A stretch of 50,965 nucleotides of DNA. Origin: Caballeronia concitans. GTDB taxonomy: Bacteria > Pseudomonadota > Gammaproteobacteria > Burkholderiales > Burkholderiaceae. The notes beneath the pieces are model-generated. The model ran no database searches, was not told where the DNA came from, and saw only the letters and a program-made list of their open reading frames with translations. The stretch is taken from contig NZ_FCNV02000020.1 in assembly GCF_001544615.1 (NCBI RefSeq), positions 1-50,965 of the forward strand. The letters run 5' to 3'. Positions 1-50,965 of the stretch are shown piece by piece; position 1 is the first letter of the stretch, and each line of letters starts with the position of its first letter. Position numbers and translations under genes: made by a program.

Positions 1-68
1 GACCGTGAAACGACTCCACGCCGATGATAGTGCGGATTGCCCGTGTGAAAGTAGGTAATCGTCAGGCT
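1..68 (+). rRNA. rrf: 5S rRNA, 3' end (partial)
   Basis: The first bases match the 3' two-thirds of a Burkholderia-type 5S rRNA: the loop with GAAACGACTCC, then GCCGATGATAGTGCGG, then the closing GTAGGTAATCGTCAGGC. The 5' part lies outside the window. It is followed at once by a strong terminator, as expected for the last gene of an rRNA operon. The exact 3' end is uncertain by a few bases. Confidence 0.9.
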
Positions 69-83
69 CCTCATGCAATAAAC

Positions 84-114
84 AAAAACCCCACCCCTCA
101 AAGGTGGGGTTTTT
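84..114 (+). terminator. Intrinsic terminator of the upstream rrn operon
   Basis: A 12-bp perfect stem (AAAAACCCCACC at 84-95 with GGTGGGGTTTTT at 103-114) has a 7-nt loop and ends in a T run. It sits 15 nt after the 5S rRNA end. Confidence 0.93.
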
Positions 115-146
115 GCGTTTCAAACGCGCTTCGCTTCTGGCGTCAG

Positions 147-175
147 TTCAGCGTGCAAGGCTTGCGCGCTAGAAT
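147..175 (+). promoter_or_regulatory. Candidate sigma70 promoter of the FAD oxidoreductase gene
   Basis: TTCAGC (147-152), a 17-bp spacer and TAGAAT (170-175) place a start site about 35 nt before the ATG at 217. The -10 is good and the -35 is weak. It lies just after the rrn terminator, so the gene probably has its own promoter. Confidence 0.45.
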
Positions 176-216
176 CCCACATCGAAATTCCGCACGGCTG
201 TTGCCATCGAGTCCCC

Positions 217-1851
217 ATGCTACGTCTCAGCGAAATCAAGCTCCCGCTCGATCATCCCGATTCGGCTATCGAACCGGCTGTCATCGCGCGTCTCGGCGAA
301 ATCGGTGTGGCGGCCGATGAACTCGTGCACTTTCACGTGTTCCGTCGCGCGCACGATGCTCGTAAGCGGGCGGACATCAAGCTCACGTACATCATCGATG
401 TCACGCTCAAGGACGAGGCCTCCGCGCTTGAACGTCTCAAAGCTCGTCCGCATCCGCATTGCGGCGTCACGCCGGACATGGCTTACCGCTTCGTGGCCAA
501 GGCGCCCGAGCGCTCGACCATGCAGCGTCCTGTCGTCATCGGCATGGGGCCGTGCGGGCTTTTTGCCGGGCTGATCCTGGCGCAGATGGGCTTTCGGCCG
601 ATCATCCTCGAACGCGGGAAAGCCGTGCGCGAGCGCACGAAGGACACGTGGGGGCTGTGGCGTCGTAACGAACTGAATCCTGAATCGAACGTGCAGTTCG
701 GCGAAGGCGGAGCCGGCACGTTCTCCGACGGCAAGCTCTACAGCCAGATCAAGGATCCCAAGCACTACGGCCGCAAAGTGCTCGACGAGTTCGTCAAAGC
801 CGGCGCGCCCGACGACATTCTCTATCTGAGCCGGCCGCATATCGGTACGTTCCGGCTGGTGAGCATGGTCGAGAAGATGCGTGCAACGATCCACCAGCTC
901 GGCGGCGAAGTGCGCTTTCAGCAACGCGTCGAGGACATCGATATCGACGGCGGCAAAGTGCGCGGCCTGCGTCTGTCGACCGGTGAGACCCTGCGCTGCG
1001 ATCATGTCGTGCTCGCCGTCGGTCATAGCGCGCGCGATACCTTCGAGATGCTGCACAACCGCGGCGTCTACATGGAGGCCAAACCGTTTTCGCTCGGGTT
1101 CCGCATCGAACATCCGCAGGGCGTGATCGACCGCGCTCGTTTCGGCAAATTCGCCGGTCACGAACGACTGGGCGCAGCGGACTACAAGGTCGTGCATCAC
1201 TGCAGCAACGGGCGCGCCGTCTACAGCTTCTGCATGTGCCCGGGCGGAACGGTCGTGGCGGCGACATCGGAGCCGGGGCGCGTCGTCACCAACGGCATGA
1301 GCCAATATTCACGCGCCGAGCGCAATGCGAATGCGGGCATCGTCGTCGGCATCACGCCGGAAGATTATCCCGGCGGCCCGCTGGCCGGCATCGCGTTTCA
1401 AAGGACGTGGGAAGAGCGCGCGTTCGAGCTTGGCGGCGGCGATTACAGCGCGCCCGGTCAGCTCGTCGGCGACTTCATCGCGGGGCGCGCATCGACATCG
1501 CTCGGCTCCGTGCAGCCTTCGTACAAACCGGGCGTCAAGCCGACCGATCTCAGCACGGCGCTGCCCGACTACGTGATCGACGCGATCCGCGAGGCGCTGC
1601 CCGAACTGGACAAGAAAATTCCCGGCTTCGCGATGCACGATGCGGTGCTGACCGGCGTCGAAACGCGGACGTCATCTCCGCTGCGAGTGCGGCGCAAGGA
1701 CGACTATCAGAGCGTCAATGTCGATGGTCTCTATCCGGCAGGGGAAGGCGCGGGCTACGCTGGCGGGATTTATTCGGCGGCGATCGACGGCATCGAAGTG
1801 GCCGAGGCCGTCGCGCTGAAAATGATGGCGGAGTATTCCGCGACGCTGTGA
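217..1851 (+). CDS. NAD(P)/FAD-dependent oxidoreductase (COG2509-like)
   Basis: This 544-residue cytosolic flavoprotein belongs to the family of uncharacterised FAD-dependent dehydrogenases. A small N-terminal domain (about 1-100) precedes a Rossmann fold whose dinucleotide-binding loop GMGPCG lies at about 109-114, followed by an acidic beta2 end (ILERG). A second nucleotide motif, VLAVGHSARD, follows in the middle. The C-terminus has the flavin-contacting YPAGEGAGYAGGI segment near residue 515. The substrate is unknown for this family. The ATG at 217 is kept because the N-terminal domain is complete from there. The gene stands alone between the rrn terminator and a convergent sugar-acid operon. 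Family assignment is firm; physiological role is not known. Confidence 0.85.
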   Translation: MLRLSEIKLPLDHPDSAIEPAVIARLGEIGVAADELVHFHVFRRAHDARKRADIKLTYIIDVTLKDEASALERLKARPHPHCGVTPDMAYRFVAKAPERSTMQRPVVIGMGPCGLFAGLILAQMGFRPIILERGKAVRERTKDTWGLWRRNELNPESNVQFGEGGAGTFSDGKLYSQIKDPKHYGRKVLDEFVKAGAPDDILYLSRPHIGTFRLVSMVEKMRATIHQLGGEVRFQQRVEDIDIDGGKVRGLRLSTGETLRCDHVVLAVGHSARDTFEMLHNRGVYMEAKPFSLGFRIEHPQGVIDRARFGKFAGHERLGAADYKVVHHCSNGRAVYSFCMCPGGTVVAATSEPGRVVTNGMSQYSRAERNANAGIVVGITPEDYPGGPLAGIAFQRTWEERAFELGGGDYSAPGQLVGDFIAGRASTSLGSVQPSYKPGVKPTDLSTALPDYVIDAIREALPELDKKIPGFAMHDAVLTGVETRTSSPLRVRRKDDYQSVNVDGLYPAGEGAGYAGGIYSAAIDGIEVAEAVALKMMAEYSATL

Positions 1852-1892
1852 TGCGTGGCTTTGGAACGCCACGGCGAGCGAGTTAACCAGCA

Positions 1893-1934
1893 TCCGGGCG
1901 GAAGAAGCCGAACTACGTGCTGCCACCGCCCGGA
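1893..1934. other. Hairpin between convergent genes, possible terminator
   Basis: TCCGGGCGG (1893-1901) pairs perfectly with CCGCCCGGA (1926-1934) around a 24-nt loop, in the 97-bp gap between two convergent genes. Neither strand has a T run, so it may be a rho-assisted or processing hairpin rather than a canonical terminator. Confidence 0.4.
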
Positions 1935-1948
1935 GCACAGCGGAAGCT

Positions 1949-3490
1949 TCAGGTCACCACACCCACTTGCCAGGGCACGAACTCGTTCTGGCCGTAGCCG
2001 TTCAACTCGCTCTTCGACGCCACGCCGGACGCGCAATCGAGCATCATCTGGAAAATCTGCTCGCCGAGTTCGTCGATGGTCGCGGTGCCGTCGATCACGC
2101 CGCCGCAGTTGATGTCCATGTCCTCTTCCTGCCGATCCCACAACGCGGTGTTCGTCGCGAGCTTCAGTGAAGGCGAGGGCGCACAGCCGTAAGCCGAGCC
2201 GCGTCCCGTCGTGAAGCAGATGAGATTCGCGCCCGACGCGACTTGCCCCGTCGCGGACATCGGGTCGTAGCCGGGTGAATCCATGAAGACGAAGCCCTTC
2301 GCGTCGATCCGCTGCGCGTACTCATAGACTTCGACGAGATTCGTCGTGCCGCCCTTGGCGACCGCGCCGAGCGACTTTTCGAGAATCGTCGTCAGCCCGC
2401 CCACCTTGTTGCCCGCCGACGGATTGTTGTCCATCGCCGCGCCGTTGCGCTCGCAATACTGCTCCCACCACTTGATGCGCGCGAGCAGCTTTTCACCGAC
2501 TTCGCGGCTCACCGCGCGCCGCGTGAGCAGATGTTCGGCGCCGTACACTTCGGGCGTTTCGGAAAGAATCGCGGTGCCGCCGTGACTCACGAGCTTGTCG
2601 ACGGCTGCGCCCAGCGCGGGATTCGCCGAAATGCCTGAATAGCCGTCCGAGCCGCCGCACTGCAGTCCGACGATCAGATGCGACGCCGGAACAGGCTCGC
2701 GCTGCACGCGATTCGCGTCGGCGAGCATTTCCTTCACCATCGCGATGCCGCGTTCGATCGTCTTCTTCGTCCCGCCGCTGTCCTGAATGGTGAAGCTGCG
2801 CAGCCGTTCGCCGTCCTTCAGTCCACTCGATTCGAGCACGCCGGCGATCTGATTCGTCTCGCATCCCAGCCCGACGAACAGCACCGAATGGAAGTTCGGA
2901 TGCACCGCGTAACCCGCCAGCGTGCGCCGCAAAATGCCCAGGCCTTCGCCCTGCATGTCGATGCCGCAGCCGAGACCATGCGTCAGCGCGATCACGCCAT
3001 CGACGTTCGGGTAATCCGCGAGCACTTCCGGATGCACGTCGCGCCGGAAGTAATCGGCGATCGCGCGCGCCACCGTCGCCGAGCAGTTCACGCTCGTCAG
3101 CACGCCGATGAAATTGCGCGTCGCCACGCGGCCATCGTCGCGCCGAATGCCCATGAACGTCGCGGGCGTATCGACGAACGGCGTCGGATGCTTGTCGATG
3201 CCGAATTCGTGCTCGCGCGCGAAATCGGCCATCGACAGATTCTGCGTATGCACGTGCTGACCGCGCGCGATCGCCTCACGCGCCACGCCGATGATCTGGT
3301 TGTAGCGCTTAACGGGCTCGCCCGCGGCGATGTCGCGCGTCGCGATCTTGTGCCCCGGCGGAATCAGCCCGGTGACGACGAGATCCTCCGACGCGATACG
3401 CGCGCCGGAGACGAGCTGACGCGTCGCGATCACGACGTCGTCGTTGGGATGCAGCCGGATGACCGCATGGTCGGTGGATGTGGTGGACAT
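1949..3490 (-). CDS. uxaA: Altronate dehydratase family protein (UxaA/GarD)
   Basis: This 513-residue enzyme of the UxaA/GarD hydro-lyase family would dehydrate D-altronate to 2-keto-3-deoxygluconate in galacturonate catabolism. Residues about 10-85 form the N-terminal SAF-like domain. The large C-terminal catalytic domain carries the family motifs GLGCGIDMQGEG, GLGCETNQ, QCGGSDGYSG and FTTGRGSAYG with conserved cysteines. Length fits UxaA (about 495) and GarD (about 523) equally, so galactarate dehydratase is the main alternative. The neighbouring mannitol-dehydrogenase-type reductase and hexuronate-type transporter favour UxaA. The start lies 9 bp after the MFS gene on the same strand, with only a weak AAGAA ribosome site, which suggests translational coupling. 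It is the last gene of the operon. Confidence 0.82.
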   Translation of the reverse strand: MSTTSTDHAVIRLHPNDDVVIATRQLVSGARIASEDLVVTGLIPPGHKIATRDIAAGEPVKRYNQIIGVAREAIARGQHVHTQNLSMADFAREHEFGIDKHPTPFVDTPATFMGIRRDDGRVATRNFIGVLTSVNCSATVARAIADYFRRDVHPEVLADYPNVDGVIALTHGLGCGIDMQGEGLGILRRTLAGYAVHPNFHSVLFVGLGCETNQIAGVLESSGLKDGERLRSFTIQDSGGTKKTIERGIAMVKEMLADANRVQREPVPASHLIVGLQCGGSDGYSGISANPALGAAVDKLVSHGGTAILSETPEVYGAEHLLTRRAVSREVGEKLLARIKWWEQYCERNGAAMDNNPSAGNKVGGLTTILEKSLGAVAKGGTTNLVEVYEYAQRIDAKGFVFMDSPGYDPMSATGQVASGANLICFTTGRGSAYGCAPSPSLKLATNTALWDRQEEDMDINCGGVIDGTATIDELGEQIFQMMLDCASGVASKSELNGYGQNEFVPWQVGVVT

Positions 3491-3499
3491 GATGGTTTC

Positions 3500-4780
3500 T
3501 TAGATCGTGGACGGTGCGCGCCGATCGTCCAGCGCGTCCCTGTCGGCTTGATCCAGCGGCTCGATCTTGCCGACAAGGAAAAGATAGCTGAACGCGCCGA
3601 GGAAGCAGAAGCCGCCCGCGACACACAGCGGAATGACGAACGAACCCTTGGTGATCGCGAGCATCACGCCGGTGAACGTCGTGATGACGATACCCGCGAG
3701 ATTCGACGCGAAGTTCTGGATGCCGCCGATCGACGCGACGTGATCCGGCGTCGGAGCGACGTCGCTCGGCAGCGACCAGATGCTGGCGGCCGCGAACGCG
3801 AGGCTCGCATAGGCGATGCCGAAGAATGCGAGCATCAGATAGATGTTGGTCACGAACGCGCAGAACGTGATGACCGACGACATCAGCATGCCGCCGACCA
3901 TGCAGGTCTTGCGCGCGGCGGTGAGGCTCCAGCCGCGCTTGAAGAGCGAGTCGGAGACGAAGCCGCCGAGCCAGCCGCCGGGAATCGACATCAGCGCGGG
4001 AATCGTGCCGAGCGTGCCGAGCGACTTCAGCGAGAACCCGTGCGCCTGCACCAGATAGCTCGGGAACCACGTGATGAAGAAATAGATGACGAAGTTCAGG
4101 CAGAAGAAGCCGAGCATCATGCCCCACAGCGTGCGGTACTTGAAGAGCGAGCCCCACGACACTTTGTTCTTCGGCGCGACCGGGACCGGCGCGACATCGG
4201 TTTCGCCCGTCAGATCGCCCTTCGACTTGTTACGGTAGATCAGGAACCAGCCGAGAATCCACACGAAGCCGATCACGCCCGTGATGATGAACGACGCTTC
4301 CCAGCCGAACGAGCTGATGATGAACGCGACGACCGGAATCGACAGCGCCGAGCCCACGCGCGAGCCCGAATCGAAGATGCTGGTCGCGAACGCGCGCTGC
4401 GATTTCGTGAACCATTGCGACACGAGTTTCGCGCACGACGGATACGCGCCCGCTTCGCCGATGCCGAGCATCAGCCGGCAGCCGAACATGCCCGCGACGC
4501 TCGTCGCGACGGCGGTGAGCGCCGTGAAAACCGACCACCAGCCCACCGCGAGCGGCAGCGCGATGCGCGCGCCGACGCGATCGACGAACCAGCCGAACGG
4601 CATCTGCATGAGCGCGTAGCTCCAGAAGAAGCCGCTCAGGATGAAGCCCATTTCAGCCGGCCCGATGCCGAGGGCTTTTTCGATCTGCGGCGCGGCAACC
4701 GCCAGGTTCGCCCGATCGATGTAATTGATCGCGATGGCCAGAAAGGCCAGAAATATCACTACCCAACGCATTTTCCGCAT
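3500..4780 (-). CDS. MFS transporter, ACS family (hexuronate/sugar-acid type)
   Basis: A 426-residue inner-membrane major facilitator with twelve predicted helices. The first helix is followed by NYIDRANLAVAAPQI, a hallmark of the anion:cation symporter family that includes the ExuT and GudP transporters. The cytoplasmic loop motif DRVGAR follows helix 2. An open frame extends 51 codons upstream, but that segment is arginine-rich and unlike any MFS N-terminus. The ATG at 4780 is preceded by GAGGAGA at a good distance and gives a normal start (MRKMRW). By position between the tagaturonate reductase-like gene and uxaA it probably imports a hexuronate or aldarate. The substrate is inferred from context only. 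Confidence 0.87.
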   Translation of the reverse strand: MRKMRWVVIFLAFLAIAINYIDRANLAVAAPQIEKALGIGPAEMGFILSGFFWSYALMQMPFGWFVDRVGARIALPLAVGWWSVFTALTAVATSVAGMFGCRLMLGIGEAGAYPSCAKLVSQWFTKSQRAFATSIFDSGSRVGSALSIPVVAFIISSFGWEASFIITGVIGFVWILGWFLIYRNKSKGDLTGETDVAPVPVAPKNKVSWGSLFKYRTLWGMMLGFFCLNFVIYFFITWFPSYLVQAHGFSLKSLGTLGTIPALMSIPGGWLGGFVSDSLFKRGWSLTAARKTCMVGGMLMSSVITFCAFVTNIYLMLAFFGIAYASLAFAAASIWSLPSDVAPTPDHVASIGGIQNFASNLAGIVITTFTGVMLAITKGSFVIPLCVAGGFCFLGAFSYLFLVGKIEPLDQADRDALDDRRAPSTI

Positions 4781-4861
4781 CGTCTGTCTCCTCAAGAAGC
4801 GGCACTTCGTGTATTCGGCCCGCGCGCGCTCGTGACGCGACGGGTCGTGTTTAAGAAAAAT

Positions 4862-4875
4862 GGAACGCGCGTTCC
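4862..4875. promoter_or_regulatory. Perfect 14-bp palindrome in the uxaB-MFS gap
   Basis: GGAACGCGCGTTCC is an uninterrupted palindrome in the 122-bp gap between the reductase-like gene and the transporter gene. It shares GGAA/TTCC half-sites with a second near-palindrome upstream of the operon (6108-6121), but the half-site spacing differs (6 versus 4). It could be an internal operator or a processing site. Confidence 0.35.
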
Positions 4876-4902
4876 GCTCTGCCGGCGGAATCGCGTGACG
4901 GT

Positions 4903-6033
4903 TCAGGTTGCGTTCGCTTTCAGTGCGTCGCACAGGCGCTTCTGCTCGATATCGAGCTTGAACTCGCGCGCAAGATCGATGACCGGCTGAAAGCGCCGCG
5001 TTTTTTTCTTGTCGTGATTGCGCGCGATGTCCGAAAGCCGGTGCACGAGAAACGGGTTCTCGAAGCGATCGCGCACGCTCGCCAGATATTCGGTCGCGAC
5101 ATCGTGCTGGCCGAGCGCCGTGAAGACCGGCAACACTTCATCGCGCCAGACGGCTTCGAGCGGCTCGCGGAAGGCAGGATCGCGCATCGCGTCGAGGACG
5201 GTCATGTCGGCCGCGCCGCCGCGCGCACGCCAGATTTCGGCGAGCATCGTGTGGCCGAGATTCAGCAGCAGCAGCTTGAGCCGTTCGTAGTGCGCAAGAT
5301 CGTCCGTGATGACGATGTCCTCGTGCTCGCACGGCAGCACCATGCCCGCCTGCCGCTCGATAGCCCACAACGCGTAAGGCTCCGCGATCGCGCCGACCGG
5401 CTGGATCGGCTCCGACACGATGCGGTCGACGAGCGAATTCACCCAGACGCAGTCGTTCGTGAGATAGCCGATGAACGCGTCGTCCGCGTTCCATTTGCGC
5501 GCGATGCCGCACACGAGATCGCGCAGCGTGTCGCCGTTTCGCGAGATCAGTTCGCACGGCAGCAGCGTGATCGGTGCGGCGCCGGCGCGAAAGCGCGCGT
5601 GCAGCAGCACCGCGAGCTTGGCCGCGAAGCCGCGCGGCGTGCGTTGTCCGTCGAGCAGATCGGCGGTGTCTTCGTCGAAGAGCGCGTAGCCTGCGTCGGC
5701 GGTATTGGAAACGATCACTTTTACATCGCGCTGTATCCGTTGCAGCAGGAGCGGCCAGTCTTCGTTCGCGTGCAATGCTTCGGTGATCGAATCGCATTCG
5801 ACCGTCATGTCGATCGTCTCGTCGCGACGGCGTCCGCGAATGCGCACCGGATAGCGCTTGTTCGCCTTCAACGCGTCCGTGCGCGCGCGGCTGTCCGCGC
5901 TCGACGTGGTCTGCACGACGGTGATCTTGCCGAGCGCGCTCGCCGGATCGCGCCGCGCCGCTTCGGTGACGAAAAAGTCCACGTGCGCTTGCAGGAAGCG
6001 GCTCGTGCCGAACTGAAGGATCGGATTGCTCAT
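4903..6033 (-). CDS. uxaB: Mannitol dehydrogenase family oxidoreductase, probable tagaturonate reductase
   Basis: A 376-residue NAD-dependent long-chain polyol/hexuronate dehydrogenase. The N-terminal nucleotide-binding part starts ILQFGTSRFLQAHVD. The C-terminal catalytic part has the family's Lys-x4-Asn-x2-His signature in KLLLLNLGH. In the uxa pathway the enzyme reduces D-tagaturonate to D-altronate, the substrate of the UxaA homologue two genes downstream. It is shorter than E. coli UxaB (about 480), so fructuronate reductase or another sugar-acid dehydrogenase is possible. The frame stays open 49 codons upstream, but that part is low-complexity and arginine-rich. The ATG at 6033 (MSNPILQFG) begins directly at the conserved domain, though its ribosome site is weak. 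It is the first gene of the operon. Confidence 0.75.
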   Translation of the reverse strand: MSNPILQFGTSRFLQAHVDFFVTEAARRDPASALGKITVVQTTSSADSRARTDALKANKRYPVRIRGRRRDETIDMTVECDSITEALHANEDWPLLLQRIQRDVKVIVSNTADAGYALFDEDTADLLDGQRTPRGFAAKLAVLLHARFRAGAAPITLLPCELISRNGDTLRDLVCGIARKWNADDAFIGYLTNDCVWVNSLVDRIVSEPIQPVGAIAEPYALWAIERQAGMVLPCEHEDIVITDDLAHYERLKLLLLNLGHTMLAEIWRARGGAADMTVLDAMRDPAFREPLEAVWRDEVLPVFTALGQHDVATEYLASVRDRFENPFLVHRLSDIARNHDKKKTRRFQPVIDLAREFKLDIEQKRLCDALKANAT

Positions 6034-6107
6034 GATGGCGTCGCTCGCCGCCGCGTCAGGCACGGACGTGCCACGGCGGCGAAAGTTGTATGTGGTTCGT
6101 GACGGCC

Positions 6108-6121
6108 TGGAAACGGTTCCA
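6108..6121. promoter_or_regulatory. Near-palindrome TGGAAACGGTTCCA in the uxaB leader
   Basis: Twelve of 14 positions are symmetric. It lies about 40 bp downstream of the predicted start of the reductase operon and upstream of its ATG. It resembles LacI/GalR-type operators in layout, but no such regulator gene lies in the window. Confidence 0.35.
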
Positions 6122-6163
6122 ACCCGATGCAAAAAAATTGGCCGCGTGGCCTTACCAGATTGC

Positions 6164-6193
6164 ATACTAGTGGGTCGCATCGAAATTGGTCAA
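6164..6193 (-). promoter_or_regulatory. Sigma70 promoter of the uxaB-MFS-uxaA operon
   Basis: Read on the minus strand, TTGACC (6193-6188), an 18-bp spacer and TAGTAT (6169-6164) form a good promoter pointing at the reductase gene. Predicted transcription starts near 6157, leaving a leader of about 120 nt. Confidence 0.6.
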
Positions 6194-6200
6194 GCCACTT
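6184..6200. promoter_or_regulatory. Candidate GntR/FadR-family operator over the -35 box
   Basis: AATTGGTCAAGCCACTT resembles the TTGGT-N3-ACCAA operators of FadR-subfamily regulators, with a perfect left arm and a degenerate right arm. It overlaps the -35 of the catabolic operon and lies about 100 bp from the start of the divergent GntR gene. That position is suited to repression. Confidence 0.45.
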
Positions 6201-6297
6201 GTAAGCGGGGAAAATCGTCGAAACGCCCGCCACACGGTGCGCCAACCCTCCGCCTGATTACAATTCACGTTTTCCCCGAGCCTTGAGGAGCACGCCC

Positions 6298-6996
6298 GTG
6301 AGTGTGAAACCCGCCGAAACGCGCCGTCTCTACCTGCAGATCGCCGACACATTGCGCGGCATGATCGGTCAGAAGGACTTCGCGCCGAACGGCCGGCTGC
6401 CATCGGAACGCGAGCTTGCGCAGACGCTGGGCGTATCGCGGCCATCGGTGCGCGAGGCGCTCGTCGCGCTGGAGCTGGAAGGGCGCGTCGAGATTCGCAT
6501 GGGCTCGGGCGTATATATCTGCGCGACGCCGACGGTCAAGCCGCCCGCGAGCGAGGCCGAGCTTGGCGAGAGTCCGATCGAGATCATGAACGCGCGCGGC
6601 GTGATCGAAGGCGCGATTGCGGCGAGCGTCGCGCCGTTCGCGAAACCGAAAGCGCTGAAGGCGCTGCGGGCCGTCTATGAAACGATGGCGCGCGAAGTGG
6701 AAAGCGGCCAGATACCGATGAGCGCCGACCGCGCGTTTCACATTGGCATCGCGCAGATGTCCGGCAACGACGTGCTGGTGCGCACGGTGGGCGCGCTATA
6801 CGACGAGCGGCACAGTCCGCTGTCGTCCACGCTGCGAGGGCATTTCGAAGGGGAAGAGACGTGGGCTGCCGCGCTGATGGAACACCGCGAGATTCTCGAG
6901 GCGCTCGAAGCGCGCGACGCCGTGCAGGCTCAGGCCGCGATGCAGCGGCACATGCGCAATTCCGCGGCACGTCTGATGACGCGGCGCAAAGGCTGA
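6298..6996 (+). CDS. GntR-family transcriptional regulator, FadR subfamily
   Basis: A 232-residue DNA-binding repressor. Residues about 8-75 are a GntR winged helix with the recognition core LPSERELAQTLGVSRPSVRE and wing GSGVYI. The rest is an all-helical FCD ligand-binding domain (GVIEGAIAAS to RHMRNSAARL). The GTG at 6298 is chosen because TTGAGGAG at 6283-6290 is an ideal ribosome site 7 nt upstream. An in-frame TTG at 6283 would start inside that site. The gene diverges from the hexuronate-type operon and most likely senses one of its sugar acids, as UxuR/ExuR-like regulators do. The ligand is inferred. Confidence 0.88.
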   Translation: MSVKPAETRRLYLQIADTLRGMIGQKDFAPNGRLPSERELAQTLGVSRPSVREALVALELEGRVEIRMGSGVYICATPTVKPPASEAELGESPIEIMNARGVIEGAIAASVAPFAKPKALKALRAVYETMAREVESGQIPMSADRAFHIGIAQMSGNDVLVRTVGALYDERHSPLSSTLRGHFEGEETWAAALMEHREILEALEARDAVQAQAAMQRHMRNSAARLMTRRKG

Positions 6997-6998
6997 AA

Positions 6999-7025
6999 CC
7001 GGCGCGTCCTCGGAAGACGGGCCGG
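6999..7025. terminator. Hairpin between convergent gntR and the 106-residue gene
   Basis: CCGGCGCGTC (6999-7008) pairs with GACGGGCCGG (7016-7025) with one mismatch and a 7-nt loop, starting 3 nt after the gntR stop. There is no T run, so termination strength is uncertain. Confidence 0.4.
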
Positions 7026-7044
7026 CTTCGGGAGACCGGACGGG

Positions 7045-7365
7045 TCAGCCCGGATAGGCTTCATCCACCTTCAGGCCCGCGAGCTTGAAGATCACGCGCA
7101 GCGTCTGCGGCGCGATCTCGCGGCGCGACGCGAGCGTCGTCAGGACGAAGTCCATCACCTTGGCGTACTTGAGCATCGTGAGGCACGTTTCGATGTCGGT
7201 GGAGCCGTCGCGCATCGACTCGGCGAGTCGCAACATCTCCACGGAAATCTCTCGCGCCATCTCAAGCTCGAGTTGCTGCTTTTCGCTCCACGCGGGCATT
7301 GCCGTCAGTGTCGCGAGCATCTCCTGAAACTGTTTTTCTGCTTTCTTGTCCGGGATCGCATCCAT
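7045..7365 (-). CDS. Hypothetical protein, 106 residues
   Basis: I do not recognise a named family. The protein is soluble and mostly helical, with no signal peptide or membrane segment. The N-terminal half is charged (KKAEKQFQEML, then LELEMAREISVEMLRL). The C-terminal half reads like a compact helical domain (RREIAPQTLRVIFKLAGLKV). A clear GAGAGGA ribosome site lies at the right distance before the ATG at 7365, which supports real translation. It is convergent with gntR and has no operon partner. It may be a small conserved Burkholderiaceae protein; no function can be proposed. Confidence 0.7.
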   Translation of the reverse strand: MDAIPDKKAEKQFQEMLATLTAMPAWSEKQQLELEMAREISVEMLRLAESMRDGSTDIETCLTMLKYAKVMDFVLTTLASRREIAPQTLRVIFKLAGLKVDEAYPG

Positions 7366-7752
7366 CGCCGTCCTCTCTTGATCATGGCGCCGGCGAGTCG
7401 CATCGCCGCGCTGTGCGTTAGCTGTTACGTAACGGAACCGGACGCGGTGACGACGCGCACTGCGTGTCGAGACGCGGCTCGTTACTGACTATTGGTGCTG
7501 CATGCTGCATGGGCGCGTGGCAGCCAGTGACCACGCTCTTGTGCCGTCTGTAACAATGGCCGCATTGCCAAACGTTGCACGATTCGTTCCATGCGCTGGT
7601 CGTATCGCATATGCCGGATGATTCGATGGCCGGAACAAGCAGCGTCTCTGCGCTTTTGGGTAAACTTCCTCTTTTGAGACGGCAGAACCAGCGGTTAGCG
7701 CACATTCAGCGCGAACATGCTCCGCTTTTCATTCACCAGTCACCTGATCACG
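7366..7752. other. Intergenic region with a short palindrome, no gene seen
   Basis: This 387-bp divergent gap must hold the promoters of the 106-residue gene and the methyltransferase gene. The only structure I see is the palindrome GTTACGTAAC at 7424-7433. Open frames here are short, lack ribosome sites and resemble no family. Confidence 0.5.
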
Positions 7753-8619
7753 ATGGCCAAGAAGTCCACAGCGTCGGCTCCGGGCGCGCCCGATCCGTCC
7801 AACAAACACGAAATCCGTCCCGGTCAGTCGATCGAACTGCTGAAGGAACTGCACATCCTCACGCGTGACGGCAAGATGAACCAGGACAGCCGCCGCAAGC
7901 TGAAACAGGTCTATCACCTGTTTCAGTTCATCGAACCGCTTCTGTCCGATGTGCATCAGCGCCAGGGTTCCGTATCGCTCGTCGATCACGGCGCGGGGAA
8001 GTCATACCTCGGGTTCATTCTCTACGATCTCTTCTTCAAGTCTCTGCGCGATCGGTCACACATCTATGGCATCGAGACGCGAGAGGAGCTTGTACAAAAA
8101 TCGGAAGAATTGGCGACGCGCCTGGGCTTCGACGGCATGTCGTTTCTGAATCTGTCGGTGGCCGAATCGATTGACTCGAATTTATTGCCGGATACGGTCG
8201 ATATCGTCACCGCATTGCACGCATGCAATACCGCAACCGACGACGCCATCCACTTCGCTCTGCAGAAGAAGGCGAAATACATCGTCGTCGTGCCGTGTTG
8301 TCAGGCGGAAGTCGCGTCGGTGCTGCGCAAGAATAAGGGACACGCGCTGTCGAAGAACGTGCTGACCGAAATGTGGCGGCATCCGCTGCATACGCGCGAA
8401 TTTGGGAGCCAGATCACAAACGTGTTGCGATGCCTGCAACTCGAATCGCACGGCTATCAGGTAAGCGTGACGGAACTCGTCGGCTGGGAACATTCGATGA
8501 AGAACGAACTCATCATCGCCCAGTTCAAGGACTTGCCGCGCGGCCGGCCGGCGCAGCGGCTTTCGGACGTGCTCGAAACGCTCGGCCTGGAAGAATTGCG
8601 CGAGCGTTTCTTCGCTTGA
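7753..8619 (+). CDS. SAM-dependent methyltransferase, Methyltransf_32 type
   Basis: A 288-residue cytosolic protein. The SAM-binding motif I is VDHGAGKSYLGFILYDL at about residues 77-93. It is followed by an acidic end of beta2 (YGIETREEL) and, later, a conserved VVPCCQAEVA stretch. This combination is typical of the PF13679 family, whose members include RNA- and protein-modifying enzymes of mostly unknown target. The ATG at 7753 (MAKKST) is preferred to one 36 bp upstream because the leading residues there look non-conserved. No strong ribosome site is visible for either. The gene is convergent with DUF1415, 3 bp away. Fold is confident; substrate is unknown. Confidence 0.8.
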   Translation: MAKKSTASAPGAPDPSNKHEIRPGQSIELLKELHILTRDGKMNQDSRRKLKQVYHLFQFIEPLLSDVHQRQGSVSLVDHGAGKSYLGFILYDLFFKSLRDRSHIYGIETREELVQKSEELATRLGFDGMSFLNLSVAESIDSNLLPDTVDIVTALHACNTATDDAIHFALQKKAKYIVVVPCCQAEVASVLRKNKGHALSKNVLTEMWRHPLHTREFGSQITNVLRCLQLESHGYQVSVTELVGWEHSMKNELIIAQFKDLPRGRPAQRLSDVLETLGLEELRERFFA

Positions 8620-8622
8620 TGT

Positions 8623-9177
8623 TCACTGCTTGTCCATCCAAGCCTTGAAGCCGTCGAGACCCAAGCGGCGCAGCGTTTCGATGTTGCGCTCGTAGATATC
8701 GGCGGCATCGGGAAAGGCGGCGACCGCGCGATCGATGCTCGCCTCGCGAATCAAATGGAAGATCGGAAACGGGGCGCGATTCGTGTAGTTGTCGATATCG
8801 TCGGGTTCGGTGCCGTCGAACTGATAGTGCGGATGAAAGCTCGCGATCTGCAGATCGCCCGCGAGTCCCAAATCGTTGAGCAGGCGGTCGGCGAAGAAGA
8901 GGGCGTCGTTGTAATCGGTGAAGTCGGGGAACGCGTGCGGCGTGATGAAAAGCGTCGTGTCGATGTTCTCGGGATCGCTCTCATGCAATAGCCGCAATTC
9001 GTCCGCCAGTTCGACGACCACGTCTTCCACGTTGCGCGCGTCGCTGACGGCGTAGCGGATCTGTCCCTTCACATGCACGCTCTTGGCGAACGGGCACAGA
9101 TTAAGGCCGATCACCGCGCGCGTGAGCCAGTGCTGTGTGGCCGCGATCACTTCGTCGCGGGTGCGTGCGTCCATCAT
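8623..9177 (-). CDS. DUF1415 family protein
   Basis: A 184-residue protein matching DUF1415 along its whole length. The family's N-terminal block is present (TRDEVIAATQHWLTRAVIGL, then NLCPFAKSVHV with a conserved Cys), as is the central FITPHAFPDF and DYNDALFFADRLL, and FHPHYQFDG with conserved histidines. Function is unknown in the family; the Cys and His residues suggest metal or redox chemistry. Its ATG overlaps the stop of the upstream tetR-type gene by 4 bp (ATGA), so the two are translationally coupled. A second ATG follows immediately. Confidence 0.85.
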   Translation of the reverse strand: MMDARTRDEVIAATQHWLTRAVIGLNLCPFAKSVHVKGQIRYAVSDARNVEDVVVELADELRLLHESDPENIDTTLFITPHAFPDFTDYNDALFFADRLLNDLGLAGDLQIASFHPHYQFDGTEPDDIDNYTNRAPFPIFHLIREASIDRAVAAFPDAADIYERNIETLRRLGLDGFKAWMDKQ

Positions 9178-9833
9178 GAGTTTTCCTGAATTCCGTCGTT
9201 GATGCGGTCCGGCGCACACGCCGCGTCGATCAACGTTCGCGCGATGCGCGGCGCCGCACACAGCGGCCCGGAGCCTGGGCCATAAGTCTGACTGGTCGCG
9301 TAGATGCCGTCGATCAGCAGCGCGAGCGATTCTGCCAGTTCCCGCGGATTTTTCGCGCCCGCCGCCTGCGATATTTCGATGAAACGCGACATCACATAAG
9401 CCTTGTTCCGTTCGACGAGTTGCCGCGCCGGATGCGCCGGATCGCCGAACTCGCACGCGACGTTGACGAACGGGCAGCCGCGATAATCCGGCGCGGACGC
9501 GCGCCTCACCAGATCCTCGAACACTTGCACGAGCTGTTTCGACGGCGCTTCGGGGTGCTTCGCAACGCTCGCTTCGAAACGGCGCCGAAAGCCGTCGTCC
9601 ATGCGTTCCAGATACGCGACGACGAGCTCGTCCTTCGACGCGAACTGCCGATAAAGGCTCATCTTGTTGACGCCCGCGCGCTCAACGACGGCATCGACGC
9701 CCACCGCGCGAATGCCCTCGCGATAAAACAAGGCCTGCGCCGCGTCGAGCAGTTGCTCCTGCGCGGTCGCGGCGTCGGTCCGAACCTGGCGGCGAGCCGT
9801 GGATTTCGGCTGATCGGCGGATGATCGTGTCAA
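9174..9833 (-). CDS. TetR-family transcriptional regulator
   Basis: A 219-residue repressor. The N-terminal helix-turn-helix (AVGVDAVVERAGVNKMSLYR, then QFASKDELV) lies at about residues 32-65. The remainder is a helical ligand-binding domain with the CPFVNVACEF segment found in the TetR C-terminal family that includes AcrR/YcdC relatives. The start is a TTG at 9833, chosen because AAGGA lies a few bases upstream and no ATG occurs between there and the HTH. The frame stays open far upstream, but that sequence is the antisense of the divergent MFS gene. The gene diverges from that MFS gene across a 16-bp palindrome and is coupled to DUF1415 downstream. Confidence 0.85.
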   Translation of the reverse strand: MTRSSADQPKSTARRQVRTDAATAQEQLLDAAQALFYREGIRAVGVDAVVERAGVNKMSLYRQFASKDELVVAYLERMDDGFRRRFEASVAKHPEAPSKQLVQVFEDLVRRASAPDYRGCPFVNVACEFGDPAHPARQLVERNKAYVMSRFIEISQAAGAKNPRELAESLALLIDGIYATSQTYGPGSGPLCAAPRIARTLIDAACAPDRINDGIQENS

Positions 9834-9860
9834 GGCGGTTCCTTCAAATGTGCGTCGGCC

Positions 9861-9889
9861 TTGACATGTTACCGATCGGTAACTAAGCT
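9861..9889 (+). promoter_or_regulatory. Promoter of the MFS gene with a TetR operator in its spacer
   Basis: TTGACA (9861-9866), a 17-bp spacer and TAAGCT (9884-9889) form a promoter for the MFS gene at 9951. The spacer contains the perfect 16-bp palindrome GTTACCGATCGGTAAC (9868-9883), which is a typical TetR-family operator. A repressor bound there would block RNA polymerase directly. The site is 35 bp from the tetR start, so autoregulation is likely. Confidence 0.72.
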
Positions 9890-9950
9890 CGCAACTCTGA
9901 TGTGACAGAGCGGTCACGATCCAAACGAAAGATAACGAACCGGAGCGACG

Positions 9951-11234
9951 ATGAACTGGGTAGCGAGACGGCTGAACGGCCGGATGCATTACGGATGGGT
10001 CGCGGTTGGCGTCGTGTTTCTGGTTCTGCTCGCGGCCGCCGGCACGCGCGCGACGCCGAGCGTGATGATGTTGCCGCTCGAGAAGCAGTTCGGCTGGTCG
10101 CGCGGCACGATCTCGCTCGCCATTTCCGTCAATCTCGCGCTGTACGGCTTGACCGGCCCGTTCGCCGCCGCCGCGATGCAACGCTTCGGCGTCCGTCCGA
10201 CGGTGCTCGGCGCGCTCGCGACGCTGGCCGCCGGCGTCGGCCTCTCGTCGATGATGACCGCGCCGTGGCAAATGGTGCTCGTCTGGGGCGTGATGGTCGG
10301 CGGAGCGACGGGCGTCGCGGCGCTCACGCTGTCGGCGACAGTGGTGAATCGCTGGTTCACGACGCATCGCGGCCTGGCGATGGGCATTCTCACCGCGAGT
10401 TCGGCGACCGGCCAGCTCGTGTTCCTGCCGTTCCTCGCCTCGCTTTCGGAGCATCACGGATGGCGGCCGGTGGTGTTCGTCGTGGCGGCGGCGACCGCGC
10501 TCGTGCTGCCGCTCGTCGCGTGGCTCTTGCCCGAGCGGCCCGCCGATCTCGCGCTGCGCCCCGTCGGCGAAACGGCCGACGCGCCGGCCGGCCCCGCGCC
10601 CGCGCCGAAAAATCCGATCAAGGTGGCGTTCGGCGCGCTGGCATCGGCGAGCAAGACGCGCGATTTCTGGCTGCTCTTCTTCAGCTTCTTCGTCTGCGGC
10701 GCGAGCACGAACGGCTACGTCGGCACGCATCTGATCGCCATGTGTTCTGACTACGGCATGACGCAGGTGCAAGGCGCGACGCTGCTCGCCGCGATGGGCA
10801 TCTTCGATTTGTTCGGCACGACGCTCTCGGGCTGGCTCTCCGACCGCTTCAACGCGCGCGTGCTGCTGTTCTGGTACTACGGTCTGCGCGGACTGTCGCT
10901 GATTTATCTGCCCTATGCGTTCGGCATCGATTTCTTCGGTCTGCCGCTCTTCGCCGTGTTCTACGGTCTCGACTGGATCGCCACCGTGCCGCCGACCGTG
11001 CGCCTCGCCACCGATGTCTACGGCAAGGAATCCGCGCCGATCGTGTTCGGCTGGATCGTCGCGGGGCATCAACTCGGCGCGGCGTTCGCGGCGCTCGGCG
11101 GCGGCATGCTGCGCTCGAGCCTCGGCAGCTACACCGTCGCCACGATGATCTCGGGCAGCCTGTGCCTCGTCGCGGCAGTCGCGGTGCTTCGCATCAACCG
11201 CGCGCGGCGCTCGGTGGGCGTCGCTGCGACCTGA
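9951..11234 (+). CDS. MFS transporter, monocarboxylate/oxalate-formate antiporter type
   Basis: A 427-residue inner-membrane protein with twelve predicted helices. It opens with MHYGWVAVGVVFLVLLAAAG and ALEKQFGWSRG-like features typical of the monocarboxylate porter and oxalate:formate antiporter branch of MFS. A long cytoplasmic loop rich in Pro and Ala (about 205-222) separates the two six-helix halves. The start has a CGGAG ribosome site. Transcription is predicted to be controlled by the divergent TetR protein, so export or import of a compound sensed by that regulator is likely. The substrate is unknown. Confidence 0.85.
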   Translation: MNWVARRLNGRMHYGWVAVGVVFLVLLAAAGTRATPSVMMLPLEKQFGWSRGTISLAISVNLALYGLTGPFAAAAMQRFGVRPTVLGALATLAAGVGLSSMMTAPWQMVLVWGVMVGGATGVAALTLSATVVNRWFTTHRGLAMGILTASSATGQLVFLPFLASLSEHHGWRPVVFVVAAATALVLPLVAWLLPERPADLALRPVGETADAPAGPAPAPKNPIKVAFGALASASKTRDFWLLFFSFFVCGASTNGYVGTHLIAMCSDYGMTQVQGATLLAAMGIFDLFGTTLSGWLSDRFNARVLLFWYYGLRGLSLIYLPYAFGIDFFGLPLFAVFYGLDWIATVPPTVRLATDVYGKESAPIVFGWIVAGHQLGAAFAALGGGMLRSSLGSYTVATMISGSLCLVAAVAVLRINRARRSVGVAAT

Positions 11235-11264
11235 CGCATCCTTGTTCTATGCTTGTCGTCGAAG

Positions 11265-11290
11265 CGGCGCGCTTTTGCGGAAGCGCGCCG
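11265..11290 (+). terminator. Hairpin between MFS and nitroreductase genes
   Basis: CGGCGCGCTT (11265-11274) and AAGCGCGCCG (11281-11290) form a perfect 10-bp stem with a 6-nt loop, followed by TTCGCCTTTC. It could terminate or attenuate transcription from the MFS gene. The U tract is imperfect. Confidence 0.5.
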
Positions 11291-11320
11291 TTCGCCTTTC
11301 AACCGAACGAGGAATCCGCC

Positions 11321-11917
11321 ATGAGCGCAAAACCCGCTCCGACCGATGTCGACATACACGAACTGATCGCCGGCCGATGGAGTCCGCGCGCGTATGCCGA
11401 CAAGCCCGTCGATCGCGCGCAGTTGCATCAACTGCTGGAGGCGGCGCGCTGGGCGCCGTCGTCGAATAATTTGCAGCCGTGGCGGTTTGTCGTGTTCGAC
11501 CGTCATCGCGATAAAGCCGCGTTCCAGCGCGCGTTCGATACGCTCGCGCCGTCCAACCAGAAGTGGAACGCGAGCGTGCCGGTGCTGATCTGCGTCGCGG
11601 CGTCCACGCTCACGCCGAAGGGCGAGCCAAACCGCACGGCGGCTTACGACACCGGCGCGGCGTCGATGGCGCTCGTGCTTCAGGCGCACGCGATGGGACT
11701 CGCCACGCACCAGATGGGCGGCTTCGACCGCGACGCGTTCCGCGCGGCGTTCGCGATTCCCGAAGACGCGCAGTTGATCGCGATGATCGCGATCGGGCAT
11801 CACGGCGACGCGAGCCAGCTCGACGAAGCGCTGCGCGAGCGCGAAGCCGCGCCGCGGGCGCGTCGGGCGATCGGCGAAACCGCGTTCGACGGCGCGTGGG
11901 GCGAGGCGTTCGAGTGA
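11321..11917 (+). CDS. Nitroreductase family protein
   Basis: A 198-residue FMN-dependent oxidoreductase of the nitroreductase superfamily. The N-terminal phosphate/FMN-binding block RWSPRAYADKPV (about 20-31) and WAPSSNNLQPWRFVV (about 47-61) are diagnostic. AIAIGHHG-like residues near 150-158 complete the FMN site. Such enzymes use NAD(P)H to reduce nitroaromatics, quinones or related compounds; the natural substrate is open. ATG at 11321 is preceded by GAGGA. It lies 86 bp after the MFS gene on the same strand but behind a hairpin, so co-transcription is uncertain. Confidence 0.87.
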   Translation: MSAKPAPTDVDIHELIAGRWSPRAYADKPVDRAQLHQLLEAARWAPSSNNLQPWRFVVFDRHRDKAAFQRAFDTLAPSNQKWNASVPVLICVAASTLTPKGEPNRTAAYDTGAASMALVLQAHAMGLATHQMGGFDRDAFRAAFAIPEDAQLIAMIAIGHHGDASQLDEALREREAAPRARRAIGETAFDGAWGEAFE

Positions 11918-11924
11918 ACGCGCG

Positions 11925-13412
11925 TCAGGCTTCGTCGGCGGCGGAAAGCGGGCGCGCCACGTCTTCCAGCGACCTGCGTTCCGCCGCGACGCCCCAGATG
12001 CCCGCCACGACCGCCGCAGCCACCATTAGCCCCGAGCCGATCAGATAGCCGACGAACACCGCGCCGCGCTCGTGCGTGTCGATGAGCCGCCCGAACAGCG
12101 TCGGCCCGATGATGCCGCCGAGCGCCGTGCCGAACGCATAGAACACGGCAATGGCGAGCGCGCGGATCTCGAGCGGAAACGTCTCGCTCACGGTCAGATA
12201 GGCGGAACTCGCCGCCGCCGACGCGAAGAAGAAGATCACCATCCACGCGGCCGTCTGTGTCATGACGGTGAGCATGCCTTGCGTGAACATCCAGCCGCTC
12301 AGCGTCAGCAGCACGCCCGAAATGCCGTACGTGAACGCGATCATGCGTCGCCGGCCGAGCACGTCGAACAGCCGGCCGAGCACGAGCGGACCGAGGAAGT
12401 TTCCGGCGGCGAACGGCAGCACATACCAGCCGATGTGATCGCCCGGCACGTGATAGAAGTCCGTCAGCACGAGCGCGTAGGTGAAAAATATTGCGTTGTA
12501 GAAGAACGCCTGCGCGGTCATGAGCGTCAGGCCGACGAGCGAGCGCTGCCGATGCGCGTTGAAGAGCGTATGCGCGACTTCCTTAAGCGGCGTGTGTTCG
12601 CGCGCATGCAGCCGCAGCGGCTTGACGGGCGCCTCGGCGATCAGGACGCCGTGCTCGTGGAAATGCGCTTCGATTTCCTCGACGATCCGCCGCGCTTCGT
12701 CCGCGCGATTGTGCGTGATGAGCCAACGCGGGCTTTCCGGCACCCACATTCGCATGAAGAGGATGGTGAGCCCCAACGCCGCGCCGATCAGGAAGCACGC
12801 GCGCCAGCCCCAGTCGGGCGGCAACATGCCGGGATCGAGCAGCACGATCGACCCCGCCGCGCCGATTCCAGCGCCGACCCAGAACGTGCCGTTGATCGCG
12901 AGATCGGTCCAGCCGCGCAGGCGCGCGGGCGTGAATTCCTGAATCGTCGAATTGATGGCCGTGTATTCCCCGCCGATGCCCGCGCCGGTCAGAAAGCGAA
13001 ACAGCACGAACGAAGCGAGATTCCACGAGAACGCGGTCGCGGCGGTCGCGGCGACGTAGAGAAAGAGCGTGATGAAGAAGAGTTTGCGGCGCCCGAGCCG
13101 GTCCGTGAGCCAGCCGAACCCGAGCGCGCCGAGCACCGCGCCCGCGATATACGCGCTCCCGGCGATACCGACATCGGCGTTCGAAAACTGGAGCGCGGGA
13201 CTCGTCTTCAGCGCGCTCGCGACGGCGCCCGCGAGCGTGACTTCGAGCCCGTCGAGCAGCCAAGTGACCCCGAGCGCCGACACGATCAGCGTATGAAAGC
13301 GGCCCCACGGGAGGCGGTCGAGCCGCCCCGGCAGGTCGGTTTCGATGATCTCCGGCCGATCGTCCGGCGTTTCCATCGAACGATTCTCATGCGGTGCGGT
13401 GGTCTCGTTCAT
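11925..13412 (-). CDS. MFS transporter, sugar/aromatic acid:H+ symporter type
   Basis: A protein of about 495 residues. After a hydrophilic N-terminus (about 35 residues) come twelve predicted helices. The inter-helix motif DRLGRRK follows helix 2 and VPESPRWLITHNR follows helix 6, both signatures of the sugar porter/metabolite:H+ symporter branch. The central loop carries a charged segment (EARRIVEEIEAHF). MNETTAPHENRS at 13412 is taken as the start; METPDDRPE at 13376 is an alternative with a GAGAA ribosome site. The gene is convergent with the nitroreductase gene and divergent from the Hsp70 gene. Substrate unknown. Confidence 0.83.
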   Translation of the reverse strand: MNETTAPHENRSMETPDDRPEIIETDLPGRLDRLPWGRFHTLIVSALGVTWLLDGLEVTLAGAVASALKTSPALQFSNADVGIAGSAYIAGAVLGALGFGWLTDRLGRRKLFFITLFLYVAATAATAFSWNLASFVLFRFLTGAGIGGEYTAINSTIQEFTPARLRGWTDLAINGTFWVGAGIGAAGSIVLLDPGMLPPDWGWRACFLIGAALGLTILFMRMWVPESPRWLITHNRADEARRIVEEIEAHFHEHGVLIAEAPVKPLRLHAREHTPLKEVAHTLFNAHRQRSLVGLTLMTAQAFFYNAIFFTYALVLTDFYHVPGDHIGWYVLPFAAGNFLGPLVLGRLFDVLGRRRMIAFTYGISGVLLTLSGWMFTQGMLTVMTQTAAWMVIFFFASAAASSAYLTVSETFPLEIRALAIAVFYAFGTALGGIIGPTLFGRLIDTHERGAVFVGYLIGSGLMVAAAVVAGIWGVAAERRSLEDVARPLSAADEA

Positions 13413-13509
13413 ATCCGGAGCGTCGATGGTCGGAAACGTAGCGCGGCGAGCAAAGCGCATTCCGCTTTGGTGGGATCAATGTGCCGGGTTATATTTATCT
13501 TTTCCGCGA

Positions 13510-13538
13510 TTGATGCGCCGCGCTGGACGTGTTAAAAA
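13510..13538 (+). promoter_or_regulatory. Candidate promoter of the Hsp70-like gene
   Basis: TTGATG (13510-13515), a 17-bp spacer and TAAAAA (13533-13538) would start transcription near 13545, about 50 nt before the ATG. There is no heat-shock (sigma32-like) consensus. Confidence 0.4.
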
Positions 13539-13594
13539 CGCCGTCCACGATTTTTTGATACGCGGCGTTGCCCCGCGACGCCGCCGCGACTCCC

Positions 13595-14845
13595 ATGACT
13601 TACTGCGCGATCGATTTCGGCACGTCGAATTCCGCCGTTGCCTTGCCCGACGGCCTGCGGATGCGGCTCGCGCCCGTCGAGGGCGACGCGACAACGCTGC
13701 CGACCGCCGTCTTCTTCAACACCGACGAGAACAATCAGTCTTACGGCCGTGCGGCGCTGGAAGCGTATATCGACGGTTTCGACGGCCGTCTGATGCGCTC
13801 GATGAAGAGCATTCTCGGTTCGCCGCTCGCGGACAACGTCACCGATCTCGGCGACGGCTCGGCCATCAAATATACCGACGTCATCACGCTGTTCCTGCAG
13901 CATTTGAAGCAGAAGGCGCAAGCGGTGGCCGCCGAGCCGCTGACGCGCGCGGTCCTGGGCCGCCCGGTGTTCTTCGTCGACGACGATCCGCGCGCCGACC
14001 GCATGGCGCAAAAGCAGCTCGAAGCGTGCGCGCATGCCGTCGGCTTCGGCGAAATCCAGTTTCAGTATGAACCGATTGCCGCCGCGTTCGACTACGAAGC
14101 GCGTCTCACGCAGGAAGGACTCGTGCTCGTGGCGGATATCGGCGGCGGTACGTCGGACTTTTCGCTCGTGCGCGTGGGGCCGGAGCGCGCGCGTCATCTG
14201 GACCGCAAGGGCGACGTGCTCGCGCACCACGGCGTGCACGTGGCCGGCACGGACTTCGACCGGCGCGTCGAACTCGCGACCATTCTGCGTCAGCTGGGCT
14301 ATCAGGCGCTCGACCCGCAGGGCCGCGAGGTGCCGAATCGCGTGTATTTCGATCTCGCGACGTGGCATCTGATCAATACGGTCTATGCGCCGAAGCGCGT
14401 CGGCGAGTTGCGGCTCATGCGTCACCTTTACGTGGAGCCGCGTCATCACGACCGGCTGATGCGCGTCGTCGATCGCCGGCTCGGGCACGCGCTGACCGCG
14501 CACGCGGAAGAAGCGAAGATCGACGTATCGGCGGGCGGCGTGACCGAAATCGACCTGGAGGAAATCGAGGAAGCGCTGCGCGTGCCGTTCGACGAGCAGC
14601 AATTGATCGATGCAGGGCAGGACGAGACGCGGCGTATCGTCGAGACGGCGCTCGAGACGGTGAAGCGCGCGGGCGTCGGCGCGGCGGATGTCGGCGCGGT
14701 CTATTTCACCGGCGGCACCACCGGCCTGCGCTTTCTGTCGGATGCGCTCGCGGCGGCGTTTCCGGGCGCGCAGCCGGTGTTCGGCGACCGGCTCGCGAGC
14801 GTCGCGACCGGACTCGGCATTTACGCGCAGCGCGTATTCGCCTGA
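13595..14845 (+). CDS. yegD: Hsp70-family protein (YegD-like)
   Basis: A 416-residue actin-fold ATPase consisting of the nucleotide-binding domain alone. Phosphate loop 1 is IDFGTSNSAVALP near the N-terminus, phosphate loop 2 is VADIGGGTSDFSLV in the middle, and the adenosine motif FTGGTTGLRFL lies near the C-terminus. There is no DnaK-type substrate-binding domain, and no dnaJ or grpE lies nearby. E. coli YegD has similar architecture and an unclear role. The ATG at 13595 places MTYCAIDFG directly at the fold start; a TTG 27 bp upstream is possible. The gene is followed by a strong shared terminator. Confidence 0.83.
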   Translation: MTYCAIDFGTSNSAVALPDGLRMRLAPVEGDATTLPTAVFFNTDENNQSYGRAALEAYIDGFDGRLMRSMKSILGSPLADNVTDLGDGSAIKYTDVITLFLQHLKQKAQAVAAEPLTRAVLGRPVFFVDDDPRADRMAQKQLEACAHAVGFGEIQFQYEPIAAAFDYEARLTQEGLVLVADIGGGTSDFSLVRVGPERARHLDRKGDVLAHHGVHVAGTDFDRRVELATILRQLGYQALDPQGREVPNRVYFDLATWHLINTVYAPKRVGELRLMRHLYVEPRHHDRLMRVVDRRLGHALTAHAEEAKIDVSAGGVTEIDLEEIEEALRVPFDEQQLIDAGQDETRRIVETALETVKRAGVGAADVGAVYFTGGTTGLRFLSDALAAAFPGAQPVFGDRLASVATGLGIYAQRVFA

Positions 14846-14865
14846 TAAATTCGGCGCACCAATGC

Positions 14866-14892
14866 AAAAACCCCGCATGCGCGGGGTTTTTT
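14866..14892. terminator. Bidirectional terminator between Hsp70 gene and cspA
   Basis: AAAAACCCCGC and GCGGGGTTTTTT flank a 4-nt loop (ATGC) between two convergent genes. A and T runs on both sides let it act in both directions. Confidence 0.92.
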
Positions 14893-14908
14893 CTTGAACT
14901 CAGCAGGC

Positions 14909-15112
14909 TTAGGCCGGCTTGATGTTCGCAGCTTGCTTGCCCTTCGGGCCAGTCTTCACTTCGTAGGTCACCTTCTGGTTTTCCTGAAGCGTCTTGAAGC
15001 CTTCGATGCGGATTTCCGAGAAGTGCGCGAACAGATCTTCGCCGCCGCCATCCGGGGTGATGAAGCCAAAGCCCTTTGCGTCATTGAACCACTTGACGGT
15101 ACCGGTTTCCAT
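14909..15112 (-). CDS. cspA: Cold-shock protein CspA
   Basis: A 67-residue single cold-shock domain that binds single-stranded RNA and DNA as an RNA chaperone. RNP1 is KGFGFITP and RNP2 is LFAHFSEI; the N-terminus [11 protein letters not shown] is invariant in the family. An in-frame open stretch continues upstream into the leader but encodes unrelated residues, so METGTVKWF at 15112 is the start, with GGA about 10 nt before it. A leader of about 140 nt is predicted, which is the usual arrangement for temperature-responsive csp mRNAs. Confidence 0.96.
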
Positions 15113-15252
15113 ATTACTTATTCCAAAAAATTTGATGATTAAGGCCGAAGCCAGGGGTGCATGAAAATCAAGGAAGGGGCAATGGGACCAACCGGAGTAC
15201 CGTAATGGCGAACTACGAAAGAACCACTTCACTCGCCACTTGAAATCCTGCA
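15113..15252 (-). promoter_or_regulatory. Long 5' UTR of cspA
   Basis: The predicted start site near 15252 leaves about 140 nt of untranslated leader with no better start codon. Long leaders of cspA-type genes refold with temperature. I infer the same role here but did not resolve its structure. Confidence 0.55.
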
Positions 15253-15258
15253 AGAAGG

Positions 15259-15287
15259 TTTATACGGCGAAACCATTTCGCGGTCAA
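15259..15287 (-). promoter_or_regulatory. Promoter of cspA
   Basis: On the minus strand TTGACC (15287-15282), a 17-bp spacer and TATAAA (15264-15259) form a near-consensus sigma70 promoter pointing at cspA. Confidence 0.75.
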
Positions 15288-15421
15288 ATAATATCCGACC
15301 AGTCTGAGGGGGTTTTTTTGAGACAGGTTGCCGATCCTTCCAGGACCGACTTTTCCGCCCGCCGTTCGTCACCTGCCCGTTAAAAAAGCGTGTTTCCTGA
15401 CTGACTGCACTGCATTAGAAA

Positions 15422-15464
15422 GGTGCAACCGTTAAACTACGCGCCTCGTTAGAGGGGTTGCACC
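15422..15464. repeat. 9-bp inverted repeat upstream of the APC permease gene
   Basis: GGTGCAACC (15422-15430) and GGTTGCACC (15456-15464) are perfect inverted copies separated by 25 bp, about 100 bp before the permease start. In RNA they would close a hairpin; in DNA they could be two operator arms. The rest of 15288-15560 shows no gene. Confidence 0.55.
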
Positions 15465-15560
15465 AGCGTCGCTGGATCGCCGGTACGGTTGCCGGCATCC
15501 TGGCGGGCGCGGCTTGCCGTGTTCGACTCGCGGGCGACGCGAGACATTGGAGAAGGATAA

Positions 15561-17153
15561 GTGAAGAGTTCGATACAAAGAAATATCGGGCCGTTGGCGC
15601 TCATGCTGACCGGCCTTGGATCCATCATCGGTTCGGGGTGGCTGTTCGGAGCCTGGAAAGCATCGCAGATTGCGGGTCCCGCTGCGGTTTGCGCCTGGGT
15701 GATCGGCGCGGTCGTCATCCTGGCCATCGCGCTGACGTACGCCGAACTGGGCGCGATGTTCCCCGAATCCGGCGGCATGGTGCGTTACGCGCGTTATTCG
15801 CATGGCGCGCTCGTCGGTTTCATCGCGGCGTGGGCGAACTGGATCGCCATCGTGTCGGTGATTCCGATCGAAGCGGAAGCATCGATTCAATATATGAGCA
15901 CCTGGCCCTACGACTGGGCGCACGCGCTCTTCGTGAACGAGACGCTGACGACGAGCGGCCTCGCGCTGTCCGCGCTGCTCGTGATCATCTACTTCATGCT
16001 CAATTACTGGGGTGTGAAAGTGTTCGCGCGCGCGAACACCGCCATCACCATCTTCAAGTTCCTGATTCCTGGCGCGACCATCGCCGGTCTCGTGTTCTCG
16101 GGATTCCATGCGGAGAACTTCGGCACCGCGTCGAACTTCGCGCCCTACGGCTGGCCGGCCGTGCTGACGGCGGTGGCGACGAGCGGCATCGTGTTCAGCT
16201 TCAACGGCTTCCAGAGCCCGGTGAATCTGGCGGGCGAAGCGCGTCATCCGGCGCGCAGCGTACCGTTCGCGGTCGTCGGATCCATCCTGATCGCGCTCGT
16301 GATCTACGTGCTGCTGCAGGTCGCGTATATCGGCGCGGTGAACCCGGGCGATGTCGCGCAGGGCTGGAAGCACTTCCACTTCGCGTCGCCGTTCGCCGAA
16401 CTGGCGATCGCGCTGAACCTGAACTGGCTCGCCGTGCTGCTCTACATCGACGCGTTCGTCAGCCCGAGCGGCACCGGCACGACCTACATGGCGACGACCA
16501 CGCGCATGATCTACGCGATGGAGCGCAACAACACGATGCCGAAGATGTTCGGCAACGTGCATCCGTTCTACGGCGTGCCGCGTCAGGCAATGTGGTTCAA
16601 CCTGATCGTCGCGTTCATCTTCATGTTCTTCTTCCGCGGCTGGGGCACGCTCGCGGCGGTCATTTCGGTGGCGACGGTCATTTCGTATCTGACCGGCCCG
16701 ATCAGCCTGATGGCGCTGCGCCGCTCCGCGCCTGATCTGGAGCGTCCGTTGACGCTGCCGCTGATGGGCGTGATCGCGCCGTTCGCGTTCGTGTGCGCAT
16801 CGCTCGTGCTGTACTGGGCGAAGTGGCCGCTGACGGGGCACATCATTCTGCTGATGGTCGTCGCGCTGCCGGTGTACTTCTACTTTCAGGCCAAGACGGG
16901 TTTTGCCGGCTGGGGGCGCGATCTGAAGGCGGCGTGGTGGCTGATCGGCTATTTGCCGTCGATGGCGGTGATGTCGCTCATCGGCAGCAAGGAATTCGGC
17001 GGAAGCGGGCTGCTGCCGTACGGCTGGGACATGGCCGTGGTGGCGGTGCTGTCGCTGATCTTCTACTACTGGGGCGTGCACACCGGTTATCGCACGGATT
17101 ACCTCACCGAGCGCGAAAGCCGCGACGACATTCTTCATGAAGTCGGCGCGTAA
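15561..17153 (+). CDS. APC-family amino acid permease
   Basis: A 530-residue inner-membrane transporter of the amino acid-polyamine-organocation superfamily with about 12-14 predicted helices. Helix 1 carries the substrate-binding break GLGSIIGSGWLFG. The conserved central stretch SFNGFQSPVNLAGEARHPARS follows helix 5-6. The segment TTTRMIYAMERNN is typical of the aspartate:proton symporter/YveA-like branch. The start is a GTG at 15561 preceded by GGAGAAGGA. An ATG is not available at this position. Transcription is isolated: a long leader with an inverted repeat precedes it and a strong terminator follows. Substrate is probably an amino acid, not determined. Confidence 0.87.
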   Translation: MKSSIQRNIGPLALMLTGLGSIIGSGWLFGAWKASQIAGPAAVCAWVIGAVVILAIALTYAELGAMFPESGGMVRYARYSHGALVGFIAAWANWIAIVSVIPIEAEASIQYMSTWPYDWAHALFVNETLTTSGLALSALLVIIYFMLNYWGVKVFARANTAITIFKFLIPGATIAGLVFSGFHAENFGTASNFAPYGWPAVLTAVATSGIVFSFNGFQSPVNLAGEARHPARSVPFAVVGSILIALVIYVLLQVAYIGAVNPGDVAQGWKHFHFASPFAELAIALNLNWLAVLLYIDAFVSPSGTGTTYMATTTRMIYAMERNNTMPKMFGNVHPFYGVPRQAMWFNLIVAFIFMFFFRGWGTLAAVISVATVISYLTGPISLMALRRSAPDLERPLTLPLMGVIAPFAFVCASLVLYWAKWPLTGHIILLMVVALPVYFYFQAKTGFAGWGRDLKAAWWLIGYLPSMAVMSLIGSKEFGGSGLLPYGWDMAVVAVLSLIFYYWGVHTGYRTDYLTERESRDDILHEVGA

Positions 17154-17187
17154 GCTGCCCCGGTTCTAGCGACCGCTGCAAGAACGG

Positions 17188-17225
17188 AAGCCCGCCTGAG
17201 CGATCAGGCGGGCTTCTTTCTTTTC
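17188..17225. terminator. Terminator after the APC permease gene
   Basis: A perfect 12-bp stem (AAGCCCGCCTGA at 17188-17199 with TCAGGCGGGCTT at 17204-17215), GCGA loop and T-rich tail lie between convergent genes. Confidence 0.92.
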
Positions 17226-17245
17226 AGGTCTTGTCCAGGCGACGT

Positions 17246-18031
17246 TCAGGCGTCCGTGAACACATAGTTCGTCATGGCGAGCGCCCGCTGGAATGTGCCG
17301 AGCGACTGCACGTCCAGCCGATAATCGTCCGCCGCCGCGCCGAGCGCGCCGAAGACCGGTAGCAGATGCTCGTCCGTCGGATGCATCAACGCTGCGTGCG
17401 GCGCGCGCGCGCGGTAATCGAGGAGGGCGTCGATATCGCGTGCGGCGAGGCGCGCTTCGAACCAGTCGGTGAATTCGGCGACGCGCGGGTCCGCATCTTC
17501 CGGGCGCGCGCTGAAATCGGCCATGCGCAGATTGTGCGTGATCTGCCCGGAACCGACGATCATCACGCCGTCATCGCGCAACTCGCGCAGCGCCCGGCCG
17601 ACGCGAAAGTGATGCGCAGGGTCGCGGCGCGGCTGAATCGAAAGTTGCGCGACGGGCACGTCGGCGTCGGGGAACATGAGCAGCAGCGGCACCCACGCGC
17701 CGTGGTCCAGCCCGTGAATGGTCGTCGCGGCCGCGATGCCGTCATCGCCGAGCAGCGCGGCGGCGCGTCTCGCGACATCCGGCGCGCCCGGCGCGGGATA
17801 GCGCAGCTCATACAGCGCGCGCGGAAAGCCGTAGAAATCGTGGATGGTCTCGGGACGCTCCGCGATGCTCGCGGCCGGATCGCCGGTGCCCCAATGCGCG
17901 GACAGCATCAGAATGGCGCGGGGGCGCGGCAAGGTCGCGGCGAGCGACGCGAATCCGGCGGACGGCATCGACGGGTCGATGGGCAGCGTCGGCGCGCCGT
18001 GGGAAATGAAGACGGTGGGAAATCGGCTCAT
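17246..18031 (-). CDS. LigB/DODA-type extradiol dioxygenase family protein
   Basis: A 261-residue class III extradiol ring-cleavage dioxygenase-like enzyme (YgiD/DODA group). Likely metal ligands are in FISHGAPTL (His11), SAHWGT, HGLDHGAWVPL and PTDEHLLPV, spaced as in the 4,5-DOPA dioxygenase family. This family opens catecholic rings using a single Fe or Zn site. The native substrate is unknown in most bacteria. The gene is monocistronic and lies downstream of the ubiX cluster; its -10 box sits inside a perfect palindrome (18077-18090). Confidence 0.87.
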   Translation of the reverse strand: MSRFPTVFISHGAPTLPIDPSMPSAGFASLAATLPRPRAILMLSAHWGTGDPAASIAERPETIHDFYGFPRALYELRYPAPGAPDVARRAAALLGDDGIAAATTIHGLDHGAWVPLLLMFPDADVPVAQLSIQPRRDPAHHFRVGRALRELRDDGVMIVGSGQITHNLRMADFSARPEDADPRVAEFTDWFEARLAARDIDALLDYRARAPHAALMHPTDEHLLPVFGALGAAADDYRLDVQSLGTFQRALAMTNYVFTDA

Positions 18032-18076
18032 GGCAGCGATCCAAAGGTTGATGCCATGAATGTACGGCTTGCGGCA

Positions 18077-18090
18077 CCGTTTATAAACGG
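18077..18090. promoter_or_regulatory. Palindrome overlapping the -10 of the dioxygenase gene
   Basis: CCGTTTATAAACGG is a perfect 14-bp palindrome containing TATAAA on either strand, about 46 bp upstream of the dioxygenase ATG. It is nested in a larger GCACCG/CGGTGC repeat (18074-18096). It could be an operator that masks the -10 element. Confidence 0.5.
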
Positions 18091-18127
18091 CGGTGCAGGC
18101 AATGAATTGTGTCCGTGCAGTTGCTAA

Positions 18128-18727
18128 TTAGTCGGTTTCGCCGCGCATTCCTTGCCACGCAGCCGCCACAGGCTGTGCAACGCCAAGCAGATCGACGACG
18201 CGCGCGACCGTGTGATCGACCATTTCGTCGATGGACGCGGGCTTGTGATAGAACGCCGGCAGCGGCGGGAAGATCACGCCCCCCATTTCCGTCACGGCCG
18301 TCATGTTGCGCAGATGCGCGAGGTTGAACGGCGTTTCGCGCACGAGCAGCACGAGCCGGCGACGTTCCTTGAGGACGACATCGGCGGCGCGGGTGATGAG
18401 GTTGTCGGAGAGACCGTGCGCGACGCTCGCGAGCGTGCGCATCGAACACGGCGCTACGATCATGCCTTCCGTCGCGAAAGAGCCGGACGCGATGCTGGCG
18501 CCGACATCGCGCGGATTGTGGACGACGTCCGCGAGCGCGTGGACGGCGGCTTTATCGAGATCGAGTTCGTGCTGGATATTCAGCCAGCCGGCGGCCGAAA
18601 CGAGCAGATGCGTTTCGACGCCGCCCAGACGGCGCAGCGTCTCGAGTAGACGCACGCCGTAGATCGCGCCCGAAGCGCCGGTAATCGCGACGATCAGCCG
18701 TCGTTTTGCGGCGGCGGGCGCATTCAC
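18128..18727 (-). CDS. ubiX: Flavin prenyltransferase UbiX
   Basis: A 199-residue UbiX/Pad1 enzyme that prenylates FMN with dimethylallyl phosphate to make the prFMN cofactor of UbiD decarboxylases in ubiquinone synthesis. The Rossmann-like N-terminus [20 protein letters not shown], the central [15 protein letters not shown] and the [13 protein letters not shown] motif are all diagnostic. No ubiD gene lies in the window. It is the last gene of the hemA cluster, 9 bp after grxD, and the start at 18727 is immediately upstream of the first conserved strand. Confidence 0.94.
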
Positions 18728-18736
18728 GTGCGACGC

Positions 18737-19048
18737 TCAGGCAGCGGCGAAGAGCTGCTGCAGTTCGCCCGACTGATACATCTCCATCATGATGTCCGAG
18801 CCGCCGATGAACTCGCCGTTCACGTAAAGCTGCGGAATGGTCGGCCAGTTGGAGAATTCCTTGATGCCCTGGCGGATGCCGTCGTCTTCGAGGACGTTCA
18901 CCGTCATGATCTGATCGACGCCGCACGCCTTCAGCACCTGAATGGCGCGGCCGGAGAAGCCGCACATCGGGAATTGCGCCGTGCCTTTCATGAAAAGGAC
19001 GACCGGGTTTTGATCGACGATCTGCTTGATGCGTTCTTGCGTATCCAT
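18737..19048 (-). CDS. grxD: Monothiol glutaredoxin Grx4
   Basis: A 103-residue monothiol glutaredoxin with the active site CGFS at residues 29-32. It also has the glutathione-binding features KGTAQFPMCGFS, WPTIPQLYVNGEFIGGSD and LEDDGIRQGIKEFS. Such proteins bind a bridging [2Fe-2S] cluster with glutathione and BolA partners and deliver Fe-S clusters. It lies between prmC and ubiX on the same strand, with a 79-bp gap to prmC and 9 bp to ubiX. Confidence 0.96.
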   Translation of the reverse strand: MDTQERIKQIVDQNPVVLFMKGTAQFPMCGFSGRAIQVLKACGVDQIMTVNVLEDDGIRQGIKEFSNWPTIPQLYVNGEFIGGSDIMMEMYQSGELQQLFAAA

Positions 19049-19127
19049 GGCGTTCCTGCGCTTGAATGTCGGTTGGACTTGGGTCTTGAAATGATAGCGG
19101 ATTTCGCCTGCGCGGTTCGGCGCCGGT

Positions 19128-19955
19128 TTAGCCGATGAACGCGCCGCCGCTCGTGCGTTCGATGCCCGCTAGATCGCGAATCGAGCGGACACCGGTGAAA
19201 CCGCGTGCGGTGAGCAAGTGGCGCACGGCGTCGGCCTGATCGTAGCCGTGCTCGATCCATAACGCGCCGCCGGGCGCGAGCAGCAGCGGCGCCGTATCGA
19301 TGATGATGCGAATCGCCGAAAGGCCGTCGGCGTCGTCGGTGAGCGCGCCGCGCGGCTCGAAGCGCAAGTCGCCTTGCGTGAGATGCGGATCGTCTTTCGC
19401 GATATACGGCGGATTGCTCACGATGACTTCAAAGCGCAGCGACGGATCGAGCTTAGCCGTCCAGTCGCTTTCGATGAACGTCACCGCGTGCGCCGCACCG
19501 AGCAGATTGCGTGCGTTGCGCCGCGCGATGTCGAGCGCGGCAGGCGAGCGGTCGATCGCCCAGACGCCGGCATCGGGGCGGGCGTGCGCAATCGAAATCG
19601 CGATCGCGCCGGTTCCGGTGCCGAGATCGAGCACGCGTGCGTTCGGCGTGTCCGCGATGGCTTCGAGCGCCGTTTCCACCAGCAACTCCGTTTCCGGGCG
19701 CGGAATGAGCACGTCCGGCGACACCTCGAATTCGAGACCGAAGAACTCGCGCTTGCCGGTCAGCTGCGCGATCGGCTCGCCGTTCAGACGCCGCTGCGCC
19801 AGCGCCTCGAAACGCTCTACCGCTTTTGCATCGAGCGATTCATGGTCGCGCGTAATCAGCTCCGTGCGACGCCAGCCGAGCACGTGCATCAACAGCACGC
19901 GCGTTTCCAGCGCGGGCAGCGGCGACGTGCGCAGCAGATCCGCCGCGGTCGTCAC
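19128..19955 (-). CDS. prmC: Release factor glutamine methyltransferase PrmC
   Basis: A 275-residue SAM-dependent enzyme that N5-methylates the GGQ glutamine of peptide release factors. The N-terminal helical domain (about 1-90) ends at [11 protein letters not shown]. Motif I is [13 protein letters not shown] and the glutamine-binding NPPY motif is present ([10 protein letters not shown]). The start is a GTG at 19955 whose last base overlaps the prfA stop (GTGA), coupling the enzyme to its substrate gene. The order hemA-prfA-prmC is widely conserved in proteobacteria. Confidence 0.95.
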
Positions 19956-21034
19956 TCGGCTTCCCCGAGCGCCGCGAGCTGCTCCGCCTGATGCTCGGAA
20001 ACCAGCGCGCCGATCAGTTCGTCGAGATCGCCGTCCATGATGTATTCGAGCTTGTAGAGCGTCAGGTTGATGCGGTGATCCGTCATGCGCCCTTGCGGAA
20101 AGTTGTAGGTGCGGATGCGCTCGGAGCGGTCGCCGGAACCGATCAGGCTCTTGCGCGTCGCGGCTTCCTTCGCGTGCTGCTCGTGATACTGCTTGTCCTT
20201 GATGCGCGCGGCGAGCACCTTCAGCGCGCGATCCTTGTTTTTGTGCTGCGAGCGGTCGTCCTGACATTCGACGACGATGCCCGTCGGCAAGTGCGTCACG
20301 CGCACGGCGGAATCCGTCTTGTTGATGTGCTGCCCGCCCGCGCCCGACGCGCGGAACGTGTCGATGCGCAAATCCGCCGGATTGATCACGACTTCGCTGA
20401 TTTCATCGGCTTCGGGCATCACCGCGACCGTACACGCCGACGTGTGGATGCGTCCCTGCGTTTCCGTCGCCGGCACGCGCTGCACGCGATGCCCGCCCGA
20501 TTCGAACTTGAGCCGCGAATACGCGCCCTGGCCCGCGAGCCGCACGATGACTTCCTTGTAGCCGCCGAGATCGGACACGCTTTCGGACATCGTCTCGGCG
20601 GTCCAGCGGTTGCGCTCGGCATAGCGCAGATACATGCGCAGCAGATCGCCCGCGAATAGCGCCGATTCGTCGCCGCCGGTGCCCGCGCGGATTTCGATGA
20701 AGATATTGCGGTCGTCGTTCGGATCTTTCGGCAGGAGCATCGTCTGCAATTCGCTTTCGATCTTCGCCATGCGCTCGCGCGCCTCGCCGATTTCCTCTTC
20801 GGCGAAATCGCGCATCGAAGGATCGGAGAGCAATTCCTGCGCGGTCGCTTCGTCGTTGAGCGCCTGACGCCAGAGCGCGTATTGATCGACGATCGGACTG
20901 ATTTCCGCGTGCTCGCGCGTGAGCTTGCGATATTGGTCCATGTCGGACGTCACGTCTTCGCGGCTCAGCAGTTCGTTGAGATCGACCTGCCGTTTTGCAA
21001 GCTGGTCGAGCTTGCTTTGCATGCTCGTTTTCAT
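19952..21034 (-). CDS. prfA: Peptide chain release factor 1
   Basis: A 360-residue RF1, the same length as the E. coli protein. The GGQ catalytic loop is in [17 protein letters not shown]. The anticodon-like PxT region precedes it, with [17 protein letters not shown] in domain 3. It recognises UAA and UAG on the ribosome. The start [11 protein letters not shown] at 21034 aligns with E. coli MKPSIVAKLEA; an internal ATG at 21022 is less likely. Its stop overlaps prmC by 4 bp. Confidence 0.97.
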
Positions 21035-21128
21035 CGGGCGGAAATGGAGGCTGCGCTCCAGGAAAGACTGCAATCGGGACGCTGCCGCGCAAAGCGCGAA
21101 AGCATGGGGAATGGCAAAGAGGACGCCG

Positions 21129-22412
21129 CTAACGGTCCGACGATCCGTGGCGGTAGAAGCCGCTCATCAGGTCGATGAGCTGGTCGCGCTCTTCGCGGCC
21201 CGCGCGGTTGAGCGCGTGCGTGGGGCCGTGAATGAGCTTGTTCGTGAGCGATTGCGACAGCGCTTCGAGCACGGCGGCGGGATCGTCGCCGCGCGCGAGC
21301 ATCTTGCGCGCGCGTTCGACTTCGGCGCGGCGCAGCGCGTCGGCTTGCGTGTGCATGTGGCGGATGACCGGCACGATGCTGCGCGCGTCCAGCCACTGCA
21401 TGAAGTTGGCGACGCGGGTTTCGATGATCGATTCGGCCTGCGCGACGGCCGCTTGCCGCGACGCGTTGCCTTCGCGGACGATGGCGCCAAGGTCATCGAC
21501 GGTATAGAGGAACACGTCCTGCAGATTGCCGACTTCCGGCTCGATATCGCGCGGCACGGCGAGATCGACCATGAAAATAGGGCGATGCCGGCGCGCCTTC
21601 ACCGCACGCTCGACCGCGCCGAGACCGATGATCGGCAGCGTGGACGCGGTGCACGACACGATGATGTCGAACTCGTGCATGCGCGCGGGCAGGTCGGACA
21701 GCGGAATGGCGCGGCCATTGAAGCGCCCGGCGAGCTTTTCGCCGCGCTCGGCCGTGCGATTGGCGACGACCAGTTCACGCGGATTCTGCGCGGCGAAGTG
21801 CGTGGCGCAGAGTTCGATCATTTCGCCCGCGCCGATGAACAGCACGCGCTGGCTCGACACGTTCTCGAAGATGCGCTGCGCGAGCCGAACGGCGGCAGCG
21901 GCCATCGACACGGACTGCGCGCCGATTTCGGTCGTCGAACGCACTTCCTTCGCGACCGCGAACGTGCGCTGGAAAAGCTGGTTCAGATACGTGCCGAGCG
22001 CGCCGGCTTCGGACGCGGTGCGCACGGCGTCCTTCATTTGTCCGACGATCTGAGTTTCGCCGAGTACCATCGAATCCAGCCCCGATGCGACGCGGAACGC
22101 GTGGCGCACGGCCTCCGACTGCGGCAGCGCATACACGTGCGGCGCGAGTTCGGAAACGGGCAGATTGTGATATTGCGAGAGCCAGTGGACGGCGGCTTCG
22201 CGGGCGGCGGTGTCGTCGGTGGCGCAGTAGAGTTCGGTGCGGTTGCAAGTCGAGAGGATGGCCGCTTCCGGCGCTGCCTTGACCTTCGGACCGAGCCAGA
22301 CGTCCTTCAGCGCGGAAAGCGCCGGCTTGATTTGTTCGAGCGGAAACGCCACGCGTTCGCGCAAGGCGACAGGCGCAGTGTGGTGATTGATTCCGATCGT
22401 GAGGAGCTGCAT
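21129..22412 (-). CDS. hemA: Glutamyl-tRNA reductase
   Basis: A 427-residue NADPH-dependent enzyme that makes glutamate-1-semialdehyde, the first committed step of C5 tetrapyrrole synthesis. The catalytic cysteine is Cys56 in [11 protein letters not shown]. The N-terminal [19 protein letters not shown], the [12 protein letters not shown] block, and the nucleotide-binding FIGAGEMIE are all present. A helical dimerisation domain ends the protein. ATG at 22412 starts directly at the conserved strand. It heads the hemA-prfA-prmC-grxD-ubiX cluster. Confidence 0.97.
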
Positions 22413-22459
22413 GTACTTATGCGTTCGGCCTAAGCCGTTGGCCTTTCAGATAGCCCAAT

Positions 22460-22465
22460 ATTATA
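22460..22465 (-). promoter_or_regulatory. Candidate -10 box of the hemA operon
   Basis: On the minus strand a perfect TATAAT lies about 48 bp upstream of the hemA ATG, within an AT-rich patch. No convincing -35 hexamer is visible at normal spacing, so another activator or an extended -10 may be needed. Confidence 0.45.
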
Positions 22466-22581
22466 GCGTTTTACGAATCCGTTCATTTATACGCGGCATT
22501 CGGGGCCGGACCGTGCGCCGCTGCGCCTCCGTGCGAGGGAAATCGGCTTTTCGGAGCGCGACAATCGACCGCACCGCGCTT

Positions 22582-23394
22582 TCAACTGAAGTACTTCGCG
22601 AGTTCGGCGGCGCGGGCTTGCAGTTCCACGAGGGGCATCGCGCCGGTTCGCGCGGCGGCTTCGCGGTTGCGCTCCGCGGCTGCGATGGCGTCGCGCCGTG
22701 AAGCCGCGTCGTGGTGAAGATGAAAGAGCGCGGCGCGTTGTTCCGGGACGGAATGCCAGCGTACGCCGAGCCGGGTCGCGCGCGTGAGAAGGTCGTCGTC
22801 CTCGCCGCCCCAGCCGATGAATCTCGGATCATGACCGCCGATGCGCCTATATTCCGCGCGCTTGATCAGCACGATTCCGCCCGCCGTGTTTGCGTAAAGC
22901 AGTGCCATTCCTTCCGCTAAATCCGCTTCGAGATACGGTTTCAACGCCGAATAGTTTCCGGAGCGAATGAATGCTTCTCTGAATACGCCGGCGACATTAA
23001 TCACGCGCAAGAACGGACAAAGCGCGTCGCTATGCGCGCCGTATCGCAGTGCATCGACACAAGCGGGAAATAAATCGGGATTGGCGACCATGTCCGCATC
23101 GTGAAAACAGATGACATCGCCGGTGCACAGCTTTGCGCCGAGGTTGCACAGCCTCGCCCGCGGGAACGGCCCGTCATCATGAATGAAGAGATGGCGGATT
23201 TTCTTATCGCCCGAGCCGGACCAATGGAATGTCGGCGTCGCGTCCGCTTCGATCAGATAGACCGTGTAATCCGAGTACGTCGAATCCAGATGACGCAGCA
23301 CGCCGCGAAGATTGTCGCGCCGTTCTTGCGTCGCACCGCGATACGTCATGATCAGTTCGAGACCGCCGAGGGAAATCAGGCTGTTTTCGCTCAT
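22582..23394 (-). CDS. Glycosyltransferase with galactosyltransferase-type C-terminal motif
   Basis: A 270-residue cytosolic GT-A fold enzyme. The metal-binding DxD is in CFHDADMVAN. The C-terminal FIGWGGEDDDLLTRA is the signature of the Glyco_transf_7C region shared by beta-1,4-galactosyltransferases and GalNAc/chondroitin-type transferases. It would transfer a sugar from a nucleotide sugar to a surface polysaccharide or glycolipid, but acceptor and donor are unknown. GC over 22861-23160 is about 56% by hand count, clearly lower than its neighbours, which suggests transfer. It is not in a polysaccharide cluster. MSENS at 23394 is taken as start; an ATG 18 bp upstream is possible and neither has a clear ribosome site. 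Confidence 0.8.
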   Translation of the reverse strand: MSENSLISLGGLELIMTYRGATQERRDNLRGVLRHLDSTYSDYTVYLIEADATPTFHWSGSGDKKIRHLFIHDDGPFPRARLCNLGAKLCTGDVICFHDADMVANPDLFPACVDALRYGAHSDALCPFLRVINVAGVFREAFIRSGNYSALKPYLEADLAEGMALLYANTAGGIVLIKRAEYRRIGGHDPRFIGWGGEDDDLLTRATRLGVRWHSVPEQRAALFHLHHDAASRRDAIAAAERNREAAARTGAMPLVELQARAAELAKYFS

Positions 23395-23505
23395 GATGCG
23401 TTGCGTTCGCATTTTGCCGTCGATTAAGCGGCCAACTCTCGATAAGCGATCGATTCACAAATTCTAGGCATATTCCGCATTCGCTTTATCTCGATTTCGG
23501 ACCGC

Positions 23506-23534
23506 TTGCCATCGCCAACCTGTCCCCCTAAACT
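23506..23534 (+). promoter_or_regulatory. Promoter of the small membrane protein gene
   Basis: TTGCCA (23506-23511), a 17-bp spacer and TAAACT (23529-23534) form a good sigma70 promoter about 60 bp before the ATG at 23596. Confidence 0.6.
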
Positions 23535-23595
23535 CATCCGCTTGACCCGGCGCCCGCGCCGTCTCTTAATCGAAGCCAATGGAGCTGCGCGCCCG

Positions 23596-23868
23596 ATGAG
23601 CTGGATCGGCATGATTTTTCTCGGCGCGGTGATCGGCGCGGCGGCGTGGTGGCTGCATCCGCTGCGGCGCGCCGGCCGTGTCGGGCCGGGCGCGGCGGGG
23701 CGCATCTGGACCGCCGTCGTGGCGGGCGTGCTGGCGGCCGTCGTCGCGCGCATGTTCGGCAATATCGTCGATGTCTATCACGACGGCGACACGCTCGAAT
23801 GGTTCGCGTGCACGCTCTTCGCGCTCTTCGTAGTCACGGCGACTGTCGCGCTGGCGGCGCGCCGATAG
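23596..23868 (+). CDS. Small membrane protein, possibly YeaQ/GlsB-like
   Basis: A 90-residue inner-membrane protein with three predicted helices: residues about 3-22, 36-55 and 68-88. The opening MSWIGMIFLGAVIGAAAWWL and the glycine-rich central helix resemble the transglycosylase-associated (YeaQ/YmgE/GlsB) family, whose function is not settled. ATG at 23596 follows a GGAG about 12 nt upstream. It lies 51 bp before the aminopeptidase gene, on the same strand, and the promoter at 23506 may serve both. Confidence 0.7.
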   Translation: MSWIGMIFLGAVIGAAAWWLHPLRRAGRVGPGAAGRIWTAVVAGVLAAVVARMFGNIVDVYHDGDTLEWFACTLFALFVVTATVALAARR

Positions 23869-23919
23869 TTTCCATCGCATCTCCATCGCATCTCATTCGG
23901 CATTCAAGGCAGGTCATTC

Positions 23920-25749
23920 ATGAACGATCGCGTTGCAACTTCCGCCACTCCCGACGCCGCGACTTTCGCCCGGCGCATCGACACGCTGCGTCGCCGGCTG
24001 GCGGCGGACCGGTTCGACGCCGTGCTCGTGCCATCGGCCGATCCGCATCTTTCCGAGTATTTGCCCGCGCGCTGGCAGGGGCGTCAGTGGTTGTCGGGCT
24101 TCACCGGTTCGGTCGGCACGCTCGTGGTGACGCAGGATTTCGCGGGCGTCTGGGTCGATAGCCGCTACTGGACGCAGGCCGAAGCGCAACTCGCCGGCAC
24201 CGGCATCGTGCTGATGAAGATGATGGGCGGACAGCAGACCGCGCCGCACGTCGAATGGCTCGCGGAGAACGTTCCGGCGGGCGGTGTCGTCGTGGTCGAT
24301 GGCGCCGTGCTCGGCGTCGCGGCGGCGCGCGCGCTGGCCGATGCGCTGACCGCGCGGGGCGTCGCGCTGCGCACGGACGTGGACGTGCTCGATTCCGTCT
24401 GGCCGGAGCGCGCCGGCCTGCCCGATGCGCCCGTCTACGAACACGCCGCGCCGCACGCGAGCGTCGCCCGCGCCGAGAAGCTCGCGAAAATCCGCGAGGC
24501 GATGCGCGCGAAGGGCGCGCAATGGCACTTCATCTCGACGCTCGACGACCTCGCCTGGCTCTTCAACCTGCGTGGCGGCGACGTGAGCTACAACCCGGTG
24601 TTCGTTGCGCATGCGCTCGTCGGGCTGGACGACGCGACAATTTTCATCGCCGACGGCAAGACGCCGGACGCGCTAAAGGAAGCGCTTTCGCGCGACAACG
24701 TGCGCGTCGCGCCGTACGCCAGCGCGCCGCAGGCGCTCGCGGCGTTGCCCGCTGGCGCGACGCTGCTCGTCGATCCGCGCCGCATCACGCATGGCTTGCT
24801 GGAGAAAGTGGCGCCCGGCGTGAAGATCGTGGAAGCGGTGAATCCGTCGACGTTCGAAAAGTCGCGCAAGACGCCTGCGGAAGCCGAGCACATCCGCGCG
24901 ACGATGGAGCAGGACGGCGCCGCGCTCGCCGAATTCTTCGCGTGGTTCGAAGACGCGCTGGGCCGCGAGCGCATCACCGAACTGACGATCGACGAAAAAC
25001 TGACGGCGGCGCGCGCGCGTCGGCCGGGCTTCGTGACGCTGAGTTTCGCGACCATCGCCGGCTTCAACGCGAACGGCGCGATGCCGCATTACCGCGCGAC
25101 GGAGGCGTCGCATTCGGTGATCGAAGGCAACGGGTTGTTGCTGATCGATTCCGGCGGTCAATATCTGAGCGGCACGACGGACATCACGCGCGTTGTGCCC
25201 ATCGGCGAGGTCACGGCGGAGCAGAAGCGCGATTTCACGATCGTGCTGAAGGGAACGATGGCGCTTTCACGCGCGCGTTTCCCGCGCGGCATCCGTTCGC
25301 CGATGCTCGATTCGATCGCGCGCGCGCCGATCTGGGAAGCGGGCGCGGATTACGGGCACGGCACGGGCCACGGCGTCGGCTATTTCCTGAACGTGCACGA
25401 AGGGCCGCAGGTCATTTCGCACTACGCGCCCGCCGAACCGTGGACGGCGATGGAAGAGGGCATGATCACGTCGATCGAGCCGGGTATTTATCGGCCGGGC
25501 AAGTGGGGCATCCGCATCGAGAATCTGGTGATGAATCAGAGCGCGGGGAAGACGGAATTCGGCGATTTCCTGTCGTTCGAAACGCTGACGCTGTGCCCGA
25601 TCGATACGCGCTGCATCGACCTTTCGCTGCTGCGCGACGACGAGCGCGCGTGGCTGAACGCGTATCACGAGACGGTGCGTCGCCGCGTGTCGCCGCTGGT
25701 CGAGGGCGCGGCGAAGGCGTGGCTCGAGAAGCGGACCGAGGCGATTTGA
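23920..25749 (+). CDS. pepP: Aminopeptidase P family protein (M24B)
   Basis: A 609-residue cytosolic metallopeptidase cleaving N-terminal Xaa-Pro bonds. Two creatinase-like N-terminal domains (about 1-320) precede the pita-bread catalytic domain. The five metal ligands are visible: two Asp in LLIDSGGQYLSGTTDITRV, His in GHGTGHGVGYFLNVHEG, Glu in MITSIEPGIY and Glu in GIRIENLVM. The length matches the long three-domain (eukaryotic-type) aminopeptidase P rather than the 440-residue E. coli PepP. It is followed by a HAD gene 23 bp downstream on the same strand. Confidence 0.92.
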   Translation: MNDRVATSATPDAATFARRIDTLRRRLAADRFDAVLVPSADPHLSEYLPARWQGRQWLSGFTGSVGTLVVTQDFAGVWVDSRYWTQAEAQLAGTGIVLMKMMGGQQTAPHVEWLAENVPAGGVVVVDGAVLGVAAARALADALTARGVALRTDVDVLDSVWPERAGLPDAPVYEHAAPHASVARAEKLAKIREAMRAKGAQWHFISTLDDLAWLFNLRGGDVSYNPVFVAHALVGLDDATIFIADGKTPDALKEALSRDNVRVAPYASAPQALAALPAGATLLVDPRRITHGLLEKVAPGVKIVEAVNPSTFEKSRKTPAEAEHIRATMEQDGAALAEFFAWFEDALGRERITELTIDEKLTAARARRPGFVTLSFATIAGFNANGAMPHYRATEASHSVIEGNGLLLIDSGGQYLSGTTDITRVVPIGEVTAEQKRDFTIVLKGTMALSRARFPRGIRSPMLDSIARAPIWEAGADYGHGTGHGVGYFLNVHEGPQVISHYAPAEPWTAMEEGMITSIEPGIYRPGKWGIRIENLVMNQSAGKTEFGDFLSFETLTLCPIDTRCIDLSLLRDDERAWLNAYHETVRRRVSPLVEGAAKAWLEKRTEAI

Positions 25750-25772
25750 ATGCGCAAAAGGAGCGACGGACG

Positions 25773-26396
25773 ATGACCATCAAAGCAGTAGTCTTCGATT
25801 TCGGCGGCGTCTTGATCGACTGGAACCGTGACTATCTCTACCGGCAACTGATCCCGAACGAAACCGAGCGCCGCTGGTTTCTCGATAACGTCTGCAAGAT
25901 GGATTGGGTCGTGCAGCAGGACGGCGGGCAGAGCCTCGAGGAAGGCACCGCCGAACTCGTCGCGCTTTATCCCGAGCACGAAGCGCTGATTCGCGCGTTT
26001 TATGCGCGCTGGCACGAAATGGTGGCGGGCGTGCTCCAAGAGGGCGTCGCGCTGGTCGATCGGCTGGACGCGGCCGGCGTGCCGCTCTTCGGGCTGACGA
26101 ACTGGTCGGCGGAGACCTTTCCGTACGCGTGGGAGCGCTTCGACGTGCTACGCCGTTTCAGGGAGATCATCGTGTCGGGGCGCGTCGGCGTCATCAAGCC
26201 GAATCCGCGGATTTTCGCGTTGATGCGCGCGGAAATCGAAAAGCATCTGCCGGGCATTCAGCCGAACGAACTCGTGTTCATCGACGACAACCTGCATAAC
26301 GCGCAGGCCGCGACCGATCTCGGCTGGCACGGCGTCCATTACACCGGCGCGCTGGACACCGAAACGAAGCTGCGCGCGCTGAACGTGCCGATCTGA
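25773..26396 (+). CDS. HAD-family hydrolase (YihX/epoxide-hydrolase N-terminal type)
   Basis: A 207-residue HAD phosphatase. Motif I is FDFGGVLIDWN with the nucleophile Asp9 and Gly in place of the usual second Asp, which is normal for the YihX/alpha-D-glucose-1-phosphatase and EPHX2 N-terminal branch. Motif II is FGLTNWS, motif III lysine is in VIKPNPRIF, and motif IV is VFIDDNLHNAQAA. AAAGGAG precedes the ATG at 25773. It likely dephosphorylates a sugar phosphate or related metabolite and may be co-transcribed with pepP. Confidence 0.9.
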   Translation: MTIKAVVFDFGGVLIDWNRDYLYRQLIPNETERRWFLDNVCKMDWVVQQDGGQSLEEGTAELVALYPEHEALIRAFYARWHEMVAGVLQEGVALVDRLDAAGVPLFGLTNWSAETFPYAWERFDVLRRFREIIVSGRVGVIKPNPRIFALMRAEIEKHLPGIQPNELVFIDDNLHNAQAATDLGWHGVHYTGALDTETKLRALNVPI

Positions 26397-26417
26397 CCCG
26401 CCACACGCGGCGACGCG

Positions 26418-27542
26418 CTACTGCGAAAGCAGATTCTTCAGCGCGTTGCCGATTCCCCGCACCGTTTCCCCCGCGCCCTTCGCGACGCCTTCCGCGCTCA
26501 CGCCCAGCGCCTTCGCGAACCCCGCTGCGAGCTTCTTCGACAGACTCTCCGACAGCGAAAACTTCGGATCGCGCAGATCGCCGTCGAGCACGAAGTCCAG
26601 CTTGATCTCGTCCTTGCGATCCTTCAGCGCGGCGATGGCGGCTTTCGTCGGGATCGAGAGGAACGTGTCGAGCGGGCCATTCCCGTCGCTGATCTGCAAG
26701 TGATTAAGCGTGATCGAGCCGGGGGCGTGAATGCGATAGTCGCGCACGCCTGCGTCGATCGTCATGTCGATGGTGCCGCCCGTCACGGCGGCTTTCGCGC
26801 CCGCTTTCTTCAGCAGATACGGATCGAGCGTGGAAATATCGACGCTGCGCAGTGTCGCGCGCGTCTGCGAATCCTTGCTGGAAATGATCATCCAGCCGTC
26901 CCACGTGACCGTGCCCGTATGCGACGGACCTTTGATCGAGCCGGTCATCGACAGCGACGTGCGCTCGGTCAGCGCCGGCAAATGCAGATGATCGACGGTC
27001 GCGCGCGCATCGCTGATCAGCACGCGATACGGCGGCTGCTGCACCGATGCGTCGTAGAACTCCATCGCGCCGCGCTCGAACGAAACGCGATCGATCAGCT
27101 TTTCTTCCTGCGCGTGCTGCGTGGCTTTGTCGTCCGGCTTCGCGTCGGCGGCGCGCGCGGTTTCCTTGAGGCCGGGAAGAATGAGGACGCGGCCATCGGC
27201 GGCGCGCACGATCGACAGATAGTAGTTGTCGACGCTCACGCTGCGCAGATGCACGCGGTTCGACAGCGCCGCGCGCATGTCCACGTCGAGCACGATACGC
27301 TCGGCGCGCATCGCATCGCTGGCGGGCCAGCCTTTCGGGCCGCGCAGGCGCACGCGCGTGAGCGTGACGTGCCCGAATCCGACATCGATTTCATCGACGG
27401 AACCGTTCGGCCCGAGCGTCTCGCGAATGCGCTCCTTCATCTGATGCGCGACGAAGAACCATCCGCCGATCGCCACCGCGATCACCGCGACGACGATTCC
27501 CACTGCCCACCGCGCTCCCCGCTGCGCGCCCGATGCCGCCAT
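26418..27542 (-). CDS. DUF748/AsmA-like membrane-anchored protein
   Basis: A 374-residue protein with one N-terminal membrane helix (about 12-34) and a large periplasmic part. The repeated beta-rich segments (VDEIDVGFGHVTLTRVRLRG, LRSVSVDNYYLSIV, RVSFERGAMEFYD, then LRSVDISTLDPYL) are characteristic of DUF748/AsmA-like proteins. These are linked to lipid transport and envelope integrity. The C-terminal KKLAAGFAKALGVSAEG and GNALKNLLSQ form amphipathic helices. It is convergent with the HAD gene and lies downstream of ettA behind a hairpin terminator, so it is probably transcribed alone. Confidence 0.82.
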   Translation of the reverse strand: MAASGAQRGARWAVGIVVAVIAVAIGGWFFVAHQMKERIRETLGPNGSVDEIDVGFGHVTLTRVRLRGPKGWPASDAMRAERIVLDVDMRAALSNRVHLRSVSVDNYYLSIVRAADGRVLILPGLKETARAADAKPDDKATQHAQEEKLIDRVSFERGAMEFYDASVQQPPYRVLISDARATVDHLHLPALTERTSLSMTGSIKGPSHTGTVTWDGWMIISSKDSQTRATLRSVDISTLDPYLLKKAGAKAAVTGGTIDMTIDAGVRDYRIHAPGSITLNHLQISDGNGPLDTFLSIPTKAAIAALKDRKDEIKLDFVLDGDLRDPKFSLSESLSKKLAAGFAKALGVSAEGVAKGAGETVRGIGNALKNLLSQ

Positions 27543-27592
27543 GTGTTGCGTCTCCCGTGCAAGTCATCGACCTGGCAAAACCGCCGCACAAA

Positions 27593-27630
27593 CGAAAATG
27601 GCGACGTGCCCGAGACAGTCGCCATTTTCG
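27593..27630. terminator. Terminator between ettA and DUF748 genes
   Basis: CGAAAATGGCGAC (27593-27605) pairs perfectly with GTCGCCATTTTCG (27618-27630), giving a 13-bp stem with a 12-nt loop. The minus-strand tail continues TTTG. It follows the ettA stop by about 50 nt. Confidence 0.8.
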
Positions 27631-27677
27631 TGCGCGGCGTCGGTGCGCGCCCCCGCATTGAGGCGCGCTTCGGCCGA

Positions 27678-29345
<1,668 letters not shown>

Positions 29346-29480
29346 GTGGATTTGTCTGTGATCGTTTGATGGGTGCGAACGCCGTGCGCAGGCGGCGCGC
29401 GGTTGGCGTTCGATGAGGCTCGTCGGCGCGCGATGATGCGCGTGCCCGCCGCGCTTCGGACGCGGGCGGGGATGCGTGTC

Positions 29481-29486
29481 ATTGTA
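29481..29486 (-). promoter_or_regulatory. Candidate -10 box of ettA
   Basis: TACAAT on the minus strand lies about 136 bp upstream of the ettA ATG. There is no clear -35. The 184-bp region 29346-29529 otherwise shows nothing recognisable. Confidence 0.35.
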
Positions 29487-29529
29487 CTTCGGGCTTTCGC
29501 TGCCGTTTTTGCGATCGCTGCTGCGATCG

Positions 29530-29841
29530 CTATTCCCACCGCGCCACGCCTCCATGCCGCGAGCACGTGCCGCTGTGGTGCCGGCTGAAGCTATACGTGC
29601 CATCGCGGCATTGCGCGCTTGCGCCTTCCGGCACGGCGCCAGAGCGCGAATGCGCGGGCGCGTGGACGACGTTGCCGTCGCGGTTCACATAATGGCCGTG
29701 GTTATCGAGGTCGGATTCGTCGGGTTGCTGCTGTTGGTAGCCGTTGTAATAAGCGTGCGCCGGCGCGCAAGGCACGACGCCGGCCGCAAGCGCGACTGCG
29801 CAGCCCACGAGGAATGTACGGATTCCTGACGGTCTCTTCAT
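29530..29841 (-). CDS. Secreted DUF3761 family protein
   Basis: A 103-residue exported protein. A signal peptide (MKRPSGIRTFLVGCAVALAA, then GVVPCAPAHA) ends with a typical AHA cleavage site near residue 30. The mature part has a Tyr/Gln-rich stretch (YYNGYQQQQPDESD). It ends with the DUF3761 core in which CRDGTYSFSRHHSGTC and SRHGGVARW pair two cysteines with several histidines. Function is unknown. MKRPSG at 29841 is chosen because the signal peptide starts there. It is monocistronic, between ettA and ychF on the same strand. Confidence 0.82.
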   Translation of the reverse strand: MKRPSGIRTFLVGCAVALAAGVVPCAPAHAYYNGYQQQQPDESDLDNHGHYVNRDGNVVHAPAHSRSGAVPEGASAQCRDGTYSFSRHHSGTCSRHGGVARWE

Positions 29842-29896
29842 GTTTGTGGTCTCTCTCGTTATTTTTATCGGCGATATTCGCCCGATACCGCCCATG

Positions 29897-29936
29897 AAAA
29901 AAGCGGAGCACCATTTTTCAGGCACTCCGCTTTTCG
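29897..29936. terminator. Terminator after ychF
   Basis: AAAAGCGGAG (29899-29908) pairs with CTCCGCTTTT (29925-29934) around a 16-nt loop with T runs on both strands. It lies 45 nt past the ychF stop on the minus strand. Confidence 0.82.
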
Positions 29937-29980
29937 AATCAACCCGCTTTGACAGTCTTTGACTTGTCTTGGCGCGCCGT

Positions 29981-31075
29981 TTAGACGTTGAACAAGAAAT
30001 TCATCACGTCCCCGTCGTGTACCACATATTCCTTGCCTTCCGCCCGCATCTTCCCGGCTTCCTTCGCGCCTTGTTCGCCCTTGTACGCGATGTAATCATC
30101 GAACGAAATGGTCTGCGCGCGGATGAACCCGCGCTCGAAGTCCGTGTGGATCGCGCCGGCAGCTTGCGGCGCCGTATCGCCGATATGGATGGTCCACGCG
30201 CGCACTTCCTTCACGCCCGCCGTGAAGTACGTCTGCAGGCCGAGCAGCTTGAAACCCGCGCGAATCACGCGATTCAGCCCCGGCTCGTCCATGCCCATGT
30301 CGGCGAGGAAGTCCTGCTTGTCGGCGTCGTCGAGATCGGCGATTTCGGCTTCGATCGCCGCGCACACCGCGATCACCGGCGCATTCTCCGCTTCCGCATG
30401 CTTGCGCACGGCGTCCAGATACGGATTGTTCTCGAAGCCGTCGTCCTTCACGTTCGCGACGTACATCGTCGGCTTCGACGTGATCAGGCAGAACGGCTTG
30501 ATGAGCGCCTGTTCGTCTTCGTTCAGGCTCAAGCCGCGCACCGGCTTCGCCTGATCCAGCTGCGCGCGCACTTTTTCCAGCACGGCGACGAGCTTTGCCG
30601 CTTCCTTGTCGTTGCCCGACTTCGCCGCCTTCGAGTAACGCGTGAGCGCCTTTTCGACCGTCGCCAGATCCGCCAGCGCCAGTTCGGTGTTGATGACTTC
30701 GATGTCCGCGATCGGATCGATCTTGCCCGCGACGTGAATCACGTTCTCGTCTTCGAAGCAGCGCACGACGTGCGTGATGGCATCCGTTTCGCGGATGTTC
30801 GCGAGGAACTGGTTGCCGAGGCCTTCGCCCTTGCTCGCGCCGGCGACGAGGCCCGCGATATCGACGAACTCGACGACCGCCGGCAGGATGCGCTCGGGCT
30901 TCACGATTTCGGCCAGCGCGGTGAGGCGCGCGTCCGGCACTTCGACGACGCCGACATTCGGCTCGATGGTGCAGAAAGGATAGTTCTCGGCGGCAATGCC
31001 CGCCTTGGTCAAAGCATTGAAAAGAGTGGACTTGCCGACGTTAGGCAAGCCGACGATGCCGCATTGGAGGCTCAT
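29981..31075 (-). CDS. ychF: Redox-regulated ATPase YchF
   Basis: A 364-residue Obg-family P-loop protein that hydrolyses ATP rather than GTP and binds ribosomes. G1 is GLPNVGKS (about 9-16), switch II is [17 protein letters not shown], the base-specificity motif is YVANVKDDG, and the C-terminal TGS-like domain ends in the conserved [17 protein letters not shown]. coli YchF is 363 residues. AAGGA precedes the ATG at 31075 by 5 nt. It diverges from the UbiH-like gene. Confidence 0.97.
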
Positions 31076-31264
31076 GGAATCCTTCGAACTGGTGAGACGG
31101 CGCTTCGCCGCGCGGGTTCGTCAAACGATGCGCGCCGGGCGGCGGCAGAAAGCGCGCGCCAGCGCCGGGGCCGCATCCGCGGCCGGGCAAACCGACATTG
31201 TACCGCCGCCCGGCCGCCGCGTTCCCGCCCGCGCAAGCGTCAAAACCCCCGCAACCCTCGCGGC

Positions 31265-31270
31265 TATAAT
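31265..31270 (+). promoter_or_regulatory. -10 box abutting the start of the UbiH-like gene
   Basis: A perfect TATAAT lies 8 nt before the ATG at 31278 and overlaps an earlier in-frame ATG (31269). Transcription would begin at or next to the second ATG, giving a leaderless mRNA. The -35 region is poor. Confidence 0.5.
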
Positions 31271-31277
31271 GCCCGAC

Positions 31278-32450
31278 ATGACTTCGCATCCCTTGACCTT
31301 TCACGCGGTCGTCGTGGGCGGCGGGCTCGTCGGCAAGACGGCCGCGCTCGCGTTCGCCCAGTCCGGCCTGCGCACCGCGTTGCTCGCGCCGCAAGCGGCA
31401 GGCTTGCCGCCGGGCGCCATGTTCGATTCGCGCATCTACGCGCTGTCGTCGAGTTCGCAGACGCTCCTGGAACGGCTGCGCGTCTGGCAGGCACTCGATC
31501 GCTCGCGGCTCGGTCCCGTTTTCGACATGCGCGTGTTCGGCGACGCCCACGCGGAACTGCATTTCTCCGCGTTCCAGGCGTCGGTGCCGCAACTGGCGTG
31601 GATCGTCGAATCGACGTTGATCGAACAGGCGCTCGACGCCGCCTTGCGCTTCCAGCCGAGCCTTTCCTGGTTCGACGCGCGCGCGCAAGGCATGACGATC
31701 GATGAAGACGCGGCTTTCGTCACGCTTTCGAGCGGCGAGACGCTGCAGACGGACCTCATCATCGGCGCGGACGGCGCGCATTCCTGGGTGCGCGCGCAAA
31801 TGGGCGCGAAGATGGACCGGCGCGATTATCGGCAGACGGGCGTCGTCGCGAACTTCAAGACGGAGCGTCCGCACGGCGAGACCGCGTATCAGTGGTTCCG
31901 CGATACCGAAATCATCGCGCTGTTGCCGCTGCCGGGCGATCACGTCTCGCTCGTCTGGTCCGCGCGCACGGAGCACGCCGACGAACTCATCGCGCTCGAT
32001 CCGGCGCAGCTCGCCGCGAAGGTCGAAGAGGCGTCGCAATACACGCTCGGCGCGCTCGAATGCGTGACGCCCGCGCAGGGCTTTCCGCTCGGGCTGCAGA
32101 CGGTGGACCGGCTCGTCGCGCCGCGCGTCGCGCTCGTCGGCGATGCCGCGCATCTCATTCATCCGCTGTGCGGGCAGGGCATGAATCTCGGCCTGCGCGA
32201 CGTCGCCGCGCTCGCCGATGTCATCGCGAACAAGGAAGCGTTCCGCGATCTCGGCGATCCCATCCTGCTGCGCCGCTATGAACGCGCGCGCCGCGAAGAC
32301 ATTCAGAAGCTGATGATCGTCACCGACGGCATGCAGCGGCTCTTTTCCGCGCCCGGCACGCTCGCGCGCGCGATTCGCAATACCGGCATGGCGTTCGTCG
32401 GGGCGCAGCCGCTCGCCAAGCGCTGGCTGGTGTCGGCGGCGCTCGGGTAA
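31278..32450 (+). CDS. UbiH/Coq6-family FAD-dependent hydroxylase
   Basis: A 390-residue flavoprotein monooxygenase of the ubiquinone-hydroxylase family. The ADP-binding loop VVVGGGLVGKTAALAFAQSG is at the N-terminus. The second FAD motif DLIIGADGAHSWVR is in the middle, and the ribityl-binding VALVGDAAHLIHPLCGQGMN follows near residue 285. These enzymes hydroxylate the ring of ubiquinone precursors with O2 and NAD(P)H; which position (C1, C5 or C6) cannot be told from sequence alone. ATG 31278 is chosen over 31269 because the latter overlaps the TATAAT box. It lies 60 bp upstream of dsbC. Confidence 0.85.
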   Translation: MTSHPLTFHAVVVGGGLVGKTAALAFAQSGLRTALLAPQAAGLPPGAMFDSRIYALSSSSQTLLERLRVWQALDRSRLGPVFDMRVFGDAHAELHFSAFQASVPQLAWIVESTLIEQALDAALRFQPSLSWFDARAQGMTIDEDAAFVTLSSGETLQTDLIIGADGAHSWVRAQMGAKMDRRDYRQTGVVANFKTERPHGETAYQWFRDTEIIALLPLPGDHVSLVWSARTEHADELIALDPAQLAAKVEEASQYTLGALECVTPAQGFPLGLQTVDRLVAPRVALVGDAAHLIHPLCGQGMNLGLRDVAALADVIANKEAFRDLGDPILLRRYERARREDIQKLMIVTDGMQRLFSAPGTLARAIRNTGMAFVGAQPLAKRWLVSAALG

Positions 32451-32510
32451 GCGTCAACTCACATTCAGCGGGGCGCTCGCCTGCGTCGCCCCGCATTCAC
32501 GGGAAACGGC

Positions 32511-33242
32511 ATGAAAACCACTCTTCGCCTGGGGATCGCTGCGGCCACGACGCTCGCCGTGACGCTCGGCCTCGGCTGCACGGCGCAGGCCGATCAAACC
32601 ACTGACAAGCTCAAGTCGACGCTCGAATCGCGCATGGGCGATGCGACCATCAAGAGCATCGACAAGACGCCGATTCCGGGCCTTTACGAAGTGAACCTCG
32701 GCTCGCAGATCGTTTATAGCGATGCAGCCGGCAACTACGTGCTGATCGGCGATCTCGTCGATACGCGCAACAGCAAGAACCTGACCGAAGCGCGGCTCGC
32801 GGAAACCAACAAGATCGACTTCGCGAAGCTGCCGTTCGAGAACGCGGTGAAGGTCGTGAAGGGCAACGGCAGCCGCAAGATCGCCGTGTTCTCGGACCCG
32901 AACTGTCCGTATTGCAAGCAGCTCGAATCGTCGCTGAAGGCCATCGATAACGTGACCGTCTACACGTTCCTGTATCCGGTGCTGTCGCCGGATTCCACGG
33001 CCAAGTCGAAGTCGATCTGGTGTTCGAAGGATCGCGCGACGAGCTGGGAAGCGTGGATGCTCGACCGCCAGGCGCCGACCACCGCCGCCACGTGCGACAC
33101 CACCGCGATCGACAGCAACGTGAAGCTCGGCCATTCGATGAACGTCACCGGCACGCCTACCGTGTTCCTCGCCGATGGCCGCCGTCTGCCGGGCGCGGTG
33201 CCCGCGGATCGGCTGGAGAAGGAAATCTCGGCGGTACGCTGA
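32511..33242 (+). CDS. dsbC: Thiol:disulfide interchange protein DsbC
   Basis: A 243-residue periplasmic disulfide isomerase. A signal peptide (about 1-27, ending TAQA) is followed by the N-terminal dimerisation domain (about 28-90) and a thioredoxin-fold domain. The active site is CPYC at residues 132-135 (FSDPNCPYCKQLE). A second cysteine pair (WCSKD and TCDTT) matches the structural disulfide of E. coli DsbC. The cis-proline loop TGTPTVFLADG is present. A terminator follows directly. Confidence 0.94.
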   Translation: MKTTLRLGIAAATTLAVTLGLGCTAQADQTTDKLKSTLESRMGDATIKSIDKTPIPGLYEVNLGSQIVYSDAAGNYVLIGDLVDTRNSKNLTEARLAETNKIDFAKLPFENAVKVVKGNGSRKIAVFSDPNCPYCKQLESSLKAIDNVTVYTFLYPVLSPDSTAKSKSIWCSKDRATSWEAWMLDRQAPTTAATCDTTAIDSNVKLGHSMNVTGTPTVFLADGRRLPGAVPADRLEKEISAVR

Positions 33243-33253
33243 ACGCCGGCAAG

Positions 33254-33293
33254 ATCAAAGGTGAGGAGGCGCGCTGGCGCCTCCTTTGATTTT
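33254..33293 (+). terminator. Terminator after dsbC
   Basis: GGAGGCGC (33265-33272) pairs with GCGCCTCC (33277-33284) around a GCTG loop. Outer ATCAAA and TTTGAT arms extend it across a small bulge, and a TTT-A-TTTT-like tail follows. Confidence 0.8.
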
Positions 33294-33354
33294 CGGCCTG
33301 CCGCTCGCGCACGCGTGCCGCGCAGCGCCCAAAAGAAGAACAAAGGACAACGCG

Positions 33355-35178
33355 ATGACTTCCCTGAACGCATCCATGTCGCAACCGGTGCGCTACAGCA
33401 TCGTTCCGAAGAATCCGGCCGCGCACATCTTCGAAGTGACGCTCACCGTCGGCGAGCCGGACCCGGCCGGTCAGCGCTTCCTGTTGCCGGTGTGGATTCC
33501 GGGCAGCTACATGATTCGCGAATTCGCGCGCAACATCGTGACGCTGCAGGCGTTCAACGCGGCGGGGCGCCGGATCGCGATCGAGAAAACCGACAAGCAC
33601 GCGTGGCAAGCCGCGCCGAGCGACGGCCCGATCACGCTGCGCTACGAAGTCTATGCGTGGGACATGTCCGTGCGCGCCGCGCATCTGGACGACACCGTCG
33701 GCTTCTTCAACGGCACGAGCGTCTTTCTCGCGGTGGAAGGGCAGTCGGGCGCGCCGTGCGTCGTCGATATCCAGCCGCCGGCGGGCGGCGCGCATCGCAA
33801 CTGGCGCGTGGCGACCGCGCTCGGCGAATCGCGCGGAACGAAGCGCTACGGCTTCGGCAGCTACGAAGCGGCGAACTACGACGAACTCGTCGATCACCCC
33901 GTCACGCTCGGCGAATTCGCGCTCGGCGGATTTACCGCGCATGGCGTGAAGCATGACATCGTGATCTCGGGACGCGTCGTCGCGCTCGATATGCGGCGGC
34001 TCGAAGCCGACCTGAAGCGCGTGTGCGAAGCGCAGATCGCGCTCTTCGAACCGCGCACGAAGAAAGCGCCGATGGACCGCTACGTGTTCATGACCGTCGC
34101 CGTCACGGATGGCTACGGCGGGCTGGAGCATCGCGCATCGACGGCGCTGATCTGCAATCGCGGCGATCTGCCGGTGCAGGGCCGGCCGGAAATGAGCGAC
34201 GGATATCGCACGTATCTCGGTTTGTGCAGCCACGAGTATTTCCATACGTGGAACGTGAAGCGCATCAAGCCGGCCGCGTTCGCGCCGTACGATCTTTCGC
34301 AGGAGAACTACACGTCGCTGCTGTGGCTGTTCGAAGGCTTCACGTCTTATTACGACGACCTGATGCTCGTGCGCAGCGGGCTCATCACCGCGAGCGATTA
34401 TTTCTCGCTGCTCGGCAAGACCATCGGCGGTGTGCTGCGCGGAAGCGGCCGGCTGAAGCAATCGGTCGCGCAGAGTTCGTTCGATGCGTGGGTCAAGTAC
34501 TACCGCGCCGACGAGAACGCGCCGAACGCCATCGTCAGCTATTACCAGAAGGGATCGCTGATTGCGCTGGCGTTCGATCTGTCGATTCGCGCGCAGACCG
34601 ACAACCGCAAGTCGCTCGACGACGTGATGCGCCTGCTCTGGCAACGCTACGGCCGCGACTTCTACAGCGGCAAGGCGCGCGGCATTCGCGAAGACGAAGT
34701 GGACGCGCTTTTCGCCGAAGCGACCGGCGCGGACCTGCGCACGCTGTTTCGCGACGGCGTGCGCGGCACGCGCGATCTGCCGCTCGACGCGCTGTTCGAG
34801 CCGTTCGGCATCGCGCTCGCGCCCGACCTGCCGACGAACGGCACGGCGGGCAAGCCGTCGATCGGAGCGCGCGTGCGCGGCGGCGCGGATTGCACGCTGG
34901 CGGTCGTGCACGATGGCGGCGCGGCGCAGAAAGCGGGGTTGTCGGCGGGCGATGTGCTCGTCGCGATCGACGGCTTGCGCGTCACCGGATCGAATCTGGA
35001 CGGACTGCTGTCGCGCTATGTGCCGGGCGCGAAAATCGAGATTCACGCGTTCCGGCGCGACGAGTTGCGTCGCACGGAGCTGAAACTCGACGCGCCCGAA
35101 GTCTCGCGCTACCAGCTGAGCGCGATGGACGGACGCAGCCCGTCGAAGCAATGGCGCGAGCGCTGGCTGAAAGGTTGA
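33355..35178 (+). CDS. M61 family metallopeptidase with PDZ domain
   Basis: A 607-residue glycyl aminopeptidase-like enzyme. The N-terminal beta domain (about 8-180) precedes a thermolysin-like catalytic domain. The zinc motif is HEYFH with His293, Glu294 and His297, and the third ligand is Glu327 in LFEGFTSYYDD. A PDZ domain occupies about 500-590 (KAGLSAGDVLVAIDGLRV). No signal peptide is visible, so it is probably cytosolic. The ATG at 33355 has an AAAGGA ribosome site; the open frame upstream overlaps the dsbC terminator and is rejected. Confidence 0.9.
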   Translation: MTSLNASMSQPVRYSIVPKNPAAHIFEVTLTVGEPDPAGQRFLLPVWIPGSYMIREFARNIVTLQAFNAAGRRIAIEKTDKHAWQAAPSDGPITLRYEVYAWDMSVRAAHLDDTVGFFNGTSVFLAVEGQSGAPCVVDIQPPAGGAHRNWRVATALGESRGTKRYGFGSYEAANYDELVDHPVTLGEFALGGFTAHGVKHDIVISGRVVALDMRRLEADLKRVCEAQIALFEPRTKKAPMDRYVFMTVAVTDGYGGLEHRASTALICNRGDLPVQGRPEMSDGYRTYLGLCSHEYFHTWNVKRIKPAAFAPYDLSQENYTSLLWLFEGFTSYYDDLMLVRSGLITASDYFSLLGKTIGGVLRGSGRLKQSVAQSSFDAWVKYYRADENAPNAIVSYYQKGSLIALAFDLSIRAQTDNRKSLDDVMRLLWQRYGRDFYSGKARGIREDEVDALFAEATGADLRTLFRDGVRGTRDLPLDALFEPFGIALAPDLPTNGTAGKPSIGARVRGGADCTLAVVHDGGAAQKAGLSAGDVLVAIDGLRVTGSNLDGLLSRYVPGAKIEIHAFRRDELRRTELKLDAPEVSRYQLSAMDGRSPSKQWRERWLKG

Positions 35179-35191
35179 CGGTGCAAAACAG

Positions 35192-35247
35192 GCCGCGCGG
35201 CGATTGTCCTACCGGTGCAACAATGCTTCACGGTCGCGCGGCTTTTT
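35192..35247 (+). terminator. Branched terminator after the M61 gene
   Basis: GCCGCGCG (35192-35199) pairs with CGCGCGGC (35235-35242), followed by TTTTT. The long loop holds an inner ATTGT/ACAAT pairing (35203-35207 with 35220-35224), giving an elongated structure. Confidence 0.7.
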
Positions 35248-35325
35248 CCCGGACGCCGAAAGACGAAGAATGCTTCCTAACGCGGGCGCTCCCAGTGCCC
35301 GGACCCCTACAGGAAGGAAGCCATC

Positions 35326-35922
35326 ATGACGACGATTCTGCAAATCAACTCGGCTGCTCGTTCGCAAGGCGCTCAATCGACGCTGCTCGCCGACGAACTC
35401 ACCGCGAAGCTGCAACAAAGCAATCCGGGCGCGAAGGTGGTCGTCCGCAATCTGCTCGCCGACAACCTGCCGCACCTCGACGACGCGACGCTCGGCGCGT
35501 TCTTCACGCCCGCCGACCAGCGCAGCGCGGAGCAAGCCGCGATCGCCGCGAAAAGCGATGCGCTGATCGCCGAACTGCAAGCGGCGGATATCGTCGTGAT
35601 CGCGGCGCCGCTGTACAACTTCGGCATTTCGTCGCAACTGAAGGCGTATTTCGACCAGATCGCGCGTGCGGGCGTCACGTTCCGCTACACCGCGAACGGT
35701 CCCGAAGGGCTCGTGAAGGGCAAGAAGGTGTTCGTGGTGTCGGCGCGCGGCGGCAAGTATGTCGGTACGCCGCACGATTCGCAGACGCCGTATCTGCAAT
35801 CGTTCCTCGGCTTCCTCGGCATGACCGACGTGAGCTTCATCTACGCCGAAGGCCTGAACATGGGCGCCGATGTGGCCGGCGCGGCGCTGGCGCAAGCGCG
35901 CGAGGCAATCGCCGCGCTGTAA
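35326..35922 (+). CDS. azoR: FMN-dependent NADH-azoreductase
   Basis: A 198-residue flavodoxin-fold enzyme (AzoR/AcpD) that reduces azo bonds and quinones with NADH. The N-terminal phosphate-binding segment [14 protein letters not shown], the FMN contact [20 protein letters not shown] and the VVSARGGKY loop are diagnostic. Length matches E. coli AzoR (201). AGGAAGGA precedes the ATG. The gene has terminators on both sides and is probably monocistronic. Confidence 0.93.
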
Positions 35923-35945
35923 TCTCGCGATTCGTTCGCGCATGG

Positions 35946-35984
35946 AAAAACCCGCTGGGTCGTGAGACCGCAGCGGGTTTTTTT
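35946..35984. terminator. Terminator between azoR and ung
   Basis: AAAACCCGCTG (35947-35957) pairs with CAGCGGGTTTT (35971-35981), with an inner GGTC-GTGA-GACC helix closed by a GNRA tetraloop. T and A runs on both sides serve both convergent genes. Confidence 0.95.
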
Positions 35985-35995
35985 CGTCGATGCGC

Positions 35996-36766
35996 TCAGT
36001 CCGGCAATTGCCAGTCGATCGGCTTTCTTCCGTGCTCGACGAGATAGTCGTTGGCGCGCACGAAATGCCCGCATCCAAGGAACCCGCGATGCGCCGACAG
36101 CGGCGACGGATGCGGCGCTTCCAGCACGCAATGCGCCTTTCCCGTGCCTTCGATCAACCCGCGCTTCGCCTGCGCGTGCGCGCCCCACAGCATGAACACG
36201 AGGCCGTCGTGCCGAACCGCCATCTCGTGGATGAGCGTGTCGGTGCATTGTTCCCAGCCGCGCTTCGCGTGACTGCCGGCCTTGTCGCGCTCGACCGTCA
36301 GCGACGTGTTGAGCAACAGTACGCCTTGCTCTGCCCACGCATCGAGGCAGCCGTGCGAGGGCGCGGCAAAACCTAGGCTCGCGTGAATTTCCTTGAAGAT
36401 GTTGCGCAGCGACGGCGGCGGGCGCACCGGCGCGGGCACCGAGAACGCGAGGCCGTGTGCTTGCGGCGCGCCCTTGTCCTCGCCGTGATACGGGTCCTGA
36501 CCGAGGATGATCACCTTGACGTCGCCGGGACGCGTCAGGCGCAGCGCGCGGAAGACATCGGCGGGATAGACGGTCTTGCCGGCGGCGCGCTCGGCATCGA
36601 CGAATTCGCAGAGCGCGGCGTAGCGCGGGCTGTCGATGAACGCCTGCAAATGACGCCGCCAGTCGGCGGGCAGGGCGTCGAACTGGCTTTCGAGCGTGGT
36701 GAAGCCGGATGCGTCGGGAGTGCGTTCGGCTTCCGCGTCGTCAAAAAGTGATGGCTGACGATTCAT
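35996..36766 (-). CDS. ung: Uracil-DNA glycosylase
   Basis: A 256-residue family 1 UDG that removes uracil from DNA. The water-activating motif GQDPYHG and the minor-groove intercalation motif HPSPLSAHRG are intact, with LLLNTSLTVE between them. An N-terminal extension of about 30 residues opens with MNRQPSLFDD. That Gln-x-x-Leu-Phe element looks like a beta-clamp-binding motif, although this is an inference. The ATG at 36766 overlaps the stop of the CYTH gene by 4 bp. It is the last gene of the long rpe-trp block. Confidence 0.95.
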   Translation of the reverse strand: MNRQPSLFDDAEAERTPDASGFTTLESQFDALPADWRRHLQAFIDSPRYAALCEFVDAERAAGKTVYPADVFRALRLTRPGDVKVIILGQDPYHGEDKGAPQAHGLAFSVPAPVRPPPSLRNIFKEIHASLGFAAPSHGCLDAWAEQGVLLLNTSLTVERDKAGSHAKRGWEQCTDTLIHEMAVRHDGLVFMLWGAHAQAKRGLIEGTGKAHCVLEAPHPSPLSAHRGFLGCGHFVRANDYLVEHGRKPIDWQLPD

Positions 36767-37416
36767 GCTTCGGCGTCGCTGATGTTGCTCTCGGGCCGCT
36801 CGCGCAGCCGATACCCGCGCTGCGCCTTGCTGTCGTCCTCGGGATCGAGCTCCGGGAACGCGCCGCGCAACTCCGCCGCGAGCATTTCGAGCGCGTCGGC
36901 GTCGCCGCTTTTCAGCTCGACTTCCAGCTCGCTGATCTCCGCGCGGCGCGTTTCGCCATCGACATCCGCCGTGATCTCGCCGGAATCGAGCGCGACTTCG
37001 ATCTGCGATCCCTCGCGCTCCACGTCCCACACGATGCGCGTGAAGTCCGTGCGGAACAGCGCGACAAGTTCGGGCGCGGCGGCCTGGAGTGCGTCGCGGG
37101 CGTCGTCGTCGTCGCAGGCGGCGATGAGCGCGTCGATTTCGAGCGCTTCGCCTTGCACCGGCAATTCCCATTCGTGCCGGCTATGCAGCCCGGCCTTCGC
37201 TTCGCCGAGCGTCTTGTACGTCTGCAGCCATTGATCCGGCGTGCGGCGCAGGCGCAGCGCGGACTTCGCTTCTGCGAGCGCCAGCGACGGCGTGTCGAAG
37301 TAGACGTTGCCGAGCTTCATCGGCTTGCCCGGCCCGGTGCGCTCGTTGAAGAAGCGCGCGACGTCGTCATGTTGCGACGGCGGCAGCGCGAGCTTGATTT
37401 CCCGTTCGATTCCCAC
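36763..37416 (-). CDS. CYTH domain protein, probable inorganic triphosphatase
   Basis: A 217-residue CYTH (triphosphate tunnel metalloenzyme) protein. The defining ExExK motif is EREIK at residues 4-8. Further acidic and basic tunnel residues occur in SALRLRRTPDQ, QTYKTLG, HEWELPV and SELEVELKSGD. E. coli YgiF has a CYTH domain fused to CHAD; here only CYTH is present. The likely activity is tripolyphosphate hydrolysis. It lies 12 bp after trpC and overlaps ung by 4 bp, so it is inside the trp transcription unit by position. Confidence 0.85.
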   Translation of the reverse strand: MGIEREIKLALPPSQHDDVARFFNERTGPGKPMKLGNVYFDTPSLALAEAKSALRLRRTPDQWLQTYKTLGEAKAGLHSRHEWELPVQGEALEIDALIAACDDDDARDALQAAAPELVALFRTDFTRIVWDVEREGSQIEVALDSGEITADVDGETRRAEISELEVELKSGDADALEMLAAELRGAFPELDPEDDSKAQRGYRLRERPESNISDAEA

Positions 37417-37428
37417 GATGCGGCCCGG

Positions 37429-38214
37429 TCAGAAGAACATGCGGGCGAGTTCCGCGCCCGGATCGTCGGCGCGCATGAACGCTTCGCCGACGAGAAAAGT
37501 GTGCACGCGCATCGCGCGCAGCCGCTCGACATCGGCGCGCGACAGAATGCCGGACTCCGTCACGACGATGCGATCGTCCGGCACGGATTCGAGCATGCCG
37601 ATGGTCGTGTCGATCGTCGTCTGGAACGTGCGCAGATTGCGGTTGTTGATGCCGATGAGCGGCGTCTTGAGCGTCAGCGCGCTGCGCAATTCGTCGGCGT
37701 CGTGCACTTCGACCAGCACCGCGAGGCCGAGCGAATGCGCGTAGGCTTCGAGATCCTGCATCTGCGAGAGTTCGAGCGCGGCGGCGATGAGCAGAATGCA
37801 GTCCGCGCCCATCGCGCGCGCTTCGATCACCTGATACGGGTCGATGATGAAGTCCTTGCGCAGCACCGGCAGGCTGCACGCGGCGCGCGCTTCTTCCAGA
37901 TACGCGACGCTGCCCTTGAAAAACTGCACGTCGGTGAGCACGGACAGGCATGCGGCGCCGCCTTTTTCGTACGAGCGGGCGATGTCGGCGGGCACGAAAT
38001 GCTCGCGCAGCACGCCCTTCGACGGACTCGCCTTCTTCACCTCGGCGATCACGGCGGCCTGATTCGCCGCATGCTTCGCGCGCAACGCGCCGACGAAATC
38101 GCGCACGTCGCGCGTGCTCGCTTCGAGCTTCAGCTCTTCGAGCGGGGCGCTTTGTTCGGCGGCGCGAATCTCTTCGCGCTTCACCGCGATGATGCGATCC
38201 AGAATGTCACTCAT
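37429..38214 (-). CDS. trpC: Indole-3-glycerol phosphate synthase
   Basis: A 261-residue (beta/alpha)8-barrel enzyme converting CdRP to indole-3-glycerol phosphate in tryptophan synthesis. The catalytic block [15 protein letters not shown] contains the essential Lys. [30 protein letters not shown] and VTESGI mark later strands. It is a standalone TrpC with no TrpF fusion, as in most beta-proteobacteria; trpF is not in the window. It follows trpD by 11 bp. Confidence 0.96.
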
Positions 38215-38225
38215 GTCCGGTTCCG

Positions 38226-39257
38226 TTAACTTTTGAACTGCTGCGTGAACTTCACGAGCGCTTCGACTTTCTCGCGCGCCGCGCCGCTTGCAATCGCCTC
38301 GCGCGCGGCGGCCATGCCATCCGCGATCGAATCGACGACATCGGCCGCATAAAGCGCCGTGCCCGCGTTCAGCGTGACGATTTCCCGCGCGACGCCCGCC
38401 TTGTTGTTCAGCGCGCCGAGCAGCATCGTCTTGGATTCCTGCGCGTCCTGCACTTTCAGCGAACGGTTCGACATCATTTGCAAGCCGAAGTCCTCGGGAT
38501 GAATCTCGTACTCGGTGACTTCGCCGTGCTTCAGTTCGCCGACGACCGTCGACGCGCCGAGCGACACTTCGTCCATGCCGTCCTTGCCGTACACGACGAG
38601 CACGTGCTTCGCGCCGAGCCGCTGCATCACGCGAACCTGAATGCCCACGAGGTCTTCATGGAACACGCCCTGAAGCTGGTTCGGCGCGCCGGCCGGATTC
38701 GTCAGCGGCCCGAGAATGTTGAAGATGGTCCGCACGCCGAGTTCGCGTCGCACGGGCGCGATGTTTTTCATCGCCGGATGATGGTTCGGCGCGAACATGA
38801 AGCCCATGCCCGTTTCGGCAATGGACGCGGCCACTTGTTCCGGCGTCAGGTCGATGTTCACGCCGAGCGCTTCGAGCACGTCCGCGCTGCCCGACTTGCT
38901 CGACACGCCGCGATTGCCGTGCTTCGCTACCTTCGCACCGGCCGCCGCCGTGACGAACATCGACGCAGTGCTGATGTTGAAGGTATGCGATCCGTCGCCG
39001 CCGGTGCCGACGATATCGACGAAATTCGAGTTGTCCTCGACTTCGACGTGATTGGCGAACTCGCGCATGACGGTCGCCGCCGCCGCGATCTCGCCGATGG
39101 TTTCTTTCTTCACGCGCAAGCCGGTGATGATCGCGGCGGCCATCACGGGCGACATGTCGCCGCGCATGATCGTGCGCATCAGGTGCAGCATTTCGTCGTG
39201 GAAGATCTCGCGATGCTCGATCGTGCGTTGCAACGCTTCTTGCGGGGTGATGGTCAT
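38226..39257 (-). CDS. trpD: Anthranilate phosphoribosyltransferase
   Basis: A 343-residue enzyme transferring phosphoribose from PRPP to anthranilate. The glycine-rich PRPP loop [18 protein letters not shown], the [20 protein letters not shown] segment and the anthranilate-binding [11 protein letters not shown] are intact. Its ATG overlaps the trpG stop by 4 bp (ATGA). No trpG fusion is present, unlike the enterobacterial TrpGD. Confidence 0.97.
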
Positions 39258-39844
39258 CGTTTCGAGCCCTTGCCTGCTGCTGTGTTTTTCACGAAATTCT
39301 CCAGCAGGGCGTGGCCGTGCTCGGAAAGAATCGATTCCGGATGGAACTGCACGCCTTCCACTTCCAGTTCACGGTGACGAACACCCATGATCTCGCCGTC
39401 CGGCGTCCAGGCGGACACTTCCAGACAGTCGGGCAAAGACTCGCGCTCAATTGCGAGCGAGTGATAGCGCGTGACGTTGAAGTGTTTGGGCAGATCGGAG
39501 AACACGCCCTTACAGTCGGTTTCGATCTGGCTCACTTTGCCGTGCATGATGGTCTGCGCGCGCACGACGCGCCCGCCGAACGCCTCGCCGATCGCCTGGT
39601 GGCCGAGGCACACGCCGAGAATGGGCAGCTTGCCGGCGAATTCGCGCAGCACGTCGAGCGTGATACCCGCGTGCTGCGGATTGCTCGGCCCCGGCGACAG
39701 ACAAATGCGGTCCGGCCCGAGCTTCGCGATTTCATCGAGCGTGATTTCGTCGTTGCGATAGGTGCGCACGTCCTCGCCCAACTCGCCGAAGTACTGGACC
39801 AGGTTATAGGTGAACGAATCGTAGTTGTCGATCATCAGCAGCAT
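39254..39844 (-). CDS. trpG: Anthranilate synthase component II (glutamine amidotransferase)
   Basis: A 196-residue class I glutamine amidotransferase that supplies ammonia to TrpE; in many beta-proteobacteria it probably also serves PabB. The nucleophile Cys is in [15 protein letters not shown], and the His-Glu pair is in [13 protein letters not shown]. The oxyanion segment LSPGPSNPQ is present. GAGGAGA precedes the ATG at 39844. It lies 12 bp after trpE. Confidence 0.96.
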
Positions 39845-39856
39845 GGTCTTGTCTCC

Positions 39857-41353
39857 TCAGAAGTCGCTGTCGAGGCCGTCTTGCACTTGCTCGGCGGCGC
39901 GCAGCACGGCGCGCGCCTTGTTCTCCGTCTCTTGCCATTCGGACTCGGGCACCGAATCCGCGACGACGCCCGCCGCCGCCTGCACATACAGATTGCCTTT
40001 GTGGATGAGACCGGTGCGGATCGCGATGGCCAGATCCATCTCGCCGCTGAACGACAGATAACCGACCGCGCCACCGTACAGTCCGCGCTTGACCGGCTCG
40101 AGTTCGTCGATCAGTTCCATTGCGCGGACTTTCGGCGCACCGGACAGCGTGCCGGCGGGGAACGTCGCGCGCAGCACGTCGAAGTTGTTCATACCGGACT
40201 TGAGCTTTCCTTCCACCGAACTCACGATGTGCTGAACGTGCGAGTACTTTTCGATGATCATCTTGTCCGTGACCGCGACCGAACCCGTGTCCGCGATCCG
40301 GCCGACGTCGTTGCGCGCGAGGTCGATCAGCATCACGTGTTCGGCAATTTCCTTCGGATCGTTCAGCAATTCGGTGGCAAGTTCGGCGTCGCGCTCGGGC
40401 GTGTTGCCGCGCGGACGGGTGCCGGCGAGCGGACGAATCGTGACGATGCGGTCCTCGGCGCGCTTCTCCTGACGCACGAGAATTTCGGGCGACGCGCCGA
40501 CCACATGAACATCGCCGCCGAAGTTGTAGTAATACATGTACGGCGACGGATTGAGCGACCGCAACGCGCGATACAGCGAAAGCGGGTTGTCGCGGAACGG
40601 CTTGATGAGCCGCTGACCGACCTGCACCTGCATCAGTTCGCCCGCCGCGATGTATTCCTTCGCGCGGCGCACGGCGTTCAGATAGTCCGCTTTCGCGAAC
40701 TCGCGATAGGTCTCCGTGCGCACGCTCGCGGACGTCACCGGCGGCTGGACGGTCGTGCGCAGCCGCGCGCGCAGTTCGCGCAGACGATGCTTCGCCTTCG
40801 CATACGCTTCGGGCTTCGTCGGATCGGCGTAGACGATGAGATACAGCTTGCCGGCGAGGTTGTCGATGACCGCGACTTCTTCCGTCAGCAGCAGCTGGAT
40901 GTCGGGCAGACCGAGATCGTCGGGCGGCGCGGTGTCCGCCAGCTTTTTCTCGATGTAGCGCACCGCGTCATAACCGAAATAGCCCGCAAGACCGCCGCAG
41001 AAACGCGGCAAGCCCGGGCGCAGCGCCACCTTGAAACGCTTCTGGAATCGCTCGATGAACGCGAGCGGATCGCCTTCGTCGGTTTCGGTCACGTTGCCGT
41101 CGGTGACGACTTGCGACACGCCGTTCTGCACGCGCACCATTGTGCGGGCCGGCAAGCCGATGAACGAATAGCGCCCGAAGCGCTCGCCGCCGACTACCGA
41201 TTCGAGCAAGAACGAGTTCGCGCCGTTGCGCTCGGATTGCGCGAGTTTCAGATAAAGCGACAGCGGGGTTTCGAGGTCGGCGAGCGCTTCGGCGATCAGC
41301 GGAATGCGGTTGTAGCCTTCATTCGCCAGCGATTGGAATTCGAGTTCGGTCAT
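39857..41353 (-). CDS. trpE: Anthranilate synthase component I
   Basis: A 498-residue chorismate-utilising enzyme. The N-terminal feedback region contains [18 protein letters not shown], of the LLES type that contacts inhibitory tryptophan. The C-terminal catalytic part has [45 protein letters not shown] and [18 protein letters not shown]. It starts at ATG 41353 with no strong ribosome site. About 310 bp of leader, including a predicted attenuator, separates it from trpL and gph. Confidence 0.97.
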
Positions 41354-41601
41354 GGTGCGATCCTTGATCGACGCGCGCTGTTATGAGAGAACGCGGCATC
41401 GGGAAGAACGTGGGCGCTGCGATCGGCTTGTTTCTCGCGTTGTCGGCGGATGCGCCCGGGCCGCGCGGATGCGGTTCGGGCGATCGGAGCATGCACGGCC
41501 GTGCGTTGCGTGCGGCAAACATCACGCAACGCAGCGCATGCCGAAGCAACGCTCGGTGTACGACAGTTCAACGGAAACGGCGCAGGAATGCGCAGCGAAA
41601 C
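41354..41601. other. Post-attenuator leader of trpE, no gene seen
   Basis: About 250 bp between the attenuator U-run and the trpE ATG. Short frames on both strands lack ribosome sites and family resemblance. The motif GCTTCGGCAT, which forms part of the terminator 3' arm, occurs a second time at about 41533-41542. That copy could offer an alternative pairing partner for the terminator 5' arm. Confidence 0.4.
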
Positions 41602-41672
41602 AAAAAACGGATGCCGAAGCGAGTGCAAGAGAATGCGACATGGCTTCAGCGTACCTCGGGCGAGGTTAGCGC
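41602..41672 (-). promoter_or_regulatory. Predicted trp transcription attenuator
   Basis: Two mutually exclusive RNA hairpins lie immediately after the Trp codons of trpL. Antiterminator: GCG-CTA-ACCTC (41672-41662) pairs with GAGGT-A-CGC (41657-41649) around GCCC. Its 5' arm contains the trpL stop codon TAA. Terminator: GCTGAAGC (41650-41643) pairs with GCTTCGGC (41620-41613), extended by GG/CC, and is followed by CCG and six Us (41607-41602). They share bases around 41649-41655. A ribosome stalled at the Trp codons leaves the antiterminator free. A ribosome at the stop codon covers its 5' arm and allows the terminator. Confidence 0.65.
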
Positions 41673-41740
41673 GACCAGCGACGCCAGGGCCAGGCTCCCC
41701 GGTCGATGCTGCTCAGACTCCGTTTTCTGTTGAGAAACAT
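41666..41740 (-). CDS. trpL: Trp leader peptide
   Basis: A 24-residue frame with ATG at 41740 and TAA at 41668-41666. It begins MFLNRKRSLSSIDRGA and ends WPWRRWSR. Three Trp codons fall within the last eight residues, in an organism where Trp is rare. The ATG is 10 nt after the gph stop (TAG). No good Shine-Dalgarno is visible, so translation may depend on reinitiation by ribosomes leaving gph, or on a weak site. The stop codon lies inside the antiterminator arm, as expected for attenuation control. There is no homology claim; the call rests on Trp content, position and the downstream hairpins. Confidence 0.68.
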   Translation of the reverse strand: MFLNRKRSLSSIDRGAWPWRRWSR

Positions 41741-41750
41741 GAGAGATGGA

Positions 41751-42491
41751 CTATTCAGTCAGTGTGGTGTCGGGCGGCGCCAGTGTCGCGGCGATCGCCA
41801 TGGCTGCGGTTCGCAGCGTGGAAACTATACCATCGGACTTCACCGATTGCACAGCTTTCCCGTGGTTGTAACCGTACGGCACGGTGAGCGTCGCCATGCC
41901 CGCCGCGCGGCCCGCGAGCGCGTCGTTTTCCGAATCTCCGACCGCCACCGTTTCGCGCGGCAGCACGTCGAGACGGTCGCAGGCGGTGAGCATCGGGAGC
42001 GGATCGGGCTTCTTCAGCGCGACGGAATCGCCACCGAGAATCACCTTGAAATAGTGCGCGACGCCGAAGTGCGACAGCAGTTCCACCGCGAAGCGATGCG
42101 GCTTGTTCGTCACGCACGCGAGCGCGATGCCGAGTTCGCGCATCGCTTCAAGGCCTTCTTTCACCTCGGGAAAGAGCGTCGAATGCTTGCCGTTGATCTT
42201 CGCGTATTCGCTTTGATAGGTGGCGAGCGCGTCGTCGAACTGCGCAGTGGCTTGGGGATGCGGCAGCCGGGCGGCCAGCACGCTGCGAATCAGATTTTCC
42301 GAGCCCTTGCCGATGTAGCCCACGACTTCATCGCGCGTGACGGGCGGCTCCACGCCGATGCGCGCGAGCATGCCGTTGAGCGCGGCGACGAAGTCGTCGG
42401 CGGTATCGACCATGGTGCCGTCCAGATCGATGATGGCCGCGCGGATTGGCCGGACGGAGAAGACGGGCAGCGCCGTCGTGGTGTCGTTCAT
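41751..42491 (-). CDS. gph: Phosphoglycolate phosphatase
   Basis: A 246-residue HAD hydrolase removing phosphate from 2-phosphoglycolate. Motif I is [11 protein letters not shown] with both aspartates, motif II CVTNKP, motif III lysine in LKKPDPLPM and motif [17 protein letters not shown]. The ATG at 42491 has GGGAG upstream and overlaps the rpe stop by 4 bp. The pairing rpe-gph-trpE is common in proteobacteria. The 3' end contains an ATA isoleucine codon within a possible -10 element (41824-41829). Confidence 0.94.
41824..41829 (-). promoter_or_regulatory. Candidate internal promoter (-10) for trpL-trpE inside gph
   Basis: TATAGT on the minus strand within the last 30 codons of gph would start RNA near 41817, about 77 nt before trpL. 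It uses a rare ATA codon. The -35 is only a partial match. Confidence 0.4.
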
Positions 42492-43177
42492 TGTTGCGCT
42501 CCCGATTTCGCGAGTTCGGCGCGCATCGCGTCGATGACCTGCTTGTAGTCCGGCTTGCCGAAGATGGCCGACCCGGCGACGAACGTGTCCGCGCCGGCGG
42601 CGGCGATTTCCGCGATGTTGTCCACTTTCACGCCACCGTCGATTTCCAGATGGATCTCGCGGCCCGTGCGCTCGCGGTACGCGTCGATGCGCGTGCGCGC
42701 TTCGCGCAGCTTGTTGAGCGCCTCGGGAATGAACGACTGGCCGCCGAAGCCCGGGTTGACCGACATGATCAGCACCAGGTCGACGCGATCCATCACGTGA
42801 TCGAGGTAATTGAGCGGCGTCGCGGGATTGAACACGAGGCCGGCCTTGCAGCCGTGGTCGCGGATCAGCGAGAGCGTACGGTCGATGTGATCCGAGCCTT
42901 CCGGATGAAAGCTGATCACGTTCGCGCCGGCTTTCGCGAAATCGGGCACGATGCGATCGACGGGGCGCACCATCAGATGCACGTCGATGGGCACATCCAC
43001 GTGCGGGCGGATGGCTTCGCATACCATCGGGCCGATGGTCAGATTCGGCACGTAATGGTTGTCCATCACGTCGAAGTGAATCCAGTCGGCTCCGGCGGCG
43101 ACGACGTTGCGGACTTCCTCGCCGAGCCGGGAAAAATCGGCGGAAAGGATGCTGGGAGCGATATGAAATTGCGCCAT
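42488..43177 (-). CDS. rpe: Ribulose-phosphate 3-epimerase
   Basis: A 229-residue TIM-barrel epimerase interconverting ribulose-5-P and xylulose-5-[18 protein letters not shown] opens the barrel. [17 protein letters not shown] has the metal/acid-base residues, [10 protein letters not shown] follows, [17 protein letters not shown] and [11 protein letters not shown] close it with the second catalytic Asp. It heads the minus-strand rpe-gph-trp block and diverges from apaG. Confidence 0.96.
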
Positions 43178-43285
43178 GGACGTATCTGATGTGGGGGCCA
43201 GAAGGCATGAAAGCCCGACAGCCTAGAAGCTCGCGAGCCGGCAGGCGGGAAGGGCGGCCCGGTGCGGCCGTGCGTCGAAGCCATG

Positions 43286-43308
43286 ATTCTAACCCGCGAT
43301 TTTCGCGG
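43286..43308 (-). promoter_or_regulatory. Candidate rpe promoter with palindrome in the spacer
   Basis: On the minus strand TAGAAT (43291-43286) is a good -10. The 17-bp spacer upstream is largely the palindrome CCGCGA-TTT-TCGCGG (43294-43308). The -35 is weak. This is in the 292-bp rpe/apaG divergent gap, where no gene is seen. Confidence 0.4.
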
Positions 43309-43469
43309 CGTAAGTCGGCCGAACGGCCAGGTGGACGCGGCGCGGTGCAGCCTGTGCGCCGGATTCCGTGTTGCGGGCGCGGGCGGCATCAAGCAGAATG
43401 CGTGACCAATAGCGGCGCACCCGCTCGTTGTCTGCCGGCAGCGAAGCGACGAATTGAATTGGAACAACA

Positions 43470-43844
43470 ATGAGCCAGTACGAATTCAGCGTATCCGTCG
43501 AGACGCGATATCTACCCGACCAGTCCGACCCGGACAGCCGCCAATACGCCTTCGCCTACACCCTGACGATCCGCAATACCGGCGAGGTCGCCGCGCAGCT
43601 CATCTCGCGTCACTGGATCATCACGGACAGCGACAACCACGTGCAGGAAGTGAAAGGGCTCGGCGTAGTCGGGCAGCAGCCGCTTCTGCCGCCCGGCCAG
43701 CAGTTCGAATACACGAGCTGGGCCGTGATCGCGACGCCTGTCGGCACCATGCGCGGCGAGTATTTCTGCGTGGCGGAAGACGGCGAGCGCTTCGAGGCGC
43801 CCATCGCCGAATTCGCGCTGCACATGCCGCGCACGCTGCATTGA
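43470..43844 (+). CDS. apaG: ApaG protein
   Basis: A 124-residue protein with the complete ApaG/DUF525 immunoglobulin-like fold. SQYEFSVSVETRYLPDQSDP opens it. AYTLTIRNTGEVAAQLISRHWIITDS, VVGQQPLLPPGQQFEYTSW and GTMRGEYFCV are the conserved strands. Related to divalent-cation-binding and protein-interaction domains; its exact role is unclear. GGAACAAC precedes the ATG. It is convergent with the 49-residue membrane protein gene. Confidence 0.95.
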   Translation: MSQYEFSVSVETRYLPDQSDPDSRQYAFAYTLTIRNTGEVAAQLISRHWIITDSDNHVQEVKGLGVVGQQPLLPPGQQFEYTSWAVIATPVGTMRGEYFCVAEDGERFEAPIAEFALHMPRTLH

Positions 43845-43856
43845 GCGCTGCGGGAA

Positions 43857-44006
43857 TTATCGGCGCTTGGCGGCGTCGTTCGCGCGATTCGGGTGTTTCT
43901 TCTTCCCCGACGCCGTCCACGCGACGATGAAAATCAGCAAGGCAAGCGCCACGAGCGCCTCGAGCGCAAAAATCAGCATCGGATATTCGTCGAACAGATC
44001 AGACAT
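43857..44006 (-). CDS. Small single-pass membrane protein, 49 residues
   Basis: A 49-residue frame: MSDLFDEYPM, one hydrophobic helix (about 9-31, LIFALEALVALALLIFIVAW), then a strongly basic tail (SGKKKHPNRANDAAKRR). The topology is probably N-out or N-in with a cytosolic basic tail. No family is recognised. The ATG at 44006 overlaps, in the opposite direction, a possible upstream ATG of mltA (44005). It is convergent with apaG 12 bp away. The clean amphipathic charge pattern suggests it is real, but small membrane frames can arise by chance. Confidence 0.6.
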   Translation of the reverse strand: MSDLFDEYPMLIFALEALVALALLIFIVAWTASGKKKHPNRANDAAKRR

Positions 44007-44034
44007 GGCGGTTCCCATCAAGAACGAGCATTGT

Positions 44035-45171
44035 ATGCGCAGTATCGTGCGTAGCGCGGCACGAGGAGCGGCCTGGGCCGCATCGGTTGCAACGGCTGTG
44101 CTGCTCGCCTCGTGCGGCGGCGGCACTTACGTGAAGCCGGGGCCGAGCACGGCCGGCGGCACGCCGATCACGACGGGGCAGCGCGCCGCGTCGCGGCTCA
44201 CCGCCGTGAGCTGGCAGCAGGTTCCCGGCTGGAAGGACGATTCGCTCATCGGCGCGACCGCCGCGCTGCGCCAGAATTGCAGCCGGCTCGCACGCCAACC
44301 TAATTGGCAGCGGGCGTGCGCAGCGGCGCAGCGTCTCGACGACCTGGACATGTCCGAAGCGCGCAGTTTCTTCGAGACCTATTTCACGCCGTTTCAGCTG
44401 GCGAACACCGACGGCACGCTCGACGGTCTCGTGACCGGCTACTACGAGCCGCTCTTGCGGGGCTCGCGCACGCGTCACGGGGCGTATCAGTACGCGTTGT
44501 ATCGATGGCCGTATCGCTACAAGCCTGGCGCCGCACTGCCCGCGCGCGCCCAGCTTGAACGCTCCGGCGTGCTGAACGGCAACGAACTCGTCTGGGTGGA
44601 CGATCCGATCGAGGCGTTCTTCCTGCAAGTGCAAGGATCGGGGCGCGTCGTCATGGAAGACGGCAGCGTCATGCGCGTGGGCTTCGGCGGCACAAACAAC
44701 CAGCCGTATCGGTCGATCGGCAGGGAGTTGCTCGATCGCGGCGAACTCACGCCGGCCCAGGCGACGATGCAAGGCATCAAGGCGTGGGCGAAGGCGAATC
44801 CTGCGCGCGTCGATGCGCTGCTCGACGTGAATCCGCGCTTCGTTTTTTTCCGCGAAATGCCCGCGAACGACGTGATGACGGCAAGCCTCGGCGACGGTCC
44901 TGTCGGCGCGCTGGGCGTTCCACTAACGCCCGAACGTTCGATCGCAGTCGATCCCTCCGCGATTCCGCTCGGCACGCCCGTGTTCCTTCAGACCACACGG
45001 CCGCTCAGCAACCAGCCGATGAACCGGCTGGTTTTCGCTCAGGACACCGGCACGGCGATCAAGGGCGGCGTGCGCGCCGACTACTTCTGGGGCCTCGGCG
45101 ACGACGCCGGCGATCTGGCCGGGCGCATGAAGCAGGGCGGCCGGATGTGGCTCTTGATGCCGAACTCGTAG
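44035..45171 (+). CDS. mltA: Membrane-bound lytic murein transglycosylase A
   Basis: A 378-residue outer-membrane lipoprotein that cleaves peptidoglycan to 1,6-anhydromuropeptides. The lipobox LLASC lies at about residues 25-29. The MltA barrel domain includes TGYYEPLLRGS and VWVDDPIEAFFLQVQGSG. The C-terminal 3D domain has QDTGTAIKGGVRADYFWG with the catalytic aspartate. ATG at 44035 gives a proper signal peptide (MRSIVRSAARGAAW). An in-frame ATG at 44005 is possible but overlaps the divergent gene start. It is convergent with paaK, 23 bp apart, with no visible terminator. Confidence 0.93.
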   Translation: MRSIVRSAARGAAWAASVATAVLLASCGGGTYVKPGPSTAGGTPITTGQRAASRLTAVSWQQVPGWKDDSLIGATAALRQNCSRLARQPNWQRACAAAQRLDDLDMSEARSFFETYFTPFQLANTDGTLDGLVTGYYEPLLRGSRTRHGAYQYALYRWPYRYKPGAALPARAQLERSGVLNGNELVWVDDPIEAFFLQVQGSGRVVMEDGSVMRVGFGGTNNQPYRSIGRELLDRGELTPAQATMQGIKAWAKANPARVDALLDVNPRFVFFREMPANDVMTASLGDGPVGALGVPLTPERSIAVDPSAIPLGTPVFLQTTRPLSNQPMNRLVFAQDTGTAIKGGVRADYFWGLGDDAGDLAGRMKQGGRMWLLMPNS

Positions 45172-45194
45172 GCCGACGAAGCGCGAAGCGTTGA

Positions 45195-46499
45195 CTAGAC
45201 TTTCGCGTTTCGCTTGTCTACCACCCGCCGCGCCTTCCCCACAGACCGCTCGATTCCGTTCACCGGCAGCACGTTCACCACGGCACTTATGCCGATCAGC
45301 GCCTTGATGTCGTAAGCGAGCGCGGCCTTTGCGCTGTCGAGCGCCGCGATGTCCGGCGCCGATTCGGGGCACGGCTCGCAGTTGAGCGTGAAGACGTCGA
45401 GCGGACCTTCCTTCGTCAACACGATCTGATAATGCGGCGCCAGCACCGGCCGCTTCAGCAATAGTTCCTCGATCTGCGTCGGAAAGACGTTGACCCCGCG
45501 CACGATCATCATGTCATCCGACCGCCCGGTGATCTTCTCCATGCGACGCATCGTGCGCGCCGTGCCCGGCAGAAGCCGCGTGAGATCGCGCGTGCGATAG
45601 CGAATGATCGGTAGCGCTTCCTTCGTGAGCGACGTGAACACAAGTTCGCCGAATTCGCCGTCCGGCAGCACTTCGCCGGTCTCGGGATCGATGATCTCGG
45701 GGTAGAAGTGGTCTTCCCAGATCGTCGGACCGTCCTTCGTTTCGGCGCACTCCGACGCCACGCCCGGCCCCATCACTTCGGAAAGGCCATAAATGTCGAC
45801 GGCATCGATGCCCATGCGCTCTTCGATCGCGCGGCGCATGTCGTTCGTCCACGGCTCCGCGCCGAAAATGCCGATGCGCAGCGAACAACTCGCCGGATCG
45901 AGGCCTTGCCGCTCCAGTTCATCCGCGATGGAGAGCATGTAGCTCGGCGTCACCATGATGATGTCGGGCCGGAAGTCCTGAATCAGTTGCACCTGCTTCT
46001 CGGTCTGTCCGCCGCCGAAGGGAATGACCGTGAGCCCCGCGCGCTCCGCGCCGTAGTGCGCGCCGAGCCCGCCGGTGAACAGGCCATAGCCGTAGCTCAC
46101 ATGCACCTTGTCGCCGCGACGTGCGCCCGCCGCGCGGATAGAGCGCGCGACGAGATCCGACCACGTCTCGATGTCCTTCGCCGTGTAGCCGACGACTGTA
46201 GGCTTGCCCGTCGTTCCCGACGACGCATGAATGCGCGCGACGCGCTCTTGCGGCACGGCGAACATGCCGAACGGGTAGTTGTCGCGCAGGTCCTTCTTTG
46301 TGGTGAAGGGGAAGCGCGCGAGGTCGGCGAGCGACTGGACGTCGTCCGGATGCACGCCCGCTTCATCGAACTTGCGCCGATAGACGGGCGAGTTCTCGTA
46401 AGCGTGCTTGAGCGACCATTTCAGGCGCGCGAGCTGGAGCGCGACGAGTTCGTCGCGGCTCGCCTTCTCGATCGCGTCGAGCGGCAACGGTGTAGTCAT
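45195..46499 (-). CDS. paaK: Phenylacetate-CoA ligase
   Basis: A 434-residue adenylate-forming enzyme that activates phenylacetate to phenylacetyl-CoA. The P-loop is ASSGTTGKPTVVGYT, with GLSEVMGPGVA and YRTRDLTRLLPGTARTMRRM. The C-terminal domain has the conserved GRSDDMMIVRGVNVFPTQIE. ATG at 46499 is preceded by an ideal AAGGAGA; an in-frame ATG 15 bp upstream would place the start before that site. It is the last gene of the paaN-paaG-paaI-paaK block. Confidence 0.96.
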   Translation of the reverse strand: MTTPLPLDAIEKASRDELVALQLARLKWSLKHAYENSPVYRRKFDEAGVHPDDVQSLADLARFPFTTKKDLRDNYPFGMFAVPQERVARIHASSGTTGKPTVVGYTAKDIETWSDLVARSIRAAGARRGDKVHVSYGYGLFTGGLGAHYGAERAGLTVIPFGGGQTEKQVQLIQDFRPDIIMVTPSYMLSIADELERQGLDPASCSLRIGIFGAEPWTNDMRRAIEERMGIDAVDIYGLSEVMGPGVASECAETKDGPTIWEDHFYPEIIDPETGEVLPDGEFGELVFTSLTKEALPIIRYRTRDLTRLLPGTARTMRRMEKITGRSDDMMIVRGVNVFPTQIEELLLKRPVLAPHYQIVLTKEGPLDVFTLNCEPCPESAPDIAALDSAKAALAYDIKALIGISAVVNVLPVNGIERSVGKARRVVDKRNAKV

Positions 46500-46565
46500 C
46501 GATGTCTCCTTCATGTCGCTATGCGGCGCGGGTCGTGGCCGCGTCCGCCTGATCGATCGGTCCCG

Positions 46566-46990
46566 TCACGCGGGAATCACGGTGCCCTTTATCTGGGCGG
46601 ACTTGCCGCGAAACATCGCGACGACTTCGCCTTCGCGATTGGTGACGCGAATATCGTAGATGCCGGTGCGTCCGCTCAACGTCTGCTCCACCGCCTCCGC
46701 GGTCAGGCGGTCGCCGCCGTGTACCGGCCGGAGGAACTCGATGAGCAGCCCGCTGCGACCGTGATGACGTTATAGGAGTTGCACGCGAAGGCGAACGCGG
46801 AGTCCGCCAGCGTGAACATGAGGCCGCCGTGACAGATCGCATGGCCGTTCAGGAAGTCCGGGCGTACGTTCATCTGAAGGCGCGCGTAGCCGGGCCGCAC
46901 TTCGACCAGCTCGATGCCAAGCGCACGCGAGCACGCGTCTGCTTCATACATGGCCTTGGCCGTGGCTTCGGCGAGTTGTTGAGGCGTCAC
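46566..46990 (-). pseudogene. paaI: paaI, hydroxyphenylacetyl-CoA thioesterase, frameshifted
   Basis: Start is a GTG at 46990 with GGAGA upstream. The N-terminal 80 or so residues match PaaI hotdog thioesterases (ALGIELVEVRPGYARLQMNV, then HAICHGGLMFTLADSAFAFA, CNSYNVITVAAGCS). The frame then runs off and stops at 46703. The expected continuation IEFLRPVHGGDRLTAEAVEQ, GRTGIYDIRVTN and GKSAQIKGTVIPA is intact in another frame to TGA at 46566. Exactly one base is missing near 46741-46743. Restoring it gives 141 residues, the normal family length. Either a recent mutation or a sequencing error; no other damage is visible. Confidence 0.88.
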
Positions 46991-47009
46991 ACGATTCTCC
47001 GTAGTCGAT

Positions 47010-47801
47010 TCACAGGCCTTCGAAGCGCGGCGCGCGCTTTTCCTTGAACGCGGCGACGCCTTCCATGTAGTCGGGCGATGCGCCGAGTTCGCGTTGCACG
47101 TCGCGTTCGAGGTCGAGTTGGGTGTCGAACGAGTTCGTTGCGCTCGCGCGCATCGCTCGTTTGATCGCAGCGACCGCGCGTGCGGGCTGTCGTGCGAGAT
47201 GCGTGGCGAGTTGCGCGGCTGCCGGTTGCAGTTCGGCATCGTCCACGACGCGCCACACGATGCCCCACGCTTCGGCCTTCGCTGCGTCGAGCTTGTCGCC
47301 GGTAAGCGCAAGTCCCAGCGCGCGCGCCTCACCGACACGCCGCGGCAAGAGCCACGTGCCGCCGGAATCCGGCACGAGGCCTATCTTGACGAACGCCTGA
47401 ATGAAGCTTGCCGAACGCGCAGCAATGATCATGTCGCAGGCCATCGCCAGGTTCGCCCCTGCGCCCGCGGCCGTGCCATTGACCGCCGCGATGACCGGCA
47501 GCGGCATCGACTGAAGACGGCGCACGAGCGGATTGAAGTGCGCGTCGATCAGCTCTCCGAGATCGGACATCGAATCCGGAGTGAAGTCCAGATCGGCGAG
47601 ATCCTGCCCAGCGCAGAACGCGCGCCCCGCGCCGGTCAGAACGATTGCGCGCGCGTTGCCCGATTCGGCTTCATCGAGCGCGCGGCTCAATTGACCGTGC
47701 ATCTCGCGAGTGAAACTGTTCAGCTTGTCGGGGCGATTGAGCGTGATGGTGGCAACGCGCGTATCGCCATCGATTTGAAACAGGACAGACTGCTCGGACA
47801 T
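47010..47801 (-). CDS. paaG: 2-(1,2-epoxy-1,2-dihydrophenyl)acetyl-CoA isomerase
   Basis: A 263-residue crotonase-fold enzyme that converts ring-epoxide phenylacetyl-CoA to the oxepin form. The oxyanion segments are GRAFCAGQDLADLD and VNGTAAGAGANLAMACD. KIGLVPDSGGTWLLPRRVG carries the PaaG-type Asp in place of the hydratase Glu. MSEQSVLFQ at 47801 has AAGGAG at an ideal distance; the frame continues 13 codons upstream without one. It lies 19 bp before paaI. Confidence 0.93.
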   Translation of the reverse strand: MSEQSVLFQIDGDTRVATITLNRPDKLNSFTREMHGQLSRALDEAESGNARAIVLTGAGRAFCAGQDLADLDFTPDSMSDLGELIDAHFNPLVRRLQSMPLPVIAAVNGTAAGAGANLAMACDMIIAARSASFIQAFVKIGLVPDSGGTWLLPRRVGEARALGLALTGDKLDAAKAEAWGIVWRVVDDAELQPAAAQLATHLARQPARAVAAIKRAMRASATNSFDTQLDLERDVQRELGASPDYMEGVAAFKEKRAPRFEGL

Positions 47802-47927
47802 GACATCTCCTTGGGCACGAGCCGCGTTCGAATTCCTCACACGCCGATACTAGACGCGCGGCCCGGCGCTTTCCATTAGGCCGAATGGCATAAGCCGATT
47901 CCGACTTTGCGTTTCCCGTTGTTTTGC

Positions 47928-49637
47928 CTATGCCGTTTGGCCGGCTTTCGCAGCAACCGCTTCCGGTGCAACATGCATCCGGCTCTGCACGACGCGGAAG
48001 CGATCCGCGACGAACGCGGCGTCGGCGAGCGCGGCGTTTGCGGCAGGGTTGGCGCCGGTGCCGTGGAAGTCGGAGAACGCTGCGGACTGGTTGACGAAGA
48101 CGCCGCCGGTGAGATTGATCGACAGCGCGACGCCGCCGCGAATCGCGGCTTCGTGCGCGGAGTCGATGACAGCGTCGTCGGTGCTATAGACCGAGAGCGT
48201 CAGCGCGCCGTGCTCTTGCGCAATGGAGCCGGCGAGATCGAGCGATCGCGCCGTGGAATCGGTCGCGACGACGAACGCAATCGGGCCGAACCATTCCTTC
48301 GTGAACTTGGCCTCGTCCGTACGTGCGTCGAGTTTCAGCAGAAGCGGCGTGAGTATGCGTGCCTCGGGGAAGGCAGGATGTTGAAGCGTCCGACTGTCGA
48401 GCAGTACGTCACCGACCTTGCGCGCTTCAGCGATGCGCGCCGCGATGCCTTCGTTCTGGATCGCGCCGGTCAACTCGACGGCGCGCGCGGGATCCGACGT
48501 GAGTTTCTCGACGGCGCCAGCGAGCGTTTTCGCGACGTCGTCGAAGCTGAGCTGGCCGTCGGCGGTGCGGATGCCGTCGCGCGGCACGTAGATGTTTTGC
48601 GGCGCGGTGCACATCTGGCCCGAGTACAGCGCGAGCGAGAACGCGATGTTGCGCGCGGCGGCTTTCATGTCGTCGACGGAATCGATCACGATCTGATTCA
48701 CGCCCGCCTTCTCGGTGAACACCTGCGCCTGATGCGCATTGCGCTCGAGCCAGGTGCCGTTCTGCGTGCTGCCGGTGAAGTCGATCAGCTTGATCTCCGG
48801 GCGCACGGCGAGTTGTTGAACGAGGGCGCCGTCGTTCGGTGCGGTGGCGAGGAGCGTGACGACGTTCGGATCGAAGCCGGCTTCGCGCAACACTTCGCGG
48901 GCAATGCGCACGGTGATGGCGAGCGGCAAAATCGCGCCGGGGTGCGGCTTGACGATGACGGTGTTGCCGGTGGCGAGATCGGCGAACAGGCCCGGATAGC
49001 CGTTCCACGTCGGAAAAGTGCAGCAGCCGAGCACGAGACCGGTGCCGCGCGGGACGATGGTGAAGCGCTTCTGCATGGCGAGCGGCGGATTCTTGCCTTG
49101 CGGCTTTTCCCAATGCGCCTGGGCCGGAATACGGCGCAACTGGTCCCAGGCGTAGACGACGGCTTCGAGTGCACGGTCCTGCGCATGGGGGCCGCCGGCC
49201 TGGAACGCCATCATGAACGCCTGACCGGTGGTGTGCATCACGCTGTAGCCGATCTCGAAGCTCGCGCGGTTCAGTCGAGACAAAATCTCGAGGCTGACGC
49301 CAACCCAGGCTTGCGGACCTGCCGCGCGCCACTGTTGCTGCGCCTGCTGCGAGGCACGGACGAGGGCGTCAGGATCGGCCTTCGGGTATTTGATGTCGAG
49401 CGAGGTTCCAAACGGCGATCTCTCTTCGCCGACGACATCACCTGTCGATGGTTGATCGAGCTCGAACGTCTTGCCAAGATGTGCTGTGAAGGCGGCTTCG
49501 CCGTCCGCGTTGGCCGTTTCCCCGTACACTTTGGGACTCGGCATTTCGGCAAACGGGCTCCAGTAGCCGCGAGTTTCGATAGCGGAGAGCGCTTTGTCGA
49601 GCATCGCTTCGTGCTTCGTGAATAGCGGATGTGTCAT
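47928..49637 (-). CDS. paaN: Phenylacetic acid degradation protein PaaN
   Basis: A 569-residue aldehyde dehydrogenase-superfamily protein of the PaaN group, which lacks the MaoC hydratase domain of enterobacterial PaaZ. It acts in ring cleavage/oxidation of the oxepin-CoA branch of the phenylacetate pathway. The nucleotide-binding fold includes DFTGSTQNGTWLE. The catalytic cysteine is in LYSGQMCTAPQNIYVPRDG. The N-terminal about 130 residues (PLFTKHEAMLDKALSAIETR, GYWSPFAEMPSPKVYG) are PaaN-specific. ATG at 49637 has no purine-rich ribosome site. It diverges from paaF across a TetR-type operator. Confidence 0.92.
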   Translation of the reverse strand: MTHPLFTKHEAMLDKALSAIETRGYWSPFAEMPSPKVYGETANADGEAAFTAHLGKTFELDQPSTGDVVGEERSPFGTSLDIKYPKADPDALVRASQQAQQQWRAAGPQAWVGVSLEILSRLNRASFEIGYSVMHTTGQAFMMAFQAGGPHAQDRALEAVVYAWDQLRRIPAQAHWEKPQGKNPPLAMQKRFTIVPRGTGLVLGCCTFPTWNGYPGLFADLATGNTVIVKPHPGAILPLAITVRIAREVLREAGFDPNVVTLLATAPNDGALVQQLAVRPEIKLIDFTGSTQNGTWLERNAHQAQVFTEKAGVNQIVIDSVDDMKAAARNIAFSLALYSGQMCTAPQNIYVPRDGIRTADGQLSFDDVAKTLAGAVEKLTSDPARAVELTGAIQNEGIAARIAEARKVGDVLLDSRTLQHPAFPEARILTPLLLKLDARTDEAKFTKEWFGPIAFVVATDSTARSLDLAGSIAQEHGALTLSVYSTDDAVIDSAHEAAIRGGVALSINLTGGVFVNQSAAFSDFHGTGANPAANAALADAAFVADRFRVVQSRMHVAPEAVAAKAGQTA

Positions 49638-49682
49638 GGTCGCAAGAGAGAGAAATGAAGGACGGTGCAGGTCGATTAATTA

Positions 49683-49696
49683 ACCGACCGGTTGGT
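49683..49696. promoter_or_regulatory. Candidate PaaR (TetR-family) operator
   Basis: ACCGACCGGTTGGT is a 14-bp palindrome with one mismatched pair, in the paaN/paaF divergent region. Paa promoters in Burkholderia are controlled by the TetR-type repressor PaaR through ACCGACCGGTCGGT-like inverted repeats. This site fits that pattern. It overlaps the predicted start of paaN. No paaR gene lies in the window. Confidence 0.62.
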
Positions 49697-49701
49697 TGGT
49701 G

Positions 49702-49729
49702 ATGGTAGCATTATCGAGATGATGGTCAA
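49702..49729 (-). promoter_or_regulatory. Candidate paaN promoter
   Basis: On the minus strand TTGACC, a 16-bp spacer and TACCAT (49707-49702) point at paaN, with the operator 49683-49696 immediately downstream of the -10. Confidence 0.42.
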
Positions 49730-49775
49730 CATCGTCAGTCACTAGGACTTACCAGAGGATCGCCAGGAGGAGCGA

Positions 49776-50552
49776 ATGGCATACGAGAACGTGCTGGTGG
49801 AAACACGCGGCAGAGTCGGATTGATCACGCTGAATCGTCCGAAGGCGCTAAATGCGCTCAACGATGCGCTGATGGACGAGCTTGGCGCTGCGCTCAAGGC
49901 TTTTGACGCCGATGAGGACATCGGCGCAATTGTGTTGACCGGAAGTGAGAAGGCGTTCGCGGCGGGAGCGGACATCGGCATGATGGCTGGTTATTCCTAC
50001 ATGGACGTCTACAAGGGCGACTACATCACACGCAACTGGGAAGCGATCCGCTCCATTCGCAAGCCGGTCATCGCGGCGGTGGCGGGGTTCGCGCTGGGAG
50101 GCGGATGCGAGCTCGCCATGATGTGCGACATCATCATCGCCGCCGACACCGCGAAATTCGGACAGCCGGAGATCAAGCTGGGCGTGATCCCGGGTGCGGG
50201 CGGCACGCAGCGCCTGCCGCGGGCGGTATCGAAGGCGAAGGCAATGGACATGTGCCTTACCGCGCGCATGATGGACGCCGCGGAAGCCGAGCGGGCGGGG
50301 TTGGTGTCTCGAGTGGTTGCGGCTGACCGTTTGCTCGACGAGGCCGTCGAGGCCGCGACGATCATCGCCGGATTCTCGTTGCCAGCCGTGATGATGGCCA
50401 AGGAGGCTGTCAATCGCGCATATGAGACGACGCTCGCGGAAGGCGTCCACTTCGAGCGGCGCTTATTTCATTCGCTGTTCGCGACGGAAGATCAGAAAGA
50501 GGGTATGGCTGCGTTCGTCGAAAAGCGAAAGCCCGTGTTCAAACACCGGTGA
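49776..50552 (+). CDS. paaF: 2,3-dehydroadipyl-CoA hydratase / enoyl-CoA hydratase
   Basis: A 258-residue crotonase. Oxyanion segments are [13 protein letters not shown] and [41 protein letters not shown] has the catalytic Glu pair of true hydratases, unlike PaaG. It is about 60% identical in pattern to generic EchA proteins, so it may also serve fatty-acid oxidation. The divergent paa genes and shared operator favour PaaF. AGGAGG precedes the ATG. It is transcribed toward the downstream rrn operon. Confidence 0.87.
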
Positions 50553-50558
50553 TTTTTT
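50533..50558 (+). terminator. Terminator overlapping the paaF stop
   Basis: CCGTGTT and AACACCGG (50533-50549) form a 7-bp stem with one bulged C and a 2-nt loop inside the last paaF codons, followed by TGA and six Ts (50553-50558). It would stop paaF transcription before the rrn promoters. Confidence 0.55.
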
Positions 50559-50572
50559 AATTGCGAAATCGC

Positions 50573-50601
50573 TTGCATATCGCACATCGACTCACTAGAA
50601 T
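50573..50601 (+). promoter_or_regulatory. rrn promoter P1
   Basis: TTGCAT (50573-50578), 17-bp spacer, TAGAAT (50596-50601). An AT-rich TTTTTTAATTGCG stretch upstream could be an UP element. A 10-bp inverted repeat (50606-50635) begins at the predicted start. Confidence 0.65.
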
Positions 50602-50605
50602 TTCG

Positions 50606-50635
50606 TTCCTTCGCGATTCACTGAACGCGAAGGAA
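50606..50635. repeat. 10-bp perfect inverted repeat at the P1 start site
   Basis: TTCCTTCGCG (50606-50615) and CGCGAAGGAA (50626-50635) are exact inverted copies around a 10-nt loop, so P1 RNA would begin with a strong hairpin. Confidence 0.65.
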
Positions 50636-50723
50636 GCGGGAGTGGGCAGTTTCGTGGGTGCGGGTGAGAGCGATGCAAAGGTTTCTCAAACGCAATCAGC
50701 AAGTAAAGCGTTTCAAAAACTTG

Positions 50724-50752
50724 TTGACAGACTCCGAAGCGATGTTCATAAT
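50724..50752 (+). promoter_or_regulatory. rrn promoter P2
   Basis: A perfect TTGACA (50724-50729), 17-bp spacer and CATAAT (50747-50752), preceded by an A-rich AAAAAC UP-like stretch. This is the strongest promoter in the window. Confidence 0.82.
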
Positions 50753-50762
50753 CTCGTTTCTC

Positions 50763-50778
50763 TGCTGCTGATGCAGCA
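50763..50778 (+). promoter_or_regulatory. boxB-like hairpin of the rrn leader
   Basis: TGCTGC-TGAT-GCAGCA is a perfect 6-bp stem just downstream of the P2 start, 65 nt before boxA. Position and shape fit an antitermination boxB. Confidence 0.6.
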
Positions 50779-50843
50779 AACGCCAGACTGAAGCGGCGCT
50801 GAGCAAGACGCTCGGTGCGGTGAAGTGGATAAGTCAGGCGATG

Positions 50844-50853
50844 TGCTCTTTAA
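50844..50853 (+). promoter_or_regulatory. boxA antitermination site of the rrn leader
   Basis: TGCTCTTTAA matches the rrn boxA consensus, which recruits NusB/NusE to make rRNA transcription resistant to Rho. Confidence 0.85.
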
Positions 50854-50870
50854 AAACTAACAGCCGATAA

Positions 50871-50943
50871 GTGTGGGCGCTTGATGGCAAGTGCGGCCGG
50901 TTCTTCGGAATCGGCATAGCAAAAGTAATCAAGAGTCTCACAC
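50871..50943 (+). ncRNA. rRNA operon leader, upstream 16S processing structure (partial)
   Basis: A UUCG-capped 8-bp hairpin (GCCGGTTC 50896-50903, GAATCGGC 50908-50915, one G-U pair) is enclosed by CTTGAT/ATCAAG (50880-50885 with 50928-50933) and GTGTG/CACAC (50871-50875 with 50939-50943). This looks like the leader stem near the 16S RNA. The 16S gene itself begins beyond the window. Confidence 0.6.
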
Positions 50944-50965
50944 GAAGTATTAAGAGGAAGGTTTA

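Follow-up and report, generated by a model that had tools for sequence, protein, structure and literature searches.

A probable ribosome-mediated trp attenuator in front of trpE of Caballeronia concitans, with a predicted long-range helix between leader codons and terminator tail

The minus strand of the window (i.e., the whole 50,965-nucleotide stretch of Caballeronia concitans DNA that was analysed) carries gph (42491..41751) followed by trpE (39857..41353), trpG and trpD, and the TrpE encoded there shares 98% identity with the protein of Burkholderia sp. 8Y and 97% with its counterpart in Caballeronia grimmiae. The gap between gph and trpE, the putative regulated gene, contains a trpL-like leader ORF (MFLNRKRSLSSIDRGAWPWRRWSR; 41740..41666) that, like all leader elements described below, lies on the minus strand. 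An initial annotation, made from the letters of this DNA alone, had proposed a 24-codon frame ending in WPWRRWSR at this place, and this frame was present, with a TAA stop codon and with three Trp codons among its 24 (codons 17, 19 and 22, at 41692-41690, 41686-41684 and 41677-41675, respectively), directly 5' of trpE-trpG-trpD. The 10-nt distance from the gph stop to the leader ATG was measured at the same value, and the stretch of about 250 nt said to remain before trpE was found to be 248 nt (41354-41601) from the U-tract described below to the trpE ATG. Across 126 window-type regions the leader stop and trpE are separated by 183-459 nt (median 284), and 68 Cupriavidus-type regions have gaps of 72-242 nt (median 102). 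Absence of a Shine-Dalgarno sequence, also claimed earlier, was evident from anti-Shine-Dalgarno pairing energies, which were +0.4 at the leader start as opposed to -3.8 at the trpE start of the window and which reached -4 kcal/mol or lower at only 2 of 159 distinct leader starts compared with 121 of 159 trpE starts from the same loci. The folding z-score of the leader was -4.55, with none of 200 shuffles equally stable. A second TrpE-like chorismate-binding gene, noted at G000:C18:675593-676348 (41% identity over query residues 224-484), is probably another member of this family.

The leader ORF keeps its position in 84 of the 85 close sequences (the window and L003-L086), the exception (L015) having an N in its start codon, and related leaders were found in 201 of 237 upstream regions of the order, a set that may include repeats of one species and from which five loci had been left out because no trpE start could be recognised where one was expected (L163, L238, L239, L242 and L243). 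The initial annotation had named loss of the Trp codons or hairpins from relatives as an observation that would count against an attenuator; this comparison was run and did not refute it. The leader motif was AWPWRR in the window family, mostly AWLWRRW in Cupriavidus/Ralstonia-like sequences and AWPWRK/Q in Comamonadaceae-like sequences. Among close sequences, conservation began at the leader ATG and sequence 5' of the ATG was variable. Spacing between an A-tract near the leader start and the first Trp codon had the same residue modulo 3 in 160 of 164 leaders and was nearly always 29 or 32 nt. A 24-mer, GACCGGGGAGCCTGGCCCTGGCGT (leader nt 37-60, window 41704-41681), was identical in two Comamonadaceae-like loci (L097 and L109), which exceeds the conservation that Trp codons alone require. 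Several further upstream regions carried different Trp-rich ORFs (e.g., WRSWRWWCW); nine Alcaligenaceae-like loci (L103-L105, L107, L108, L110, L111, L224 and L226) had very different Trp-rich leaders (WRSWRWWCW, WRWWRLSSGWR), and four of these nine (L107, L108, L224 and L226) contained GATGGTATAGT within gph.

A covariance model of the element matched exactly once in 32 of the 60 family genomes, always just 5' of trpE. Five of these 32 matches were weak (E 1e-6 to 3e-4), and many of these genomes had also fed the model. In a sample of the class the model matched 1 of 143 genomes, namely the window's own, under search filters strict enough that weak matches may be lost. An Rfam search of the window at gathering thresholds gave no match to Trp_leader (which we take to be RF00513), and an E-value search of 41300-42000 gave three chance matches to other families and none to Trp_leader. 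Profiles of Pfam and NCBIfam assigned the window peptide and three relatives to no family, short peptides being poor scorers with such profiles. The window leader shares the functional idea of Rfam Trp_leader and of Pfam Leader_Trp (presumably PF08255) but not a profile match to either.

An extended -10 promoter-like element (TGGTATAGT; 41824..41832), which the initial annotation did not contain, was noted within the gph codons GAT GGT ATA GTT (D-G-I-V). The exact 9-mer was found 5' of 176 of the 201 leaders, its end a median of 82 nt ahead of the leader ATG; of the remaining leaders six had TGCTATAGT, five had TGCTACACT, one had TGGTATAAT and 13 had none of these. Of the 85 Ile codons that trpD, trpG, trpE, gph and rpe have in the window, the one within TGGTATAGT is the only ATA. 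Six loci have no Trp-rich ORF at all (L087, L096, L203, L205, L209 and L220); in two of them, L096 and L203, the gph motif could be located, and its Ile codon there is ATC or ATT. A simple sigma-70 scan listed no promoter in the region. Conservation of the element suggests that the leader has its promoter within the last part of gph, with a start expected near 41817, about 77 nt ahead of the leader AUG. A leaderless transcript in the window lineage, which was raised by the sharp onset of conservation at the ATG, was set aside because the conserved TGGTATAGT ends 46-139 nt upstream.

Three hairpins were recognised in the leader RNA. Hairpin P1 (1:2; 41668..41719) holds the Trp codons. Hairpin P2, at the 2:3 position (41653..41666), is formed by ACCTC (41666-41662) and GAGGT (41657-41653). 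The 3:4 hairpin (41613..41650) has an 8-bp stem, GCTGAAGC/GCTTCGGC, that ends 5 nt (ATCCG) before a U6 tract (41602..41607). In the MFE fold the core 3:4 stem and ACCTC/GAGGT were both present and did not overlap. The leader stop codon had been placed in the 5' arm of a hairpin, which is so for its last A but not for the rest of the codon, and an overlapping alternative hairpin ending in U6 had been described, which is so only where the terminator is lengthened by two weak base pairs, formed by GG of GAGGT and the CC ahead of G-U6; this extension competes with P2, and the core 3:4 stem has no such overlap. In part of the Cupriavidus/Ralstonia-like sequences a textbook-like helix, TGGCAATC/GATTGCTG, overlapped the terminator arm. 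The spacer between the 3:4 stem and the U-tract was at least 3 nt in 69 of 81 window-type regions and in 26 of 58 Cupriavidus-type regions (one of these 26, with 30 nt, being a folding failure), and was 0-2 nt in the other 32 of the latter; a terminator scan that allowed spacers of 0-2 nt did not list the 3:4/U6 pair of the window. Directly 3' of the U-tract lies a second hairpin, GCGCATTCCTGCGC then CGTTTCCGTT (41593-41580), a possible tandem terminator or pause, and a GCTGCGC...GCGC motif was seen by eye at the same place in many relatives.

Codons 4-7 of the leader are predicted to pair with the terminator tail CCGUUUUUUG in a long-range helix (P0), a new element that was missing from the initial annotation. 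The 5' arm of P0, AACAGAAAACGGA, spans leader nt 10-22 (41719..41731; conserved core nt 12-21), and the 3' arm, TCCGTTTTTTGTT, is the terminator tail (41599..41611; conserved core CCGTTTTTTG, 41610-41601). In the MFE fold leader nt 10-21 were paired with CCGUUUUUUGUU, closing the whole leader. When the 1444 ATGs of the window were ranked by the score of such a helix, P0 came sixth, which is not convincing for a single sequence, and the case for P0 therefore rests on comparison. After seven leaders (the Comamonadaceae-like leaders and L225) were set apart, P0 of at least 7 bp with a U-rich tail was found in 175 of 194 leaders from some 40 genera (44 labels, with overlap possible). A strict form of the helix, A6C (or AGAAAAC) with GU6 (or GUUUUCU), was seen in 146 leaders, and of the 48 outside this form 29 kept a helix of at least 7 bp and 19 did not (L086, L124, L130, L131, L133, L134, L165, L171, L181, L197, L210, L211 and L213-L219). 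One of these 19, L124, is so counted since the test for a U-rich tail misses its tail (TTTCCAA/TTGGAAA). Ten of the leaders without P0 (L086, L210, L211 and L213-L219), all from the window family, kept the Trp leader peptide but had neither an A-rich arm nor a U-rich tail; attenuation may proceed by another route in these strains or may have decayed.

Paired changes were noted in all four helices. In an alignment of 58 of 60 picked sequences (L086 and L223 were left out and the tail of L045 is incomplete), 15 of 42 pairs had changed on both sides compared with 5.1 ± 1.5 in shuffled and 3-8 in slid controls, with contributions from P0, P1 (4 of 18 pairs, 94.9% of cells paired), P2 (3 of 5 pairs, 84-90% of cells paired) and 3:4 (5 of the seven pairs counted, 100% of cells paired). 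For P0, column pair 12-171 was C-G in 29 of these sequences, U-A in 24, U-G in one and other in three. The P0 pairs of nt 12-21 were kept, as opposed to the outer pairs, 11-172 being unpaired in 27 of 57 rows and 10-173 in 11 of 57. At pair 14-169, G-U was present in eight rows and A-C in none, a bias that suggests an RNA in the trpE sense. The conserved helix ended exactly one base past U6; position +7 was paired in 98% compared with 74% expected (and in 97% compared with 77%), and position +8 in 47% compared with 47% (and in 39% compared with 28%). Among the 146 strict leaders, the pair flanking the A/U run (i.e., the base before the A-run with the base after the U-run) was C-G in 78, U-A in 64, A-U in one, U-G in one and mismatched in two. 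Parsimony on a trpE DNA tree (120 rows, 118 scored) required at least 11 changes of the leader base and 10 of the tail base, and a sign test on five independent pairs from supported branches gave four in the same direction, none in the opposite direction and one without difference (p 0.125), a result that is not significant on its own because there were only five pairs. When arms were swapped between leaders, the cognate score of 1571 exceeded both the swapped mean (1316.6 ± 22.4) and the maximum of 10,000 permutations (1404; 79 distinct 5' arms). Both arms had been rewritten together in some leaders. The most heavily altered arms are confined to a single genus each: CAAGAAACGG/CCGTTTCTTG in L206 and L208 (same genus) and ACAACAAACG/CGTTTGTTGT in L095, L178 and L186 (one genus). 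Others were TTTCCAA/TTGGAAA in L112 and L124 (one genus), ATAACAAACG/TGTTTGTTAT in L092 and AACAGAAAACGG/CCGTTTTCTGTT in L138; CAATAAA/TTTATTG was also seen.

Effects of ribosome position on the leader fold were modelled in 98 sequences by blocking the footprint of a ribosome at Trp17, Trp19, Trp22 or the stop codon or by blocking none. P2 had a mean probability of 0.92-0.97 when no ribosome was placed and when the ribosome stood at Trp17 or Trp19, of 0.01 at Trp22 and of 0.00 at the stop codon, a pattern in line with attenuation and in agreement with the earlier claim that a ribosome reaching the stop codon blocks ACCTC/GAGGT pairing. Corresponding means for the 3:4 core were 0.94 without a ribosome, 0.88 at Trp17, 0.92 at Trp19, 0.76 at Trp22 and 0.91 at the stop codon. 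In the window, the core fell to 0.28 with the ribosome at Trp17, through a pairing longer than ACCTC/GAGGT, and was 1.00 in the other four states. The GG:CC extension had means of 0.27 with the ribosome at the last Trp codon, 0.18 at the stop codon (0.00 in the window) and 0.02 without a ribosome. Sequestration of the terminator 5' arm by ACCTC:GAGGT, as proposed in the initial annotation, is thus consistent with competition from the weak extension but not with the core stem, which coexists with P2 in the MFE fold and persists in the modelled means. The geometry of classical attenuation, claimed at the same time, was similarly recovered in part, i.e., in the window at Trp17 and in the overlapping helix of some Cupriavidus-like sequences, but not in most states, where the core stays. 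An antiterminator that is shared across the window lineage and breaks the 3:4 core was accordingly rejected as a general feature (mean core at least 0.76). The 3:4 core forms in most modelled states, so that a classical exclusive switch is only a tentative reading.

In a second set of models (80 window-type and 37 Cupriavidus-type sequences), the four states that left the first codons free gave P0 a mean probability of 0.85-0.98 (window: 0.99); with these codons covered, by a ribosome either queued or initiating, it was 0.00-0.05. Dependence of P0 itself on Trp was considered and rejected, P0 being predicted in every modelled state unless codons 1-8 were covered. P0 would therefore not itself be the Trp sensor, because at equilibrium it forms with or without a Trp stall.

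Conservation, synteny and helices together give good support to the class assigned in the initial annotation, and the element in front of trpE is very probably a ribosome-mediated trp attenuator, from which we infer both Trp dependence and termination at U6. The full proposal, a trp attenuator in which P0 aids termination or seals the released RNA, appears likely. Transcription would begin at the promoter within the end of gph, a ribosome would read the Trp-rich ORF without a Shine-Dalgarno sequence, and its position at the Trp codons or the stop codon would set whether P2 forms and hence how the terminator region is completed, so that RNA polymerase would either stop at U6 or continue into trpEGD. 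Pairing of codons 4-7 with the CCG-UUUUUU-N tail would close a four-way junction of P0, P1, P2 and 3:4. The gap between 3:4 and the U-tract is occupied by C-G or CCG pairing with the leader in P0, which would thereby supply G-C pairs adjoining the U-tract; the 3:4 stem stops 3-5 nt too soon to provide them. In the released RNA, P0 would lock the region of the leader start to the 3' end. The most likely function of P0, as judged from these features, is to seal both the base of the terminator and the released RNA. Bridging of the spacer would not be its only role, because P0 was mostly kept in the Cupriavidus-like group despite the 32 canonical spacers there, which argues that sealing of the released RNA is at least part of it. 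It is doubtful that P0 goes further and makes the terminator a bipartite one, with the first leader codons as the 5' half of the stem base and the CCG-U6 tail as the 3' half. Termination would then need ribosome-free first codons and would be prevented by a freshly initiating ribosome or by one queued behind a ribosome at Trp17, the stretch from the start codon to the stall leaving room for about one footprint, and a CCG:CGG toehold would let the A-tract pull the U-tract from the RNA-DNA hybrid. An attenuator of this kind would sense ribosome loading as well as Trp stalling.

Three other accounts were weighed against the proposal that P0 seals terminator and released RNA. Plain textbook attenuation, with P0 as a bystander and with P2, or longer pairing around it, as the antiterminator, acting either by depriving a lengthened terminator (GG...CC-G-U6) of its GG or by opening the 3:4 stem, is favoured by covariation of P2, by the rise of the GG:CC extension when a ribosome over the stop region opens P2 and by the loss of the 3:4 core from the window at Trp17. 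However, the mean core at Trp17 across 98 sequences remained high, L161 and L162 were seen on inspection to have no GG beside the stem for an extension, and covariation of P0 needs a selected role; P0 as a mere bystander is thus rather unlikely. Somewhat better, although still tentative, is the possibility that P0 acts outside termination, closing the released leader RNA, stopping leader translation and guarding the 3' end of what would be a stable small RNA that might, like Sinorhizobium rnTrpL, have its own targets. This account overlaps the sealing half of the main proposal and agrees with the end of the conserved helix, which is close to the expected end of a terminated RNA, with prediction of P0 in modelled states that leave codons 1-8 free, with retention of P0 where the spacer is canonical and with the activity of rnTrpL in trans, as described in PMC7298713, but it leaves the spacer of 3-5 nt unexplained.

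The remaining account takes P0 for a by-product, in which A-rich early codons for initiation without a Shine-Dalgarno sequence and U-tracts for termination match trivially. Most P0 pairs are indeed A-U in most species, and A-rich ORF starts are common, yet paired changes away from A/U (CAAGAAACGG/CCGTTTCTTG, ACAACAAACG/CGTTTGTTGT, CAATAAA/TTTATTG and TTTCCAA/TTGGAAA), exchange of C-G for U-A at the flanking pair and the outcome of the arm swap test all stand against it and make a trivial match very improbable.

P0 is a natural and evolutionarily tested case of the question whether A-tract:U-tract pairing matters for intrinsic termination or for RNA stability. The textbook picture of attenuation is not known to us to include pairing, supported by covariation, of leader codons with the U-tract of the terminator. 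No description of the Burkholderia-type leader or of P0 was found in the open-access papers searched; attenuator surveys by Merino/Yanofsky and by Vitreschak/Gelfand may have predicted beta-proteobacterial trp leaders. P0 also offers a reason for the conserved codons 4-7 (Asn-Lys-Lys-Arg), the remainder of the leader being variable in the sister group. A functional leader peptide was considered in this connection and set aside: sister-group residues between the A-tract and EAWLWRRW vary, so that P1 and P0 are probably the better reason why these residues do not change in the window lineage, and conservation of a leader peptide need not mean peptide function.

The E. coli trp attenuator follows a scheme of pairings 1:2, 2:3 and 3:4, and the leaders trpL, thrL, pheL and hisL share with the window a short ORF that is rich in the regulating codon and precedes the first gene of the pathway, a terminator hairpin and a U-tract. 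The stem abuts the U-tract in all four of these attenuators (spacer 0) as opposed to the spacer of 5 nt in the window, and no leader-to-tail helix comparable to P0 was found in any of the four, the best being 8 bp with wobbles compared with 13 bp for P0. The window further differs from E. coli in its start without a Shine-Dalgarno sequence, in the promoter-like site inside the upstream gene and in a 3:4 core that is compatible with the hairpin at the 2:3 position. The leader would thus work like the E. coli trp attenuator but is a variant rather than a proven member of that type, because abutment of stem and U-tract and exclusive 2:3/3:4 stems are not clear-cut here. Bidirectional intrinsic terminators, as treated in PMC4824070, resemble P0 in having an A-rich stretch complementary to the U-tract, although their A-tract lies directly before the hairpin and that of the window lies more than 100 nt upstream, within an ORF and with two helices between; the same text calls the effect of A-tract:U-tract pairing on intrinsic terminators controversial.

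In six Comamonadaceae-like leaders (L097, L100, L101, L102, L106 and L109) a -10-like TACACT precedes the ATG by just 6-9 nt, a distance suggestive of leaderless mRNAs, and neither a U-rich tail nor an A-rich arm was found in these leaders. In Sinorhizobium meliloti, according to PMC7298713, the rnTrpL transcript begins at the AUG, encodes a 14-aa peptide and is active in trans, as opposed to the start predicted from the promoter-like site of the window, some 77 nt before the AUG. Like the window, S. meliloti has a Trp leader ORF without a Shine-Dalgarno sequence before trpE, and the attenuator RNA is released (PMC7298713), so that among the systems compared rnTrpL is the nearest in behaviour to the leader described here.
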